In this document: positions 1 to 64,000 of the stretch, piece after piece | Position numbering within the stretch: the stretch's first letter is position 1 | Layout: the number at the start of each line of letters is the position of its first letter | Origin: Methanooceanicella nereidis | Lineage (GTDB): Archaea; Halobacteriota; Methanocellia; Methanocellales; Methanocellaceae | Length of the DNA: 64,000 nt | Direction: 5' to 3' | Assembly: GCF_021023085.1 (NCBI RefSeq) | Contig: NZ_PGCK01000006.1 | Location: forward strand, 1-64,000 | Made by a program: the position numbers and the translations under genes | Notes under the pieces: model-generated | What the model saw: only the letters and a program-made list of their open reading frames with translations | Told to the model about the DNA's origin: nothing | Database searches by the model: none

Positions 1-112
1 AAAAAGACCGTTTTCAGACAAAAAATCACAAAAAAACCAACAAACCCCACAACCATCCGCATACCAACCACCAAAAAACACGACCACTACCAACCAAACC
101 CAAAAAACACAA
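1..112. other. A/C-rich low-complexity tract at window edge
   Basis: This stretch has very few G or T residues and no recognisable gene. It lies where the outer end of the left arm of the first giant palindrome should be, but the terminal hairpin and the AACCTCAC block seen in the other copies are absent. It may be a degraded or replaced arm end, or part of another repeat cut by the window edge. Confidence 0.5.
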
Positions 113-721
113 GCACGGGAACACTGGAACCACAAAATTTTTTATATGATTTTTTAAGGTCACGAAAACTCTAAGAGTTCACTCACTAAACCACCAAGGC
201 TCTAGTAACACCGTCAACGCACAAACATCACGAATACTCAGCTCAATGCTCGAAGTGCCCTAAGTCACTAACGCTAAAACAAATCCCGAACCTCTCCAAA
301 ACACAAAGGTTTAATATCCCGGTTTGTGTTGCGGTAGTATCTATATTTGTCTGTAAATCTTTTGTGACAACCTTTTAGCACGTGTATAGATTCCCAAATT
401 ACAGCAAAATTGGGACATCACCGTGTTGCATCTGATCTATAACCATCAGGATATATATCAATCGTGTAAACGTCGACCGTGACGTTAAACTTTAGTGTTT
501 TAGAGAAGTTCGGGATTTGTTTTAGCGTTAGTGAATTTGAGAGGTTAGTGCATTGAGTCGAGCCTTAGGGATGTTAGTGCGTTGACGGTGTTACTAGAGC
601 TTTAGTGGTTTAGTGAGTGAACTCTTAGTGCCTTTGAGACTTAAAAAAACATTAAAAAAATTTTAGTGTTTCTGTGTTTTCGTGAGGTTAGGTGTCTACC
701 TGCCATCCGTCAGGCATAACC
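113..721 (+). repeat. Giant palindrome, copy 1 (forward orientation)
   Basis: The left arm (about 113-300) is matched by an inverted right arm (about 505-721). Shared blocks include CACCGTCAACGC and ACTAACGCTAAAACAA on the left and their reverse complements on the right. The right end carries the small terminal hairpin CCTGCCATCCGTCAGG. The central region (about 300-505) is some 80-90 bp longer than in the other copies, while keeping the CGGTTTGTGT and GTAAACGTC blocks. The outer left end is missing. There is no coding potential; it sits upstream of the C1 protease gene. Confidence 0.9.
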
Positions 722-860
722 ACAAAACATAAAATAAAAAACCTCAACAATAAAGTATCAAGCATTATTATTTAAAATACACAATTATTAATCGATAAAA
801 TAAATTTATAATCTGTAAGCCCCATAATTAATTATTATTCGAGGTGTCGGGGGGCTTTCC

Positions 861-3416
861 ATTAAGAAAACATTCGCATTATTTATAATTCTGACATTAT
901 TCCTGTCATGCTGTGGCTGTATCTCAGAAGAACAACAAGACAAAAGTAGTACTGCACCGGTCTCTGCCCCTCCTCCGGAAACTTTCTCGATCGCACCGGA
1001 TAATCCCGACCTGATAAAATACATGGATGACGTAAAGCAAGGAAAAATAAAGGAAACCACCGATGACGGTCATTATTTAGGCTATATCCCGCCTGCGGCA
1101 GACATGTCATATCTTGAAGGCACCATACACGAGACCGAAGAGGTACAAAGAGCAGGATCAACGTATTCAAGATACGACCTCAGGGAACAAAACAAGCTCA
1201 CACCCGTAAAAGACCAGGGCAGTTCAGGCTCCTGCTGGGCTTTCTCCACATACGGTTCTATGGAATCATACATTTTACCGTCACAAAACAAGGACTTCTC
1301 AGAAAACAACATGAAAAACACTCACAGCTTCGACTGGGGACCCAATGACGGCGGCAACCATTTTATCTCGACAGCATACCTTACGCGAAGAAGCGGGCCC
1401 GTATACGAGTCGGATGACAGGTATAACGCCAGCTCCACATCATCCCCTGCGAACAGGCAGGTACGTAAATATGTGAACGAAGTACTGTTCCTGCCGAACA
1501 GGAAAAATGCTACAGATAACGACAACATCAAATGGGCGATCATAAAGTACGGCGCGGTATATACCAGCATGTGTTACGATAGTAAGTACTTCGATGCGAA
1601 TAACAGCTCATATTATTACGGCGCGGCCTCTTTCCTGAGCCATAATAATCACGCGGTTGACATAGTCGGCTGGGATGATAAGTACAGTAAATATAACTTT
1701 AAGACACCTGCACCCGCTGATGGGGCATTCATAGTAAGAAATAGCTGGGGCACCGGCTGGGGAGATGGCGGATATTTCTACGTATCATATTATGACATCG
1801 GCATAGGGAAGGATAATACGGTCTTCACCTGCAATGACCTGGAAATGAATAATATTTACCAGTATGATCCACTGGGCTATGTAAAGCCCGCCGGCTTTAA
1901 CAGAAATACGGCGTGGATGTCTAACATCTTTAAAGCGACATCGGACCAGAATATCAATGCGATAGGATTCTATACACTTGGATTTAACACCGAGTATGAG
2001 ATATATGTCTATTTAGACCCGACGGACGGGCCGATATCTAACGTCAGTTCCTCATCGGTCACAAGAGGCACTATAGAGATACCGGGCTATCATGTAGTAA
2101 AACTTGACCGTGCAGTACCGGTATTCCGGGATCAAAGATTTGCGATAGTCATTAAAATAAAGACTCCCGGAAGCACCCATCCTGTGGCTGTCGAGACGTA
2201 TAGATATGGTTATAGTAGCAAGGCTACGGCGAGCAATAACCAGAGCTTCATCAGCAGCGACGGAACGCGATGGTATGATACAAATATTCAATTTAACACG
2301 ACGAACATTTGCATAAAAGCCTATACTGTCAACAGCACTATTGTAAGCACAGGGCCTAGACCCGACGCTGCAATAATATCCAATACCATCCCGTCTACCA
2401 TGATACAGGGTAATTCCTATAATGTCTCTGTCACGATGAAAAACACCGGAAACATAGCCTGGACTGAAAGCGATAAGATAAGGCTGGGATCGGTGAATGA
2501 AAGTTCCGGGGACGCCGCGATGTTCGACGGATTAAGGCAAAAAATATCCGGCAGCACATCAGTAGCGCCTTCATCTAAATATACATGGAACTTTACGATG
2601 ACGGCCCCGGAAGCAGGGACATATTACGTTCAATACAGGATGATCTGGGAAAACCATACCTGGTTCGGCGACACTGTCGTAAAGAAGATCGTTGTAGAAA
2701 ACCGGGTATATGACACGGATATCATTAACGAGAATATTCAGGATAAAATGGGCACCGGCTGTACTTACCCGTTCACTATAAAGTTCAAGAACACAGGTAA
2801 CGTGGAATGGACCGGCTCGACAGTCTCGACCTGGATGTCTGTCACCGACAAAAACAACACCGCCAACACAGGCAATGCTACATATACGATCCCTGCGAAC
2901 ATATCAGTTCAGCCCGGCCAGTACTATATATGGAACGGTACGGTCACTGCGTCAACTACGCCCGGAAATTACATTTACAGGTTCGGGATGAAAGGGCCGA
3001 ATGGCACGCATATAGGCGAATTATTGAGTGTCAATGTAGCTGTTTCACAGCCATATGCGGATTCGGTGCTTATATCGAACAACATTCCGTCAAGCATGCT
3101 TAAAGGCAATACATATACTGCATCCGTAACGATGAAAAATACTGGCTTGCTGCCGTGGTCAAACGATAACGGAGTCTACCTGGGAGCTATCGATTATGCG
3201 ACCAACGATGCATCCAAATTCACAGCGACAAAGCTCTACATTCCTGCAGGTAAGGTCATTTTGCCGGGCGAGCAATATACGTGGAGCTTTACGATGAAAG
3301 CACCGACACAGGCAGGCTCGTACAGCGTGAAATTCCGGATGAAATGGGAAGGCCACGACTGGTTCGGGTCCCATGCTAATAAGACGGTGTCTGTAAAGGC
3401 TGCGACTGCAATATAA
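861..3416 (+). CDS. Exported papain-family (C1) cysteine protease with repeated C-terminal Ig-like domains
   Basis: Predicted lipid-anchored or secreted peptidase. The first ATG in frame is at 1023, but the frame is open back to 828 and encodes a hydrophobic signal segment with a lipobox-like L-S-C-C around 861-930, so the true start lies upstream, probably ATT at 861. No ATG/GTG/TTG occurs in frame there. A frameshift in the G6 run at 849-854, which would join GTG 844, is the alternative. Counting from 1023, the active-site motif G-S-C-W-A-F has Cys at residue 71, the His is in N-N-H-A-V-D and the Asn in R-N-S-W-G. A beta-rich domain follows, then three repeats of about 110 residues with the signature V-T-M-K-N-T-G, like NBR1/CARDB-type Ig folds. 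Likely degrades extracellular protein or remodels the envelope. Family assignment is firm; the start is not. Confidence 0.88.
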   Translation: MKKTFALFIILTLFLSCCGCISEEQQDKSSTAPVSAPPPETFSIAPDNPDLIKYMDDVKQGKIKETTDDGHYLGYIPPAADMSYLEGTIHETEEVQRAGSTYSRYDLREQNKLTPVKDQGSSGSCWAFSTYGSMESYILPSQNKDFSENNMKNTHSFDWGPNDGGNHFISTAYLTRRSGPVYESDDRYNASSTSSPANRQVRKYVNEVLFLPNRKNATDNDNIKWAIIKYGAVYTSMCYDSKYFDANNSSYYYGAASFLSHNNHAVDIVGWDDKYSKYNFKTPAPADGAFIVRNSWGTGWGDGGYFYVSYYDIGIGKDNTVFTCNDLEMNNIYQYDPLGYVKPAGFNRNTAWMSNIFKATSDQNINAIGFYTLGFNTEYEIYVYLDPTDGPISNVSSSSVTRGTIEIPGYHVVKLDRAVPVFRDQRFAIVIKIKTPGSTHPVAVETYRYGYSSKATASNNQSFISSDGTRWYDTNIQFNTTNICIKAYTVNSTIVSTGPRPDAAIISNTIPSTMIQGNSYNVSVTMKNTGNIAWTESDKIRLGSVNESSGDAAMFDGLRQKISGSTSVAPSSKYTWNFTMTAPEAGTYYVQYRMIWENHTWFGDTVVKKIVVENRVYDTDIINENIQDKMGTGCTYPFTIKFKNTGNVEWTGSTVSTWMSVTDKNNTANTGNATYTIPANISVQPGQYYIWNGTVTASTTPGNYIYRFGMKGPNGTHIGELLSVNVAVSQPYADSVLISNNIPSSMLKGNTYTASVTMKNTGLLPWSNDNGVYLGAIDYATNDASKFTATKLYIPAGKVILPGEQYTWSFTMKAPTQAGSYSVKFRMKWEGHDWFGSHANKTVSVKAATAI

Positions 3417-3422
3417 AAAGAT

Positions 3423-3457
3423 AGGGGCTTAAAAAACAAAAAGCCCTTACTATTTTT
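3423..3457 (+). terminator. Terminator after the C1 protease
   Basis: GGGCTT (3425-3430) pairs with AAGCCC (3441-3446) around an A-rich loop, and a T-rich run follows. It lies 7 bp after the stop codon of the protease. Confidence 0.6.
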
Positions 3458-3483
3458 TAAAATAAATGTAAATGAATACGGGT

Positions 3484-3873
3484 TTAGCGGGCTTCACAGG
3501 TATGTACGTCTATGACATCGACGATCACAGGCTTATAGTTCTCCAGCTGCGTTACGGATCTTACCTTCCCGCGGGCGTTAACCACAAGCTGTATCCTCGC
3601 AGACATAGTCTCGCGTTCCTCTAATGAGTCGGAGGTACCGTAAGTTATACGGTGCATACGTATGTCCGTGCTCCTCACGGTCGTAATATACCCGCAGTCG
3701 CCGGTATTAAGGTCGGACGGTATGACATCGGTGATAAAGACCTTGTCGCCCGGAGTAATATCAGAGAACGCGATGACGTTATGGGTGCTGCGCACTTCGA
3801 AGGTCCTTATGCCTCTCTTGAAAAGATCGTCTAAGGCATCCCTGCTTATCCCGGTCAATGCTATCATTTTCAT
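3484..3873 (-). CDS. Conserved archaeal protein, DUF473-like
   Basis: 129 residues, soluble, with no signal or membrane segment. The N-terminus (M-K-M-I-A-L-T-G-I-S-R) and the following G-D-K-V-F-I-T segment resemble my recollection of the uncharacterised methanogen family DUF473; this is from memory, not a search. The gene follows the PAC2 gene with a 6-bp gap, so the two are probably co-transcribed. A second ATG lies two codons downstream and could also serve as start. No function can be assigned. Confidence 0.6.
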   Translation of the reverse strand: MKMIALTGISRDALDDLFKRGIRTFEVRSTHNVIAFSDITPGDKVFITDVIPSDLNTGDCGYITTVRSTDIRMHRITYGTSDSLEERETMSARIQLVVNARGKVRSVTQLENYKPVIVDVIDVHTCEAR

Positions 3874-3879
3874 TCCGGA

Positions 3880-4638
3880 TCACCCATACATTGTGAAGTC
3901 TTTTCCAGGCTTCTTCTCGGTCTGAGCCATCTGTTCGGAGAGCTTATGCAACAGCTTTTCTATCTGGTCCGCCTGCTCCATTAACGGCTCGGTGCTAATG
4001 TCCCACCCGTAGATCTTGTTAAGAGCCTTCACCACTTCGGCCGCGGCTCTAGGGTCCGGGTTCGGCCCCCTGGTCTCGCCAAGCAGGCAGTATGCAGGGA
4101 TATCATGTTCCATGCATTCATTCATCAACACACCGGGGACACCTGCTATCGTTCCCATCTCGAACGTCAATGCGACATCTTTGATCTTCTCGAACTCTTC
4201 GTCGGTCGTCGCTGCGCAATATACATTATAATCCAGTCCCGGCGTCGCAAGCCCGGCGATGGAGACCACCTCTTTCGGGTTCAGCGTCTTGATCCATTGC
4301 ACTATGGTACTGCCGACTTCTTTACTGATAAGCGGCTCGATAGGGATATCGGAAAACAGGACCACGAGCTCCTTTTCTGCGCTTTCATAGATACGGACAG
4401 CCCCTTTAACCCTGCCGCCATATATCACGGCTACAGGCGGGAAAAGCTTTGAGTCCACAAAACCCACGTTTTTCATCTTGAACTGCTCGATCAGATGCTG
4501 GGTAACAATATTTCCTACCAGCCCCATGCCGGGAAATCCGCCCAGCACCGTCGGGTTTTTACATTCCAGACTTTCAGCGATGACTTCGACCAGATCCTCA
4601 TCGTGATTACCGACGCTTTTCATTTTATCGACCATCAA
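3880..4638 (-). CDS. PAC2-family proteasome assembly chaperone
   Basis: 252 residues. The N-terminal half carries the PAC2 signature G-G-F-P-G-M-G-L-V-G-N (about residues 34-44), followed by the alternating strand/helix pattern of the family and a Lys/Glu-rich C-terminal helix. Archaeal members (PbaB-like) assist assembly of the 20S proteasome or act as ATP-independent chaperones. Start is one of two adjacent ATGs; an internal Met at residue 6 is also possible. It heads a two-gene operon with the DUF473-like gene. Confidence 0.8.
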   Translation of the reverse strand: MMVDKMKSVGNHDEDLVEVIAESLECKNPTVLGGFPGMGLVGNIVTQHLIEQFKMKNVGFVDSKLFPPVAVIYGGRVKGAVRIYESAEKELVVLFSDIPIEPLISKEVGSTIVQWIKTLNPKEVVSIAGLATPGLDYNVYCAATTDEEFEKIKDVALTFEMGTIAGVPGVLMNECMEHDIPAYCLLGETRGPNPDPRAAAEVVKALNKIYGWDISTEPLMEQADQIEKLLHKLSEQMAQTEKKPGKDFTMYG

Positions 4639-4839
4639 TATTTAAGGTCGGTCTTTAAAAAATATAAAACTTATCACGTAAGTATTAAATCAAATCAAAG
4701 CTAAATGCCATTAAAAGTTCAAAAATTGATAAAAAGAATTTAGATCCATCTAAAGTATCAATTAATTATCGGGCAAGTTAAACTTAAAACAAATAGAAAA
4801 TCTTTTTACGTTCTGGAAATAAAATATAGAATAGGTGAT

Positions 4840-5157
4840 ATTATCAGCGAATACAAATTTAAGCGTGGCTTTAAACCTGAAGGGGAGAGAATTAAAAACG
4901 TTATGGAAGAGACTTTTGGTATCCCTGCGACAGAAAACGCCGGAAAGTATACGATACAGTATGGCGCAATAAAAGAGCTGAAAGCATGGGTGGATGATAA
5001 GAAGCTTTTCGTTGAGACAGAGTCCGACCGTGATGTGAAGGATGAAAAGGTCATACTTGACACTAACAAGAGGTTCAGGGACTTTTTAGAAGAGGCCACC
5101 GGCTATTCTGCAAAAGAAAGACTAAAGCAGGCAAAGAAAGCAGTCTCAGGGGAATAG
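4840..5157 (+). CDS. DUF5611-like archaeal protein, start codon non-canonical
   Basis: Small soluble protein. The only ATG in frame is at 4903, but the conserved-looking segment E-Y-K-F-K-R-G-F-K-P lies upstream in the same frame, so the gene must begin earlier. No ATG/GTG/TTG is available; the candidates are ATT 4840 or ATC 4843, just after an AGGTGAT Shine-Dalgarno at 4833-4839. The C-terminal block L-D-T-N-K-R-F-R-D-F-L-E-E-A-T-G-Y is typical of a small methanogen family I associate with DUF5611. Function unknown. It precedes the RIO kinase by 55 bp on the same strand and may share its transcript. Confidence 0.7.
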   Translation: MISEYKFKRGFKPEGERIKNVMEETFGIPATENAGKYTIQYGAIKELKAWVDDKKLFVETESDRDVKDEKVILDTNKRFRDFLEEATGYSAKERLKQAKKAVSGE

Positions 5158-5212
5158 ATCAAATCCAATCCCCCTGTTCTTAAAAGTATCAATTGACGGA
5201 GCATTAGATCAG

Positions 5213-6076
5213 ATGATAGACCACGCCGCCGTTTACAGGTCCCTGTTACCTATAGAGATAGAAGTGATGAAAGGGATCGAGAACGGCATGAAGACCCACG
5301 AATGGGTACCGGTAGAGTCAATAGTATCCTACACCGGGCTTAACCAGAAAGAAGTCGAGTTCAGGCTCAAGAAGCTTTCCAAGCAGGAGCTTATAGAGTG
5401 GCTTACGCTTTCGTATACAGGATACAGGTTAAAGTTTAACGGATATGACATACTGGCGATCAACACTTTCGTCAAAAAAGACACCATCGAAGCTCTCGGT
5501 AATGTCATCGGCGTCGGAAAAGAGTCCGTGATAATCGCCGCCATGAGCGTTACCGGTGAGGTCGCGATCAAATTCCACAGGGAAGGCAGGACCAGCTTTA
5601 AGCAGGTCAAGAGGACTAGAGAGCATCTTATCAATATAGAGCATTATTCATGGCAGTACGCGGCAAAGCTCGCCGCGAACCGTGAGTTCGAGGCGATGCA
5701 AAAGCTCTATCCGGAAGTCCGAATACCACAGCCTATCGATTATAACCGCCATGCGATAGTCATGAGCATCGTTGACGGTGCGGACCTTGTCAGGGCGCAG
5801 GTGGCGGACCCGGAGTGGTACCTGGATGAGATATTGAAGCAGGTTAAGATCGCATACGACCTCGGCTATATCCACGGGGACCTGTCAGAATATAATGTGA
5901 TGGTAAGCGATAAGGGCATCACCATAATAGACTGGCCTCAATATGTTACAGTAGGATCTAAAACAGCGGAAAGCCTGCTGAACAGGGATATAAGCAACAT
6001 ACTGACCTACTTCGAAAGAAAATATCGCGTTACAAGAGACCTTGAAGAGACCATAAAAAGCATAAAGGGAGAATAA
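5213..6076 (+). CDS. rio2: RIO-type serine/threonine kinase (Rio2-like)
   Basis: 287 residues. An N-terminal winged-helix domain (about 1-90) is followed by the RIO kinase fold. Visible features are the ATP-binding segment with Lys120 in V-A-I-K-F-H-R, the catalytic loop H-G-D-L-S-E-Y-N at 221-228 and metal-binding Asp240 in I-I-D-W-P-Q. The winged helix is diagnostic of Rio2 rather than Rio1. Rio2 acts in late maturation of the small ribosomal subunit. No membrane segments. Length matches archaeal Rio2. Confidence 0.92.
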   Translation: MIDHAAVYRSLLPIEIEVMKGIENGMKTHEWVPVESIVSYTGLNQKEVEFRLKKLSKQELIEWLTLSYTGYRLKFNGYDILAINTFVKKDTIEALGNVIGVGKESVIIAAMSVTGEVAIKFHREGRTSFKQVKRTREHLINIEHYSWQYAAKLAANREFEAMQKLYPEVRIPQPIDYNRHAIVMSIVDGADLVRAQVADPEWYLDEILKQVKIAYDLGYIHGDLSEYNVMVSDKGITIIDWPQYVTVGSKTAESLLNRDISNILTYFERKYRVTRDLEETIKSIKGE

Positions 6077-6254
6077 AGTCCTTTATCTCTTCATCAATTT
6101 TTAAACTGTTCTTCAAAGATCTTTTAGGTTGTACATTTCAGTTGGCAGGCAGATACTAATTGAATATTAAATAATATATAATTATATACAATATAATAAA
6201 ACTTAATAAAATGCAAATAAAATTTTACAAAAATAAAAAAAGATAACGCCGGGC

Positions 6255-7406
6255 TCAGAAGCCAGCGTCCTTTCTCATCTGTTCTGCTTTATCAGTGCGT
6301 TCCCATGTGAAGTCTTTACCGGTACGGCCAAAGTGACCGTATGCTGCCGTCTGCTTGTAAATCGGCCTGCGCAGGTCTAACGATTTTATGATGCCCTGGG
6401 GAGTCATTTCAAAGTTCTCCCTGATAAGCTCCACTATCTTCTTATGGGATACAGTGTTAGTCCTGAACGTGTCTACCATCACGGACACAGGCTCTGCGAC
6501 ACCTATCGCGTAAGCGAGCTGGACTTCACACTTCGTGGCAAGGCCTGCAGCGACGATATTCTTCGCGATATATCTCGCCATATAACAGGCTGACCTGTCC
6601 ACCTTGGTCGGGTCTTTGCCCGAGAACGCTCCTCCGCCATGCCTTCCCATGCCGCCGTAAGTATCGACGATGATCTTACGTCCGGTAAGACCGGTATCAG
6701 CCTGAGGGCCGCCTACGGTGAACCTGCCTGTCGGGTTGATGAATATCTTGGTTGTGTTCTCATCAAAGAACCCTTCGGGCATGACAGGCTTTATGACCTC
6801 TTCAATAATGTCTTTCCTGATCTGGCTCTGTTCAACGTCAGGGCTGTGCTGCGAGGATACTACAACAGTGTCTACCCTTATGGGTTTATCGTCCTCGTAC
6901 TCGATCGTCACCTGAGACTTACCGTCCGGCCTGAGATAGTCCAGCTTGCCGCTCTTCCTGGACTCCGATAATTTCATGGTCAGCTTGTGGGCGAGCATTA
7001 TCGGCATAGGCATTAGTTCCGGCGTCTCGTTACAGGCAAATCCGAACATCATGCCCTGGTCGCCTGCGCCAAGATTGTTAACACCCATGGATATATCGGG
7101 CGACTGCTCATCGATAGATGTTATAACAGCACATGTCTCTGAATCGAAACCAAACTTTGCTCTCGTATAACCAATATCCTTGATGGTCGAACGTACCAGC
7201 TTGGGTATGTCGACATAACAGTTTGTCGTTATCTCTCCGGCGACTATCGCCATTCCGGTCGTTACTAGAGTCTCGCATGCTACTCTGCCGAGAGGGTCTT
7301 TAGCAAGAATAGCGTCCAGGACAGCGTCGGATATCTGGTCCGCTATCTTGTCCGGGTGCCCTTCGGTTACCGACTCGGAAGTGAAAAGATGCTTTTCTAC
7401 GCTCAT
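6255..7406 (-). CDS. metK: S-adenosylmethionine synthetase, bacterial type
   Basis: 383 residues. Makes S-adenosylmethionine from methionine and ATP. Full-length match to the bacterial/eukaryotic MetK pattern: [10 protein letters not shown] near the N-terminus with a catalytic His, [10 protein letters not shown] in the middle and [16 protein letters not shown] towards the end. Most archaea instead use a divergent archaeal methionine adenosyltransferase, so this form suggests lateral acquisition. It is flanked downstream by RIO kinase on the opposite strand and upstream by repeat copy 2. No SAM riboswitch is visible upstream. Confidence 0.95.
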
Positions 7407-7570
7407 GGTTTTCCCTTACTTTATGTTAAAATAGAATTACCAAGCATTAATATTTATCGGTCAAGAAATAACCGTGAGTAATATTGTCATAGGCTGAATA
7501 AAGGATGTAAAAGGAAACATGAAAATTTTATTAATATAAAGTCTAAGAAAATTACCCTTTTTTACTACAA

Positions 7571-7690
7571 TGGGCACAAAGTACATTAAACTGTTAACCA
7601 CGAAATCTTTGATGAGCGGGGTCTTGCTCAGGCTTTAAGAATGAAAGAACGTGTCGTACTTACCCGGTCTTTAAGATGAAGTTTTTTATG
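7571..7690 (+). repeat. Left flank of composite repeat, copy 2
   Basis: From about 7596 this sequence matches the reverse complement of 29801-29900 with only scattered differences (for example the shared block AATGAAAGAACGTGTC). Its outer edge (7576-7603) resembles the 43-bp repeat unit seen at 59.74 kb (ACTGTTAACCACGAA). It extends homology between palindrome copies 2 and 3 beyond the palindrome itself. Confidence 0.85.
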
Positions 7691-8235
7691 GTTGTGCCTG
7701 TCGGATGGCAGGTAGACACGTAACCTCACAGAAACACGGAAACACAAAAATTTTTATATGATTTTTTAAGGTCTCTAAATCACAAAAAATGCTCACCAAA
7801 TCACAAAGGCTCCAATATCACCGTCAACGCTCTAAAGTCTCAAATGCACGGCTTAATGCTCGAAGCGCTCTAAGTCACCAACGCTAAAACAAGACCCGAA
7901 CATTCTCCAAAAACACTAAAGTTGAAAACCGCGGTTTGTGTATCCCTGATCCATCAACAAGAGTATATCGATCATGTAAGCGTCAACCGTGCAATTAGAC
8001 CTTCGTGCCCTTGGAGAATGTTCGGGGTCTTGTTTTAGCGTTGGTGACTTAGAGAGGTTAGTGCGTTGGGCCGAGTGTTAGAGGTGTTAGAGCGTTGACT
8101 GTGATACTGGAGCCTTTGTGATTTAGTGAGTGAGATTTTGGTGTTTTGGAGCTCTTAAAATATCATATAAAAAATTTTTTGTGTTTCCGTGTTTCTGTGA
8201 GGTTATGTGTCTGCCTGCCATCCGACAGGAACAAC
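7691..8235 (+). repeat. Giant palindrome, copy 2 (forward orientation)
   Basis: 545 bp, ending in matching terminal hairpins: CCTGTCGGATGGCAGG at 7697-7712 and CCTGCCATCCGACAGG at 8214-8229. Left-arm blocks TAACCTCACAGAAACACGG and TCACCAACGCTAAAACAA are mirrored in the right arm. The central non-palindromic part (about 7912-8012) contains CGGTTTGTGT and GTAAGCGTCAACCGTG, which give the element a direction. It lies between metK and dacZ and has no gene. Confidence 0.95.
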
Positions 8236-8311
8236 ACCAGAACATCTATCTCAGAACAGATGTTACATGCCCATTTTAAAAGAAACCATCTAAAAGTTTT
8301 TCATGGGAGCG
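8236..8311 (+). repeat. Right flank of composite repeat, copy 2
   Basis: Matches the reverse complement of 29190-29260 (shared blocks CAGAACATC, TGTTACATGC and AAAGTTTTTCATGGGAG). It joins the giant palindrome to the neighbouring 43-bp-family hairpin. Confidence 0.8.
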
Positions 8312-8412
8312 CACAAAGGCGAACAAGGTACACTAATTTTTTTAATTATTTGCATATCTTCTAAAATCGTCCTTGGTGTTCCTTGTTCGCCTTCGTGCGC
8401 TTAGTGGTTAAA
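8312..8412 (-). repeat. 43-bp-family hairpin, copy A
   Basis: The left arm GCGCACAAAGGCGAACAAGG pairs with the right arm CCTTGTTCGCCTTCGTGCGC around an AT-rich centre. The centre matches, in reverse orientation, the centres of the elements at 29.09 and 59.74 kb (TTTTAGAAGAT ... TTAAAAAAATT). Confidence 0.85.
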
Positions 8413-8481
8413 GTAAGGACAAATTGATTTTTTGAGTATTTAAATGAAAGATATTGTAAAAATAAACAGACAACAGTATCA

Positions 8482-9360
8482 TCATGTTATAGATACCCGT
8501 GGGTCTATATGGAACACTTCTTCACCGTCTTTGTAGATAGTGACGATGCTTGTCGATTCAGATACCGTTATAGCTATACTTTTAGTGATCTTTGTCATAG
8601 ACGCTGCCGCCAAATGACGCCCCCCAAGCCCCGGAACAAGCGTGATACCCTTTGCTCTTACGTCAAGATATCTTCCCGCAGCGACGATATATCCCTGCTC
8701 GTCCACGAGGAACATGCCGTCAAGCTGGGCGAACTCCTTAACGGACTCCCAGTTAGTCTCATCCCTGATGTTACGGTCTTTCTTTTTATGGCCCTCGTAA
8801 GGATTAAGGATGATCTGATGGGACATTTTCAACACTTTCTCTATGTCGCCGATAATGAAAGCGGTGCCGACGTTCTTATGTTCCCTGCCTTCCCTTCCGA
8901 TCTCTATGGCAAGGTTAAGCACTGCCTTGAACAGGTCATAGTCAATGCTCGACGCAATGTCCGCGGTCTTCTGGATCAGCGGTATATTGGTGACACCCAT
9001 CGTTATGATCGAGTTTATCTCGCCGAGGCTCACGATGCCGACTACAACCCTATTCGGTATCAGGCCCTTGAGATACGCCATTTCAACGGCCTCGCTCATC
9101 AGTTCGATACGGGATACTTTATGGAAAAGATATTCATCGGAAATCCTGCGCGGGATCTTTGCATAGATATTGATAACGGATTTTTCTTCCTCGACCTCTT
9201 CTTCCCGGCCGCTTCTGAGCTTCGCTATGATGACAGGGATATCTGTCGTTAATTGATCTTTTATATCCTTCGCATCATGGGAAATGATAATTATTGCCCC
9301 CGCATTGATACGTTTGGATAGCTCTTCGGCTGTCGTGACCAATTCATCCCTGACTATCAT
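8482..9360 (-). CDS. dacZ: Diadenylate cyclase, archaeal DacZ type
   Basis: 292 residues. Makes cyclic di-AMP from two ATP. The C-terminal third is a DAC/DisA_N domain: D-G-M-F-L-V at 214-219 (family D-G-A motif) and G-G-R-H-L-A-A-A at 246-253 (family R-H-R motif), ending in the V-S-E...I-V-T-I-Y segment. The N-terminal 200 residues form the archaeal alpha/beta region with no membrane segment, unlike bacterial CdaA. The start ATG lies at 9360. Ala-to-Met in D-G-A and Arg-to-Leu in R-H-R are deviations; activity is likely but unproven. It stands alone between the 8.3 kb repeats and the FKBP gene. Confidence 0.85.
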   Translation of the reverse strand: MIVRDELVTTAEELSKRINAGAIIIISHDAKDIKDQLTTDIPVIIAKLRSGREEEVEEEKSVINIYAKIPRRISDEYLFHKVSRIELMSEAVEMAYLKGLIPNRVVVGIVSLGEINSIITMGVTNIPLIQKTADIASSIDYDLFKAVLNLAIEIGREGREHKNVGTAFIIGDIEKVLKMSHQIILNPYEGHKKKDRNIRDETNWESVKEFAQLDGMFLVDEQGYIVAAGRYLDVRAKGITLVPGLGGRHLAAASMTKITKSIAITVSESTSIVTIYKDGEEVFHIDPRVSIT

Positions 9361-9488
9361 GTTATCAATACATTATTTATGAAAACACATTTATACACTT
9401 ATCCTTTAATTCAAGAAAGTTAAATAAAATTTGACGTGAAAATTACCGTAAAAGGATAGGAATAGGCTTTACAATAAATAAAAGAAAA

Positions 9489-9517
9489 CCTTGCTTGCCA
9501 TAAACATGGCAGCAAGG
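9489..9517 (-). terminator. Terminator after the FKBP lipoprotein gene
   Basis: A 12-bp stem (CCTTGCTTGCCAT pairing with ATGGCAGCAAGG, one bulged T, AAAC loop). On the minus strand it is followed by a T-rich run and lies 12 bp beyond the FKBP stop codon. Confidence 0.65.
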
Positions 9518-9529
9518 TCACAATATCAA

Positions 9530-10090
9530 TTATTTCGCGGGCACAATTTCCTTAACTGTAATGCTGAATAACAGGGTCTTACCTGCCATCGGATTATTCA
9601 TATCGATGGCGACCGTACCATTCTGCTCGTCTATCGATACTACGCGGACCTCCATACCGTTAGAGGTATAGAGCGTCATGTTGACGGTAGGGGTAATATT
9701 ATTCGCTTTAAGCTGCTCGAGAGACACCGGCTGCACCAGATCCGGGTTCCACTCGCCATATGCTTCCACTGGCGATAATGTAATGTTCTTAGTGTCTCCT
9801 TCCTTCATGCCAATGACAGCGCTGTCAAAGCCTTTTATCATCTGGCCTGCGCCTACGGTGAACTCCAGCGGCTCATAGGTCCTGTATTCGTTATAAACGC
9901 CTGACTCTTTAGCCACTTTTTCAATGGATGTATCAAATACAATGCCGTCGGGGAATGTACCGATATAATCCACCTTGATCGTATCTCCGGATTTCACTAT
10001 CTTTTCATTGTTGCCCGCACATCCCGCGACCATAGCCATCGAGATGATCGCCGGTATTACGAACAGTAGCTTTAATCTCTTGCATGTCAT
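9530..10090 (-). CDS. FKBP-type peptidyl-prolyl isomerase, lipoprotein
   Basis: 186 residues. The N-terminus is a lipoprotein signal: basic start, hydrophobic stretch and V-A-G-C with Cys24. The mature part begins with the FKBP core G-D-T-I-K-V-D-Y-I-G-T, then F-T-V-G-A-G-Q-M-I-K-G-F-D and an SlyD-like insert (E-A-Y-G-E-W region). It should catalyse proline isomerisation and assist folding of exported proteins on the outer face of the membrane. Single-gene unit with its own terminator. Confidence 0.9.
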   Translation of the reverse strand: MTCKRLKLLFVIPAIISMAMVAGCAGNNEKIVKSGDTIKVDYIGTFPDGIVFDTSIEKVAKESGVYNEYRTYEPLEFTVGAGQMIKGFDSAVIGMKEGDTKNITLSPVEAYGEWNPDLVQPVSLEQLKANNITPTVNMTLYTSNGMEVRVVSIDEQNGTVAIDMNNPMAGKTLLFSITVKEIVPAK

Positions 10091-10349
10091 AAAAATCGCT
10101 TTTATCCTTTGTAATTATTTATATATTATTCTCTTTAAATAAATTTTTATGAGAAATTATTGACGTACAAGGGATTTATAGTTTTGTACCGGCTAATAAT
10201 TTAATAAAACAATATATAATATTATAATATAAAATATTGAATTAATATGGATAATTTTCCAGGCTTTTTAAAATGCCTCAAGGTAAATGCGCTTAAAATG
10301 GCGTGGACATCGCCATAACTGGGCACTGGAACAAGAATAAGCACCGGAG

Positions 10350-11066
10350 ATGATATCTATTAGGATAGCTGCAATGGGAGACCTGCATTTTAAAGACAGA
10401 TCATTAAAATCATTCCAGAGTTTATTAAGGATGGTCAACAATGATGCCGATGTGCTTGTATTATGCGGAGACCTGACGAGCCACGGCCTGATAGAAGAGG
10501 CGAAAATACTTGCCGAGGACATCATGAACGTCGAGATACCTGTAGTGGCGGTGCTGGGTAATCATGATCATGAGGCGGACAATAATGAGGAGATCATGGA
10601 CATACTCGAGGAAGCGAACGTAAAAATGCTTGAAAGAGGCTCCTACGTATATCCCGGAGGAAAATATGGCTTCGCAGGAACGAAAGGATTCGGCGGAGGA
10701 TTTTTAAATCACAGGCTGGCACCGTTCGGAGAAAAGGTATTGAAGGCATTCGTAGAAGAGACATACAGAGAGGCGAACAAGGTCAATAAAGCATTAAAGG
10801 ATATGACCGCGGAGTTCAAGGTCGTCGTATACCATTATGCGCCGATAAAAGATACATGCTATGGCGAAAGCCTTGAAGTGCTGCCGTTCCTTGGTAGTTC
10901 CATTCTCTCGGACCCGCCGAACTCCTTTAAAGCTAACCTGGTACTTCACGGACATGCCCATAACGGAGTTGAAAAAGGGAGAACAGTGCTGGGCATCCCT
11001 GTCCGCAACGTGGCCTTGCCGTTGCATAATAAAAAATATGTCGTTTACGACACTACATCTTTTTGA
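10350..11066 (+). CDS. Metallophosphoesterase
   Basis: 238 residues. All calcineurin-like motifs are present: G-D-L-H near residue 10, G-D-L-T at 40-43, G-N-H-D-H at about 70-74 and the final G-H-A-H-N-G near 205. The fold uses two metal ions to cut phosphate esters; the substrate is unknown (YfcE/Icc-like). No signal peptide. Its 3' end overlaps the convergent nucleotidyltransferase gene by 14 bp. Confidence 0.85.
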   Translation: MISIRIAAMGDLHFKDRSLKSFQSLLRMVNNDADVLVLCGDLTSHGLIEEAKILAEDIMNVEIPVVAVLGNHDHEADNNEEIMDILEEANVKMLERGSYVYPGGKYGFAGTKGFGGGFLNHRLAPFGEKVLKAFVEETYREANKVNKALKDMTAEFKVVVYHYAPIKDTCYGESLEVLPFLGSSILSDPPNSFKANLVLHGHAHNGVEKGRTVLGIPVRNVALPLHNKKYVVYDTTSF

Positions 11067-11649
11067 TCAGCGTAGAGACCACATAGTCAGGTATCGGGAT
11101 AATATGCTCGTTGTCGCTTCTTACATATAACAAAAAAGACAACGCTCTTTCGTAATGCTCGCCGATGATGCTCAGGAAATAATCCCAGTCCATGGCCTCA
11201 TAGGTATTCCAGAGGACTACGATGGCATCATACCAGTCATTCCGGGTACTTCTCATTGCCAGTATTTTTCTCAGTATAAGATCCTCTGGAGACATCACGT
11301 TAAACTCATATCCGAATATATCTCTCTTCTTCCCGTGTCTTATTGTATCGGCAGTGGTAATGACGCCGCCGACGTTCTCAAGAATGAAATCTATGATAAG
11401 GCCTTTCTTATATGCTTTGGATATCCAGTGGACTTCATCCATCTCGTTGATATCATAACCGTTCTCGCGAAGCGCCTCAAGTGCCGCTGTCTTTTTATCC
11501 GGCTCGATATAAAGATCGATGTCCTTCGTAGGCCGCCTGTTACAGTAAGACATCACGGCTATGCCTCCGCCTACGAGAAATGGTATCCCGTGCTCGTCCA
11601 GGATGTTTGTCATTTCTTTATAGGTCCTGAAACGTTCTTTTAATTCCAT
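11053..11649 (-). CDS. Nucleotidyltransferase-like protein (AbiEii/NTP_transf family)
   Basis: 198 residues from the ATG at 11649 (M-E-L-K-E-R-F). The pattern G-G-G-I-A followed by R-R-P-T-K-D-I-D-L-Y is the Pol-beta-like nucleotidyltransferase core, with Asp residues for metal binding; D-F-I-L further on supplies a third acidic site. Similar proteins act as toxins (AbiEii/MenT-like) or as uncharacterised transferases. No antitoxin-like partner lies alongside, so a toxin role is not supported here. Confidence 0.7.
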   Translation of the reverse strand: MELKERFRTYKEMTNILDEHGIPFLVGGGIAVMSYCNRRPTKDIDLYIEPDKKTAALEALRENGYDINEMDEVHWISKAYKKGLIIDFILENVGGVITTADTIRHGKKRDIFGYEFNVMSPEDLILRKILAMRSTRNDWYDAIVVLWNTYEAMDWDYFLSIIGEHYERALSFLLYVRSDNEHIIPIPDYVVSTLIKKM

Positions 11650-11749
11650 GAAGATTAACACCGGTTTTTATTTTTATAATATATGATAAAGAGCCATCAA
11701 TATAAATTATACCAAATATAAGTTATATGAAAAAACGGGCCCGGAGCTC

Positions 11750-14425
11750 TTAAAGAGACTTATGCCCCATTATGAGCTTCCTTATTTCTATCCCTATGAA
11801 AACCGTAGATGAGACTGCCATTATCAGCAAAATATCATACAATCCCGGCTCGGTGGTCGCGAATATCCCCTCGAGGAAAGGCACGTATAATATTATAAGC
11901 TGAAGCATTATCGATAAGGCGATCGCCAGCAGCAGGTAACCGTTGCTGAATATGCCTATCTGGAACAGGGATTTTGTCTCAGACCTGCAGTTTATGGCGT
12001 TCCATAGCTGGAACACTACGAGCACGGTGAACGCCATGGAACGGGCTGTTTCCACACCCTGCGGCAGGTAATAATAGAAAATGCCAAGCGTTCCCGCCGA
12101 TATTATCGCGCCCACGAGCAGCATATCAAAGACCATCAGTTTCGTGATGATGCCTTCGGATCTCGGCCTGGGCTTCCTCTTCATTATGTCCGGGTCGGCC
12201 GGGTCTACGCTCAACGCGAGCGCCGGAAGGCCGTCCGTTATAAGATTAACCCATAATATCTGTATAGCTAACAACGGAAGCGGCAATCCGAGCAGTATGC
12301 CTATGAACACGGTCAGTACTTCGCCCAGATTACTTGAGAACAGAAACTTTACGAACTTCCTTATATTATCGTAAATGCTCCTTCCTTCCTCCATAGCGTT
12401 CACTATGGTGGCAAAATTATCGTCGGCAAGTATCATGTCCGAGGCCTGGCGGGAGACATCGGTCCCCGTAAGCCCCATCGCGATCCCGATATCCGAGCGC
12501 TTAAGGGCCGGAGCGTCGTTGACGCCGTCCCCGGTCATCGCGACTATCCTCTCTTTCTTTTTAAGCGCTTCTACAATCCTTAATTTTTGTTCTGGGGACG
12601 TTCTCGCATAAACTTTGATCTTATCGATATTCTCTTCAAGGTCCGTTTCTGACATAGCATCCAGCTCTACGCCAGTAATGGCCATGTCGCCTTCATGGTA
12701 AATGTCCAGTTCCTTTGCTATCGCTATCGCGGTAAGCTTTTGGTCTCCCGTTATCATGACGACGTCTATTCCGGCGTCCTTACAAAGATCCACAGCGCCT
12801 TTTACTTCCTGTCTCGGAGGATCTATCATCCCCGCGAGGCCCAGATAGACGAAGTTTTTACCGACGTTTTCCGCATCCGTTACGACTTCATCCTCCTCGT
12901 ACGCAAATCCGAGGACACGCATGCCGTCCATCGCCATGCTGTAATTGAAGTCGAGGAAGTACTTTTTCAGCTTATCGTCAAGCGGGACGAACTTTTCATC
13001 CTTATATACATATTTACATCTTTCGAGAACTACCTCGGGGGCTCCTTTCAGGTAGACGTACCTTTTTTCATCGCATAAGTTAATGGTAGTCATCGTCTTA
13101 GCCCTGGAACTGAACGGGACTTCGAACGTTCTCGGGCATACCGATTCAAGCTTCTCCTTGAAAAGCTCGGATTTTGCGCCGGCCACGAGCAATGCGACCT
13201 CGGTCGAATCGCCGTTGACGTTCCATGTATCCTCCAGCCTTTCAAAAGTGGCGTTATTACAAAGGATCCCTGCTATCAGCAGTTTCATCACATCTTCATA
13301 TGAAGTGACATCAATGCTCTCGTTCTCTATCAGGAAGTCCCCTTCGCTGGAGTAGCCTGTCCCGGTTACGCGAATATCATGATCTGCCGTGATAAGCTGT
13401 TTTACCGTGATGATATTTTGCGTCAGCGTTCCGGTCTTATCAGAGCTTATGATATTTGTGCTGCCGAGTGTCTCTACTGCCGAAAGTTTCCTGATTATGG
13501 CTTTCCTCTTTGCCATTCTCTGGACGCCGAGAGCCAGAACGATAGTGACCGTGGCCGGAAGGCCTTCGGGTATTGCGGCCACTGCAAGGCTCACAGAGGT
13601 AAGGAACATCTCGTAATACGTTTTTCCCGTCAGTATCCCGACGATAAATATGAGTATACAAATGAATATCGCAGCAACGCCAAAAAATTTCCCGAGCCTG
13701 TCCAGGCTGATCTGCAGCGGGGTCTCGGTCTCCTCCCCGGTCTCGACCAGCGTAGCGATCTTACCGAGTTCCGTCTTCATGCCGGTGTCGGCCACAAGCG
13801 CTTTGCATCTCCCCTGAAGCGCGCTGGTCCCCATGAACATCATGTTGACGCGGTCGCCAGGCGAGGTTTTTTCCGGGACAACGTCAGGATATTTTTCAGA
13901 CGGCTCGGATTCGCCCGTCAGCGCAGATTCGTCGACTTTCAGGCTCATAGACTCTATGATACGGACATCGGCAGGAACGTTCTCCCCTTCCTCTATCTCT
14001 ATGACGTCGCCGGGGACAAGTTCCGAGGAGTTGATGCGGATCTTATGCCCGCCCCGGATCACGTTCGCTGTCGGCACGATCATCGAGCGCAGCGATTCTA
14101 TAGCCTTTTCCGCCTTATATTCCTGTACAAAGCCAAGGATGGCGTTCAGTATGACTATAGCGAATATTATTTCGGCGTCGAGTATCTCGCCTATGAAAAA
14201 AGAGATGATGGTCGCCGCAAGCAGTATGTATATTAAAAAATTGTTAAACTGGCTAAAAAATATTATTATCGGAGATTTTGCCTTGCCGCTCTTCAGCACA
14301 TTAGGGCCATATTGTTCCAGGCGTTTTTTTGCCTCTTCCGCAGATAGCCCTGATTCCCTGGTTTTCAGCTTTTCGATAGCCTCGGATAGTTCCAGCGAAT
14401 GCCAGGGAGTATCGGCCGTAATGAT
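11750..14425 (-). CDS. Ca2+-transporting P-type ATPase, start codon non-canonical
   Basis: About 891 residues. Pumps a divalent cation, probably Ca2+, out of the cell using ATP. Motifs: L-T-G-E-S-E-P (actuator), S-D-K-T-G-T-L-T (phosphorylated Asp), T-G-D-G-V-N-D-A-P-A-L (hinge), the membrane segment P-E-G-L-P and W-V-N-L-I-T-D-G-L-P-A near the C-terminus, as in SERCA/PMR1 types. The first conventional start (GTG 14299) is inside the conserved N-terminal domain. The upstream frame encodes the family's N-terminal P-W-H and E-A-K-K-R-L-E-Q-Y-G-P-N elements, so the start is ATC 14425 or ATT 14422, right after a GGAGGT site at 14426-14431. It lies 9 bp downstream of a universal stress protein gene, clearly one operon. 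Confidence 0.93.
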   Translation of the reverse strand: MITADTPWHSLELSEAIEKLKTRESGLSAEEAKKRLEQYGPNVLKSGKAKSPIIIFFSQFNNFLIYILLAATIISFFIGEILDAEIIFAIVILNAILGFVQEYKAEKAIESLRSMIVPTANVIRGGHKIRINSSELVPGDVIEIEEGENVPADVRIIESMSLKVDESALTGESEPSEKYPDVVPEKTSPGDRVNMMFMGTSALQGRCKALVADTGMKTELGKIATLVETGEETETPLQISLDRLGKFFGVAAIFICILIFIVGILTGKTYYEMFLTSVSLAVAAIPEGLPATVTIVLALGVQRMAKRKAIIRKLSAVETLGSTNIISSDKTGTLTQNIITVKQLITADHDIRVTGTGYSSEGDFLIENESIDVTSYEDVMKLLIAGILCNNATFERLEDTWNVNGDSTEVALLVAGAKSELFKEKLESVCPRTFEVPFSSRAKTMTTINLCDEKRYVYLKGAPEVVLERCKYVYKDEKFVPLDDKLKKYFLDFNYSMAMDGMRVLGFAYEEDEVVTDAENVGKNFVYLGLAGMIDPPRQEVKGAVDLCKDAGIDVVMITGDQKLTAIAIAKELDIYHEGDMAITGVELDAMSETDLEENIDKIKVYARTSPEQKLRIVEALKKKERIVAMTGDGVNDAPALKRSDIGIAMGLTGTDVSRQASDMILADDNFATIVNAMEEGRSIYDNIRKFVKFLFSSNLGEVLTVFIGILLGLPLPLLAIQILWVNLITDGLPALALSVDPADPDIMKRKPRPRSEGIITKLMVFDMLLVGAIISAGTLGIFYYYLPQGVETARSMAFTVLVVFQLWNAINCRSETKSLFQIGIFSNGYLLLAIALSIMLQLIILYVPFLEGIFATTEPGLYDILLIMAVSSTVFIGIEIRKLIMGHKSL

Positions 14426-14434
14426 ACCTCCGGT

Positions 14435-14872
14435 CTACTGTTTCCTGACCATGAGAACAGGGCATTTTGCATGTCTCATGACCTTTTCAGATACGCTGCC
14501 CACGAGCACTCTCTCTAATGCGGACATCCCAATTGAGCCAATGACTATACAGTCAGCTTTGATCTCTTCCGAGAAACTGATTATGGAATCAGACGGCTGG
14601 CCTTTGATGATGATCTCCTCGCATTCTACGCCGTTATCGGCGCAAAGCGCTCTTATCTTATCTGTTGCTTTCTTGCCCTCAGCCTCAAGTTCAGTCACGC
14701 CTTCCGCATAATGTATCCCGGTATGGAATGCCAGGTCGACGTTTACCACATTCAATACGTATACCTTTGCGCCAAGGTTCTTTGCCAGGTACACTGCATG
14801 CTCGCCTGCGTGGAATGAATAATCCGAGCCGTCAGTCGGTACGAGTATCTTATTATACGATGGAATGGTCAC
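14435..14872 (-). CDS. Universal stress protein
   Basis: 145 residues, cytoplasmic UspA fold. I-L-V-P-T-D-G-S-D-Y-S at the N-terminus and G-S-I-G-M-S-A-L-E-R-V-L-V-G-S-V-S-E near the end match the ATP-binding USP signature (G-x2-G-x9-G-S/T). It is the first gene of an operon with the P-type ATPase, so it may regulate or respond to ion stress. That link is inference from context. Confidence 0.9.
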   Translation of the reverse strand: MTIPSYNKILVPTDGSDYSFHAGEHAVYLAKNLGAKVYVLNVVNVDLAFHTGIHYAEGVTELEAEGKKATDKIRALCADNGVECEEIIIKGQPSDSIISFSEEIKADCIVIGSIGMSALERVLVGSVSEKVMRHAKCPVLMVRKQ

Positions 14873-14908
14873 AATTAATCTTTACCTCCCATAAAAATCA
14901 ATATTGTG

Positions 14909-15799
14909 TCATTCTTTCACGATCTGCGTCCCGATACCTTTCTCTGTCAGCAGCTCTAGCAATACCGCATGCTTGACATTCCCGTTGATGATGCGCACGC
15001 TCTCGATACCGGCGTTCAGCACGGTGATGCTTGAAAGTACCTTCGGTATCATGCCCTTTGAGATGACGCCTTTTTTGATAAGATCGTAACAATCCATTAT
15101 GTTCAGGTGTGACAGCAGGCTGGCCTTATCGTTCGGGTCCATCAATATGCCGTCAACGTCCGTGAGCGAAAGCAGGCTGACAGCTTTTAGCGATGCTGCG
15201 ATGTCACCTGCGGCAGTATCCGCATTGATATTAAGCGCCCTGCCGTCCCTGTCGTAGCCTATGGGAGATATGACGGGTATGAACCCTTTTTCGAGCATAG
15301 TGAACAGAATATCCGGGTCTATCTTCTCGGTCTCTCCTACCCATCCGTAGTCCACGTCGACATCTTTACCCTCGACTGTTATCCTCTCCGGGCCTTTTTT
15401 CTTTGCCAGTAAAAGATTGCCGTCTATACCTTTTAGCCCGATTCCCTTTCCGCCATGCCTGGATATTAACGCCACAAGGTCTGTGTTGACCTTGCCGACA
15501 AGAACCATGCGGACTATGTCCATAGTCTCATCGTCAGTTACCCTAAGCCCGGACACGAAGCTGGGCGTCTTGCCCAGTTTTTTCATCATGGCGTCTATCT
15601 CGGGGCCTCCGCCGTGCACGATGACCGGCTTCATGCCCATGTAGCGCAGTGTCACAATATCTTTTATGATCCCGTTCCTTGCCTCGGAGTCGACCATGGC
15701 GTGCCCGCCGACCTTGATGACTATTATGGCGTCCCTGTACTTTTTCAGCCAGGGCAATGCGTCAGTGAACATCTCACCTATATCCATTAGTTTAAACAC
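14909..15799 (-). CDS. argB: Acetylglutamate kinase
   Basis: 296 residues. Phosphorylates N-acetylglutamate, the second step of arginine (ornithine) synthesis. Signature elements: I-K-V-G-G-H-A-M near the N-terminus, V-H-G-G-G-P-E-I-D-A-M, V-N-I/N-A-D-T-A-A-G-D and L-T-D-V-D-G-I-L. An internal ATG at 15787 is an alternative start. No other arg genes are adjacent, though an ornithine cyclodeaminase-type gene lies at the far end of the window. Confidence 0.95.
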   Translation of the reverse strand: MFKLMDIGEMFTDALPWLKKYRDAIIVIKVGGHAMVDSEARNGIIKDIVTLRYMGMKPVIVHGGGPEIDAMMKKLGKTPSFVSGLRVTDDETMDIVRMVLVGKVNTDLVALISRHGGKGIGLKGIDGNLLLAKKKGPERITVEGKDVDVDYGWVGETEKIDPDILFTMLEKGFIPVISPIGYDRDGRALNINADTAAGDIAASLKAVSLLSLTDVDGILMDPNDKASLLSHLNIMDCYDLIKKGVISKGMIPKVLSSITVLNAGIESVRIINGNVKHAVLLELLTEKGIGTQIVKE

Positions 15800-15991
15800 C
15801 TATGACAAATAAGCCCTTTAAAGATTATAATATTTTTTAAAGATGCTAAAAAATCGATACTTATGAGAAGAAAATTGTGTATAACTCCTAGAAAAATATA
15901 TGGTCAATGTTTAAAATACAAAAACATATAACAAATGGTCTTAGCCTCTTTAATATTAATTCAAAGGCTGATACCCTAAGGGAAAGGAGCC

Positions 15992-16954
15992 ATGATCATG
16001 CCAGATGAGAACACCGTGGAAGAAGAGGGATTGGCCGATACGACCTATGACGTAGGGATCATCGGCGCCGGACCGGCAGGGATGACCGCAGCATTATACA
16101 CCGGCAGGGCGAACCTTAAGACTGTTGTCTTCGGGAACATTTTTGACTCCCAGCTTGCAAAGGCCGGCGACGTCGAGAACTATCCGGGATTTGACTCCAT
16201 TAAAGGTATCGAGCTCGTGGAAAGGTTCAACAACCAGTTAGGCAAGTATAACGTGATCCAGATACCCACTTATATTACCCGCATCATGCGCAGGGACGAT
16301 ATGTTCACGCTCGTAACCGACAATGCAAAATACAGGTGTAGAAGCGTCATAATCGCGACAGGTTCAAAGTTCAAGTCTTTAAATATTCCCGGCGAAAAAG
16401 AGTTCACGTATAAAGGGGTGTCATATTGCGCCGTCTGCGACGGGTCGTTCTATAAGAACAGGAAAGTGGCACTCATCGGCACAGGAGATCATGCGGCAAA
16501 AGGCGCCATATATCTCGCCGGATTATGCAAGGATGTTGTGTTATTGACGGCTAAAGCAGACCTGGAGACGATGTATATAGACCAGGTGAACGCCCAGCCG
16601 AACATTACAGTCGTATATAATGCAAAGGTCACTGCGATTGAAGGCAAAGACGTCGTGAGCCAGATAAAGTACATTGTCAAGGAAGAGCCGGAAACGACAA
16701 TCAAAGTAGACGGCGTGTTCATAGAAGGCGGGATCCCTAATTCGGTCCTTGCAAGCGAATTAGGCCTTGAGCTGGATAAAAAAAGCTACATTATCGTTAA
16801 CCGTCCCGACCATACGACCAATATAGACGGTGTTTTTGCAGCAGGGGACATAACCGGCGGCATTCACCAGATATCAAAAGCGGTGGGGGAAGGGGCATGC
16901 GCCGCAGTGAGCGCAGCCGTATACCTTAAAAAAGCTAAAGCGCGAGCAAAATGA
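15992..16954 (+). CDS. trxB: Thioredoxin reductase-like flavoprotein
   Basis: 320 residues. FAD motif G-I-I-G-A-G-P-A-G-M at about 22-31, redox-active C-A-V-C at 146-149 and the C-terminal G-V-F-A-A-G-D-I FAD segment are all present. The second Rossmann motif G-T-G-D-H-A-A-K is intact, but the H-R-R...R motif that binds the NADPH phosphate is replaced by L-T-A-K-A-D-L, so the electron donor may not be NADPH. A methanogen relative is known to use F420H2. It should reduce thioredoxin or glutaredoxin-like proteins. Its 3' end overlaps the convergent lactate permease gene by 20 bp. Good GGAAAGGAG site before the start. Confidence 0.9.
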   Translation: MIMPDENTVEEEGLADTTYDVGIIGAGPAGMTAALYTGRANLKTVVFGNIFDSQLAKAGDVENYPGFDSIKGIELVERFNNQLGKYNVIQIPTYITRIMRRDDMFTLVTDNAKYRCRSVIIATGSKFKSLNIPGEKEFTYKGVSYCAVCDGSFYKNRKVALIGTGDHAAKGAIYLAGLCKDVVLLTAKADLETMYIDQVNAQPNITVVYNAKVTAIEGKDVVSQIKYIVKEEPETTIKVDGVFIEGGIPNSVLASELGLELDKKSYIIVNRPDHTTNIDGVFAAGDITGGIHQISKAVGEGACAAVSAAVYLKKAKARAK

Positions 16955-18524
16955 GCAATACCGCGCCTGTTACGATCGTCAGCAATATCGCTATCACTGC
17001 TGACTTTTGTATCACTTCTCCCTCTATACCAAGCTTATCGATCACCGCGGCCGCGTTAATGATCTTCGCAGGAGCTATGGCAGAGGCTATTCCGCCCGAT
17101 ACGGCATGTGCCGAGTATACGTTCATAAAGTCAAGGTCCAGTACGTCCGTTGATTTTTTCAGTATCCCGTAGAACATCACGTTAGACGATGTCTCGCTTC
17201 CCGATACGAAAGAGCCGAAAAGGCCTAGCAGCGGGCTTATGGCAGGAAATGCCGCGGCACCGAAGAACAGGGCGAACGTAAGGCCTATTACCGCGTTCAT
17301 GTTAAAATCGGCGGCTCCGGGGGCGAATGTCAGTATACCGTCCACAACGGATTGCGCGGACCAGTCCATCACGTATGCGATAGCGAAAAAGACAGCCGCT
17401 GCAAGAGTGGGGCTCCATGCCCTCTTAAGCCATAGTCTCACGATCTTATTGGCCTCTTCTTTAGACCTTATCAGGAACGGCGCAGAAAGAACTGTACTGA
17501 TCAGCACCCAGAAGTATGCCTGGTTCAATATTTTAAGGTCTACGTATTTGTTGGCCACGATATGTATCTTTTGGGAATCCCCGAGCAACCCATGAAGGAA
17601 AGCGGATATGTCGGGTATGCATATGACAATGCAGAACATTACAAGCAGTATCCATGGGAAAGCCGCTTTCCATAATGGCATTGGAGCGGGACCGTCTGCG
17701 AGAACATTTGCCCTCGGGGCTACCTTCGTCTTATAGAATATCGGCTTCCCCTGTATGACCCTTATAAGGAACAGTACCGCTATTGTCGTCAGTCCGGAAA
17801 ATACTCCGACAAGACCTATCGCGCTTACAGGCAGCAGGTTCACGAACGCTATGCATGATAGCCCGAGAGTCCCGCCGGCTATGAGGGCCGGTACAAAGCC
17901 TTTTTTAACGCCTTCAATACCGTCGGCGATCCAAAGCATCCCCATAGCGAAACCGGTCGATACCAGCGGTAAAAATATGGCGATATTTTTCGAGAGACTT
18001 CCGACGTCCATGCCGAACACCTGTGCCGGCAAGGTTATCGGTATCGCCAGCAGCGAAAAAGACGTGAGAGGGTCATACCCAAGGCACGGCAGGGCTACCG
18101 CGGCAAGCGGTGAAAAACCCAGTGCGAGCATGATCGGCGGCAGCATGGTCACGGGCGTCGCGCCTATCGAGACGAGGAAAGAGCCCAGGCCGATATTTAG
18201 TATCATGATCTGCTCGTATCTCTCCGCGGCTATACTCTTGATGAACTCCGTTATTCTTTTTATCGCACCTGTGAGGTCCATCATAGTGACCTGCAGGATC
18301 GTGAAGAGCACCATCAGTGATATCCCGAGAGATGATAAAAAGCCGTTTATCGACGCATATGCCGCAATTTCCGGAGACGTGTTAAAGAATATGATCGCTA
18401 TCACGAGGGTAGCGATCCAGCCGATCACTCCCATCAGCGTCCCGGACTTCTTTAGAAATACAAGGCCGATGAAGATGATAAGAATAGGTAATACTGCTAA
18501 TGTAAATCCTGTTAATTGATCCAT
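16935..18524 (-). CDS. LctP/GlcA-family lactate-type permease
   Basis: 529 residues, almost wholly hydrophobic, with about 13-14 membrane segments. The repeated G-L-G-S-F-L-V-S-I-G-A-T-P and F-G-S-F-V-S-G-S-E-T-S-S-N elements match the L-lactate permease family. It should import lactate, glycolate or a similar hydroxy acid with protons. The upstream region holds a 23-bp motif at 18592-18614 that also occurs before the sodium symporter operon. Confidence 0.88.
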   Translation of the reverse strand: MDQLTGFTLAVLPILIIFIGLVFLKKSGTLMGVIGWIATLVIAIIFFNTSPEIAAYASINGFLSSLGISLMVLFTILQVTMMDLTGAIKRITEFIKSIAAERYEQIMILNIGLGSFLVSIGATPVTMLPPIMLALGFSPLAAVALPCLGYDPLTSFSLLAIPITLPAQVFGMDVGSLSKNIAIFLPLVSTGFAMGMLWIADGIEGVKKGFVPALIAGGTLGLSCIAFVNLLPVSAIGLVGVFSGLTTIAVLFLIRVIQGKPIFYKTKVAPRANVLADGPAPMPLWKAAFPWILLVMFCIVICIPDISAFLHGLLGDSQKIHIVANKYVDLKILNQAYFWVLISTVLSAPFLIRSKEEANKIVRLWLKRAWSPTLAAAVFFAIAYVMDWSAQSVVDGILTFAPGAADFNMNAVIGLTFALFFGAAAFPAISPLLGLFGSFVSGSETSSNVMFYGILKKSTDVLDLDFMNVYSAHAVSGGIASAIAPAKIINAAAVIDKLGIEGEVIQKSAVIAILLTIVTGAVLLILLAL

Positions 18525-18591
18525 GTGAATCCCCTATCTATCAAAGCGTTAGTGTTTGTATGCAGACATGGATATATATTTTTCATGCCGT

Positions 18592-18614
18592 GCCATGCTA
18601 TAGCTTAGCATAAT
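18592..18614 (-). promoter_or_regulatory. Shared upstream motif, lactate permease copy
   Basis: Matches 20483-20505 at 22 of 23 positions. The core ATGCTATAGC carries a perfect palindromic centre. It lies about 68 bp upstream of the permease start and just upstream of an A/T-rich TATA-like stretch (about 18570-18583), a position that fits an activator site or a BRE-proximal operator. Confidence 0.6.
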
Positions 18615-18721
18615 GTATAGTCATCAAATATAAAGGTTTTGATTTCAGGACGATCGTTAAGATAATAGTAACGAGCACCTATTTAATAGTTACAAAAACC
18701 GTTTGGATAAAAATTAAAAAT

Positions 18722-18750
18722 AAAGAGCCGGCAGTCATACCTGGCTCTTT
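18722..18750 (-). terminator. Terminator overlapping the end of the sodium symporter gene
   Basis: AAAGAGCC (18722-18729) pairs with GGCTCTTT (18743-18750). On the minus strand a T-rich tract follows. The stem includes the symporter stop codon. Confidence 0.55.
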
Positions 18751-20318
18751 TTCATTGCCTCATTCTTATCTACCGCTGATTGGCCTTCGATTATCAGTAC
18801 AAGTATCAGAGAGATAGTCGCCAGCGGTAACGCTATGATAAGCGGATCGACGACAGGCCATGGATTTTGCAACAGTGTCGGCTGCCCGAACAAGAACTGG
18901 CATAATCCAAGTGCTTCGGATTCTTTCACATGTACGAACGCGGTCCAGGCGAACCATGTGACCGCGCCTACGATAAGGCTGACTACCGCTGCCTTCGTGG
19001 ACGGCTTTTTACTGAATATGGCATGCGTGAAAGCCGGAAGGAATGCTGAAGCGCATAATCCCATGAACATCGCGGTCGCCCTGGCAATGATGCTGCCGGG
19101 CATGATGAAAGCCAGGAGGACGCTGACGACGATCATAACTAAAACACCGATACGGTTCTTTTTCAATGACGGCTTTTCACCGTTTTTCTGCCCGATTATG
19201 TCATGTCCTATCGCAGTGCCCATCGTATGGAACAGTGCGCTAAGCGTGGACATAGCTGCAGCCAGCAATGTCAATAAGAACAGCACGACGAACCAGTCGG
19301 GCATGATCGCGTTGATATATGTCGGTATGACAGAGTCGATGTTTGCTCCTGCCGCCTGAACGGCCAGCATTCCTTTATTATCAAAGAAATACACGTTAGT
19401 CAGGGCGCCGACCGTATAGATGACACCGGGGATCAATAATATGAACAATCCGCCGACCGGTATTGCCCTGTTCAGAGATTTATTATCTTTTGCCGTCATG
19501 AAGCGGACTACAAGCTGAGGCTGCGCAAGAACCCCGATGCCTACACCGAGTATTATGGTCGTTACGAGCGTATACCATAAAGGCGAGCCGAGGTCAGGCA
19601 TGGAAGTCCACCCGGTATGGCCGCTAGCCGATAAGCTTTCAGGCACAAGGCTGGCCATGTTAGTAAGCGCTTCATGCGCAGGACCTATACCTCCAAGGGT
19701 CACATATGTGAAAATAAGCAATATTATCATGCCTATAAGCATGATTATTCCCTGGAAAGCGTCAGTATATATCACAGCGAGCAAGCCGCCGACTATCACA
19801 TATATCGCCGTGATCGCGGCCAGGACCAAAAGCGCCGTGGTAAAAGACATGCTGAAAGTAGTCTCGATAAAACGGGCTCCGCCTATCATAACAGCCGAAG
19901 CGTAAAGCGGCATACCGATTATTATGATCAAGCCGCTGGCATATCTCATAAAAGAGGAACCATATACCTTTCCCATAAAATCAGGGAAGGTGACGGCTTT
20001 TAATCTGCTGCCGATCTCACGTGTCTTTTTTCCGTATACTACAAACGCCAGCAGGATGCCGACGCCGATATTTAAGCCTACCAGCCATATCAGGCCCATG
20101 CCGAGATTCGCAGCTACGCCTCCGAACCCGACTATTGCCGATGTGCTTATGAACGTGGCGCCATAGGATAACGCTATTAACGCGGGATGTACGTTCCTGC
20201 CTGCAAGCATGAAGTCTTCGGCTTCTTTCGTCTTTTTATATCCCATATACCCGAGGACCATAACTATGACAAGATATACTGCGGTCATTATGGCGAATGT
20301 TAATGTATCTACCGCCAT
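18735..20318 (-). CDS. Sodium:solute symporter (SSS family)
   Basis: 527 residues with about 13 membrane segments. Typical features: Y-K-K-T-K-E-A-E-D-F-M-L-A-G-R after the first helix, G-A-T-F-I-S-T-S-A-I-V-G-F-G-G in the second, and a later A-A-A-M-S-T-L-S-A segment with sodium-site serines. The group that includes PanF/ActP-like transporters moves monocarboxylates or pantothenate; the substrate cannot be told by eye. A 37-residue membrane protein is encoded 2 bp upstream in the same operon. Confidence 0.9.
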   Translation of the reverse strand: MAVDTLTFAIMTAVYLVIVMVLGYMGYKKTKEAEDFMLAGRNVHPALIALSYGATFISTSAIVGFGGVAANLGMGLIWLVGLNIGVGILLAFVVYGKKTREIGSRLKAVTFPDFMGKVYGSSFMRYASGLIIIIGMPLYASAVMIGGARFIETTFSMSFTTALLVLAAITAIYVIVGGLLAVIYTDAFQGIIMLIGMIILLIFTYVTLGGIGPAHEALTNMASLVPESLSASGHTGWTSMPDLGSPLWYTLVTTIILGVGIGVLAQPQLVVRFMTAKDNKSLNRAIPVGGLFILLIPGVIYTVGALTNVYFFDNKGMLAVQAAGANIDSVIPTYINAIMPDWFVVLFLLTLLAAAMSTLSALFHTMGTAIGHDIIGQKNGEKPSLKKNRIGVLVMIVVSVLLAFIMPGSIIARATAMFMGLCASAFLPAFTHAIFSKKPSTKAAVVSLIVGAVTWFAWTAFVHVKESEALGLCQFLFGQPTLLQNPWPVVDPLIIALPLATISLILVLIIEGQSAVDKNEAMKKSQV

Positions 20319-20320
20319 CC

Positions 20321-20434
20321 CTATTGTCCCCCCTCTTTATTCCAGTTCAACAGGCCGTACAATACACAGGCTAATGCCAGACCGATCGTAAAAAGATAAC
20401 CTAACCATATCCAGGGATCGTCGATTCCTAACAA
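20321..20434 (-). CDS. Small symporter-associated membrane protein (37 aa)
   Basis: Translating the minus strand gives a 37-residue protein starting L-L-G-I-D-D-P-W-I-W with one membrane helix and ending N-W-N-K-E-G-G-Q. Start is TTG 20434 with a GGTG ribosome site a few bases upstream; the stop is 2 bp before the symporter ATG. This matches the short accessory subunits (DUF997-like or symporter small accessory proteins) usually encoded before SSS transporters. It is easily missed because it is short and lacks ATG. Confidence 0.8.
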   Translation of the reverse strand: MLGIDDPWIWLGYLFTIGLALACVLYGLLNWNKEGGQ

Positions 20435-20462
20435 ATTAACACCACGCCGTTCATTACATTGA

Positions 20463-20505
20463 CATGCTATATCATGCCATATGCCATGCTATAGCATAGC
20501 ATAAT
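20463..20505 (-). promoter_or_regulatory. Shared upstream motif, symporter operon copy
   Basis: The 23-bp core at 20483-20505 is nearly identical to 18592-18614. Here it is extended on one side by further half-sites (CATGCTAT at 20463 and ATGCCATATG at 20474), giving a tandem array. It lies 30-70 bp upstream of the small accessory gene start. Confidence 0.6.
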
Positions 20506-20575
20506 AAATTGTCAAACAATATAAAGATTTTCATTCGTTAAAACTTATACGATAAGCTTATATAGTTATACACAT

Positions 20576-20604
20576 ATGTACACATAAGTACATTGAAGTA
20601 CAAT
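20576..20604 (+). promoter_or_regulatory. 10-bp phased GTAC operator candidate (ECF-S-like gene)
   Basis: GTAC occurs at 20578, 20588 and 20598, exactly one helical turn apart, within ATGTAC and GTACATTGAAG blocks. The same arrangement occurs upstream of the leuC-like gene at 61952-61977. It contains TGTACA, the box reported for the methanogen regulator TrpY. It lies about 35-60 bp before the start of the membrane protein at 20638. Confidence 0.55.
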
Positions 20605-20637
20605 CATATACAGATTATTATGAAAGAGTGATATCTT

Positions 20638-21375
20638 ATGAAATCAAAGGATATAGTAATTGTCGGTATCTTACTGGGAATAGGAGCTATAGTAAGATAC
20701 TTTTCTCTTATAGCCCCGGGGCCGATCACGAGCAACTTGGTGATAGCGTTCTATAGCCTCGCCATCGTTTTAGTGAGCGTAACGATAATGGAAGCGGTGG
20801 GGATCGGTATTGTGGCAGGGATCATCTGCGCGCTTATCAGCCATTCCCTGTTCCCGCCCGCTAACCTTATTAGCGAGCCGATAGGTGCTCTTGTGGCGGT
20901 TTTAACGGTCCTGGGAATAACAAAGATCGCAGGACAGAAAGAAAGAAAGGACAGCACGGTTGGAATGGTCTTAACGGGATTGGGCCTAATACTCATGCTG
21001 GTCTTCGCAGCGGTGGTCTCACTGGACCCGACAAACGCTTTTGGATTAACGTTCCTGACCACCTCGATCAATAAGATAATATTCGGAGCTGTATCTGTGC
21101 TGGTCACACTCGCAGGGCTTTATCTTATTCCGAAGAAACTTCAGGAATATAAAGCAGCAATAACGGCACTTACAGCCACGCTTGCGAGCGGATTATCATT
21201 TATAATCGTGGCAGCGATAGTGATATTCCAGATGCCCGGATTCCTTTATACGACAAAAGTGCCTCCCCTTGACGTATTCGTCTTATCTGCACTGCCAATC
21301 GTAATTGGATGCGCCATCATAAACATGATACTGGCACACATACTCTACATACCGGCTAAGAAAGCGATGCGTTAA
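20638..21375 (+). CDS. Polytopic membrane protein, ECF-S-component-like
   Basis: 245 residues with about 7 hydrophobic segments. The N-terminal V-G-I-L-L-G-I-G-A-I-V-R-Y and the following helix pattern recall substrate-binding (S) components of energy-coupling factor transporters, including TrpP-like proteins. No ATPase or T component is adjacent, so it would have to share a common module. The promoter carries a GTAC-phased motif shared with the leuC-like gene. The substrate is unknown. A T-rich stretch follows the stop codon. Confidence 0.55.
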   Translation: MKSKDIVIVGILLGIGAIVRYFSLIAPGPITSNLVIAFYSLAIVLVSVTIMEAVGIGIVAGIICALISHSLFPPANLISEPIGALVAVLTVLGITKIAGQKERKDSTVGMVLTGLGLILMLVFAAVVSLDPTNAFGLTFLTTSINKIIFGAVSVLVTLAGLYLIPKKLQEYKAAITALTATLASGLSFIIVAAIVIFQMPGFLYTTKVPPLDVFVLSALPIVIGCAIINMILAHILYIPAKKAMR

Positions 21376-21603
21376 ATCATCGCTATTCTTTTCTTTTTCT
21401 TTATAATTACAAAGACGATCTCTGTTTAATGTTAACACTCTTTTAAAATACGGAACATTTTCCTGGCTATTTATTCTCAAGAGTAAACCACAAAACAACA
21501 ATAGTATATACAGAAAATTATATTAATATATAATATAATAATAAATTAAAGCTTAACAGCCTGAGATACAATTAAACAGTATTTACCGGAGGTGAACCTA
21601 TTT

Positions 21604-22245
21604 ATGGAGACCCAGGAACTGGTGACAATATCGGTCGGAGGTAAAAACGTGAAGGTGCCCAGGAACACCAGCACTTCACAGATAAGAAAGATCTCAGGCC
21701 TGGACCAGAGCCATGTGCTTGCAAGATCGACGGAAGGGCTGAACAAGATAGTCCATGGCGATATAAAGGTCTCGGACGGGGACTCTTTCACAGTAGGCCG
21801 CTCCTTTACAAAGGGGTCTATGGATGATTCCAGGTTATTGAATGACCTGGATCATCTATCATATGTGTTCAACATAGAAGTGGACGATAAGCTAAACTGG
21901 GTCCTTATACATGATTATGGCCTCCCTTCGGGATTTAACAAAGAGACAAGCGACATATTATTGAACGTCGAAGGCTTTCCGTACCTTCCGCCGGGGAACG
22001 TGTACGGGGTATACATGGATCTTGGCCTTTTATACAATGGAAAAAAGTTGCCTAATTATTATGACTCCATCGAACGCACCATGTTCGGAAAGTATTGGGC
22101 ATGGCTATGCACGGGAAAAATGCACTGGAACTCAAAGATCGACAATATCTTTACGTTCCTCATGACACTGGACATAATGTTGAACGAACAGAATGGAATG
22201 TCAGCGGAAGTATCGGAAAATGATGAAAAGCCAGCAGAAGTTTAG
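21604..22245 (+). CDS. Ubiquitin-like/E2-like fusion protein
   Basis: 213 residues from ATG 21604, chosen because the GGAGGTGA site at 21588-21595 overlaps an in-frame GTG at 21592 but sits 8 bp before this ATG. Residues 1-70 look like a multiubiquitin-type beta-grasp domain (I-S-G-L-D-Q-S-H-V-L...G-D-S-F-T-V-G-R-S-F). Residues 85-195 resemble the prokaryotic E2 family E fold: G-L-P-S-G-F-N-K-E-T-S-D-I-L-L, Y-L-P-P-G and then W-A-W-L-C-T-G-K-M-H-W with Cys169 and His174. It is the first gene of the operon and overlaps the E1 gene by up to 53 bp. The predicted role is modifier plus carrier in protein conjugation; no biochemistry can be inferred from sequence alone. Confidence 0.72.
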   Translation: METQELVTISVGGKNVKVPRNTSTSQIRKISGLDQSHVLARSTEGLNKIVHGDIKVSDGDSFTVGRSFTKGSMDDSRLLNDLDHLSYVFNIEVDDKLNWVLIHDYGLPSGFNKETSDILLNVEGFPYLPPGNVYGVYMDLGLLYNGKKLPNYYDSIERTMFGKYWAWLCTGKMHWNSKIDNIFTFLMTLDIMLNEQNGMSAEVSENDEKPAEV

Positions 22246-23707
22246 AGTATCGTCTTCTAAAAAACAGAGGAAGATAGACAGGAATATCAGGGTCGTTTTT
22301 CCAGAACCGCTGTATGAAGCTATGTCCGGATCGCTGATCAACGAAGAAAAAGCATCGCATGAATGCTACATTCTTGCACAATGCGGGTATAAGGTCGACG
22401 AGTCTAAAAAAAACCTGACATATATGGTTAAAGACCTTTACATCCCGGGACGGGAAGACCTGCTTGAGCAATCCAGCGTAACTGTCACGCCAAAGGCGGA
22501 TTTTTTAGAAAAGATCTTTTCTGAAGCTTATGAAAACAATAGCACAATAATAGAGATACATTCTCACGTTGACTCAAAGTCGCCGAACTTTTCATGGGTG
22601 GACATCGACCACGGCATAGACAACGGCCGGTTTCTAAGGTCGTGTAAGATCAAGTTCGTAATGTGCGTTATCGGCACGGAGGGTTTTTCCATCGCAGAGT
22701 ATGACAGCGACCATGATTCTCTCGACTTGCCTAAAAAAGCGGTTATCAGCATAATGACGCGCAGCGGTATAAAAGATGTACTTCCCGGAGAAACATCGAC
22801 CGGATCATCCATAGAGATATCCCCGGTCTATGACAGGCAAGTGTTAATGTGGGGCAAAGAAGGCCAGGAACGCATATGTAACGTATGCGCAGGGATAGTG
22901 GGGCTGGGCGGAACGGGTTCTGTCCTCTTACAGATGCTGGCAAGGATGGGAGTGAAAAAGTTCGTGCTCTGCGACGATGATATCATAGAGAGGTCAAACC
23001 TTAACAGGCTTCCTTATACATTTAATTCAGACATAGGCAAGAAGAAGATAAAAGCAGCACAAAATTACTTAAAAAAGCTGTCAAAGGACATTGATACTAC
23101 CCTTCTTAACGGCAAGGTGCAGGAGCACAAAGAAAAGCTAAAAGGGTGCGATATTCTTTTCGGATGTGTCGATTCTGAGGGCGCAAGGCTGATACTTAAC
23201 GAAATATCTCTAAAATATTTTATACCTTATATCGATACCGGGACTGAGATATTTTGTAGAAATGCCGATAGTGGCTCTAATAGCCTCGACATGGGAGGTC
23301 AGGTCAGGGTGGTGATCCCTTCAGTGACCGGATGTCTCGAGTGTATGGGAGGCATAGACAAAGGGAAAGCAGAAATGGACCTGCTGAGGCCCGAAGAGAT
23401 GAACATTCGGGAAAAAACCGGCTATGTCAATGGGACGGATATTACTCCGGTACCATCGGTGATATCGCTAAATAATATGATCGCATCGATGGCTGTCCAG
23501 GAATTTGTGGATATGGTCACAGGCAATGGCTCGCGCCCAAAAGAGTATAACTACATTAAGTATGACTCTGTGGAGCCTGTTCTGGAGAGGATGATATTTG
23601 AAAAGGACCCCTCATGCCCGATGTGCGGGAATGGAGGGATACTTGGAGCAGGGGACATTAAGAAGCAATCAAGGCCGCGAATAAAGAACATTGCAGGTAG
23701 CGGGTAA
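22193..23707 (+). CDS. JAB peptidase-E1 (ThiF) fusion protein
   Basis: 504 residues, or 495 if ATG 22220 is used. The N-terminal JAB/MPN+ domain has a metalloprotease signature: E-I-H-S-H at 121-125 with Ser134 and Asp137. The C-terminal E1 domain has the nucleotide loop G-L-G-G-T-G-S at 237-243, D-D-D-I-I-E-R-S-N-L-N-R at 261-272 and a zinc site formed by C381/C384 and C475/C478. The crossover loop T-P-V-P-S-V has no obvious catalytic Cys. JAB could trim or remove the modifier while E1 adenylates it. The fusion mirrors bacterial ubiquitin-like operons. Confidence 0.88.
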   Translation: MECQRKYRKMMKSQQKFRVSSSKKQRKIDRNIRVVFPEPLYEAMSGSLINEEKASHECYILAQCGYKVDESKKNLTYMVKDLYIPGREDLLEQSSVTVTPKADFLEKIFSEAYENNSTIIEIHSHVDSKSPNFSWVDIDHGIDNGRFLRSCKIKFVMCVIGTEGFSIAEYDSDHDSLDLPKKAVISIMTRSGIKDVLPGETSTGSSIEISPVYDRQVLMWGKEGQERICNVCAGIVGLGGTGSVLLQMLARMGVKKFVLCDDDIIERSNLNRLPYTFNSDIGKKKIKAAQNYLKKLSKDIDTTLLNGKVQEHKEKLKGCDILFGCVDSEGARLILNEISLKYFIPYIDTGTEIFCRNADSGSNSLDMGGQVRVVIPSVTGCLECMGGIDKGKAEMDLLRPEEMNIREKTGYVNGTDITPVPSVISLNNMIASMAVQEFVDMVTGNGSRPKEYNYIKYDSVEPVLERMIFEKDPSCPMCGNGGILGAGDIKKQSRPRIKNIAGSG

Positions 23708-23711
23708 CAAA

Positions 23712-24107
23712 ATGCACTTTTCCAGCCCTGACATCATGGCCGGCATAATAGCCGGATTATCCCGGAACATGAAAGAACGTGTCGAGTTCGATGACACGAA
23801 ATGCTGGATAGTCATAAAGAATGTCCGCTTAAGCGATGACTGGAATAAAGAAAGCACGGACATCCTGTTTTTATATGATACGTCAATAAACGACGTAAGC
23901 GTTTTTCTGGATTCTGACCTTGAATATATGCGTGATGACAGATGCGAACATATGTTCGAGTTTGACCTGGAGCATAGCGGATGGAAGAAGCTTTGCACAT
24001 GGGCATATAACGATAAGGCATGCATCGACGACATGAATGAAGTTTTGACAAAAGTGTTATGTATGATGTCACTGCCGTCCATCTGTAGATATCATTGCAA
24101 GGCATGA
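23712..24107 (+). CDS. Second E2-like protein
   Basis: 131 residues. It aligns by eye along most of its length with the E2 half of the first gene: D-W-N-K-E-S-T-D-I-L-F against G-F-N-K-E-T-S-D-I-L-L, and W-K-K-L-C-T-W against W-A-W-L-C-T-G, so Cys95 corresponds to Cys169. It lacks the N-terminal ubiquitin-like part and the G-K-M-H histidine. It starts 4 bp after the E1 stop. It may be a partner or target-specific E2, or an inactive paralogue. Confidence 0.65.
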   Translation: MHFSSPDIMAGIIAGLSRNMKERVEFDDTKCWIVIKNVRLSDDWNKESTDILFLYDTSINDVSVFLDSDLEYMRDDRCEHMFEFDLEHSGWKKLCTWAYNDKACIDDMNEVLTKVLCMMSLPSICRYHCKA

Positions 24108-24125
24108 AAGCACGCGCCAGATCGT

Positions 24126-24635
24126 ATGAAAAAGATATTAAGAAATGATGACACCAGAATATTTCAGGAGAAAATGGTGTCTGTAGAGGAAAAATTATCG
24201 GATATCGAAAGGCAGAACTATCTGATAAAGCTTCAAAAAGAATTCGCGTTCGCCGGCGCCGTGATACCTTCGGAAATAGTCATAGAAGGCAGGCGCCTGT
24301 ATTTAAAAAAATTCGTTTTTGAGATGTCTAAGAAAAGAGGAAGCCTGACTTCCGAAGAAATATCAAAGATAGATGAAGCCATATCCATTGCCCGGAAAAA
24401 AAGAAAGGAGATAGTGGACAGGCTTACGCGTGAAGACCTCACTGCGGGACAGGCAAAAGAGCTATACGAGAATGCATTAGGTATTAACAGGGCTATCGAC
24501 ACGCTATATATGGCGACCGAGCCGAAGACATCAGTAGATGAGGAAATAAAAAAAGCTAAGATAGAAGAAGGCCGAAGATGGCTGAACATGATCAGGAAGA
24601 TCTATTCGAGGGAAGAGAAACGAAAAAGGGATTGA
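24126..24635 (+). CDS. DUF5788-like helical protein
   Basis: 169 residues, charged and mainly helical. The block A-G-A-V-I-P-S-E-I-V-I-E-G-R-R-L followed by K-K-F-V-F-E resembles the archaeal family DUF5788 (from memory). It follows the second E2-like gene by 18 bp and precedes the YkgJ-type gene by 13 bp, so it is probably co-transcribed. DUF5788 genes also occur outside this context, so a role in conjugation is not implied. Confidence 0.6.
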   Translation: MKKILRNDDTRIFQEKMVSVEEKLSDIERQNYLIKLQKEFAFAGAVIPSEIVIEGRRLYLKKFVFEMSKKRGSLTSEEISKIDEAISIARKKRKEIVDRLTREDLTAGQAKELYENALGINRAIDTLYMATEPKTSVDEEIKKAKIEEGRRWLNMIRKIYSREEKRKRD

Positions 24636-24648
24636 GGACAGGATATAA

Positions 24649-24984
24649 ATGAGCTTAAAGAAAAAGACCGGAAAATGCAATCAGTGTGGCAATTGCTGCA
24701 GAGATTTTTTCATCGACGTTAATCTTGATCAGGTCACTGACTATGAGTTCATGGACTATATAAAATGGCTTAGCTGCCATATGAACGTTGAAGTAAAGGT
24801 AAAGGACCATAAGCGCCGGAAGATAGAGATACAGGTAAAGAACCCGTGTAAGCATCTGGTGGACAATGGTGACGGAACTTATTCATGCGCCATTCAGGAA
24901 AATAAGCCGGAAATCTGCAGACATTACCCCGAAGAAGACTATGAGGACGACATCAGCAGTAAATGCGGCTTTAAATTCGTATAA
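24649..24984 (+). CDS. YkgJ-type cysteine cluster protein
   Basis: 111 residues. C-N-Q-C-G-N-C-C-R near the N-terminus, then C-K-H-L, C-A-I-Q and C-R-H-Y-P form the eight-cysteine pattern of the YkgJ/Fe-S or zinc cluster family. Function in archaea is unknown. Last gene of the 21.6-25.0 kb run. Confidence 0.85.
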   Translation: MSLKKKTGKCNQCGNCCRDFFIDVNLDQVTDYEFMDYIKWLSCHMNVEVKVKDHKRRKIEIQVKNPCKHLVDNGDGTYSCAIQENKPEICRHYPEEDYEDDISSKCGFKFV

Positions 24985-25040
24985 GAGACATTAAAAATAT
25001 TTATAAACACGAAAATTAATATAACCCAACGAGAGGAAAT

Positions 25041-25349
25041 ATGGAAATCTGTAATAAATGTGGTTTACCTAAAGACCTGTGTATATGTGAAGACCTTTCT
25101 AAAGAGACGCAAAAAATAAGAGTTTATACAAATACCCGCCGTTTCAAGAAACTGACAACGGTGATAGACGGCATCGATCCGAAGAACGTGAACATTAAAG
25201 AGCTCTCCCAAAAATTAAAGACCAAGTTCGCATGCGGCGGCACTATCAAGGATGGCCGCATAGAGCTCCAGGGAGATCATCGGGAAGAGGTCAAAAAACT
25301 GCTCGTTTCATATGGCTTTTCTAAAGACCTCATAGAGCTAAAGAGCTAA
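25041..25349 (+). CDS. Translation initiation factor aSUI1 (eIF1-like)
   Basis: 102 residues. A short N-terminal zinc-knuckle-like part (C-N-K-C-G...C-I-C) is followed by the SUI1 fold: R-R-F-K-K-L-T-T-V-I-D-G, then K-F-A-C-G-G-T-I-K-D-G-R-I-E-L-Q-G-D-H. It helps start-codon selection on the 30S subunit. It has its own AGAGGAAAT ribosome site and a TATA-like region 5' of it. The stop codon abuts the structured region at 25350. Confidence 0.93.
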   Translation: MEICNKCGLPKDLCICEDLSKETQKIRVYTNTRRFKKLTTVIDGIDPKNVNIKELSQKLKTKFACGGTIKDGRIELQGDHREEVKKLLVSYGFSKDLIELKS

Positions 25350-25475
25350 AAGCCATCATACATCCTGTTGTTAATTGGATGCTCCGTATAGGCTGAGGCC
25401 CGGAGCAGTCATACTTTTAGTGCTCTGCCCGGTAAAGTCATTGGTTTAAATGATAATTATCGGATATGATGGCTT
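25350..25475 (+). ncRNA. Candidate multibranched structured RNA
   Basis: An 11-bp perfect helix (25350-25360 with 25465-25475) encloses three hairpins: 25361-25365/25377-25381, the long hairpin 25381-25386/25401-25406 continued by GGC-TGAG-GCC at 25391-25400, and 25438-25442/25449-25453. It begins right after the aSUI1 stop codon. It could be a 3'-UTR element, a processed RNA or a terminator-like structure. No known class was recognised. Confidence 0.5.
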
Positions 25476-25586
25476 GTGATGTGATAATGCCATACCCGGA
25501 CATACTGTACACCTTCCGGATCGCTATCTTTGACATCCAATCCGGCGATGAAAATATAGATCGATCAATTATTTCTTCAACACCAT

Positions 25587-26204
25587 CTAATTATCCAGCT
25601 CGATACGCCTGTCGCAGAAAAGCGTAAGCTGAGATAAGAAGTCAGTGTCGTTGACCGTGCTAAGCGACAATAGTATGCCGTTCATTTTCCACATCCTCAT
25701 CTTTCCGGTAAGGAAATGGATGAACTTGCTTACACTGGTGTTATTGTTATAGATCAAAAGCGTGGAGACCGAATCCAGCATGATGAACTTATTATCGGTC
25801 GATATAGCCTGAATGGCATTACTTATCGCAACAGCCATATCCGTAAGGTCGTTGATACGGTTCAGGAAGAAACACCCGTTCACCTTATCCACGTTGCCGC
25901 CCACGGTCTTCGTGATAGCATCTACGAATATTATCATCCTGGTATCGATCCCGGCATCTGCCAGCGACTGCCTGACGCTTTCATATGGCATGTTTACTGT
26001 GACGTAAACACCCGGCATCTTTTTTACGTTCACGAAATATTTCAGGATCTCGATCGATGATTGCTTATATATGTAAGGATTCGCTATGACGAGAGATATA
26101 TCTGGCTCCGGGACGGAACCGAACTCTTGAGTGACCCTCTCTGATATGTTCATCTCCTTTACCGTCATAGTCATAACCTTATAACAATTAACCCAAAAAG
26201 ACAT
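25587..26204 (-). CDS. KaiC/RAD55-like protein without Walker A
   Basis: 205 residues as drawn; ATGs about 10 codons in are possible starts. The strand order and segments such as N-K-F-I-M-L-D-S-V-S-T-L-L (Walker-B-like) resemble RecA/KaiC-fold ATPases of the archaeal RAD55-like group. The Walker A loop is replaced by A-N-P-Y-I-Y-K-Q-S-S, so ATP binding is doubtful. Such proteins often act in archaeal signalling. No partner gene is adjacent. Confidence 0.5.
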   Translation of the reverse strand: MSFWVNCYKVMTMTVKEMNISERVTQEFGSVPEPDISLVIANPYIYKQSSIEILKYFVNVKKMPGVYVTVNMPYESVRQSLADAGIDTRMIIFVDAITKTVGGNVDKVNGCFFLNRINDLTDMAVAISNAIQAISTDNKFIMLDSVSTLLIYNNNTSVSKFIHFLTGKMRMWKMNGILLSLSTVNDTDFLSQLTLFCDRRIELDN

Positions 26205-26587
26205 TATGAATTTTTCATATTAGCCAAATTTTAGTAGTAGCAATTTTTTTAGACTTAAACTATTTAAGACTTTGCTATTCGTGAATTTAGTTGTTATTAT
26301 TGATGACAGATATAATTTACACAATATTAAATGTTTCAGGAATATGTTGTCAAGTGGTTATATTTTAATATATTGGTCATTAACCGCTTAATAAAATAAT
26401 ATAAATTGATGGATCAGTATCAGAATAAATTATTGTTTTACAATTTACGGCTATAAATGAACCTTATTTAACGATTAACTCGGACATCTAAAGTATGATT
26501 TAAAAATCAAGCGTAATATCGTGTTATCCGTGAGTAACCTTGAATTGAATACATAATTATAATATATTGGTAAGTTGAGGTGTGGAA
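26205..26587. other. AT-rich intergenic region
   Basis: No gene is visible. The end nearest the KGG gene has a TATA-like run (about 26551-26563) and a GAGGTG ribosome site at 26577-26582. The rest shows nothing recognisable. Confidence 0.5.
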
Positions 26588-26830
26588 ATGACAGATAAAC
26601 AAAAAGGAGCGATGACTGTCCGTGAAGCCGGTCACAAAGGTGGCGAGACCACTAAATCCCGGTACGGTGAAAAATTTTACGAAGAGATCGGGAGAAAAGG
26701 TGGAAAGATCGGCGGAGAGACTACAAAGGAGCGCTATGGCGGAAGTTTTTACGAAGACATCGGCCATAAAGGGGGACAAAAGGTGAAAGAGCTTATTGAG
26801 CGCGGAAAAACCATGCGGGGTGAGAAATAG
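26588..26830 (+). CDS. KGG-repeat stress protein (LEA_5-like)
   Basis: 80 residues from ATG 26588; the upstream GTG 26582 overlaps the Shine-Dalgarno site. It is extremely hydrophilic, with repeats of the form K-G-G-x-T-T-K-x-R-Y-G-x-x-F-Y-E-x-I-G-R-K-G-G. It resembles KGG (stress-induced) and plant Em/LEA group 5 proteins linked to desiccation tolerance. Probably intrinsically disordered. A paralogue lies at 27331. Confidence 0.85.
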   Translation: MTDKQKGAMTVREAGHKGGETTKSRYGEKFYEEIGRKGGKIGGETTKERYGGSFYEDIGHKGGQKVKELIERGKTMRGEK

Positions 26831-26886
26831 GTGGGGTAGGATAGGGATAGGGAAGGGCGAAAGGCATCTGATAAAGGATATCGTCC

Positions 26887-27038
26887 GTAAGAGATGCTGG
26901 CCGTAAATTCGATGAGCCTCTATGAAAGGATATGGTGAGGAAGAATATTACAAGAGGATAGGGAGAAAATGCGGGCTCACAGGCGGACAGCGTATCAGGG
27001 ACTTGGCCAATGCCGGAATATCGTCCTTTGACGGATAA
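26887..27038 (+). pseudogene. Frameshifted KGG-repeat gene remnant
   Basis: One frame reads V-R-D-A-G-R-K-F from 26887, like the V-R-E-A-G-H-K-G of the intact copies. A different frame from ATG 26922 to the stop at 27036-27038 reads Y-G-E-E-E-Y-Y-K-R-I-G-R-K-C-G and G-G-Q-R-I-R-D-L. A stop and frame change separate the halves, so this is a decayed third copy between the two intact genes. Confidence 0.7.
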
Positions 27039-27330
27039 ACTCCAAAAAGAGATTTCCACGCTTCCTCAAATCCATTATTATCAATCCATGATCAAAGGGA
27101 GGGTAATTATAAGGGTAACATTAGAATGTTCGGGTATCCTGTAAGGATATAATTCATCAGGACATATTATTGTTTTCGTACATCAAAGCGGTCTTTTAGT
27201 GAACTCGCCGAATTCTTAAGCCATATACGCAATAAATCTGGCATCAAACTATTTTATACGCTCTTTAATCGGGCAAGATTGAAAAATAATAAAATTTTAG
27301 GGATAGTATGGCATAGAGTGGGGTGTTTTT

Positions 27331-27588
27331 ATGAACGAAAAAAAGGCAGAAATGACAGTAAGAGAGGCCGGACATAAAGGTGGGTCCACGACAAAGGAGC
27401 GTTATGGTGAAAGCTTCTACGAGGAGATCGGTAAAAAGGGAGGAAAGATAGGTGGGAAAAAAGGTGGGACCACCACAAAAGAGCGCTATGGAGAAGGATT
27501 CTACGAGGAAATTGGGCGAAAGGGCGGACAAAAGGTCCGTGAGCTCATAAAACGTGGAAAAGAGGCTATGGGAGAAGGAGAAAAATAG
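27331..27588 (+). CDS. KGG-repeat stress protein, second copy
   Basis: 85 residues, paralogous to the gene at 26588, with the same opening M-T-V-R-E-A-G-H-K-G-G and an extra K-K-G-G-T insertion. Ribosome site GGGGTG before ATG. It has its own 290-bp upstream region, so it is likely transcribed separately. Likely disordered and stress-protective, by analogy. Confidence 0.85.
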   Translation: MNEKKAEMTVREAGHKGGSTTKERYGESFYEEIGKKGGKIGGKKGGTTTKERYGEGFYEEIGRKGGQKVRELIKRGKEAMGEGEK

Positions 27589-27673
27589 CAGATCAGCCGA
27601 TTGATAATGTCTTCAAAAACATAGGTTCCCAACCTATATTTTTGTTTTGACCGCATGATAGTAGCATGATACG

Positions 27674-28867
27674 CTACCTGTCATATGCTTTTCGAAGCAT
27701 GATGGGAGTGAATATTGAAGTGGCAAGCACGATAAGTGCCAGGACTGAATAGATCTGGGTAGTGAGTATACCGATCACAAGCCCTAACTGTCCGATGACA
27801 AGCGTATATTCGCCCATTGGCGTCATTGCAAGCCCCATTTTTTTTATTTCTTCATCTTTGTACTCGCCTATCATAGATGCCGATATATATGTGCCTATTA
27901 GCTTACTCGCTAATACCGCCATGAGGAGGCCGAGGAATAAGACCACGTCTATAGGTATCGCGGCGATCATAAGGTCAATGTTCTCCGAGGATAGTATCTC
28001 CAGGATATTGATCCTCGCACCAGTATAAACGAAAAATATGGGGACGAAGAACCCTTCGCTTACTGCCTCTATCTTAGGGGTTATGACCTTGTATGAGAAT
28101 TGGGACCTTGCCAGAAGAGTCCCTGCAAGGAAGGCCCCCGTTACCGATGCTACGCCGATGCTGTCGCTGAGGAACGCCACGAAGAATAATATTATGAGCG
28201 AGTAAGATATGATGGATTGCTCGTCGGTCGACTTTCTCGAGTACTTTATCAGCCTCTCCGTTATGGACCTTCCGAAACTGAGGACGAATATTATAAAGCC
28301 CAGTACAAGCAGGAATAGCTTGAACGCGGACTCGAGGTCTACGCCCGTAGACAGGTAAGAGAGAAACAGCGACAGCGCGAGCATCGCAAAAATATCATCC
28401 GTTATACCGACAGCCACGATGCTCTTGAACACCCTGCTGTAGTTATCCCCGAGCTTCGTGAGGACCATAAATCCGATCGCGGTGGATGTGGATATGAAAG
28501 AAATGCCGACAAGAAGCGCCACGTTGATGTCGAAGCCCAGCAACGCCGTTATCGTAGATGCCGAAAAGAACGTCAGGCAGCCGCCTATCAGGGACATGAA
28601 AGATGCCTTGTAAACATTCTCGCTCATGACCTTTTCAAAATCTACGGCGAGCCCCATGAGGAACATCATGAACAATACGCTTATGTTGAACAGTAGTTCG
28701 AAGTCGCCTGTCAGAGTGACGACGTTGAGGCACATGGGACCCAGAGCTATACCGGCCACCATCTGGCCGATCAAGGGAGAGAAGCCTAGCTTGTGGAATA
28801 GTTCGCCAAAAGCTTTCCCTAGAAGTAGCATTAACACTAAAGCAAATAGAATCGCTGCCTCTATCAA
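27674..28867 (-). CDS. Cation/proton antiporter, CPA2 type
   Basis: 397 residues with about 12 membrane helices. V-D-F-E-K-V in an early helix loop, then G-I-S-F-I-S-T-S-T-A-I and V-G-I-T-D-D-I-F (the paired Asp region), match NapA/KefB-like Na+/H+ or K+/H+ antiporters. No C-terminal TrkA-N domain is present. Should help with sodium or pH balance. Confidence 0.88.
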   Translation of the reverse strand: MIEAAILFALVLMLLLGKAFGELFHKLGFSPLIGQMVAGIALGPMCLNVVTLTGDFELLFNISVLFMMFLMGLAVDFEKVMSENVYKASFMSLIGGCLTFFSASTITALLGFDINVALLVGISFISTSTAIGFMVLTKLGDNYSRVFKSIVAVGITDDIFAMLALSLFLSYLSTGVDLESAFKLFLLVLGFIIFVLSFGRSITERLIKYSRKSTDEQSIISYSLIILFFVAFLSDSIGVASVTGAFLAGTLLARSQFSYKVITPKIEAVSEGFFVPIFFVYTGARINILEILSSENIDLMIAAIPIDVVLFLGLLMAVLASKLIGTYISASMIGEYKDEEIKKMGLAMTPMGEYTLVIGQLGLVIGILTTQIYSVLALIVLATSIFTPIMLRKAYDR

Positions 28868-29092
28868 TCCATGTTCCCCTATGTATTGAAAAGAAGACTA
28901 TTTCTATTTAAAGGTATCATTTAATATTATAATATTGGTATATATTATTAGCAGAAAACTCATTTTTAGATTTAAAATAAAGCTAAAAACGAATAGGAAG
29001 CCCTTTTTTTACATTTTATTGACAACTATTTTTATTATCTGCTTAGTAATCTGTCTCATAGTTCATAAGTATACGACAGTTATTATCGATCA
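28868..29092. other. AT-rich spacer between antiporter and repeats
   Basis: Likely holds the antiporter promoter on the minus strand. Nothing else is recognisable before the repeat elements begin at about 29093. Confidence 0.4.
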
Positions 29093-29190
29093 AGTCCATC
29101 ACAAAGGCAACCAGAAAATACAAAGGACTTTTTTAGAGAGTTATCACATACTTAAAAAATTTGTATTTCCTGGTCGTCTTCGTGTCCTCC
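29093..29190 (+). repeat. 43-bp-family hairpin, copy B
   Basis: The arms CACAAAGGCAACCAG... and CTGGTCGTCTTCGTG pair around the centre TTTTTTAGAGAGTTATC...TTAAAAAATTT. Both arms differ from the other copies, and several differences are on both sides (GGAAATAC with GTATTTCC), preserving pairing. It sits against palindrome copy 3. Confidence 0.75.
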
Positions 29191-29260
29191 CATGAAAAAC
29201 TTTTTGATGGTCTCTGTAAAGACTTGCATGTAACATTCATTATGGGATCGATGTTCTGCA
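29191..29260 (-). repeat. Flank of composite repeat, copy 3
   Basis: Reverse complement of the flank at 8236-8311 with moderate divergence. It links the hairpin copy B to the giant palindrome. Confidence 0.8.
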
Positions 29261-29800
29261 GTTGTGCCTGTCGGATGGCAGGTAGGCACGTAACCTCACA
29301 GAAACACAGAACCACAAATTTTTTTTTAGAATTTAAGGTCACGAAAACCCAAAGGTTCACTCACCAAACCACAAATGGCTCCAGTATCACCGTCAACGCA
29401 CTAAAGTCTCTAATGCACGGCTTAATGCTCGAAGTGCTCTAATTCACTAACGCTAAAACAAGACCCGAACATTCTCCAAAAACACTAAATTTTAACTGCA
29501 CGGTTGACGCTTACACGACTAATATCCCTGCTATAGGTCAAGGGGAACACAAACCGGGATATTAGACTTTAGTGGTTTGGAGAATGTTCGGGTCTTGTTT
29601 TAGCGTTAGTGACTTAGAGAGGTTAGTGCGTTGAGCCGGGCGTTAGGGATATTAGAGCGTTGACGGTGATACTAGAGCCCTTTGTGGTTTGGTGAGTAAA
29701 TTCTTAGTGCTTTTTGTGCCCTTAAAAATCATATAAAAAAATTTTGTGTTTCCGTGTTTCTGTGAGGTTACGTGCCTACCTGCCATCCGACAGGAACAAC
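29261..29800 (-). repeat. Giant palindrome, copy 3 (inverted orientation)
   Basis: 540 bp bounded by the same terminal hairpins as copy 2. The central blocks (CACGGTTGACGCTTACAC and ACACAAACCGGGATATTAG) occur as reverse complements of those in copy 2, so this copy is inverted. It lies between the antiporter and endonuclease IV genes. Confidence 0.95.
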
Positions 29801-29900
29801 CATAAAAACTTCATCTCAAAGACCATTTAGTAAGACACGTTCTTTCATTCTTAAAACCTGAGCAAAACACCGCTCATCAAAGATTTCGTGGTGAAAAAAG
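29801..29900 (-). repeat. Outer flank of composite repeat, copy 3
   Basis: Reverse complement closely matches 7596-7690 (blocks AATGAAAGAACGTGTC and ACCACGAAATCTTTGATG). It confirms that copies 2 and 3 are one composite element in opposite orientations. Confidence 0.85.
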
Positions 29901-29918
29901 AGATAATGGAACAATGGA

Positions 29919-30725
29919 TCAATGGGACTTGCCATTTAGTTCTTTGATGATCTTTTTCATCTTTAGCGCGTCATTCTCAAGTTCCGGCGACTCGCATATT
30001 ATCCTTGCATTATAATCCCTTTCCGTTAGCACTTCTGCAAGCAGCCTGAAATCAGGGCCGGCGTCTATCGGAAGATGCCTTACTTCCCGGGCGTTTTTAT
30101 ATTCAATACCGGAAAAATGGATATGAAAATCATTCTTTTTAACTGACGATAGTTTATCGAAAACTTCTTCGAAATCGGCCTTTGTCTTTAATGCGCCGTT
30201 CCCCCTGGAATGGAGATGGGCAAAATCCAGGACGATGTCAGTGCCCGGAACCTCCCGGATGACATCCATGATGTCGTCAATGCTGCCGAATTCAACTTCG
30301 TCCCCGGTCGTCTCCAGGCCGAGTACGGTGTTTATACCTTCGCCCGAGAGCGTTTTACTGACTTCCGTCAAATGCCCTTTTATGACCCCGGGTTCAACTT
30401 CACGCGCCGGATGAAATACAACTATACCGGCCCCGAGAACATGAGCTATCCTTGCAGACCTGACAAGCCAGTCTTTACTCTTTTCCTGGGTCTCTTTCTT
30501 TTTACTTGCGAGATTGATATAATATGGAGCGTGAACGGAAAGCTTGAGCCCGCATCGCTCCGCGGCTTCGGCCCCGGCCTTTGCAGTCTTCGGGGTCATA
30601 TATACGTTCCTTACGAACTGCACTTCCATTGCATCCAGGCCGATGTCACAAAGGTATTGTATTCCTGCTTCGGTGCCCCCGCCTTTTGCTCCCTGGGGTA
30701 TCCCCGCTATCCCGATACTGATCAT
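29919..30725 (-). CDS. nfo: Endonuclease IV-type AP endonuclease
   Basis: 268 residues from ATG 30725 (M-I-S-I-G-I-A-G). TIM-barrel with metal-binding residues in L-S-V-H-A-P-Y-Y, V-F-H-P-A, G-L-E-T-T-G and L-D-F-A-H-L-H, then F-H-I-H-F-S. This is the xylose isomerase-like/AP endonuclease 2 pattern. Expected to cut DNA at abasic sites in base excision repair. Endonuclease V at 59 kb is a second repair enzyme in the window. Confidence 0.85.
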   Translation of the reverse strand: MISIGIAGIPQGAKGGGTEAGIQYLCDIGLDAMEVQFVRNVYMTPKTAKAGAEAAERCGLKLSVHAPYYINLASKKKETQEKSKDWLVRSARIAHVLGAGIVVFHPAREVEPGVIKGHLTEVSKTLSGEGINTVLGLETTGDEVEFGSIDDIMDVIREVPGTDIVLDFAHLHSRGNGALKTKADFEEVFDKLSSVKKNDFHIHFSGIEYKNAREVRHLPIDAGPDFRLLAEVLTERDYNARIICESPELENDALKMKKIIKELNGKSH

Positions 30726-30843
30726 AAATAACAATATCTGATTATGAACTGAACATTAATAACACTGGTGCATCGAAATGGCAAATGCCGTTAATACTTT
30801 GAACTATGTTTATAGGCAGAAAAAGTTTAATTTTTAATGTTAT

Positions 30844-31824
30844 ATGACAGATGTACCTATCGCAGTATACGGCTTATGTAAACGTTTCAGGGATTTCGTA
30901 GCGGTCGACAGTGTCAGCTTTGAGATAGAAAGCGGCATATTCGGGCTTCTTGGCCCTAACGGGGCTGGTAAGAGCACCATAGTGCTGATGCTGACCACCC
31001 TGCTTAAGCCGACATCCGGGAATGCTTTCATATGCGGCTATGACATAAAAAAGGAACCTGTTAAGGTCAGGGAATGTATCAGCTATGTACCGCAGGACCT
31101 TGCAGTCGACGATAAGCTTACAGGCAGGGAGAACGTCACTATGTTCGCCAGGCTTTACGGTATCAGGGACCCTGCGAAAAAGGTCAATGAGGTGCTTGAT
31201 CTTCTGGAGCTTACTGATAAGGCGGATATGCGAACTAACACCTACTCGGGAGGTATGAAAAGAAGACTCGAGCTGGCCCAGGCGCTTGTACACGAGCCCA
31301 AGGTCCTGTTTTTCGATGAGCCTACCGTGGGCCTTGATGTCGCCTCCCGGACACGAATATGGTCACATTTAAGAAAGCTGGCGGCAGAAGGTGTCACGAT
31401 ATTTATTACGACGCATTATATGGATGAGGCGGATATGTTCTGTGACAGGGTGGCGATCATAGATCATGGCAGCATTAAAGCCATAGATTCGCCGTCAAAT
31501 TTAAAAAGCAAGCTGTCAAAGCCCATAGTCACAATAAAAGTGCAGGACACAAATTCGTTTTTCCCCGACCTTTACTATGACGTAGAAGGAATATCTCTTG
31601 TGGGTTCGGAAGCGGGTGCGTTAAGGTTCATGGTCGACAACGATCAGCAGGCAATTCCCTATCTTTCGGAAATCATGATAAAGAACGGCATCAAGATCGC
31701 ATCGATATCCGTTCAGCAGCCGACACTGAATGAGGTGTTTTTAAAGAATATAGAGCCTGTAGAGGAAATGTGGAATAAGAATGCGGGATTGAGATTCAAA
31801 AGAATGGTGCGAAGGCGAAAATGA
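30844..31824 (+). CDS. ABC transporter ATPase (DrrA-like)
   Basis: 326 residues. Walker A G-P-N-G-A-G-K-S-T near residue 40, signature Y-S-G-G-M-K-R-R, Walker B V-L-F-F-D-E-P-T-V-G-L-D and the switch His in T-T-H-Y. The drug-export/DrrA-type C-terminal extension is present. Partner permease overlaps by 4 bp (ATGA). Confidence 0.93.
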   Translation: MTDVPIAVYGLCKRFRDFVAVDSVSFEIESGIFGLLGPNGAGKSTIVLMLTTLLKPTSGNAFICGYDIKKEPVKVRECISYVPQDLAVDDKLTGRENVTMFARLYGIRDPAKKVNEVLDLLELTDKADMRTNTYSGGMKRRLELAQALVHEPKVLFFDEPTVGLDVASRTRIWSHLRKLAAEGVTIFITTHYMDEADMFCDRVAIIDHGSIKAIDSPSNLKSKLSKPIVTIKVQDTNSFFPDLYYDVEGISLVGSEAGALRFMVDNDQQAIPYLSEIMIKNGIKIASISVQQPTLNEVFLKNIEPVEEMWNKNAGLRFKRMVRRRK

Positions 31825-32573
31825 TGAGCGGCCTATTACCCGGAGCATACTCGCATTTTGAGCGGGACATAAAAAGATGGATAAGGGGCAGAGTGACTAT
31901 ATTCACATCTTTGATCACGCCTACCGCATGGCTCATATTTGTAGGGCTCACGCTGCCTGCAAAGTTCACGAACGACTATCTTAATTTTATCGCCCCGGGG
32001 ATCCTTGTAATGACGGTCCTGTTTTCCTCTTTGCAGGGCGGGATATTCCTGTCATTTGACAAAGTCCTCGGATATCTTAATAAGTTCCTTGCGCTGCCGT
32101 CGCCCCGTGAGAGCATCCTTTTCGGAAAAGTGCTTTTCATTATTACAAGAAGCCTTTTACAGGTAACCATCATATTTACGATAGCGCTGCTTCTGGGCGC
32201 GGTAGTTAATACCGGGATGGCCGGAATGGCCGCGATATATATCGGACTCTTCCTGTTCGGCTGCCTTATCTCTTCTTTTGCCATAACCATCGCGATACTT
32301 GCAGAAGATTTCGAGACATATTCTGCCATTAACGGCCTGATAAGCATGCCGCTATTCTTTGCCAGCACTGCGCTCATGCCGCTGGACACTATGCCCGGAT
32401 GGTTAAGAGTCCTTGCATCCATAAACCCGGTCAGCCATATCATCAACGCGATAAGGGCGTTATTCCTCGGGGATTGGGGAGCGGGGATCGAAGGAATCTT
32501 AAAAATAGCGCTGATGGCCATTATTATGGTATCTGTCAGCGTCATTATTTTTAGAAAAGCTACTGTTGACTAG
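31821..32573 (+). CDS. ABC-2 type permease
   Basis: 250 residues with six hydrophobic segments and the ABC-2 C-terminal motif N-P-V-S-H-I-I-N-A-I-R. Pairs with the upstream ATPase to export an unknown compound. Its stop overlaps the end of the convergent BtuD-like gene by 4 bp. Confidence 0.9.
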   Translation: MMSGLLPGAYSHFERDIKRWIRGRVTIFTSLITPTAWLIFVGLTLPAKFTNDYLNFIAPGILVMTVLFSSLQGGIFLSFDKVLGYLNKFLALPSPRESILFGKVLFIITRSLLQVTIIFTIALLLGAVVNTGMAGMAAIYIGLFLFGCLISSFAITIAILAEDFETYSAINGLISMPLFFASTALMPLDTMPGWLRVLASINPVSHIINAIRALFLGDWGAGIEGILKIALMAIIMVSVSVIIFRKATVD

Positions 32574-33823
32574 GCATCCAGCTTATTTTTAATGATGTCA
32601 GGCAACTCGCCGGCACCATGTGCGATAACAGCCCCTGCGGACATTATCTTTTCCCTTATTTTACTGGCCTCGCCGTTTGTGAAATCCTTTTCCGTAGATA
32701 TCTCATCCTCGACCATAATGACGGGCTTCGAGCCGGCGATCTCGCTCACTGCCTCAAGGTTCTTAAGGTTACCCCAGCCGACCGGCACGTCGGAGACGAC
32801 TATCACGTCGGCGTTTTTCATCATCTCGATATTTTGTGCATACGCCTCGGGGGTTATCGGTGAGAAAGGAGCCTCTATCACGGTCTTGATGTTTAGCTGC
32901 ATGGCTGCCTCATAATCAGAGTCCAGCACGTTAAGCACGCCAGCGGACACGTCATAGCCTTTTGAAAGCAATGAATACATTATCTGTGTGCCGGTACCGG
33001 CACCTGATATAAGGTGCACTTTCTTTCCGGATACTTTTTCTTTAGGCTCGTTCGAGTTAAGGAGAGTTATATACACGAAACCTGTCAGCGGATGCCTTCT
33101 GACAAGGACGTTCGCGCAGAATGCCTTCCGTATATTATCCCGGGTAAGGACGTCTTCCGGTCTTCCCGCGCACAATATCTTATTCTCATGCAGAAGTATG
33201 AGGCGGTCGCAGTATCTGGCCGCGAGGTTAAGGTCATGGATGACCATTATGACCTCAAGCCCGTTGTTCTTCTTTAATCGCTCGATGAGCTCGAGGACCT
33301 CTATCTGATGGTTAATGTCAAGATGTGAGACAGGCTCGTCCAGAAGCAGCACGCCCGGCTCCTGTGCCAGCGCCCTGGCGATTATGACCCTTTGTCTCTC
33401 GCCACCGCTCAATTCGGATATGAGCCGGTCCTTGAGATGCAGCGTACCGGTTTGCTCCATGCATGTATATGCGACGTCATAGTCTTTTTTACTCTCCATG
33501 CCGAACCGCTTTATATGCGGGTTCCTGCCCATGAGCACGATGTCAAGGCACGAGAACTCAAAATCAACGTTAGTGTCCTGGGGGACGACTGCCAGGTTTT
33601 TGGCCAGATCTTTACTGGACATCTTAGAGATATCCTTTTCACATAGTATGATATTTCCCGAGGCGGGCTTTATTATCTTACTGATCGCCTTGAGCAGGGT
33701 GGATTTTCCGGATCCGTTGGGGCCGATTATGCCTATACACTCTCCCCTGTTCGTTCCGAAATCTATGTTCTCCAGGACTTTTATTTCCCCATAGTTACAG
33801 CTTATATCTTTAACGTTTAGCAC
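32570..33823 (-). CDS. BtuD/FhuC-like ABC ATPase with extra C-terminal domain
   Basis: 417 residues, about 150 more than usual. Residues 1-250 are a full ABC ATPase: G-P-N-G-S-G-K-S-T, the signature L-S-G-G-E-R-Q-R and V-L-L-L-D-E-P-V-S-H-L-D. The C-terminal part (about 260-417) starts V-H-L-I-S-G-A-G-T-G-T-Q-I-M-Y and ends in a Rossmann-like alpha/beta pattern; it is of unknown role but is found in other archaeal cobalamin-type transporters. Downstream of BtuC by 9 bp. Confidence 0.88.
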   Translation of the reverse strand: MLNVKDISCNYGEIKVLENIDFGTNRGECIGIIGPNGSGKSTLLKAISKIIKPASGNIILCEKDISKMSSKDLAKNLAVVPQDTNVDFEFSCLDIVLMGRNPHIKRFGMESKKDYDVAYTCMEQTGTLHLKDRLISELSGGERQRVIIARALAQEPGVLLLDEPVSHLDINHQIEVLELIERLKKNNGLEVIMVIHDLNLAARYCDRLILLHENKILCAGRPEDVLTRDNIRKAFCANVLVRRHPLTGFVYITLLNSNEPKEKVSGKKVHLISGAGTGTQIMYSLLSKGYDVSAGVLNVLDSDYEAAMQLNIKTVIEAPFSPITPEAYAQNIEMMKNADVIVVSDVPVGWGNLKNLEAVSEIAGSKPVIMVEDEISTEKDFTNGEASKIREKIMSAGAVIAHGAGELPDIIKNKLDA

Positions 33824-33832
33824 TGTCTCACC

Positions 33833-34936
33833 CTATAAAGGACTCTTTTTCTTTTTCCTCAGCAAGTAAATGAAGAACGGCGCGCCTATCAAAGCCGTTA
33901 TAATGCCTACCGGCAACTCCGTAGGCTGTATGATCACTCTTGAGAACGTATCCGCCACAGTTAAGAATATCGCTCCCATGAGCACCGAGGACGGAATTAA
34001 TATCCGGTGATCGGGGCCGACTATCAGCCGCATTATGTGAGGTATGACCAGCCCCACAAATCCTATGATGCCGCTTACCGATACCGCCACGGCAGCCACG
34101 AGAGATGTAAGGCCGATCATAAAAATCTTGATGATCGATACGTCCGTGCCCAGATGCGACGCTGTCTCGTCGCCGAGAAGCAGCACGTTCAGGTCGCGTG
34201 AAAAGAACGTGATGATCAGAATAGATATGATAGCTACAGGACCGAGCACCATCACATCGTCCCATCCGCCGCTCCATAAGGCCCCCATTATCCAGTAGAC
34301 GATCTGGTGTAAGCTGTTGCCTCCTACGTACATCATGAAAGACGTCATGGCCGAGAAAAATGCGGATACGGCGATTCCGGACAATAACAATGTCTCAACA
34401 GGCACCTTATTTCCTTTCTTTGCGATGCCGAATACCAGGAAAGAGCAGATCATCGCCCCGATGAACGAGCCCAGCGGAACGCCTACTGTCAAGAACTGGG
34501 CGCTGATGCCCATGACTATGACTATTGATGCCCCGAACGCTGCCCCGGAGGATATTCCAAGAATATACGGGTCCGCCATCGGGTTCCTGAATATGGCCTG
34601 GGCGGTCACGCCGGCGACGGCAAGCGATGCGCCTACGAGAATGCCAAGCAGGACTCTGGGAAGCCTCACTGCCATAATGATGTTTTCTTGACTTGTCGTC
34701 CAGGTCTTCGCTATATTTATTATATGCGGAAGCTGGACATGGAATGATAGATCGCCAATGCCCAATGTAAATGTCAGATCTTTACATAATAGCGGTACAT
34801 TTGATAAAATGATAAGTAAGACGTTATCAGGGCTTATCTGGACCGGGCCGATAGCAGTGGAGATAACTACCACGGAAATAAGAGCGATTATTAATACGAC
34901 GATAATGATGGTCCACTTATACGATGTTTTTTCCAT
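33833..34936 (-). CDS. BtuC/FecCD-family ABC permease
   Basis: 367 residues from ATG 34936, chosen because a GGTGA site precedes it (upstream Met at 34975 lacks one). About 10 membrane helices; R-L-P-R-V-L-L-G-I-L-V-G-A and G-I-I-G-F-V-G-L-V-I-P-H-I-M-R are hallmarks. With the next gene it forms a cobalamin or iron-chelate importer; the substrate-binding protein is not in this window. Confidence 0.92.
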   Translation of the reverse strand: MEKTSYKWTIIIVVLIIALISVVVISTAIGPVQISPDNVLLIILSNVPLLCKDLTFTLGIGDLSFHVQLPHIINIAKTWTTSQENIIMAVRLPRVLLGILVGASLAVAGVTAQAIFRNPMADPYILGISSGAAFGASIVIVMGISAQFLTVGVPLGSFIGAMICSFLVFGIAKKGNKVPVETLLLSGIAVSAFFSAMTSFMMYVGGNSLHQIVYWIMGALWSGGWDDVMVLGPVAIISILIITFFSRDLNVLLLGDETASHLGTDVSIIKIFMIGLTSLVAAVAVSVSGIIGFVGLVIPHIMRLIVGPDHRILIPSSVLMGAIFLTVADTFSRVIIQPTELPVGIITALIGAPFFIYLLRKKKKSPL

Positions 34937-35138
34937 AAGTTCACCAGTAGTTAAGGAAAAATTGGGCTTTATCAATTTTTTTTAAATGATTATGCGTTCA
35001 TGATATATATCTATTACTTAGCGAGTATGCACACAGGGAGCCCTTTGTAGTATTATCGGGTTACCTTTTTATATTTGATATGGTGTATAAAGTTAAGACG
35101 CGAAATCTAACAGGGATAGTTTTATTCCTGCGGGATAG

Positions 35139-35151
35139 TCATATAATTGAT
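35139..35151 (+). promoter_or_regulatory. TATA box of tRNA-Leu
   Basis: The sequence TCATATAATTGAT lies about 25-33 bp before the tRNA 5' end, the usual archaeal TATA position. Confidence 0.5.
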
Positions 35152-35173
35152 AGAAGAGTTTTTCCTAACATAC

Positions 35174-35258
35174 GCTGGGATAGCCAAGTCAGGTCAACGG
35201 CGGCAGACTCAAGATCTGCTCCTGCAGAGGTTCATCGGTTCGAATCCGGTTCCCAGCA
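35174..35258 (+). tRNA. tRNA-Leu (anticodon CAA)
   Basis: Acceptor stem GCTGGGA pairs with TCCCAGC. D stem GCC/GGC, anticodon stem GCAGA/TCTGC with loop CTCAAGA (anticodon CAA), long class II variable arm CCT-GCAG-AGG and T stem ATCGG/CCGGT with loop TTCGAAT. Discriminator A; CCA is not encoded. No intron. Confidence 0.97.
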
Positions 35259-35294
35259 CTTTCAATAAAATTTTCCAGATTAAAAAAGCAAGAT

Positions 35295-35313
35295 GGGAAG
35301 CTTAATGCTTCCC
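35295..35313 (-). terminator. Terminator after universal stress protein
   Basis: GGGAAGC (35295-35301) pairs with GCTTCCC (35307-35313). On the minus strand a T-run follows. Located 14 bp after the stop of the stress protein gene. Confidence 0.65.
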
Positions 35314-35326
35314 CGATATTAGCCTG

Positions 35327-35776
35327 TTAAACATCTCCCCTGACCACAAGCACAGGGCATGGTGCCTTTTTCACCACTTCTTCCGATACGCTGCCCATCA
35401 GCAGGTGCTCCAGGCCGGTCTTACCCAGGTTACCCACGACTATAAGTCCGACATCTTCTTTTTCGGCCTGTTTGATTATCTCTTGAGCAGGATATCCGCG
35501 AACTATACTTGTAGAGACGTTTACGCCAGCCTCTTTCCCTTTTTCTACGGCATATGCCAGGGCTTCTTCGCCTTCAGCCCTCAGCATCTCGTTGGCCCCC
35601 TCATATCCTGTTATATCATCATGGTGGCTTAAAGCGAATAGCTCGAGCGATTTCATGTTGATGACATACAGGGCAAGTACATCATAGCCCTGCTTGATGG
35701 CTACCTGTATCCCGTGATCGACGGCTTTTTTGCTGTATTTCGAGCCGTCAGTTGCTATTAATATTTTAGCTTTCAA
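35327..35776 (-). CDS. Universal stress protein
   Basis: 149 residues from TTG 35776, which follows a GGGGTG site and puts the family start L-K-A-K-I-L-I-A-T-D-G-S-K-Y at the N-terminus. The C-terminal G-N-L-G-K-T-G-L-E-H-L-L-M-G-S-V-S-E is the ATP-binding signature. It overlaps the end of the CDF gene by 11 bp; co-transcription is likely. Confidence 0.88.
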   Translation of the reverse strand: MKAKILIATDGSKYSKKAVDHGIQVAIKQGYDVLALYVINMKSLELFALSHHDDITGYEGANEMLRAEGEEALAYAVEKGKEAGVNVSTSIVRGYPAQEIIKQAEKEDVGLIVVGNLGKTGLEHLLMGSVSEEVVKKAPCPVLVVRGDV

Positions 35777-36704
35777 TATTACACCCCTGTCCGCAGTTAT
35801 TGCATATTTTATCGGCGCTGCATGGTTCAAGCTGTATGACCACGCTCGTTCTCGGAAGCTTTTCCTTTATATCGTTCTTAATGCGCTCCGAAATGGCGTT
35901 CGCGTCCTCTACGCTAAGGTTTCTGGATACTACCAGGTGAAGGTCGATGAACCTGTCCGATCCCGACTTTCTGGTACGCATCTCATGGAAGCTTACATGC
36001 TCGCCGGAATATCCTGTAATGATCTCTTCGATCGTCTTTTCCTCATCCTCCGGCAGCTTTGCGTCAAGCAGGTCTTTTACGGACTTGACTGTCAGCTCGA
36101 TAGCGGCCTTGATGATGAACAACGCGACAAGGATAGCCAGTATCGGGTCCAGTATCGCGATTCCGGTCAGCTTGATGGCGACAAGCCCGAGGAATATTCC
36201 CCCGGATGTGAGCACGTCAGTCCTTAAGTGCCATGCGTCCGCTTCAAGGGCAATGCTTTCAGTCTTCTTAGCGGTCTTCATGAGTTTCTGTGATACGAAG
36301 ATGTTCACTATCATGGATATGAGCATTACGAGGATACCGAGGCTTACGTCCTCCATCTCTACGCCGTGCGAAAGCTTGCCGTAAGCTTCCTTTATTATGA
36401 GCGCGGCTGCGATGAATATCAGTAACGCTTCTATTGTCCCCGATATGTTCTCTATCTTGCCGTGGCCGAAAGCGTGTTTCCGGTCAGGCGGCCTGCTCGA
36501 GGTCCTGACAGAAAAGTACGCGATGATAGCAGCCACCAGGTCTATGCCTGAGTGGATCGCCTCTGATATCACACTTACCGAGCCTATCATGAACCCGGCT
36601 ACAAGTTTCAGGATGACCAGGCATGTGTTCGATATGATCGATAATAGTGCTGTACTTGTTTTTTCCTTATTCAGGAGTTCTATATCATTCAACTGGTTTA
36701 CCAT
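35766..36704 (-). CDS. Cation diffusion facilitator (CDF) metal exporter
   Basis: 312 residues from ATG 36704. Six membrane helices with the metal sites H-S-G-I-D-L and D-A-W-H-L-R-T-D, then a cytoplasmic C-terminal domain. The extreme C-terminus has a four-Cys tail, C-S-A-D-K-I-C-N-N-C-G-Q-G-C, not usual in the family, perhaps a metal sensor. Exports Zn2+, Fe2+ or similar ions. Confidence 0.9.
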   Translation of the reverse strand: MVNQLNDIELLNKEKTSTALLSIISNTCLVILKLVAGFMIGSVSVISEAIHSGIDLVAAIIAYFSVRTSSRPPDRKHAFGHGKIENISGTIEALLIFIAAALIIKEAYGKLSHGVEMEDVSLGILVMLISMIVNIFVSQKLMKTAKKTESIALEADAWHLRTDVLTSGGIFLGLVAIKLTGIAILDPILAILVALFIIKAAIELTVKSVKDLLDAKLPEDEEKTIEEIITGYSGEHVSFHEMRTRKSGSDRFIDLHLVVSRNLSVEDANAISERIKNDIKEKLPRTSVVIQLEPCSADKICNNCGQGCNIES

Positions 36705-36890
36705 ATTTTCTCCCGTCAAAATGCGGTAAACCTTTCGATAAGCGCTCATTCTATTTAGGGTTTTCTATATAGAGACCGGGAGTGAATTATTGAAGCATGA
36801 ATTAAACTTACAAGCCAATATTTTTAGGTTAATTATGAGACTTATATGTAAAATAGAGGGATTCTTATTAAAAAATACAGGCAAAAGGGC

Positions 36891-37337
36891 CTACGACATT
36901 CGTGGATTATAGAAAACCCTATAACCCTTCTGTCCCCACACCTTCATGCCTTCTCTCAGGTTATAGACATTCGTATAGCCCATTTGAACCAGCTTCTCGG
37001 CAGCAATATCGCCCATCCTGCCGCTGCGGCAATAGATCACTATAGTCGCGCCTTTATCCTGAGGGAGCCTATCACTATATTTTTCGATCTCATTATAGGG
37101 TATGAAAAGGTCTGTGTGCGGGATCTCTCCTTCGTAAGGGACGTGAACGTTTATCATCACGATATTTCCATCAGGCATAACTCTGTGAAGTTGCTCAGAA
37201 TTTATGATACGATAACTGCCTCCGGGAACGCTCACGACCTGGCCGTCCAGTTCAGCGCATGACGTTTGAATTGATAATATTACGACCATGATCATCAGAA
37301 TGCCTAATATTAATGCCATTCTTTTCATAATATCCAT
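36891..37337 (-). CDS. Exported rhodanese-like protein
   Basis: 148 residues. A signal peptide or anchor (M-A-L-I-L-G-I-L-M-I-M-V-V-I-L) is followed by a rhodanese domain with the active-site loop Y-C-R-S-G-R-M-G. It should handle sulfur or persulfide transfer outside the membrane. Ends convergent with nothing close; single gene. Confidence 0.85.
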   Translation of the reverse strand: MDIMKRMALILGILMIMVVILSIQTSCAELDGQVVSVPGGSYRIINSEQLHRVMPDGNIVMINVHVPYEGEIPHTDLFIPYNEIEKYSDRLPQDKGATIVIYCRSGRMGDIAAEKLVQMGYTNVYNLREGMKVWGQKGYRVFYNPRMS

Positions 37338-37443
37338 CCTCTCGAATATACGTCCCTGATATGCTTTTAATAAGAGACAATAATAAAAGGACCTAGATAT
37401 TTATAATATTTTGTAAATATAAATAAAATCAGGAGGTGAGGAA

Positions 37444-37698
37444 CTGGCTGGAGCAAAGATGGATCCGATGGCATTCGGAGTGGCCGGTGCTGTGATATCT
37501 GCCGTTATCATGCTTTTGCTTGGTATACTCGGTAATTTAGGCGTTTACATGGGAGCCGTTGAGCAGATGGAAAAGTGGCACATGTCCTTTGGCCTGAGCA
37601 TAACAGGCATTATCGGCGGGATAATAGAAGCGGCAATCATCAGCTTCATATTCTTATATGCTTTCGCATATGTATATAATATGATACAAAAAGAATAA
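37444..37698 (+). CDS. Small two-helix membrane protein, possibly CTG start
   Basis: About 84 residues, or 79 if ATG 37459 is used. Two hydrophobic helices separated by a short polar loop. The AGGAGGTGA site at 37431-37439 is 19 bp from the ATG but 4 bp from an in-frame CTG at 37444, so a CTG start is possible. Resembles small membrane proteins labelled holin-like or DUF5676. Function unknown. Confidence 0.6.
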   Translation: MAGAKMDPMAFGVAGAVISAVIMLLLGILGNLGVYMGAVEQMEKWHMSFGLSITGIIGGIIEAAIISFIFLYAFAYVYNMIQKE

Positions 37699-37730
37699 AG
37701 ATAGTTTTTAGGAGAAAAATAGCCGGGATA

Positions 37731-37943
37731 CTACAATAGCTTTATCTCGCTTTCGAGCCTTTCGACCTCTGCCTGGTGATACTTGAGATTCTTTAAAGCT
37801 TCGGCGTCGCCAGGGGCCGACTCGATCTTTTTCTTCCAGAAATTCAGCTTGGCCTTCTCCAGTTCCAGCTCGTTCTGTGCTGTCGGTTCCTTTTGATACT
37901 TACTGTCCGCCTCTTTCACTTCTTCATTGTAAACGTTAGTCAT
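37731..37943 (-). CDS. Small coiled-coil protein
   Basis: 70 residues from the ATG at 37943. Highly charged helical pattern rich in Glu and Lys, with a probable coiled coil. No family recognised. Confidence 0.5.
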   Translation of the reverse strand: MTNVYNEEVKEADSKYQKEPTAQNELELEKAKLNFWKKKIESAPGDAEALKNLKYHQAEVERLESEIKLL

Positions 37944-38036
37944 GGTAAGACCCTCTATAGTATATATTATCAAAGACCATATATTTACATTACTTTCCGG
38001 TAACGGATAATTAAGAAAAAGTAAATATCGAATTTA

Positions 38037-38258
38037 TTAAATATCTGTGCTTTCTGCGTACAGGATCCTGCCGGTAATATGGTTTTTATACTCCCTGATG
38101 CCTGCGAAGCCGCTGCTCCTGCAATAAGGACATTTGCCGAACATCTTCATGTACGTTTCATTCACGGTCTTCTTACAGCTTGTGCAGCAGATACCTTCAA
38201 AAACGTCTATCCTGCCTAAGCCAATAGCTTTTGCTACATCTTCAAGATTTTCTGACAT
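38037..38258 (-). CDS. Zinc-ribbon protein
   Basis: 73 residues. C-C-T-S-C and C-P-Y-C give a four-cysteine zinc ribbon. Likely nucleic-acid or protein binding; function unknown. Confidence 0.6.
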   Translation of the reverse strand: MSENLEDVAKAIGLGRIDVFEGICCTSCKKTVNETYMKMFGKCPYCRSSGFAGIREYKNHITGRILYAESTDI

Positions 38259-38399
38259 ATGCTATATACCCCCCGGTATTACGCTTATCAAGCGATAATT
38301 AGTTAATAGCTTTTATGGTATTTAAAAATATGGATTATTCCAAAAAATCAGATTAAAAATCCTATCAGTACCGATCAGATCACACAAAAAACATTCGCT

Positions 38400-38777
38400 T
38401 TAATAGATCCTTCCGTGAGCAAGCAATCCGTTCACATATAAAAGTATACGACCGTCGCTGATCTCTTCATCCCTTTCCTTCATCTTTTGTATGAGCTCTT
38501 GCGGAGGATCTACCTTCTTGTCGTTAATATAGAACCACGCCTCTATCTTAGAAGGCATCAGTTCCGAGCCCGTCTCTCTCGCGTGGATCCGGTAACGGAC
38601 GTTACTAAAGACATAATCTTCGATGTAATACTCTCGCTCGTCCGAGTTGAACATCTCCCCTCTGTTATCCTGATCTATCATACCTATACTAAAATTTTCC
38701 AGCATGCGCGGAAGATGAAGACGAAACATATTATCCCCGATAGTAAAGAAAAGTGGTTGGTTCTCCATGAACATCAT
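38400..38777 (-). CDS. Uncharacterised small protein
   Basis: 125 residues, soluble, no signal or membrane segment. ATG 38768 is an alternative start. No family recognised. Lies 45 bp downstream on the same strand as, and in front of, the histidine kinase gene at 38823, so the two may be co-transcribed. Confidence 0.5.
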   Translation of the reverse strand: MMFMENQPLFFTIGDNMFRLHLPRMLENFSIGMIDQDNRGEMFNSDEREYYIEDYVFSNVRYRIHARETGSELMPSKIEAWFYINDKKVDPPQELIQKMKERDEEISDGRILLYVNGLLAHGRIY

Positions 38778-38822
38778 CTCTTTTAATATATAACAATTAT
38801 TTATATATCAATAGTATTATAA

Positions 38823-40265
38823 TTAACCTGCTTTGAGCGTAAGAATATACCTGTTCCCCTCATGAATTTTTCCCGGCACCCTTTCATCTATAGATATGCT
38901 GCCGTGGAATCTGCCTACAAGGTTCCGGATAAAATACATCCCGATACCTATCTGCCCCGTCCTGGGGCATTTATAGATCTCTTTGCTCAGTATGATCCCG
39001 TCTTTAGCTTTTTCAAGGCCTGGCCCCGTATCCTCAAAGATGACATTATAAGTATCACCCTCGATTTTTACCCTTATGTCGATCACACCGTTCCTGTCTA
39101 TCCTTCTAACGATAGTTTCCAGGATGTTATAGAACAGGTCTCTCAACAGCTTATTTGCTCTGACCCGGTGCACAGGATTGACTTCCGAGTTTATCCGGAC
39201 AGGTTTCCTTAACGACTCCGCAAGGGCATAAGCGTCTATTATCGCGTTATCCATGGACTCCTTGATGCTTACGGATTCGATCATTTCAGGCTCTACTCTG
39301 CGTAATTTCCTCACATTCTCTATCAATGAGTTAACGCGGTAGATCGAGCTCACTGCGCTGGATATATATTGCTCGGCCTCTTCCTTGGACTTTCCCGGGA
39401 CAAACTCCAGATAGCCGAGGGCGGCCTGGTTCGCGTTCGTGATGTCATGGCACATGAGATCGATATACAGCTCTATCTCATCACGGGCGTTCACGAGGTT
39501 TTCCTCGAATATGATCTTCCTCAGGCTTACCGATAGCTGGTTTGAGACTATCTTTAAAAGATTGACCTCTTCAGGCGAAGGCTTATATGATGTCGATATG
39601 ACCAGTACCCCGACAAGTTCATCACGCTCGACGAGCGGAACAGTTACGACCGTGGTGATACCAAGCCGCCTGGATTCAGCCAGCAGCTTTTCCGACACCG
39701 TGCCTTCCCTGATGTCTTTGATTATTATCTTATTAAGATATGCAGACCTCCCTGCAAGGCCTTTTTCATTAGGGCTCACCCTTTGATAGGCTAAGAGTGA
39801 CTTAAGCATCGGGCTATATCCCCGACTGTCGGCGAGTTCAAGGACGCCGTTATTATGTATCAGTATGGCGATGGTCCTGTACCCCAGTGTCTCCCCTATA
39901 ATATCGAGGGCTTTGGCTATCAGGTCTTTAGAGGTTGTCGACGATACGGTCAGGACGGATATATTCAATAATGTCTGAAGCGTCGTAACGTCCCTGAACG
40001 CTATAAGGTCGCTTACCTTGTTATCCAGTTCATCGAAGGTCGGGAGGCACTCTATCTCAAAATACCTCTTCCTGTTATTAGGCCCGATGTCCGAGAACAC
40101 CTGGCCCTTGATGCATCCTTCCGATGCACCCGTGAACAGCATATTTAAGTTTTTACCGAGCAAGCTACCATGATTTGAGAACCAGTCTTCGAAGGTCTTG
40201 TTTACCCAGACTACCCGGTTCTCATGGTCAATAACACAGATAGCGTCGGTTATTTCACTGATCAT
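38823..40265 (-). CDS. Sensor histidine kinase (PAS-GAF)
   Basis: 480 residues, no membrane segments. An N-terminal PAS domain (I-T-D-A-I-C-V-I-D-H-E-N-R), a GAF domain in the middle (E-K-G-L-A-G-R-S), then E-L-Y-I-D-L-M-C-H-D-I-T-N with the phospho-acceptor His and a HATPase domain (F-E-D-T-G-P-G-L). The C-terminal G-R-F-H-G-S-I region is intact. A cytoplasmic sensor of unknown signal. Confidence 0.85.
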   Translation of the reverse strand: MISEITDAICVIDHENRVVWVNKTFEDWFSNHGSLLGKNLNMLFTGASEGCIKGQVFSDIGPNNRKRYFEIECLPTFDELDNKVSDLIAFRDVTTLQTLLNISVLTVSSTTSKDLIAKALDIIGETLGYRTIAILIHNNGVLELADSRGYSPMLKSLLAYQRVSPNEKGLAGRSAYLNKIIIKDIREGTVSEKLLAESRRLGITTVVTVPLVERDELVGVLVISTSYKPSPEEVNLLKIVSNQLSVSLRKIIFEENLVNARDEIELYIDLMCHDITNANQAALGYLEFVPGKSKEEAEQYISSAVSSIYRVNSLIENVRKLRRVEPEMIESVSIKESMDNAIIDAYALAESLRKPVRINSEVNPVHRVRANKLLRDLFYNILETIVRRIDRNGVIDIRVKIEGDTYNVIFEDTGPGLEKAKDGIILSKEIYKCPRTGQIGIGMYFIRNLVGRFHGSISIDERVPGKIHEGNRYILTLKAG

Positions 40266-40394
40266 TTAAATAAGGTTTGAACCGGCTACATTAAAAATTT
40301 TTTCATAATAATAATTTGAACATTAAAAAATTATAGGTCAAGTCCTTGATAATTTAATGAATTTTAGTTCTTCTGAGCTATTTAAAAAATATTT

Positions 40395-40938
40395 GTAGTG
40401 CCTTTTCGGATGGCAGGTAGATACTAACCTCACAAAAACACGGAAACACTAAAATTTTTTCAGATTTTAAGGGCACGAAAGCTCTAAAGATTAACTAACT
40501 AAACCTCTAGGGCTCTAGTATCACCGTCAACGGGCCAACGTCTCAAACGCACGGCTCAACGCTCAAAGTGCCCTAATTCACCAACGCTAAAACAAACCCC
40601 GAACCTCCCCAAAGCACGAAAATATAGATCACTGTTTGTGTTGCGCCTTGTTTATCATCATATCCGGTATGCTTCAGTCGATCCATACGTCAACCGCGTT
40701 ATTAAACTTTGGTGGTTTTGGGGAGGTTCGAGTCTTGTTTTAGAGTTAGTGACTTAGAGAATTTAGTGTGTTGAGCCGAGCGTTTGAGACGTTGGCGCGT
40801 TGACGGTGATACTAGAGCCTTAGAGGTTTGGCGAGCCAATCTTTTGGTGTCTTTGAGACCTTAAAAAATAATATAAAAATTTTAGTGTTTCCGTGTTCTT
40901 GTGAGGTTAGTATCTACCTGCCATCCGAAAGGAATAAC
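40395..40938 (+). repeat. Giant palindrome, copy 4 (forward orientation)
   Basis: 544 bp. End blocks are GTAGATACTAACCTCAC on the left and GTGAGGTTAGTATCTAC on the right, so both arms differ from copies 2 and 3 in matching ways. Central block CTGTTTGTGT sets its forward orientation. It lies between the histidine kinase and htpX genes. Confidence 0.95.
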
Positions 40939-40995
40939 CTAAAAAAGATCATACTATAAAGCAAATGAGTTGATAAAATTAAAAGAAAATGCGGT

Positions 40996-41865
40996 TTAAT
41001 AACCGCGAATCTCTGATCTTATCCTTTCAAGCTCAGCTATACGCTTCTCAATGGGCGGGTGAGTGGAGAAAAGCTCCATTAAGCCCCGTCCTGTCAGGGA
41101 CTGTATGCAAAGGCATTTTGCCGAGGTTAAAGATGATACGCTGGAAGGCGAATACCTCGCACCGGATATCTTTTTTAAGGCGTTTATAAGCCCGTCCGGA
41201 TTTCCGGTCGCATAAGCCGCTCCCCTGTCCGCCCCATATTCCCTGTAGCGGGATATGGTGTTTACCAGTATCACTCCCAGAGTGTTGGACAGCAGGATCG
41301 ATATCATCCATGCAGTGTAGCTTGACCCATAGCTACTATCGCTTCCTCTGGCCATGAACGAGGACAGCAGGATATATATCACAAAGCTTACCAGAGATAC
41401 GACAAAGCTGGCAAAGGTCACTACGAACATGTCCCGGTTCTTTATATGTGACAGCTCATGGGCAAGGACGCCTTCAAGCTCACGCTCGTTAAGCACGCGC
41501 AAGATGCCGGTCGTAACGGCTACTACGGCGTTCTTTCTGTTCCTGCCCGTCGCGAAAGCGTTCGGCATATCGTTTTGCATTATGGCGATCCTTGGCTTAG
41601 GAAGTCCCATCTGCGAACATAGCTTTTCTATTATAGCATGAAGTGCCGGCGCTTCTACATCTTTCACTACTTTCGCACCGGTACTCCAGAGCACGAGCTT
41701 GTCCGAGAAGAAATATTGTATGAACAGGAAACCTCCTGATAGGAGAGCTATTAAGAACGGGCTTACGTTAAAATAGATAAGTACTCCTACCGCGAGGAAT
41801 AACAGAACGAACAGTGTTCCGTAGACAAAGATCTTTCTGATTGTCATCCCCCATTTTGTATACAT
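40996..41865 (-). CDS. htpX: HtpX-type membrane zinc metalloprotease
   Basis: 289 residues. Two to four membrane helices, the catalytic H-E-L-S-H (in V-L-A-H-E-L-S-H-I-K-N-R-D), and the downstream E-Y-G-A-D zinc ligand. GGTGATT site before ATG. Degrades damaged membrane proteins during stress. Confidence 0.92.
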   Translation of the reverse strand: MYTKWGMTIRKIFVYGTLFVLLFLAVGVLIYFNVSPFLIALLSGGFLFIQYFFSDKLVLWSTGAKVVKDVEAPALHAIIEKLCSQMGLPKPRIAIMQNDMPNAFATGRNRKNAVVAVTTGILRVLNERELEGVLAHELSHIKNRDMFVVTFASFVVSLVSFVIYILLSSFMARGSDSSYGSSYTAWMISILLSNTLGVILVNTISRYREYGADRGAAYATGNPDGLINALKKISGARYSPSSVSSLTSAKCLCIQSLTGRGLMELFSTHPPIEKRIAELERIRSEIRGY

Positions 41866-42012
41866 GGTTCAATCACCTTGGCTAATTTTCAAATGTTGAT
41901 ATTAAATACTTTGCGATTATAATACAAGGATCTGGTGTTTAGATAGATCTACCAGCTCCTGAATTAAATATATGTGTTAATTATATATTTAATAATCTTT
42001 TGAAAAAAAGAT

Positions 42013-43095
42013 TCAATTATCATCCTTTTTAGACCAGACCTTTCTCACCCATAAGTAGGAAATAACTGTAGCCAGCAGCGTGCTCAATCCTAATAAATAA
42101 AAATACACGTCCCCGGAACCTTCCACCATAGAGCTTAGCCTGGGGCTGCTGCTAACTATCGTAGCTATAGTGTTCGGGACCAGGAAAGCCGTACCTAAGA
42201 CCGTGAGATAAGCCGTCACGATCGCGAACTTGTTGTTCATGGTCTGTAGCTGGTTGTTATATATGCTCTGCATCACCTCAAGTCCCGACGCGAGCACGTT
42301 CGACATTTGTTCGGATAGCTCTATGTGCCTGTCAATGTTATCCGATAGTATGCCTATCCTGCCCAGCAGCTTTTCATCGTCAGTTATGAGGTCCGCGTCA
42401 CCGTAACGCAACGAGTCCACCACGTCCTTGGTCGCCCACAGTACATTGAGATAATCTATCAGCACGTGCTTCATTTCATAGATCTCATGTGCGAGCTGCT
42501 TTTTGCTGATATTCTCGTCGATGAGCTTCTTGCTGATGTCGTCGCCGCGTTTCTCTATCTCCCGGAGGTACTCAAAGTTACGGTCATTGTTCTCGTCGAT
42601 GATCCTTTCAAGGATGAGCGTCATCTGCTCTAGCCTGGGCTCTGACCTCAATTTCTTAAGGAACGGCCCCGCATACCTTGAGAATTTCAGCAGCCTCACT
42701 ATATCTTCATTATGTACGGTCACAACGAAGTTGTCCCTTACGAGAATTATCAGGGGACGCACAGTGATCTCCAATCCGTTAAGGGCGACGGCCGGAAGCA
42801 TTATCCCCAGTTCAGTGTCCGCGTCTTCGTAAGAAGAGAAGAAACCCGATAATAGTTTTTGTATGGGGATCTGGGTGAAACCCATCGTGTGAGATATTTT
42901 TTCCAGCTCTTTTTCCAGGTCTTTAGTAGTGCAGTCTATCCAGGCTACGCTGGAGTTCTTTATCGGTGCGAGATAGTCGGTCAAAGAAAGATTTGTTAAC
43001 TTTTCCACACTACCGTCAGCCTTTAAATGAACGCAAAAACTTGAGGACGTCTTTAAAGAGTCCAGTTGCACTGTCTGTAAGACCTGGTCATCCAT
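42013..43095 (-). CDS. CorA-like divalent cation transporter
   Basis: 360 residues from ATG 43095 (M-D-D-Q-V-L-Q). A large N-terminal cytoplasmic domain, a long helix and two C-terminal membrane helices. The usual G-M-N motif is replaced by V-P-N in L-V-P-N-T-I-A-T-I. Transports Mg2+ or other divalents, or has a changed selectivity. Confidence 0.75.
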   Translation of the reverse strand: MDDQVLQTVQLDSLKTSSSFCVHLKADGSVEKLTNLSLTDYLAPIKNSSVAWIDCTTKDLEKELEKISHTMGFTQIPIQKLLSGFFSSYEDADTELGIMLPAVALNGLEITVRPLIILVRDNFVVTVHNEDIVRLLKFSRYAGPFLKKLRSEPRLEQMTLILERIIDENNDRNFEYLREIEKRGDDISKKLIDENISKKQLAHEIYEMKHVLIDYLNVLWATKDVVDSLRYGDADLITDDEKLLGRIGILSDNIDRHIELSEQMSNVLASGLEVMQSIYNNQLQTMNNKFAIVTAYLTVLGTAFLVPNTIATIVSSSPRLSSMVEGSGDVYFYLLGLSTLLATVISYLWVRKVWSKKDDN

Positions 43096-43330
43096 AGCGG
43101 CCTTTCTCCATGCTGGTGATTGGTTAAATATCACTACGTATATAGATAAACTTATTCGTGTCCCCATAGAAAACCGTATAGACATAGTTCGATGATGTCA
43201 GGTAGATCCGATCGTTTATTGTCGGAGATGGTGTCAATGATAATTATCCGGCAGGTTGTGCATTAAGACAGGATACATTGTAAGAGACCATAAGCAAATT
43301 TTCTGATGCTTCAAAAAAAAATTAACTGAA

Positions 43331-43345
43331 CCGGCAAATAGCCGG
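43331..43345 (-). terminator. Terminator after the NEW3-domain gene
   Basis: CCGGC AAATA GCCGG hairpin, followed on the minus strand by a run of T residues. It ends the 43.3-46.9 kb operon. Confidence 0.75.
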
Positions 43346-43357
43346 CCCATTATATGC

Positions 43358-44785
43358 TTATCTGCGGCCGTATTTTCTGAACATGAATATCAGGCCTACA
43401 ACGACCAGCAGGATCATCGCGCCGCCGATATACGGAATATAGGATTCGGTCTTGATAGTCACGCGGAAATCCTTTTCCTTTTCAGCCTGGTCGCTCTTTA
43501 CCTTTATGCTGACCTCGTAGTCACTTGCCACGATGTTTCCCGGAGGTACGACGTTTACCCTGAACGTCTGTATGTCCCCCGCCTTTATTGAATTGGTCTG
43601 GTTGGGGGACACCTGTACGATCCAGCCGGTAGGAGCGCTCGTCTCAAGGTATACGTTCGTCAAAGCTGCGCCCTTTCCAGTATTAGAGACGTAGACGTCT
43701 ATGTTGAAGGATTCTCCGGGTTTTGCCTCATATGCGAGCTTCGACGTAGTGACGCTCATCCCGACGCCGCTCTTCAGCCTTAACGTGAGGTCTTTTGTGA
43801 TCTGCGTGCCGTCAGGGGATGTTATTACCGCGATAAAGTTATAATCCCCGACATCCACGCTGTACGGCGGCACGATCTCGAGTACAAGGTTCTTCTCTCC
43901 CGATGCCGGGACTATCACTTCAGCCATCTCGTCGAAACTCGTCGAGTCTTCCTTATACCTGAAATACCAGTTCTCAGGCAGGCCGGTCACGGACAGCTTA
44001 TAGATGTTCTCTTTGGACTGCAGGTTTTTCAGGCGTATGTCATAAAATATCTTGTCGCCTATGGAGGATATTTTTGAGGTGACCTTCGTAGAGACATCTA
44101 CGGTCTGGTTAACGCTGGTAATATAGACATACAGGTCTATGCTCATGCTGTCCACATATGCGATGACCTTTTTCTCACCGACGGAAGTGCTGCCCGTAGT
44201 CTGTATCATCAGGTTGACGACTTTTGACTGGTGCTTCGGGACATACACTTTATAGATGCCTTTATCCCCGTATGTGAACGTCACGTCCCATTTCGCGCTA
44301 TTGGACGATGAGAGCGTGTAGGTCTTATCCTCGTCATTATTGTTCTGTATCAATATCGGGAATGAGACTATATCGCCGCCCAGTGCGAGCTGGCCCGGGA
44401 CGTCGCAGGAAAGCTTTGTCCCGCTTGAAGAGGTGTCACCCTGAGAACCGGACGGCCTGGCTATATCGACCAGCACTTTATTCTTAGCCTGATCTATCTC
44501 AACTATGTATATCCTCAGTAAGTTGTAGTAATAGTACCAGTTGCCCGGGGATACTGTCACCTCTTTATCCGGATAGCTTGGGCTTTTTACGGACACGTAC
44601 ACGTTACTGCTGCCGTTCTGTATCGTGAACTTCACATAACAGCCGTTTGCAGTGACGGTGTCCCCGTTGTCCGCCCAGTCCGAGTAGATCGTCTCGTACC
44701 CGCTGTCCGCCGCGACAGGCGCTATCATACCGCTTATTATCAGGCATAGCGCCAGAAGCGGCATTAAGACCTTATTCGTTTTCAC
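43358..44785 (-). CDS. Membrane-anchored NEW3-domain protein
   Basis: 475 residues. A cleavable signal peptide (M-K-T-N-K-V-L-M-P-L-L-A-L-C-L), repeated beta-sandwich NEW3 domains and a C-terminal membrane helix followed by R-K-Y-G-R-R. COG1470-like. Overlaps the ABC permease gene by 4 bp and may present substrate or envelope partners to it. Confidence 0.8.
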   Translation of the reverse strand: MKTNKVLMPLLALCLIISGMIAPVAADSGYETIYSDWADNGDTVTANGCYVKFTIQNGSSNVYVSVKSPSYPDKEVTVSPGNWYYYYNLLRIYIVEIDQAKNKVLVDIARPSGSQGDTSSSGTKLSCDVPGQLALGGDIVSFPILIQNNNDEDKTYTLSSSNSAKWDVTFTYGDKGIYKVYVPKHQSKVVNLMIQTTGSTSVGEKKVIAYVDSMSIDLYVYITSVNQTVDVSTKVTSKISSIGDKIFYDIRLKNLQSKENIYKLSVTGLPENWYFRYKEDSTSFDEMAEVIVPASGEKNLVLEIVPPYSVDVGDYNFIAVITSPDGTQITKDLTLRLKSGVGMSVTTSKLAYEAKPGESFNIDVYVSNTGKGAALTNVYLETSAPTGWIVQVSPNQTNSIKAGDIQTFRVNVVPPGNIVASDYEVSIKVKSDQAEKEKDFRVTIKTESYIPYIGGAMILLVVVGLIFMFRKYGRR

Positions 44786-45972
44786 CTTATATCCATCCTC
44801 AAGAACTTTACATATGACACTGCTAACGCTATTATCATCTCGACGAAGATGACGAGCAGGTTAGGCCAGACGCTTACCAGTGAATCCCATACTGTCTGCT
44901 CCTGGTACGATATCATACTCCTGGAATCCATCAGGCCGTACACAGGCCCGTACCTGTTAATGATAGTAGCTGAGATCCGGTTGAAATTATCCATCGGCGA
45001 GACCATGCCGATCGCATTACTGACCATGTTGTATCTATCCCAGTACTTTTGCATGTCTTCCTGGTATTTTTTCCATTCGTCGCTCATCGGAGGTATGTCA
45101 GGATCTAAAGGCGGAACTTTATCCGGTATTTCGGGAGCGATCTCCTGGTACTTGATCTCGCTGCTTACGCTTTCATATACAATAGGAACGGGATAGGGGC
45201 CGTCGGGCGGCTGAGGCGGCTGGCCCACTATGATCTGGACCACCTGGTAGGACATCATCCCGAAGACGAATAATGCTACGACCACGCCGAGCACATATAG
45301 TATAGACATCGCTGAACTCTTTGCCACGGTGGACATCATCAGGGAGACTGCGAAGAACAGCATGCAGTATACCAGGGCTATGATAAAGTACACAACTATC
45401 CTGCTAAAATCATTCCCGGTAGGCACGACGCCGTAGAATAACATGATGGCGACGATTATGAAGAAGACCGACGCCATGACCGCAGTAAGCATGCCGATCG
45501 CGCCCAGCGCTTTTCCGTTCAGGATTGAGTCGCGGAATACAGGATGCGACAACAGCGACTTTAAGGAGCCCTCTTCCTTTTCCCTCGATATAAGGTCAAA
45601 TCCCAGGGATATACCCAAAACAGCCCCTATGAATACGAAATACTGGTTAATGTTGTTGAACACGTACATTACCGAAGGCATGTCAGGGTTTATCATTTTT
45701 TCAAGCTGGTATTTCATCTCGGTTATTTCATCTTCGGACGCACCATTCGCCTCAAGGTACGCTATCCTTTTTTGCAGTTCCGCTATCTGTTCCTGGTACC
45801 ACGGCTCTGCCTGCATCTTTTTATAGCTTTCAAGATTGTTATTGTAATCGTTCATGCCGTTGACCATTCCGATGATCGATAATAGCATCAGGATGGCAAA
45901 TACGACGATGAAGCGTTTACTGGTGAGATGGTCCCTGAACTCTTTCCCCGCCACGATAAATTCCGATCTCAT
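44782..45972 (-). CDS. ABC-2 type permease
   Basis: 396 residues from ATG 45972. About six membrane helices with a large extracytoplasmic, Pro-rich loop. The N-terminal K-E-F-R-D-H-L-T-S-K-R-F element is typical. Follows its ATPase gene by one base. Confidence 0.85.
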   Translation of the reverse strand: MRSEFIVAGKEFRDHLTSKRFIVVFAILMLLSIIGMVNGMNDYNNNLESYKKMQAEPWYQEQIAELQKRIAYLEANGASEDEITEMKYQLEKMINPDMPSVMYVFNNINQYFVFIGAVLGISLGFDLISREKEEGSLKSLLSHPVFRDSILNGKALGAIGMLTAVMASVFFIIVAIMLFYGVVPTGNDFSRIVVYFIIALVYCMLFFAVSLMMSTVAKSSAMSILYVLGVVVALFVFGMMSYQVVQIIVGQPPQPPDGPYPVPIVYESVSSEIKYQEIAPEIPDKVPPLDPDIPPMSDEWKKYQEDMQKYWDRYNMVSNAIGMVSPMDNFNRISATIINRYGPVYGLMDSRSMISYQEQTVWDSLVSVWPNLLVIFVEMIIALAVSYVKFLRMDIR

Positions 45973-45973
45973 T

Positions 45974-46879
45974 TCACTCGCTCCTGTAGACGGTCTCGAG
46001 GAATATCTCCTCAAGCGATTTTTCCTCTAACCTCAGTTCTCTGACTCTCATGTTCTTACTGAAGAGTTCCTCCGATATCGCATCCCTGATGTCATCCGAA
46101 GCCTGTATCACTGCGCTTCCGTTGTTGTATACCGCGTTTATGATCCTCGGGTCGGACATCCTGGGCATATCGCCCTTGACTTTAACTATGATAGTTACGG
46201 TCTCGTCCTTGCTCATTTTCTTCCTGACCTCGTCCGTCGTTCCCCTCGCGACCAGAACGCCTTTTGATATGATGCCTATCGTGCTGCATACGTGCTGCAC
46301 TTCATCGAGGATGTGTGATGAGAAGAACACTGTCTTTCCTTTCTCTGCCTGTTCTTTGATGATCTTCCTGAACTGGATGACTCCCTGGGGGTCCAGCCCA
46401 TTGGTGGGCTCGTCTAAAAAGAGCACGTCCGGGTCGTTCAGGAGGGCCTGGGCAAGTCCTAACCTCTGTTTCATGCCACGGGAATAGCTGCCTACGGGCT
46501 TATCGACATTGCCGAGCCCGACGTATTCGAGCAGCCCCTTTATCCTTGTTTCAGCTTCCGAGTCCTTCATCCCGTAAAATCTTGAGAAATATTTCAGGTT
46601 TTGCACTGCCGTCAGGTTCGGATAAAATCCAACCCCGTCAGGGAGATAACCTGTGATCTTTTTTACTTCTAATGGGTTTTTTGTCACGTCGATGCCATTC
46701 ACAAAGCATTTTCCACCGGTCGGCTCGAGCAACCCTACCATCATCCCGATGGCTGTCGTCTTGCCCGCTCCGTTCGGGCCTAAGAACCCGAACACTTCGC
46801 CTTTTTCGACTGTCAGGTTCAATGAGTCGACCGCTTTGACACCGTCGTACACTTTAGTAAGCTCTTCTGTCCTTATCAT
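45974..46879 (-). CDS. ABC transporter ATPase
   Basis: 301 residues. Walker A G-P-N-G-A-G-K-T-T, signature Y-S-R-G-M-K-Q-R, Walker B V-L-F-L-D-E-P-T-N-G-L-D and switch His S-S-H-I. Bcr/NatA-like exporter. First of a three-gene operon. Confidence 0.93.
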   Translation of the reverse strand: MIRTEELTKVYDGVKAVDSLNLTVEKGEVFGFLGPNGAGKTTAIGMMVGLLEPTGGKCFVNGIDVTKNPLEVKKITGYLPDGVGFYPNLTAVQNLKYFSRFYGMKDSEAETRIKGLLEYVGLGNVDKPVGSYSRGMKQRLGLAQALLNDPDVLFLDEPTNGLDPQGVIQFRKIIKEQAEKGKTVFFSSHILDEVQHVCSTIGIISKGVLVARGTTDEVRKKMSKDETVTIIVKVKGDMPRMSDPRIINAVYNNGSAVIQASDDIRDAISEELFSKNMRVRELRLEEKSLEEIFLETVYRSE

Positions 46880-47261
46880 ATACGGTCATACTAATCTCGT
46901 AATGGTATACTATTAATATATTACTTAGACTACGATTAAATTCGAAGTCATAGCTCAAAAATAATGTCTATAAGGGGTGTTTTTTGGTAAATATTAGAAT
47001 AAATCAATATAATGCCAGTAAAAATAGATATTTTTGCAGATAAGCCAAACATAAGGTTAATCCTCGTTGATTTCTTAAAATGTAAATAAATTCTTTATAT
47101 ATAATCAAGATAAAAGTATATCAAGGGACAATTTTATATGTAAGAAAAAATTTTCCTAGTACAAAATAAAAGTGACAATGACAGGATATCTTTAACATTG
47201 GCTAAATTTTTTAGCCGTGATCATGATTTTGATTGACATTGAGCCGCTAAATCGGGAAAGG
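46880..47261. other. Intergenic region with divergent promoters
   Basis: A TATA-like stretch (TTTATATATAATC, about 47096-47108) would start the flavoprotein operon with a leader of over 100 bases. A small hairpin GGCTAAA-TTTAGCC-type element (about 47200-47215) lies in that leader. No gene is visible. Confidence 0.45.
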
Positions 47262-48131
47262 ATGGAAATAAAATTGTATCGTATCATTTCAAAAACAGAA
47301 CTCGCTGAATATACAGTGCAATTCGATATTGAGGCGCCGGAAGTGGCAAAGAAAGCACGGCCGGGCCAGTTCGTGGTGGTCAGGATCGACGAGAAGGGAG
47401 AGCGTATACCGCTCACGATAGCCGATACGGACACAGGCAAAGGCACGGTCACGATAGTTGTTCAGTCGGTGGGCAAGACGACAGGACAATTATGCTCGAT
47501 GGAAGCCGGAGGAACCATACGCGACTTTGCGGGGCCGTTAGGTAACCCGACGGAAATGGTCGAGAACAGCACCGTTGTCTGCATAGGAGGAGGGCTTGGT
47601 ATAGCCCCGGTATATCCCATAGCAAAAGAGCTCAAGTCAAGAGGCAACAGGGTATTATCCATTATGGGAGCGAGAAGCGAACCATTCCTTTTCTGGGAGG
47701 ACAGGATGCGCAAGGCCAGCGATGAAGTGTATATTGCTACGGACGACGGTTCAAAAGGAAAGAAAGGGTTCGTTACAGATGCTCTTCTTGATATAATCAA
47801 TTCAGGCGTCAAGGTCGACCGCGTAATAGCGATAGGCCCGACTATCATGATGAAGAATGTGGCAAAGACCACTAAGCCGTATAATATAAAGACAATAGTC
47901 AGCCTCAACCCGATAATGGTCGACGGTACAGGGATGTGCGGATCATGCCGCGTCACTGTAGGCGGAAAGATGAAATTCTCTTGCGTGGACGGCCCGGAGT
48001 TTGACGGGCATGAGGTCGATTTCGACGAGCTTATGGCCAGGCAGAAGTTCTACAGGACGGAAGAAAAGGATGCGATGGATAAATATACGCATGAGGGAGG
48101 AGAGTGCAAATGCCTGCCGACGAGGTCATAG
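47262..48131 (+). CDS. NfnA/SudB-like FAD/NAD-binding oxidoreductase subunit
   Basis: 289 residues from ATG 47262. Ferredoxin reductase-like: P-G-Q-F-V-V-V-R for FAD, G-G-G-L-G-I-A-P-V-Y-P for the nucleotide, and a C-terminal 2Fe-2S site G-M-C-G-S-C-R-V. Its partner gene overlaps by 22 bp. Together they resemble NfnAB/SudAB, which link ferredoxin and NAD(P)H. Confidence 0.88.
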   Translation: MEIKLYRIISKTELAEYTVQFDIEAPEVAKKARPGQFVVVRIDEKGERIPLTIADTDTGKGTVTIVVQSVGKTTGQLCSMEAGGTIRDFAGPLGNPTEMVENSTVVCIGGGLGIAPVYPIAKELKSRGNRVLSIMGARSEPFLFWEDRMRKASDEVYIATDDGSKGKKGFVTDALLDIINSGVKVDRVIAIGPTIMMKNVAKTTKPYNIKTIVSLNPIMVDGTGMCGSCRVTVGGKMKFSCVDGPEFDGHEVDFDELMARQKFYRTEEKDAMDKYTHEGGECKCLPTRS

Positions 48132-49510
48132 ACAGACGAAAGCACGTGCCTGTGAGAGAGCAGGAACCCTCTGAAAGAGTCGGGAATTTCGACGAGGTCT
48201 CTTATGGATATAATGAAGAAGAGGCTATGAAAGAGGCAAAAAGATGCCTTAACTGTAAAACACCTTTGTGTATTGACGGATGCCCCGTTGGAGTCGATAT
48301 ACCGAAATTCGTCACGGAGATAGCAAAAGGTGAATTTGACGAGGCGATCAAGACCATCAAGGATAAGAATAATCTACCCGCAATATGCGGCAGGGTATGC
48401 CCGCAGGAATCTCAGTGCGAAAAGCTTTGTACGCTTGGGATGAAATGGAAGCCTCTTTTTATAGGAAAGCTTGAGCGCTTCGCTGCCGATCACGAGAAAA
48501 GCGATGTAAAGCCAGAATTACCGGAGTGGAACGGTAAAAAGGTGGCCGTCGTAGGCTCCGGGCCGGCAGGCCTGACAGCAGCGGCTGACCTTGCAAAGAT
48601 GGGCTATAAAGTGGTCATATTTGAAGCATTACATACGCCGGGAGGCGTGCTCATCTACGGCATACCGGAGTTCAGGCTTCCGAAGTCCATAGTCGAAAAA
48701 GAGGTAGAGTACGTAAAAAGCCTGGGAGTCGAGATAAGGCTGAACGAGATCGTTGGCAGGACTATTACGATAGACGAGATGTTCGGGCAGGGATTCTCGG
48801 CCGTATTCATAGGCAGCGGCGCCGGATTACCTTCGTTCATGCGCATACCAGGCGAGAACCTGAACGGAGTATACTCGGCTAACGAATACCTGACAAGGGT
48901 AAACCTGATGAAAGCATACCAGTTCCCGGAATTTGATACGCCTGTCAAAAAAAGCAAAAATATCGCGGTCATCGGAGGCGGGAATGTCGCCATGGACGCG
49001 GCCAGGACGGCTAAGAGAATGGGAGCCGACCACGTATACCTGATATACCGACGCGGTGAAGAAGAGATGCCTGCGAGGCGTGAAGAGACAGAGCATGCCA
49101 AAGAAGAGGGCATAGAGTTTAAGCTCCTTATGAACCCGACAAGGATCATCGGGGACGACAATGGCTGGGTCAAAGGCATCGAGTGTATCCATATGCGCTT
49201 ATGCGAGCCTGACGAGTCGGGAAGATGCAGGCCTGAGCCCGTGCAGGGCTCTGAAGAGATCCTGGATGTAGATACGGTCGTCGTGGCGATAGGGACATCG
49301 CCTAACCCGCTGATAGTCAAGACCACGCCGGGATTAGAGACCAGCAAGGATGGCACGCTCGTCGTGGACGGATATACGTTCATGACCTCCAGGGAAGGCG
49401 TGTTCGCCGGCGGTGACATCGTGTCCGGGGCGGCAACGGTCATAAGCGCGATGGGACAGGCGAAAGAAGCAGCCGTAGCAATAGATGAGTATATTAAGAG
49501 CAAAGAATGA
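48110..49510 (+). CDS. NfnB/GltD-like flavoprotein subunit
   Basis: 466 residues from ATG 48110. An N-terminal Fe-S part (C-L-N-C-K-T-P-L-C and C-G-R-V-C-P-Q) precedes the FAD motif G-S-G-P-A-G-L-T-A and the NADPH motif G-G-G-N-V-A-M-D. It is the glutamate synthase small subunit family. Without a large GltB subunit nearby, the NfnB/SudA role is more likely. Confidence 0.9.
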   Translation: MPADEVIDRRKHVPVREQEPSERVGNFDEVSYGYNEEEAMKEAKRCLNCKTPLCIDGCPVGVDIPKFVTEIAKGEFDEAIKTIKDKNNLPAICGRVCPQESQCEKLCTLGMKWKPLFIGKLERFAADHEKSDVKPELPEWNGKKVAVVGSGPAGLTAAADLAKMGYKVVIFEALHTPGGVLIYGIPEFRLPKSIVEKEVEYVKSLGVEIRLNEIVGRTITIDEMFGQGFSAVFIGSGAGLPSFMRIPGENLNGVYSANEYLTRVNLMKAYQFPEFDTPVKKSKNIAVIGGGNVAMDAARTAKRMGADHVYLIYRRGEEEMPARREETEHAKEEGIEFKLLMNPTRIIGDDNGWVKGIECIHMRLCEPDESGRCRPEPVQGSEEILDVDTVVVAIGTSPNPLIVKTTPGLETSKDGTLVVDGYTFMTSREGVFAGGDIVSGAATVISAMGQAKEAAVAIDEYIKSKE

Positions 49511-49534
49511 CGCTTTGCTCTTTTTCTGTTTTTC
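49497..49534 (+). terminator. Terminator after the flavoprotein operon
   Basis: AGAGCAAAG (49497-49505) pairs with CTTTGCTCT (49513-49521), followed by TTTTTCTGTTTTT. It overlaps the stop codon. Confidence 0.8.
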
Positions 49535-49572
49535 GAGAATGTTTTTAGAGTATTAGTTCATATCTGAGAGTA

Positions 49573-50454
49573 ATGACCGTCGAGGATGTCCTTAAAAGAA
49601 GAATGCTTCATATTCTGTCAAAGGAGACCCCGTATGTGCTCGAAGAAGCGCGTTTCGGCATGTTCGACCTGGCAGTATACATCCCGGAAGATACAATATT
49701 CGAAGGTATTGAAGAAAGTAAAAAGATCAGCGCGGTAAGAGCATGTAACAAGTACCAGCTTGACGGCATATGCTCGGAAAAGAAGAGAGATTTTCTAAAA
49801 AAGTTCGAGCCGTTATACGATGACCATTTACTTCTCATGGGGTTCAAGGATAACGGATCCGGCGTCGTGTTATCAGAAAAGGAGTTTAACGAGCTTATTA
49901 ACGATAAAAAACAGACCTATTCGCATATGGCATGCGGCGTGAACGAAGACGGCGAGGGATGCGAATACCTGGATCACAGGCTCGGCTGGGAGCAAGGTTT
50001 TCTCGCGGGCTACGGGCTGAAACAGGGACTGCACCTGTTCGAGTTCAAGAGCGACCACGATAATGTCAACAGGTTCATGGAACAGCTGCCTCATTATTCC
50101 CTGTTCGCGGACTATATCTGGCTGGTGGTCGGCAGCGAGCAAAAGATACCGAAATGGCTGCCGTCATATGTCGGCATTTACAGGGAAGAAGGCGAAGGTT
50201 TCGTTAAGATCAAGGAGAGCCAGTTCATAAAGAGAAGGCCGCCTTTTAGCAGGGCAGTCTTAAGAGAATGTGGAATACCTGACGGTGCTATCGACGATAG
50301 CATGCTTTATGATTTTATCAGGAAATGGTTCATCAATTCAATTTTTTTCAGGTCTAACGGAGTCGTCATGCAGATGAACGAGCTTGACCACCTGCTCTCG
50401 GGATATGAGAAAAATAAAAAGAAAGGCGCAAGGCAGAGCACGCTGAAGTTCTGA
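49573..50454 (+). CDS. PD-(D/E)XK nuclease-like protein
   Basis: 293 residues. A possible nuclease core: Asp in F-G-M-F-D-L-A-V, then F-E-F-K-S with Glu and Lys, followed by a Gln-containing helix (E-Q-L-P-H-Y). The family cannot be named; it is soluble. Ends 2 bp from the convergent beta-propeller gene. Confidence 0.5.
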   Translation: MTVEDVLKRRMLHILSKETPYVLEEARFGMFDLAVYIPEDTIFEGIEESKKISAVRACNKYQLDGICSEKKRDFLKKFEPLYDDHLLLMGFKDNGSGVVLSEKEFNELINDKKQTYSHMACGVNEDGEGCEYLDHRLGWEQGFLAGYGLKQGLHLFEFKSDHDNVNRFMEQLPHYSLFADYIWLVVGSEQKIPKWLPSYVGIYREEGEGFVKIKESQFIKRRPPFSRAVLRECGIPDGAIDDSMLYDFIRKWFINSIFFRSNGVVMQMNELDHLLSGYEKNKKKGARQSTLKF

Positions 50455-50456
50455 CC

Positions 50457-51653
50457 CTACTGTCCGCCCATTTTTCTTCTTTGCATCATCTCGCAGTAAT
50501 TGCACAGGACCTTGCCCGAAAGGATCGGGGCTCCGCATAGCCTGCATGAGTTCATATTAGCCGGGGCGCCCTTGTGAGTGGCCGGAGCTCCACTGCCTGC
50601 CTTCTGCGCATCGGCTTCCATCAGCTTTAATATCTTGACCTGTTCGCGGGCAATGTACTGCAGGTATCTCGCTATGCTGAACATATACACGGTATCGGAC
50701 GCGCCTACGGCAAAATAGTCTCCTTCGTATGATGCCGTTAAACCGTATGCCTCGTTATCGAACTTATAGGTCAGGAGAAGCTCGCCCTTTTTATTCAGCA
50801 CGCAGACTTCCTTGTATATCGTCGTAGCGAATATCAGGCTTCCGTCCGGCGATACTTTTATGCGCTGTATAGGGCCGTAAATACTCTGCTTCCATATCAG
50901 CAAGCCGTTCTTATCTGTGAAATAAATGAACGCGTTAGAAAAACCGATAGCTATATACCGGCCGTCCTCTGTGATCGACAGGTCCATTATATTTTGCGAA
51001 TAGGTGTTGTTAGATAGCTCGTTACCCCTGTCGCTTACCTGATGGATAGTGTTGTTCATGTGCTCTAACACAAAGCTGAACTCCCCGTCATATGAAGTAT
51101 ACACGTACACTATGGGCGAGTTAACGATGAACTCCCACCTCAGGTCGCCGTCGCGGGTGAACATGTACGCCCTGCCGTTGCTCGAGCCGGCTATGACCAG
51201 GGCTCCGCTGCCCGAGATGCAAACCGAGTTAACGGGCTTGTGACACTCTTTTGTCCATATTATATTGCCGCGCTGGTCAAAAGCCCTTATGACGCCGTCA
51301 TCCGAGCCTGCGACGATAAGCGAGCCGTCGCTTGACATGTCCATGCAGTTGACCTTTCTGCCTATACGGCTAGACCATACCGATTCTCCGGTCTTATTAA
51401 AGAATGATACTACGTTATCCTTAGAGTATGAGCCCACGAACCTTCCGTCGTCCGAGACCTTTACAAAAGCGACGTCGTCGCCTGTCGTGGTAGCCCAGAG
51501 CAATCTTCCGCTATGGTCCATAAGATAAACATCATGGTCCTCGGAGCCTGCCGCGAGATATGACGAGTCTGGCGTCATAGATACGACAGATACCTTCCCA
51601 TGCGTAGCTTTTTTCCACTCTGGACCAAGTATTTTTTCCGGACTATTCATCAA
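50457..51653 (-). CDS. WD40/PQQ-like beta-propeller with zinc ribbon
   Basis: 398 residues. Seven or so repeats of the form S-x-D-G-x-x-I-x-A-G-S (blades), then a C-terminal C-R-L-C-G...C-N-Y-C zinc ribbon. No signal peptide, so a cytoplasmic scaffold is likely. Confidence 0.75.
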   Translation of the reverse strand: MMNSPEKILGPEWKKATHGKVSVVSMTPDSSYLAAGSEDHDVYLMDHSGRLLWATTTGDDVAFVKVSDDGRFVGSYSKDNVVSFFNKTGESVWSSRIGRKVNCMDMSSDGSLIVAGSDDGVIRAFDQRGNIIWTKECHKPVNSVCISGSGALVIAGSSNGRAYMFTRDGDLRWEFIVNSPIVYVYTSYDGEFSFVLEHMNNTIHQVSDRGNELSNNTYSQNIMDLSITEDGRYIAIGFSNAFIYFTDKNGLLIWKQSIYGPIQRIKVSPDGSLIFATTIYKEVCVLNKKGELLLTYKFDNEAYGLTASYEGDYFAVGASDTVYMFSIARYLQYIAREQVKILKLMEADAQKAGSGAPATHKGAPANMNSCRLCGAPILSGKVLCNYCEMMQRRKMGGQ

Positions 51654-51903
51654 AGCATCCCCTAATATTTGCTTGCTAGGTTTTTCCTTATAATATAATA
51701 AACATTGTTATTGATACAGGTATCGGAGTAAAGTACATAATAATGTTCTTAATTGGATAACAATAAAAACAGGACAGGCGTATATCAAAAGATAACCGGA
51801 ATACCGATCCGATAGTACAGTATTTTCATAGTAATGATCATCTAAAAAAATCACCATTATCAAGATAAGCAGCGTTTAATGGAAATTACATGATAAGATA
51901 AAA

Positions 51904-54408
51904 TTACTTTACAACCGCAGGCAGCATGACCACGAACCTGCATCCCTGTGTGTGGTCCCCCGGCACGCGGTCTTCCACCCAGAACTTCCCGTTATAGTCG
52001 TCTACTAGCATCTTTATCAGACACAACCCGAATCCCTTTCCTCGTGCCCGCGTATTAATAAGGTTCAGGCGGTCGAATAACTTTGATTTAAGAGCATCGG
52101 TTATTCCCGGGCCGTTATCGTCGATCATGACCTTATAAAACTCCCCGGCACCGTTATCATGGATATGGGAGACGCCGATGTCGATTGTAAGCGGCCCGCT
52201 CGAGTGCTTGATGGCATTTCCCACAAGATTTGAGAATACATCCCATAGCAGCTCGTTAGCATTTACCAGATATCCGCTAACGGGAGTATAATTGATCATT
52301 ATGTCCCTTCCCTCTACGCTCTCGTATTGAGACTTCACGTCCTTAAGAACTTCACCTACATCTATAAAGCCCGGCTCATAGTGGCCCATCTTTTCTCTCT
52401 GCAGCTTTCTAACATTATCGATCAGCCTTGAACTGCTCTTCAAAGACTCAACGGGTTTTTCCAGAAGACTGGCATGATCTTTGTCCAGGAACCCCTCTAA
52501 TTCTATTATCTCATGCACCAGCTCAAGGTATCCCATGGCTATCTGGTTGAGATTATTAATGTCGTGACCCATGAGGTCTACATATAATTCGGTTTGTGCC
52601 TTCGCGCTAAACAGCTCATTTTCGGCACGTTTTTTATCCGTCACGTCTACAACTATGGCTACGCCATTTACGATATTACCGGCATCATCGTATATTGGCG
52701 TAGAGTTTATTGAAAATGCTTTATAGCCACCTTCGCAGGAAGGGACCTGTATTTCTTCTCCTATGATAACCTCACCGTTTTTTATCGACCTTACAAGCGG
52801 GAGTTCATCGATACGGTATTGCTTCCCGTCCGCCCGGAATAATTTTAGCTTATCATAGTAACTGATATCAAATGATTCCGGCAATCCGGTGGTCAGTCTT
52901 TCCATTATCCTGTTTTTCATAATGACCTTGCAAGAGGGCACTTCAACGATGATCACGCCTAAAGGCATGTTCTGCAGCACTGCCTCCAGCCTTCTTCGCC
53001 CCGATTCCAGCTGTTTAAGTAATTTCTCTTTCTCCCTGTCAGCCTCTATACGCTCGGTAATATCCTGTATAGTGCCAAACATACGGACAGGTTTTCCGGA
53101 CTTATCAAAAATGGCTTCCCCAACGTCTTGAACTATACGCTCGACACCATCAGGCCTGACGATACGGTAATTTATACTATAGGGAGTTCCTTTTTTAGCT
53201 ATTTCATTAGAATGTTCAACAATTTCCCTATCATCTTCATGGACAAAGGATAAAAAAGTCTCCAGTGTAATAAACTCCGCAGGCTTCTGGCCAAGTATCC
53301 TGAAAAATTCATCACTACAGGTCGCCCTGTTTTTCTCAATGTCCCAATCCCAGTTACCGATATGAGCTGTATGCTGTGCGCGCGCCAGATCTATCTCGCT
53401 CTTGCGAAGCGCTTCTTCTGCACGCTTTCTCTCAGTGATATCTTCTATCATGGGCAAGAAATATAGCGGGCGCCCGTCAGGACCTGTTATCATTCGAACG
53501 GAGATGTTCACCCAGACAGCATTACCGTCCTTGCGTATGTACCGCTTCTCCTTACTAAAATGAGCTATCTCGCCTGATAACAATTTTTTTACTTTATCCA
53601 TATCATCAGTCAGATCATCGGGATGAGTTATATCGGGAAAGCTTAAAGATAGTAATTCTTCACTGGAATATCCCAGAATGCGGCAAAGTTCAGGGTTGAC
53701 TCGAGTAAAACGATAATCTAAAGAAACGATCGCACTCCCTATCGGAGACTGGTCAAATAAACGCTTAAACGTCTCCTCATTCTTTATCAACGCCTGTCTC
53801 GCATGTTTGGTATCGGAATTTTCGTAAAGTCTCCATTCACCGTTATTTTTAGAAAAAGCGTATTGATGAGTGTTCAGGATATCCATGACATCGCATGCAT
53901 CGCACTTATCAAGAGAATATGAGCAAATGGCAAGCATACGGTAATCACGAATTATACTGTTGACCTCTTTTTCATAATCCATGAAGTCATTCCATGACGA
54001 TCTATTAAGCCAGAAAACGTTACCGGTAATTCTCAGGCCATCATAACCCCGATCAAGCGCTTCCTTTAACTTTTTGATCCAGCCGTTCAGGACTTGTTTT
54101 AAGTTTAATATGCCATCGGCAAGATACCACTCATTATATGGTATGATCTCTATCTGTCCCTTTTTTACGTACTCATCATAATCCGGTACGGCCGATCTCA
54201 TAGACGCTTTAACGTCATCCCCGATGAACGGCTCCGAGGTTATACACATGCAGTATTCATTGCTCTTCAGACCGGTTACAAGATAGGGAACAATAATTTC
54301 CATTAGATCATCCCTGGTTTTATAAAATAGACAGAAATGAGTTCCCCAGGGGACCTTTCCTATCTTTTCAATGCCGGTTTCTCTATCTTCTTCCTTCATT
54401 TTACCCAC
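51904..54408 (-). CDS. MEDS/PAS sensor histidine kinase
   Basis: 834 residues. An N-terminal MEDS domain (G-T-H-F-C-L-F-Y), three PAS domains each ending in an I-T-E-R-like motif, then E-L-Y-V-D-L-M-G-H-D-I-N-N with the phospho-acceptor His and a HATPase domain (I-D-D-N-G-P-G-I). No membrane segment. Likely senses a small molecule or redox signal. Confidence 0.88.
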   Translation of the reverse strand: MGKMKEEDRETGIEKIGKVPWGTHFCLFYKTRDDLMEIIVPYLVTGLKSNEYCMCITSEPFIGDDVKASMRSAVPDYDEYVKKGQIEIIPYNEWYLADGILNLKQVLNGWIKKLKEALDRGYDGLRITGNVFWLNRSSWNDFMDYEKEVNSIIRDYRMLAICSYSLDKCDACDVMDILNTHQYAFSKNNGEWRLYENSDTKHARQALIKNEETFKRLFDQSPIGSAIVSLDYRFTRVNPELCRILGYSSEELLSLSFPDITHPDDLTDDMDKVKKLLSGEIAHFSKEKRYIRKDGNAVWVNISVRMITGPDGRPLYFLPMIEDITERKRAEEALRKSEIDLARAQHTAHIGNWDWDIEKNRATCSDEFFRILGQKPAEFITLETFLSFVHEDDREIVEHSNEIAKKGTPYSINYRIVRPDGVERIVQDVGEAIFDKSGKPVRMFGTIQDITERIEADREKEKLLKQLESGRRRLEAVLQNMPLGVIIVEVPSCKVIMKNRIMERLTTGLPESFDISYYDKLKLFRADGKQYRIDELPLVRSIKNGEVIIGEEIQVPSCEGGYKAFSINSTPIYDDAGNIVNGVAIVVDVTDKKRAENELFSAKAQTELYVDLMGHDINNLNQIAMGYLELVHEIIELEGFLDKDHASLLEKPVESLKSSSRLIDNVRKLQREKMGHYEPGFIDVGEVLKDVKSQYESVEGRDIMINYTPVSGYLVNANELLWDVFSNLVGNAIKHSSGPLTIDIGVSHIHDNGAGEFYKVMIDDNGPGITDALKSKLFDRLNLINTRARGKGFGLCLIKMLVDDYNGKFWVEDRVPGDHTQGCRFVVMLPAVVK

Positions 54409-54673
54409 TGCATATGTTAATACTCTCCAGTAAAAAATGAAACAAAAAAATATTATTTGATACTATTTAAAAACTTTCGTTTAAAATAAATGCTTATTAT
54501 ATTATCTATTTTTCTTTTATGGCTCTTATAAAACAAAGATGAGAAAAATAGTCGATAAAATGATATTATATCCTCATATTTTTGTGGCCCGTACGATCAC
54601 CACATAGCCTCCATCAATTGGTTTTGTAATCGATACAACATCTCTCGTAACAGGTTCGGGAATATTAAATTCA

Positions 54674-56983
54674 TTATCGTTCTAAGGCTGGCAGCAAGAC
54701 CACGAACTTCGCGCCCTTAGTATGATCACCCGGCACCCGATCCTCAACCCATACCCTTCCATTGTAGCTTTCTACGAGCGATTTGACCAGATATAATCCG
54801 AGGCCCATGCCTTTCACCTTGATAGATCCCTTTAGCAATCGCTTGAAAACTCTAGCCTTGAATTCATCGGGGATGCCCGTACCGTTATCCTCAACTATCA
54901 CACGACAATATCGAATGCCTTTCTCCTCTACTGAGTCCAGGTCTATTCTAATATCAGCGTAGTCCCCGGTGTGCTTGATAGCATTACTCACAAGATTTGC
55001 AAACACGTCGTGTAACAGCTCGTTCGCCCCGACCCAATAATGCTCGCATCCGTTCAGGTTCAAGGTGATCGTCTTTTTGGTCATCGCCCCGAACTCCCGC
55101 TGCACATCCGAGAGTATATTCGCCAGGTCGACCTCCTTGTTCTGGAATGCACCGTCCTGGAGCTTCTGCAGCTTCCTCACGTTCTTGATCAGCAGGGCGC
55201 TCCGCTGTAGCACCTCTATGGGCTTATCCAGAAGCTCCCTTTCGCATTCTTCAGCCTGCATATCCCGCACAAGCTCGAGATAGCCCAGCGCGATCTGGTG
55301 CATGTTGTTGATATCATGGCCCATCAAATCGAGATACAACTCAGCCTGCTGTTTTGCGACTGTCAGCTCTTCCTCAACCCGCTTGCGCTCGGTGATATCA
55401 TGAACGGTTCCATGTAGTTTTAACGGCTTACCATTATTAAAAATTACTTTACTACGGACCTGTATATTTATTACTGAGCCGTCTCTTCGGAGGATACGAT
55501 GCTCGTTAGGCTCAACTTTCGCATCGTTAACCACCGTCATTATTTTTCCCAACGCTTCATTCCTATCGTCAGGGTGAATAAAGCTGACATATGCATCGAA
55601 GGATGGTTGTATTTGCCCCGGACATAAGCCAAGGATGCGATAAAGCTCATCAGACCAGGTTAATACATGATTGTTTATATCCCATGTATAACTACCAATG
55701 TGCGCGACTTCCTGGGCGGCGGCAAGATTATATTCGCTTTCCCGGAGTGCTTCCTCAGCCCGCTTTCTCTCGGTGATGTTATCGAAAACAGTGGTGAAGT
55801 ATCCCCTTTCTGTACTGTACACTGAGATCGAAAACCATGCTGCAAGAGGCTTGAACTCGATCTCAAACATCTCAGGCCGGCCGGTCAGAGCGACTCTTCC
55901 ATATATCTCAAATAATTCAGGATGTAACTCTTTGATCCCGGGAAATATCTCTGTAGCCTTTTTACCGACTACATTTTCCAGCCCTATCAGCCTTCCGAAC
56001 GCGTTATTGACGTTGATGTAGACAAAATCGATCGGATTTCCACCGTTATCAAATTGCATCTTGCAGTAGGCAAACCCATTCATCATATTTTCGAATAGTG
56101 AGCTGTAACGCGCTTCGCTCTCCCGCAAAGCCTTCTCCAGCGGTATTTCCACATAGCCACCGGTCATCTTCAGGCTCCGGACGGCTACGAGCATATACAA
56201 CCCGCCAAGGAACTGGCCTCCCCGTCCGACCCAGCTCAGAAGCGTGGCCGGGCTGCCCTCGATGATCAACGTACCCATGCCCAGGCCGATCAGTAACAAG
56301 CCCAAACCATACCATAGCAGAAACGGCGTACGGGACTCGCGATACAGGAAGCCGATGCTTGCGAATGCGATGACGAACTCGGCAACCGTTGCGAAGAGGA
56401 CTACCTGGCGCAAGAGAGTAAATCCCTGCCCGTCTACATAGAACGCCGGAAAAGCCCCGACCAGGGCGCCCGCGACCAGTATACTCATGATCATAAACAT
56501 TCCCGGATAAGCTAAGCCCAACTGACGAGTGGTGGTTGACAACATGTTCTCGCGAGGTCTCTCCGCTAACGCCCAGTAGGAACTTCCCAGGAAGCATAGT
56601 CCCGTCAGAAAGACGCCCATATTGTGGACTGTGACGGCCGCGTTCAGGTCCCACAGCAAGTTTCCAGCGAGCAGGTAAGTGATGGCAAACGCCATCATGC
56701 CACAACCCATGAACAATACAGCCCTGGAGCCCGTATTCAGATAGCTTCGCGCGGCCAGATATACAATGAGAAGCGAGGCCGAACCACAGAACAGGGTGTT
56801 GAGCGTGGTCAGAAGCACCGGATACTCATAGGTAGTCTTGATGCCTGATGAATAGAAAATAGCAATTGCTGCTGCCATTAACAGGATAGGTGCCCATATC
56901 AGCCTTTCCCACAATAAAGCCGGAGATTTTTCTATGATCCTGTCATCATCCGTTTTTCTTAATGAGATAATGTCAATCCTCAT
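54674..56983 (-). CDS. Membrane-bound PAS sensor histidine kinase
   Basis: 769 residues from ATG 56983. About eight N-terminal membrane helices of the MASE type, two PAS domains, an H-box E-L-Y-L-D-L-M-G-H-D-I-N-N and the HATPase (V-E-D-N-G-T-G-I). The C-terminal half is closely related to the kinase at 51904, so the pair looks like a duplication with swapped input domains. Confidence 0.88.
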   Translation of the reverse strand: MRIDIISLRKTDDDRIIEKSPALLWERLIWAPILLMAAAIAIFYSSGIKTTYEYPVLLTTLNTLFCGSASLLIVYLAARSYLNTGSRAVLFMGCGMMAFAITYLLAGNLLWDLNAAVTVHNMGVFLTGLCFLGSSYWALAERPRENMLSTTTRQLGLAYPGMFMIMSILVAGALVGAFPAFYVDGQGFTLLRQVVLFATVAEFVIAFASIGFLYRESRTPFLLWYGLGLLLIGLGMGTLIIEGSPATLLSWVGRGGQFLGGLYMLVAVRSLKMTGGYVEIPLEKALRESEARYSSLFENMMNGFAYCKMQFDNGGNPIDFVYINVNNAFGRLIGLENVVGKKATEIFPGIKELHPELFEIYGRVALTGRPEMFEIEFKPLAAWFSISVYSTERGYFTTVFDNITERKRAEEALRESEYNLAAAQEVAHIGSYTWDINNHVLTWSDELYRILGLCPGQIQPSFDAYVSFIHPDDRNEALGKIMTVVNDAKVEPNEHRILRRDGSVINIQVRSKVIFNNGKPLKLHGTVHDITERKRVEEELTVAKQQAELYLDLMGHDINNMHQIALGYLELVRDMQAEECERELLDKPIEVLQRSALLIKNVRKLQKLQDGAFQNKEVDLANILSDVQREFGAMTKKTITLNLNGCEHYWVGANELLHDVFANLVSNAIKHTGDYADIRIDLDSVEEKGIRYCRVIVEDNGTGIPDEFKARVFKRLLKGSIKVKGMGLGLYLVKSLVESYNGRVWVEDRVPGDHTKGAKFVVLLPALER

Positions 56984-57438
56984 AGAAGCCACATTAAGAA
57001 ATGAATAATATACGTAATAAAATAATAAATAATTTTTCTTTAATCGATTATCTTTCAATATATTGACACTATAGCGATATTTTTTATGATCTGTTAACTA
57101 ATAGTTACAGTAAATTGCCAGTTTATTATGTCGAGGTTATAAGGATAAAGGGTCCATAAACGGTTTTAGGATTGCTCTGAATAGCATAGGTCAATTGTTA
57201 CATATAAAGAGAACACGTGTAATTTTGACTGGCTCGATAACAATTTAACAATTAATGATAGCGCTAACTAAGAATAAGTAAATGAGATTTTACGCTGACA
57301 ATACGAACGATAAAGATCGTTATTTATGAACCCCTTTATGGATTAATTTTATCTTTTTGACAGCATGAATATAGGGAAACGCTAAATAATTTAAGTAGTA
57401 TCCAATCATCATCAGTTAAAATAATTGAGGCAATTCCG
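56984..57438. other. Intergenic region before sepS
   Basis: 455 bp, A/T-rich. A small hairpin AACGAT-AAAG-ATCGTT lies at 57306-57321. Otherwise nothing beyond presumed promoters for the divergent genes is recognisable. Confidence 0.4.
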
Positions 57439-59040
57439 ATGAAGTTCGATCCGGAACAGGTTAAGACAGAGACCAAAGAGGATTTTGACAAGGCGTGGAG
57501 CGAGAGCACTAAATATCTGACGCCGGTGGACCCAGTTAAAGACTATTCTATGAAAATGGAGCAGGGTAAAGCCCACCCCGTCTATGAAACGATGAACAGG
57601 CTCCGCGAAGCTTACATTAATCTGGGGTTCGAAGAGATGGTGAACCCCATCATAATTGAGGAAAGCGACATTTTCAAGCAGTTCAACTACGAAGCGCTGG
57701 CCGTCCTGGACCGCGTATTCTACATAGGAGGGCTGCCGAGGCCTAACGTAGGCATATCCGATGAAAGGTTCGCGCAGATAGAGGAGATCTTCGGCAGGAA
57801 ACTGACGGAGGAAGATAAAGAGACCATACGCACCATCTTGCACAAGTACAAGAAAGGCGAAATAGAGGGAGACGACCTTGTCGCCGACCTGGCAGCAGGG
57901 CTGAACGTACAGGACTCTAAGATAGCGGTCATGATCGACCATGTCTTCCCTGAGTTCAAAAAGCTCGAGCCGGTATGCTCGAGGAAGACCCTGAGAAGCC
58001 ATATGACCTCCGGCTGGTTCATTTCGCTTGAGGCTTTAGTGAACAGGCGCAAAACACCCGTAAAATTATTCTCGGTAGACCTTGTTTTCAGGAGAGAGCA
58101 GGAAGAGAGCGCAGACCGTCTCAGGGCCTATCACTCCGCTTCATGCGTAATAATGGACCCCGACGTAAACGTCGAGCACGGCAAGGCTGTCGCTGCCGGC
58201 CTGTTAAAGCAGTTCGGTTTCTCGGACTTTAAGTTTAAGCCGGACGATAAGCGCAGTAAGTATTACACCCCCGACACCCAGATAGAGGTGTACGGATACC
58301 ACCCGGCATTAAAGGGCAGCAACACTAAGTATAAGGACGGCTGGGTGGAAATAGCGACTTTCGGAATATACTCCGCCACTGCACTTTCACAGTATAATAT
58401 CCCGTACCCCGTCATGAACCTGGGCCTGGGCGTAGAAAGGCTTTCCATGATATTATACCAGGCAAAGGACATGAGAGACATGGTGTACCCGCAGTTCCAG
58501 GAAGAATGGGTACTGGGCGATAAGGAGATCGCGGATATGATCTCTATAGAGATGCAGCCTTCGACCAGAGAGGGCCATGACATCGCAATGTCGATAATAG
58601 CTACTTGCGAGCGCCACGGCACAGATGCCAGCCCGTGCGTGTTCGAGGCCTGGTCAGGCACCCTGAACGGAAAGAAGCTAAAGGTGACCGTATCAGAGAA
58701 AGAGGAAAATAAAAAGCTCTGCGGCGGCGCATTCTTGAACGAGGTGTACGTGCTGAACGGTAACGTATACGGTATACCGAAGGGCAACCCGAAATTCAAG
58801 GAGATAGAGGAAAAAGGCGTAAGCACCGGTATAAGATATATCGATGCCATTGCCAACGCAGCTGCCAGAAACATAGAGGAAGGCGTCTATGAGACCTCGG
58901 TAAAGATGTCCAGGGCGCCCGGCGACGTCAACGTCCTTATAGACCCTGTCGCGCTTAGATACATTCAGGGTAAGAAGAACAAGATAGACTTCCGCGGACC
59001 TGTCTTTACTTCAGTAGAGACCGAGATAACCGGGGAATAA
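57439..59040 (+). CDS. sepS: O-phosphoseryl-tRNA synthetase
   Basis: 533 residues. Class II synthetase that attaches phosphoserine to tRNA-Cys, the first step of the indirect cysteine route in methanogens. The whole protein reads as SepRS: opening K-F-D-P-E-Q-V-K, H-M-T-S-G-W-F and R-E-Q-E-E-S-A-D-R-L in the catalytic core (motif 2), then G-L-G-V-E-R-L-S-M (motif 3). SepCysS is not in this window. Confidence 0.97.
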   Translation: MKFDPEQVKTETKEDFDKAWSESTKYLTPVDPVKDYSMKMEQGKAHPVYETMNRLREAYINLGFEEMVNPIIIEESDIFKQFNYEALAVLDRVFYIGGLPRPNVGISDERFAQIEEIFGRKLTEEDKETIRTILHKYKKGEIEGDDLVADLAAGLNVQDSKIAVMIDHVFPEFKKLEPVCSRKTLRSHMTSGWFISLEALVNRRKTPVKLFSVDLVFRREQEESADRLRAYHSASCVIMDPDVNVEHGKAVAAGLLKQFGFSDFKFKPDDKRSKYYTPDTQIEVYGYHPALKGSNTKYKDGWVEIATFGIYSATALSQYNIPYPVMNLGLGVERLSMILYQAKDMRDMVYPQFQEEWVLGDKEIADMISIEMQPSTREGHDIAMSIIATCERHGTDASPCVFEAWSGTLNGKKLKVTVSEKEENKKLCGGAFLNEVYVLNGNVYGIPKGNPKFKEIEEKGVSTGIRYIDAIANAAARNIEEGVYETSVKMSRAPGDVNVLIDPVALRYIQGKKNKIDFRGPVFTSVETEITGE

Positions 59041-59070
59041 GGTTTAAAGCTTTAAAATAAATCCTCGTTT

Positions 59071-59703
59071 GTGAACGTAAAGGAACTATACGAGGAGCAA
59101 AAAGAACTTGCAAAGCAGGCAATTCTGGTCGACTCTTTCGATAAGATGGAACTCATCGGAGGGGTTGACTGCGCTTATTTTGAAGATAACGTGATCAGCG
59201 GCGCTGTCGTTATTGACTATAATACCTTCGAGCTGGTCGATAAGGCTTACGATGTCTTAAAAGTTGATTTTCCATATATTCCAGGGTTACTTGCATACAG
59301 GGAAGCAGTGCCTATGATGGCAGCAGTCAAGAAACTGAAGATAAGACCGGATATATTAATGGTTGATGGGTTCGGTACAAACCATCCGAGAAGATGCGGC
59401 ATTGCCACATATATAGGCATAAAACTTGACATACCTGCAATGGGCGTAGGAAAAAGTTACATGTACGGAAAAGTCGAAGAAGATGAGATCTACCAGGATG
59501 GCGAGAAGGTCTGCCAGCTTTTATACTCCAGGAAAAGTAAAAGGCCTGTTTACATTTCTCCGGGGCATAGAATATCCCTCTCTACCAGCGTGGACATAGC
59601 CAGACACTTCATGGATGGCGGAAGGATACCTCTGCCGGTTAAGCTTGCAGATGAATATGTGGCTGACATAAAACAAAAAATATTGAAAACGGTACATACT
59701 TAG
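59071..59703 (+). CDS. nfi: Endonuclease V
   Basis: 210 residues, GTG start. G-G-V-D-C-A-Y near residue 30, then Y-R-E-A-V-P and M-V-D-G-F-G-T-N-H-P-R-R, then G-V-G-K-S. These are the catalytic Asp and Glu of endonuclease V, which nicks DNA (or RNA) at deaminated inosine. Follows sepS by 30 bp. Confidence 0.92.
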   Translation: MNVKELYEEQKELAKQAILVDSFDKMELIGGVDCAYFEDNVISGAVVIDYNTFELVDKAYDVLKVDFPYIPGLLAYREAVPMMAAVKKLKIRPDILMVDGFGTNHPRRCGIATYIGIKLDIPAMGVGKSYMYGKVEEDEIYQDGEKVCQLLYSRKSKRPVYISPGHRISLSTSVDIARHFMDGGRIPLPVKLADEYVADIKQKILKTVHT

Positions 59704-59742
59704 TCGTTCGTCAATTAAATCAGATTTTTAATTAATCTTTTT

Positions 59743-60028
59743 ACCATGAAACGCACAAAGGCGAACAAGGAACACAACACTGCTAACCACAAAGCGCACA
59801 AAGGCGAACAAGGAACACAACACTGCTAACCACAAAGCGCACAAAGGCGAACAAGGAACACAACACTGCTAACCACAAAGCGCACAAAGGCGAACAAGGA
59901 ACACAAAGGACTTCTTTTAGAAGATTATCCTATACTTAAAAAAATTTGTGTACTTTAATCGCCTTCGTGCGCTTCGTGGTTAACAGTTTAGTGTTCCTTG
60001 TTCGCCTTCGTGCGCTTCGTGGTTAACA
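59743..60028 (+). repeat. 43-bp tandem array with inverted partner, copy C
   Basis: About 3.8 copies of a 43-bp unit (GCGCACAAAGGCGAACAAGG core) run from 59743 to about 59907. Two inverted units follow at about 59957-60028, separated by the same central sequence as hairpins A and B. Units on the two sides differ in matching ways (CACAAAG on one side, CACGAAG on the other). Confidence 0.92.
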
Positions 60029-60099
60029 AAATTAGTGGACTTTTGAGCTTTTTGTAATTAATTTGCCAGAGTTATAATCTTGCTATAAAAAGAAAGATA

Positions 60100-60117
60100 A
60101 AAGGGGTAAACCCCTTT
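60100..60117 (-). terminator. Terminator after the leuCD-like operon
   Basis: AAAGGGG pairs with CCCCTTT around TAAA. On the minus strand it is followed by a T-rich region, just after the small subunit stop. Confidence 0.7.
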
Positions 60118-60119
60118 AC

Positions 60120-60632
60120 TCACTTGTTCTTTGCCTTTAAGTACGGCATCAGTCCGCCCGCTTCGAGTAGCTGCTGCATGAACTCGGGGATAGGCTTGAA
60201 CGGGAATGACTTGCCGGTAGTGTGGTTAACGATGACGTTCTTATCGAAGTCAACCTCAAGCTCGTCTCCCTGCTTCGCATTCTTCGAGATGTCCTTGCAC
60301 TCGATCAGCGGTAAGCCGATGTTGAACCCGTTCCTGTAGAATATCCTGGCGTATGAATCGGCTATGATGCAGGAAACGTCGCATGCGAGTATGACCTGCG
60401 GTGCCTGCTCTCTCGATGAGCCGCAGCCGAAGTTGTTAGCCGCCACAAGTATCGGGTTCTTGACCTTCTGCGAGTCCTCGTAGAATGTCGGGTCGATAGA
60501 CTCGAAAGCGTGCACTGCGAGCTTCTTAAGGTCGAGCTCGTCGTACTTATACTTGCCAGATATGACCTCGTCAGTGTTGGTGTCGGGAGGGTATATCCTG
60601 AGCACCTTTGACTTAATGTTCTTTAAAGCCAT
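60120..60632 (-). CDS. leuD: 3-isopropylmalate dehydratase/homoaconitase small subunit
   Basis: 170 residues. Swivel-domain aconitase family with N-N-F-G-C-G-S-S-R-E-Q-A-P and the D-T-N-T-D-E opening. The substrate loop reads G-K-Y-K-Y-D, not the Y-L-R-T or Y-L-V-x usually cited for homoaconitase or IPM isomerase, so its substrate is unclear. Follows the large subunit by one base. Confidence 0.85.
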   Translation of the reverse strand: MALKNIKSKVLRIYPPDTNTDEVISGKYKYDELDLKKLAVHAFESIDPTFYEDSQKVKNPILVAANNFGCGSSREQAPQVILACDVSCIIADSYARIFYRNGFNIGLPLIECKDISKNAKQGDELEVDFDKNVIVNHTTGKSFPFKPIPEFMQQLLEAGGLMPYLKAKNK

Positions 60633-60633
60633 C

Positions 60634-61890
60634 TTAGAGCACCTCCCTCGGGTCGGTGACCTTGCCGTATATCGCGCTGACAGCTGCGACAGGCACGTTC
60701 GATAGGTAGATCTCTGACTTGTTGTTGCCCATGCGTCCCTTGAAGTTCCTGTTCTGAGTCGAAAGGACCTTCTCGCCGTCGCCTAGCGCCACTGTCCTGC
60801 CTATGCAGAATCCGCAGCCCGGCGGGCATACGGCTGCACCAGCCTCAATAAGTGTCTGGATGTAGCCAGCCTTCATAGCTTCCATCATAACGCCCCTGCT
60901 TGCAGCGTATACGACTAAGCGGGTGTCCTTGTGGACCTTCTTGCCCTTTAATATCTCAGCCGCTACCTTCAGGTCTTCCAGCCTGCCGTTCGTACATGAG
61001 CCTATGCAGACCTGCTGCAGCTCCATTCCCGCGAAGTCGGTAACAGGCTTAACGTTGTCAACCCTGTGCGGGTATGCGATGTACGGGACTAATTTTGATG
61101 CGTCGATATGAAGTTCATCCTTGTATACAGCGTCCTTATCGGCAGAGAGTTCCTTATATTCATTCTCTCTTCCGTGTTTAGCCAGGAACTGCCTTACTTT
61201 TTCGTCCGACGAGCATAATCCTACCTTACCGCCTGCCTCTATCGCCATGTTGGACATGACAAGCCTGGAGTCGACGGTCATGTTCTTGACAGTGCTGCCG
61301 GTGAATTCCATTGACATATAAGTGGCACCGTCGGCAGTGATCTCCTTTACGATGTGAAGGAACACGTCCTTGGATGTGACATGTTCGGGTAACTCGCCGT
61401 CGATCTGGAACTTGAACGATTCGGGCACACGTAGCCAGGTAGTACCATATGCCATGATCGCGCCTACATCCGTAGAGCCCATCCCGGTACCGAATGCCGC
61501 TAATGCTCCATGGGTACATGTGTGGCTGTCGCCACCGATGATGATCTTACCCGGAGCGGAGAACTTTTCCGCGACTATCTGGTGACAGATGCCGTCGCCG
61601 TTCTCGAAGAAGTACGGCATATTGTTCTCGCGGGCGAACTTTCTCATGAATATCTGGACGTTGGAGACCTGTTCGCTCGGGGAAGGAGATGCGTGATCGC
61701 AAATACCGCCCACTTTTAACGGGTCGAAAACCTTCCTGGTGCCAAGTTCTTTTTCCATCTGCTGAATTGCCAGAGGCATGGTACCGTCATGAGAGAAGAC
61801 GAAATCCACAGGCACGGTGACTATGTCGCCCGGAATAGCCTCGGTCCCGCTTTTCTCCGATAATATTTTTTCTGCTAGCGTCTTGCCCAT
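60634..61890 (-). CDS. leuC: 3-isopropylmalate dehydratase/homoaconitase large subunit
   Basis: 418 residues. [4Fe-4S] aconitase family: V-P-V-D-F-V-F-S-H-D near the N-terminus, C-I-G-S-C-T-N-G-R-L and C-P-P-G-C-G-F-C-I-G-R for the cluster. Methanogens use one such enzyme for leucine and isoleucine routes and another for coenzyme B (homoaconitase); the role here is open. An upstream GTAC-phased motif is shared with 20.58 kb. Confidence 0.9.
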   Translation of the reverse strand: MGKTLAEKILSEKSGTEAIPGDIVTVPVDFVFSHDGTMPLAIQQMEKELGTRKVFDPLKVGGICDHASPSPSEQVSNVQIFMRKFARENNMPYFFENGDGICHQIVAEKFSAPGKIIIGGDSHTCTHGALAAFGTGMGSTDVGAIMAYGTTWLRVPESFKFQIDGELPEHVTSKDVFLHIVKEITADGATYMSMEFTGSTVKNMTVDSRLVMSNMAIEAGGKVGLCSSDEKVRQFLAKHGRENEYKELSADKDAVYKDELHIDASKLVPYIAYPHRVDNVKPVTDFAGMELQQVCIGSCTNGRLEDLKVAAEILKGKKVHKDTRLVVYAASRGVMMEAMKAGYIQTLIEAGAAVCPPGCGFCIGRTVALGDGEKVLSTQNRNFKGRMGNNKSEIYLSNVPVAAVSAIYGKVTDPREVL

Positions 61891-61951
61891 CTTTTTTCAC
61901 CTGGAATTGAGGTTGTGTATGCTTAAGCGCTGTGTGCATATAAAGTTTCTT

Positions 61952-61979
61952 ATGTACGGATATGTACATTGAAGCACGA
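61952..61979 (-). promoter_or_regulatory. 10-bp phased GTAC operator candidate (leuC-like gene)
   Basis: GTAC at 61954 and 61964 and GCAC at 61974, one helical turn apart, with GTACATTGAAG identical to the copy at 20588. Sits just upstream of the TATA-like element (about 61935-61945) of the leuC-like gene. Confidence 0.55.
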
Positions 61980-62130
61980 CAGCAAACACATGTTATAAAA
62001 GTCATTTTTTCGTACCTTGATCCGGGTACGCTCTTAACCGGTATGGGGTTTTGATTGATGATATAATACGTTTTTGGTTTGTTTAACAATATTATTTTGG
62101 TTCTACTACGATTTTTGGGATGATGTTTTA

Positions 62131-62673
62131 TTGTTTCTTTCGGATGGCAGGTAGATACTAATTTCACAGAGACACAGAACCACTAAAATTTTTTTAGGAT
62201 TTTTAAGGGCGCTAAAGCTCTAAGAAGTTACTCACCAAACCACTAATGCTCTAGTATCACAGTCAACGCACTAACGTCCCAAACGCCCGACTCAACGCTC
62301 AAAGTGCACAAAGACACTAACGCTAAAACAAGGCCCGAACCTCCCCAAAGCACGAAAATTTAAACCACTGTTTGTGTCGTGCCTTATTGATCATCATTAT
62401 ATCCGGTATGTTCGGTCGTGTTAAACGGAAACCGCGCTATTGAACTTTGGTGGTTTGGAGAGGTTCGGGTCTTGTTTTAGCGTTAGTGAATTAGAGAGTT
62501 TAGTACGTTGAGTCGGGCGTTTGGGACGTTTGAGCGTTGACGGTGATACTAGAGCATTAGAGATTTCGTGAGTATGTTTTTGGTGCTTTAGAGACCTTAA
62601 AAAATCATAAAAAAAATTAGTGGTTCTGTGTTTCTGTGAAATTAGTATCTACCTGCCATCCGACAGGCATAAT
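62131..62673 (+). repeat. Giant palindrome, copy 5 (forward orientation)
   Basis: 543 bp. GTAGATACTAATTTCAC on the left is mirrored by GTGAAATTAGTATCTAC on the right, a further paired change relative to copies 2-4. Central CTGTTTGTGT sets orientation. Lies between the leuC-like and ornithine cyclodeaminase-type genes. Confidence 0.95.
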
Positions 62674-62892
62674 TAAAAATTCCCAAAATCTAAGAAGAAC
62701 CATAAAAATTAAAGAACAATATACTCATTTTCCTGTCGCAGTAAACACCTATTTCACGGAATCAAGATAAGCATACTTTATATAGCCATTTTAACGCGAA
62801 GGTTTACTATGTCGCAGTACATATTTTTTTAATAAACAGGCAGTTATATATGAGATGCCAACAATCCTACTAGACATTGATTGGTGAGTTAT

Positions 62893-64000
62893 ATGGAAGC
62901 TATGAGGGAGATTGAGCTAAAGGGTCATATTATCGACTCCTTTTTGCTGCCCAAAGTCTTCGACAAAGTAATGGATATGAACGGCGAGTTCGAGATAATA
63001 CAGTTCGACATCGGCAGGCAAAAGACCGACACGAGCTACGCTCGCCTTATGATAAAAGGAAGAGACCAGGATCACCTGGAGAACATAATAAGCGAACTAC
63101 ACAGGCTCGGGGCCCAGCTCCCGGAAGCCGAGGACGTAGTCACCGAGACCGCTATCAAGGATAGGGTAGTACCGAAAGGTTTCTATTCTACGACCAACCA
63201 TCCGACGTATGTTAAGATAAACGGGGAATGGAAGAAGGTAGAGAACCAGAAAATGGACGCCATGATAGTGATCACGGACGATCATGCCTTATGCACAACA
63301 ATAGGCCATATCAAGAAAGGCGACAGAGTAGTGGTCGGTAAGAAAGGCATACGTGTCATCCCGCCCGAAAGGCCGAGGGGGCACAGCATTTTTGAGTTCA
63401 TGGACAGCCAGGTATCCTCTGAAAGGCCTTCACAGTCACTGATAAAACAGATAGCCGAGGAGATACTGGAAGTAAAACAGGACGGCGGAAAGATCGTAAT
63501 AGTCGCCGGTCCCGCGGTAGTACATACCGGCGGGCAGCAGGCTCTTGCAGAGTTGATCAGGAACGGCTATGTGGACGTCCTGCTCGCAGGCAATGCGCTG
63601 GCAGTGCACGATATCGAGTATAACCTTTACGGCACATCGCTCGGGATGGACCTCAATACGGTAGAACTGGCTCCCGAGGGACATAAGCACCACATATATG
63701 CCATCAGCGAGATCTGCCGCGCAGGCTCTATAAAGGACGCGGTAGAGCAGGGGATCCTTACAGGCGGCATCATGTATGAATGTATCAAGAACAACGTGCC
63801 GTTCGTCCTCGCCGGGTCGATAAGGGACGACGGGCCGTTGCCTGACGTCATCACCGATACCATGAAAGCGCAGGACATGATGAGAAAGGCGATACAGGAC
63901 GCTGACATCGTGCTTATGATGTCTACGATGCTTCATTCGATCGCGACAGGGAACTGCCTGCCGTCGACCGTAAGAACGATCTGCGTGGACATCAATCCGG
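62893..64000 (+). CDS. Archaeal ornithine cyclodeaminase-type (LOR/SDH domain) protein, 3' truncated
   Basis: The first 369 codons are visible; the gene runs past the window. N-terminal domain ([12 protein letters not shown]) followed by [15 protein letters not shown] and a Rossmann-type region ([11 protein letters not shown]). This is the TIGR00300/LOR-SDH family; members convert ornithine to proline in archaea. GGTGAGTT site before ATG. Confidence 0.85.

Follow-up and report, generated by a model that had tools for sequence, protein, structure and literature searches.

The window, a 64,000-nucleotide stretch of DNA from the methanogen Methanooceanicella nereidis, carries what is probably a minimal Bub-type ubiquitin-like conjugation system, fixed in the class Methanocellia and equipped with an E2 that would act through a cysteine. 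Reading of the sequence confirmed three tightly packed open reading frames on the plus strand at positions 21604-24107, which encode a fusion of a beta-grasp ubiquitin-like protein (Ubl) with an E2 (P0001, 213 amino acids), a JAB-E1 fusion (P0002, 504 amino acids as listed) and a diverged E2-like protein of 131-138 amino acids (P0003). The Ubl-E2 gene (21604-22245) is preceded by a strong Shine-Dalgarno sequence, GGAGGTGA, at 21588-21595 (plus strand) and, further upstream, by an AT-rich, TATA-like region around 21517-21547. The JAB-E1 gene (22193-23707) overlaps the 3' end of the Ubl-E2 gene; comparison with orthologues indicates that the true start is most likely the ATG at 22223 rather than 22193, giving a protein of 494 amino acids. 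For P0003 (23691-24107) translation could begin at TTG 23691 or ATG 23712, of which the latter is the likely start, yielding 131 amino acids and a gap of 4 nt to the JAB-E1 gene. A DUF5788 gene, 18 nt downstream of P0003 (24126-24635; PF19101, 91.7 bits), likely belongs to the same transcription unit, and is followed on the same strand by genes for a CxxCxxCC zinc/iron-chelating domain protein (24649-24984; PF03692) and a SUI1/aIF1-type translation factor (25041-25349; PF01253). The close succession of Ubl-E2, JAB-E1 and a further E2-like protein described in the first-pass annotation is borne out by the reading frames, the PF14462 and ThiF matches, a JAB profile and the predicted folds. Its recognition of a mainly bacterial family in an archaeon, and one that is a methanogen, agrees with the kinship to Bub described below and with the presence of MCR alpha in the host genome, which is of the same family as Methanocella sp. 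PtaU1.Bin125.

Beta-grasp and E2 folds in the first protein had been set beforehand as a test of the assignment, and both were predicted. In the AlphaFold2 model of P0001 (pLDDT 87) a beta-grasp domain is connected to an E2-like domain by a flexible link (residues 68-73), in which the pLDDT around Gly71 is <50. The top Foldseek matches of this model were Citrobacter BubB (E 6.8e-6), followed by bacterial multi-ubiquitin proteins (probability 1.00, E 0.013). Comparison of the P0001 sequence with BubB (9eae_C) gave an E value of 9e-7, or 1.6e-16 with a family profile, and an iterated profile, which was seeded with Methanocellia rows too, tied the Ubl to bacterial Bub Ubls (L014/L016, E 1e-12). 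Pfam, sequence and fold comparison place the E2 domain (residues 75-199; 21826-22200) in the Prok-E2_E/BubB family, residues 82-194 matching PF14462 at 31.7 bits against a cut-off of 25.

The Ubl (residues 1-71; 21604-21816) ends in F-T-K-Gly71, with the glycine codon at 21814-21816. Bacterial Bub Ubls terminate in PPATFG plus 0-3 residues, or exactly in FKRG or FQRG; the FTKG sequence, invariant in the Methanocellia, aligns with these ends and runs on in frame through S-M-D-D into the E2. Gly71, which sits in the flexible linker at the domain edge, is the counterpart of the C-terminal or near-C-terminal glycine of the stand-alone bacterial Ubls. In the genome that we take to be Methanocella paludicola (G001) the fusion point again lies directly after FTKG, where the Ubl is joined to the start of the JAB-E1. 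This alignment and the repeated fusion point favour maturation by JAB after Gly71, which, judged from the sequences, is likely and the best-supported first step of the pathway. There is a precedent in an archaeal Rpn11/JAMM enzyme, which processes pro-ubiquitin to its mature form and has been tested on a linear Ub-GFP fusion (PMC5654768). As a counterpoint, the Ubl-E2 fusion might act uncut. The joining of modifier and carrier in one chain is neither the novelty here nor, as was first proposed, special to the archaeon, because such fusions have already been reported for bacteria (Iyer 2006, PMC1779556) and are also present in the bacterial loci L054, L138, L140 and L141.

In P0002 the JAB domain occupies the N-terminus and the E1 the C-terminus. 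The E1 matched ThiF (PF00899) at 1e-43; the JAB domain fell under the Pfam threshold, yet scored 44.6 bits (E 7e-15) with a bacterial Bub JAB profile. Of the domains for which HMM searches had been suggested, Prok-E2_E and ThiF were thus recovered in Pfam and JAB through the Bub profile only, while the Pfam scan returned no Multi_ubiq match on P0001. The JAB motif, E1 nucleotide loop and zinc cysteines, which were stated to be intact, are so in an alignment with 45 relatives: Glu57 (22361-22363), the metal motif H123-x-H125-x8-S134-x2-D137 (22559-22603; kept in 41-43 of the 45), the GLGGTG(S) loop (residues 237-242) and C381, C384, C475 and C478 are nearly invariant. The E1 domain (22829-23662) also contains DRQ at residues 214-216. 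Beyond the four zinc ligands, no conserved cysteine was found in the E1 of the 45 relatives except C325, part of the common G-C-[VT]-D motif. The closest solved structure to P0002 is BubCD (9ea4, E 2.8e-21). The Bub E1 profile scores 244 bits, against <=118 for MoeB-like and other E1s, and the NCBIfam MoeB/ThiF/UbaA models score far below their cut-offs; on the profile scores a MoeB/ThiF grouping, the other outcome set beforehand to refute the assignment, is rejected. A tree of E1 alone is indecisive: the Methanocella proteins form a separate deep branch of uncertain position, and the AU test does not reject their union with MoeB-like E1s (p-AU 0.45). The window genome encodes a separate MoeB-like E1 (L008).

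Cys169 (codon TGC, 22108-22110) occupies the position at which other Bub E2-like proteins carry a serine. In an alignment of 42 loci the column is Ser in 39 and Cys in the three intact Methanocellia systems, the Methanocellia side of the comparison consisting of these three sequences. The surrounding motif reads W-F-S-W-H-x3-W-[ND]-P in most bacteria versus W-[LF]-C-T-G-[HK]-M-x-W in Methanocellia, the equivalent in Citrobacter BubB being W-S-R-H, and the alignment from Ser/Cys to Trp is ungapped against most bacterial sequences. The histidine of the bacterial motif is offset by one residue in two Methanocellia proteins and is replaced by Lys172 in the window protein. The column, which lies after the strand meander of the E2 and before its C-terminal helix, is the putative active site of the E2-like carrier, where the Cys would serve as in ordinary ubiquitin enzymes. 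Cysteine-type systems beyond the Methanocellia were not found when Ubl-E2 profiles were run on 394 genomes of the phylum; these matched only the four Methanocellia genomes and the Ser-type system of G359. A candidate in G101 proved spurious, a short match within a reading frame unrelated to the system. Bub chemistry is said to involve ester-type (oxyester) intermediates, a point not used as evidence here. On the alignments, the Methanocellia Cys in place of an otherwise invariant Bub Ser is a new point.

P0003 displayed no match in the Pfam scan. Searches with the protein and with E2 profiles connect it, among relatives, only with this operon's E2 domain (E 8e-4, 6e-4 and 2e-4), and the weak fold matches of its model (pLDDT 73) are mostly E2s, namely Atg3, BubB, Atg10, Cap2 and UBE2L3. 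Because the Cys is retained, within W-x-x-L-C-T, but the motif His and Trp are missing, our guess is that P0003 probably lacks catalytic activity and serves as a UEV-like partner or an adaptor for targets. Of the four Methanocellia genomes, that of the window alone has this gene.

The Methanocellia locus is an old vertical trait. It occurs in all four genomes sampled, which cover three genera, at the same chromosomal place beside the DUF5788-CxxCxxCC-SUI1 genes; its GC content is ordinary and resembles that of its surroundings, the window neighbours look by inspection like housekeeping genes, and neither a recent gain nor a defence island is visible. Lateral gain, as initially suggested, is not supported as a recent event given the conserved synteny and lack of a GC anomaly, and any such gain must be ancient because the locus is syntenic in four of four genomes on a long private branch. 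In a tree of Ubl, E2 and E1, built with the active-site column left out and with no MoeB rows, the Methanocellia lie on a long stem as sister to a group from Planctomycetota, Actinomycetota and a Ca. Tenderia plasmid (99/99). The Bub systems of a Thermoplasmata genome (L051) and of G359 (L012) are placed away from the Methanocellia, which suggests that archaea probably acquired Bub more than once. The G359 locus (L012:3556-5580), from an archaeon of the same phylum, is a Ser-type bacterial Bub operon (Ubl, Prok-E2_E, JAB-E1) and apparently a separate gain. In four loci read from other families DUF5788 does not adjoin a Ubl system, CxxCxxCC or SUI1, and therefore no empty site was found. Further along the window, at 26582-26830 and 27331-27588, are two small proteins of KGG..ERYGE.FYEEIG repeats that by eye resemble stress-induced KGG-repeat proteins.

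In three of the four genomes, among them G002, presumably M. arvoryzae, every motif is present and identity is 47-65%. The fourth, the probable M. paludicola, displays partial loss. Its copy (L006; L015:8001-9467, minus strand) is one open frame of 483 amino acids that comprises Ubl, JAB and E1, the E2 being missing. In the E1 the DRQ helix and the segment SNLNRLPY are gone, GLDGIG replaces GLGGTG, and identity is 32-38%, versus 60-65% among the others. The JAB domain is 46-51% identical to those of the other Methanocellia, the same as those among themselves. This pattern suggests that conjugation has probably been lost in G001, and that the Ubl-JAB is probably either retained or eroding more slowly than the E1.

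In the mechanism we propose, the JAB domain would act first as a maturation protease that cuts the Ubl-E2 fusion after Gly71, releasing a Ubl with a C-terminal glycine. The E1, whose adenylation motifs are intact, would adenylate Gly71 and, because it contains no candidate catalytic Cys, the simplest reading is that the Ubl would move from the adenylate straight to the E2. Cys169 would take the Ubl as a thioester and pass it to target amines, from which the same JAB could strip it, while P0003 would probably participate as a non-catalytic partner or target adaptor. A wider account is possible but more tentative, namely that a Bub lineage fixed before the Methanocellia genera split exchanged Ser for Cys, uses a thioester without an E1 Cys and a JAB-released modifier, and serves as a housekeeping pathway of methanogens.

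The E2 could instead be a scaffold only, with Cys169 incidental and the Ubl either staying fused or going from the E1 adenylate onto targets or the fusion protein. The probable M. paludicola manages with no E2, the catalytic His position is not kept (Lys in the window protein) and the family has been termed 'inactive E2/RWD-like' (Iyer 2006, PMC1779556). The invariance of Cys169 in three Methanocellia at a position that is invariably Ser in 39 other loci argues for function, however, as does the conservation of Gly71 at a flexible domain-edge site, and we regard the scaffold as unlikely. A decaying, non-functional remnant, to which the lost E2 and eroded E1 of the probable M. paludicola might point, is the least credible reading, given the complete motifs of the other three genomes and the normal identity of the JAB domain in the damaged copy. 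It is hardly more probable that the locus is a sulfur-carrier system with a MoeB/ThiF/UbaA-like E1 and a ThiS/MoaD-like Ubl; although the E1 core is common to both and the E1-only trees leave the MoeB-like join unrejected, the E1 profile scores, the Bub-like JAB and E2 partners and the separate MoeB-like E1 in the genome speak against this role.

The first-pass annotation also envisaged a self-contained conjugation or defence system. A self-contained set of parts is indeed present; for defence no positive evidence emerged at this locus. A laterally gained, Bil-like antiviral operon would be in keeping with the protection that the related Bil and CBASS E1-E2 systems give bacteria, with the location of some bacterial Bub loci on plasmids, beside HTH and ImmA/IrrE regulators or, in one case, on a viral contig, and with the TIR-like gene adjoining the Thermoplasmata Bub locus. 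At the latter (L051:3359-6266) the gene directly after the operon looks TIR-like by eye in its C-terminal part, a hint that Bub may be tied to defence in that genome. The Bub region of the putatively viral contig (L135, IMG/VR, 142,954 bp) yields Ubl, E2 and E1 rows identical to those of the Isosphaeraceae genome L050. In the Methanocellia, by contrast, the locus keeps its chromosomal position across the four genomes, from three genera, among housekeeping neighbours and with GC like its surroundings, PADLOC gives only generic E1-E2 with no specific match, and protection by Bub against phage has not been demonstrated, as its discoverers themselves state (PMC13373217). An antiviral operon is therefore judged improbable, slightly more so than the scaffold, and the housekeeping context, ordinary GC and lack of demonstrated phage protection make us favour a role in cellular protein modification over one in defence.

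Among ubiquitin-like conjugation pathways Bub has diverged strongly; structures of it have been solved, and its E2-like protein has been regarded as Cys-free. A natural Ser-to-Cys Bub would provide a direct test of E2 chemistry, serine versus cysteine, and the Methanocellia, in which Bub is a fixed trait, offer a chance to learn its cellular job; the methanogens of the class would thereby have a candidate means of tagging proteins reversibly. The new elements are the class-wide locus, the E2 Cys169, the conserved Gly71 end of the Ubl, the E2-less copy in G001 and the P0003 gene of the window genome.

The eukaryote-like ubiquitin cluster of Ca. Caldiarchaeum and Asgard archaea (PMC5654768) resembles the window locus in combining an archaeal Ubl, E1 and E2 with a modifier-maturing JAMM protease, but its E2, E1 and JAB come from other families. 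The Pfam scan detected no RING-type small E3 among the neighbours of the window locus. Bil systems, to which kinship had been proposed, likewise hold Ubl, E1, E2 and JAB within one operon. In Bil (bacterial ISG15-like), however, JAB and E1 are separate genes and the E2 is of another family, and the fused JAB-E1 and Prok-E2_E type E2 of the window rule out Bil membership. The layout is that of row 6e of Iyer et al. 2006 (PMC1779556), with Ubl(s), an E2/RWD-like domain and a JAB-E1; this, with the Bub matches by sequence and predicted fold, identifies the system as Bub-type (polyUbl/Prok-E2_E/JAB-E1), in a variant with an E2 Cys. The Bub subgroup from Planctomycetota, Actinomycetota and the Ca. 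Tenderia plasmid (L038, L048, L050, L138) shares the Ubl end F-x-[RK]-G and, in L138, the Ubl-E2 fusion, but differs in its mostly separate JAB and E1 genes, its E2 Ser and its long branches. On the Ca. Tenderia electrophaga plasmid (L138:3557-4600) three Ubl domains and an E2-like domain form one protein, which carries only a hypothetical-protein annotation and is followed by separate JAB and E1 genes. A DUF6527/BubE gene was detected neither at the window locus nor in the four Methanocellia genomes (one bacterial query, without a positive control), and none was seen beside L048, L051, L054 or L012; this partner is present in many Bub systems, not all. CapH/CapP-type regulators were likewise not seen at the window locus, a difference from Bub. 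With BubA-BubB-BubCD(-BubE) the Methanocellia locus shares its gene order, its best PDB matches, the Ubl, the Prok-E2_E and the N-terminal JAB on an E1 with DRQ, GLGGTG and four zinc cysteines, whereas it differs in the Cys for Ser in the E2, in its vertical inheritance within an archaeal class and, in the window genome, in the extra E2-like gene.
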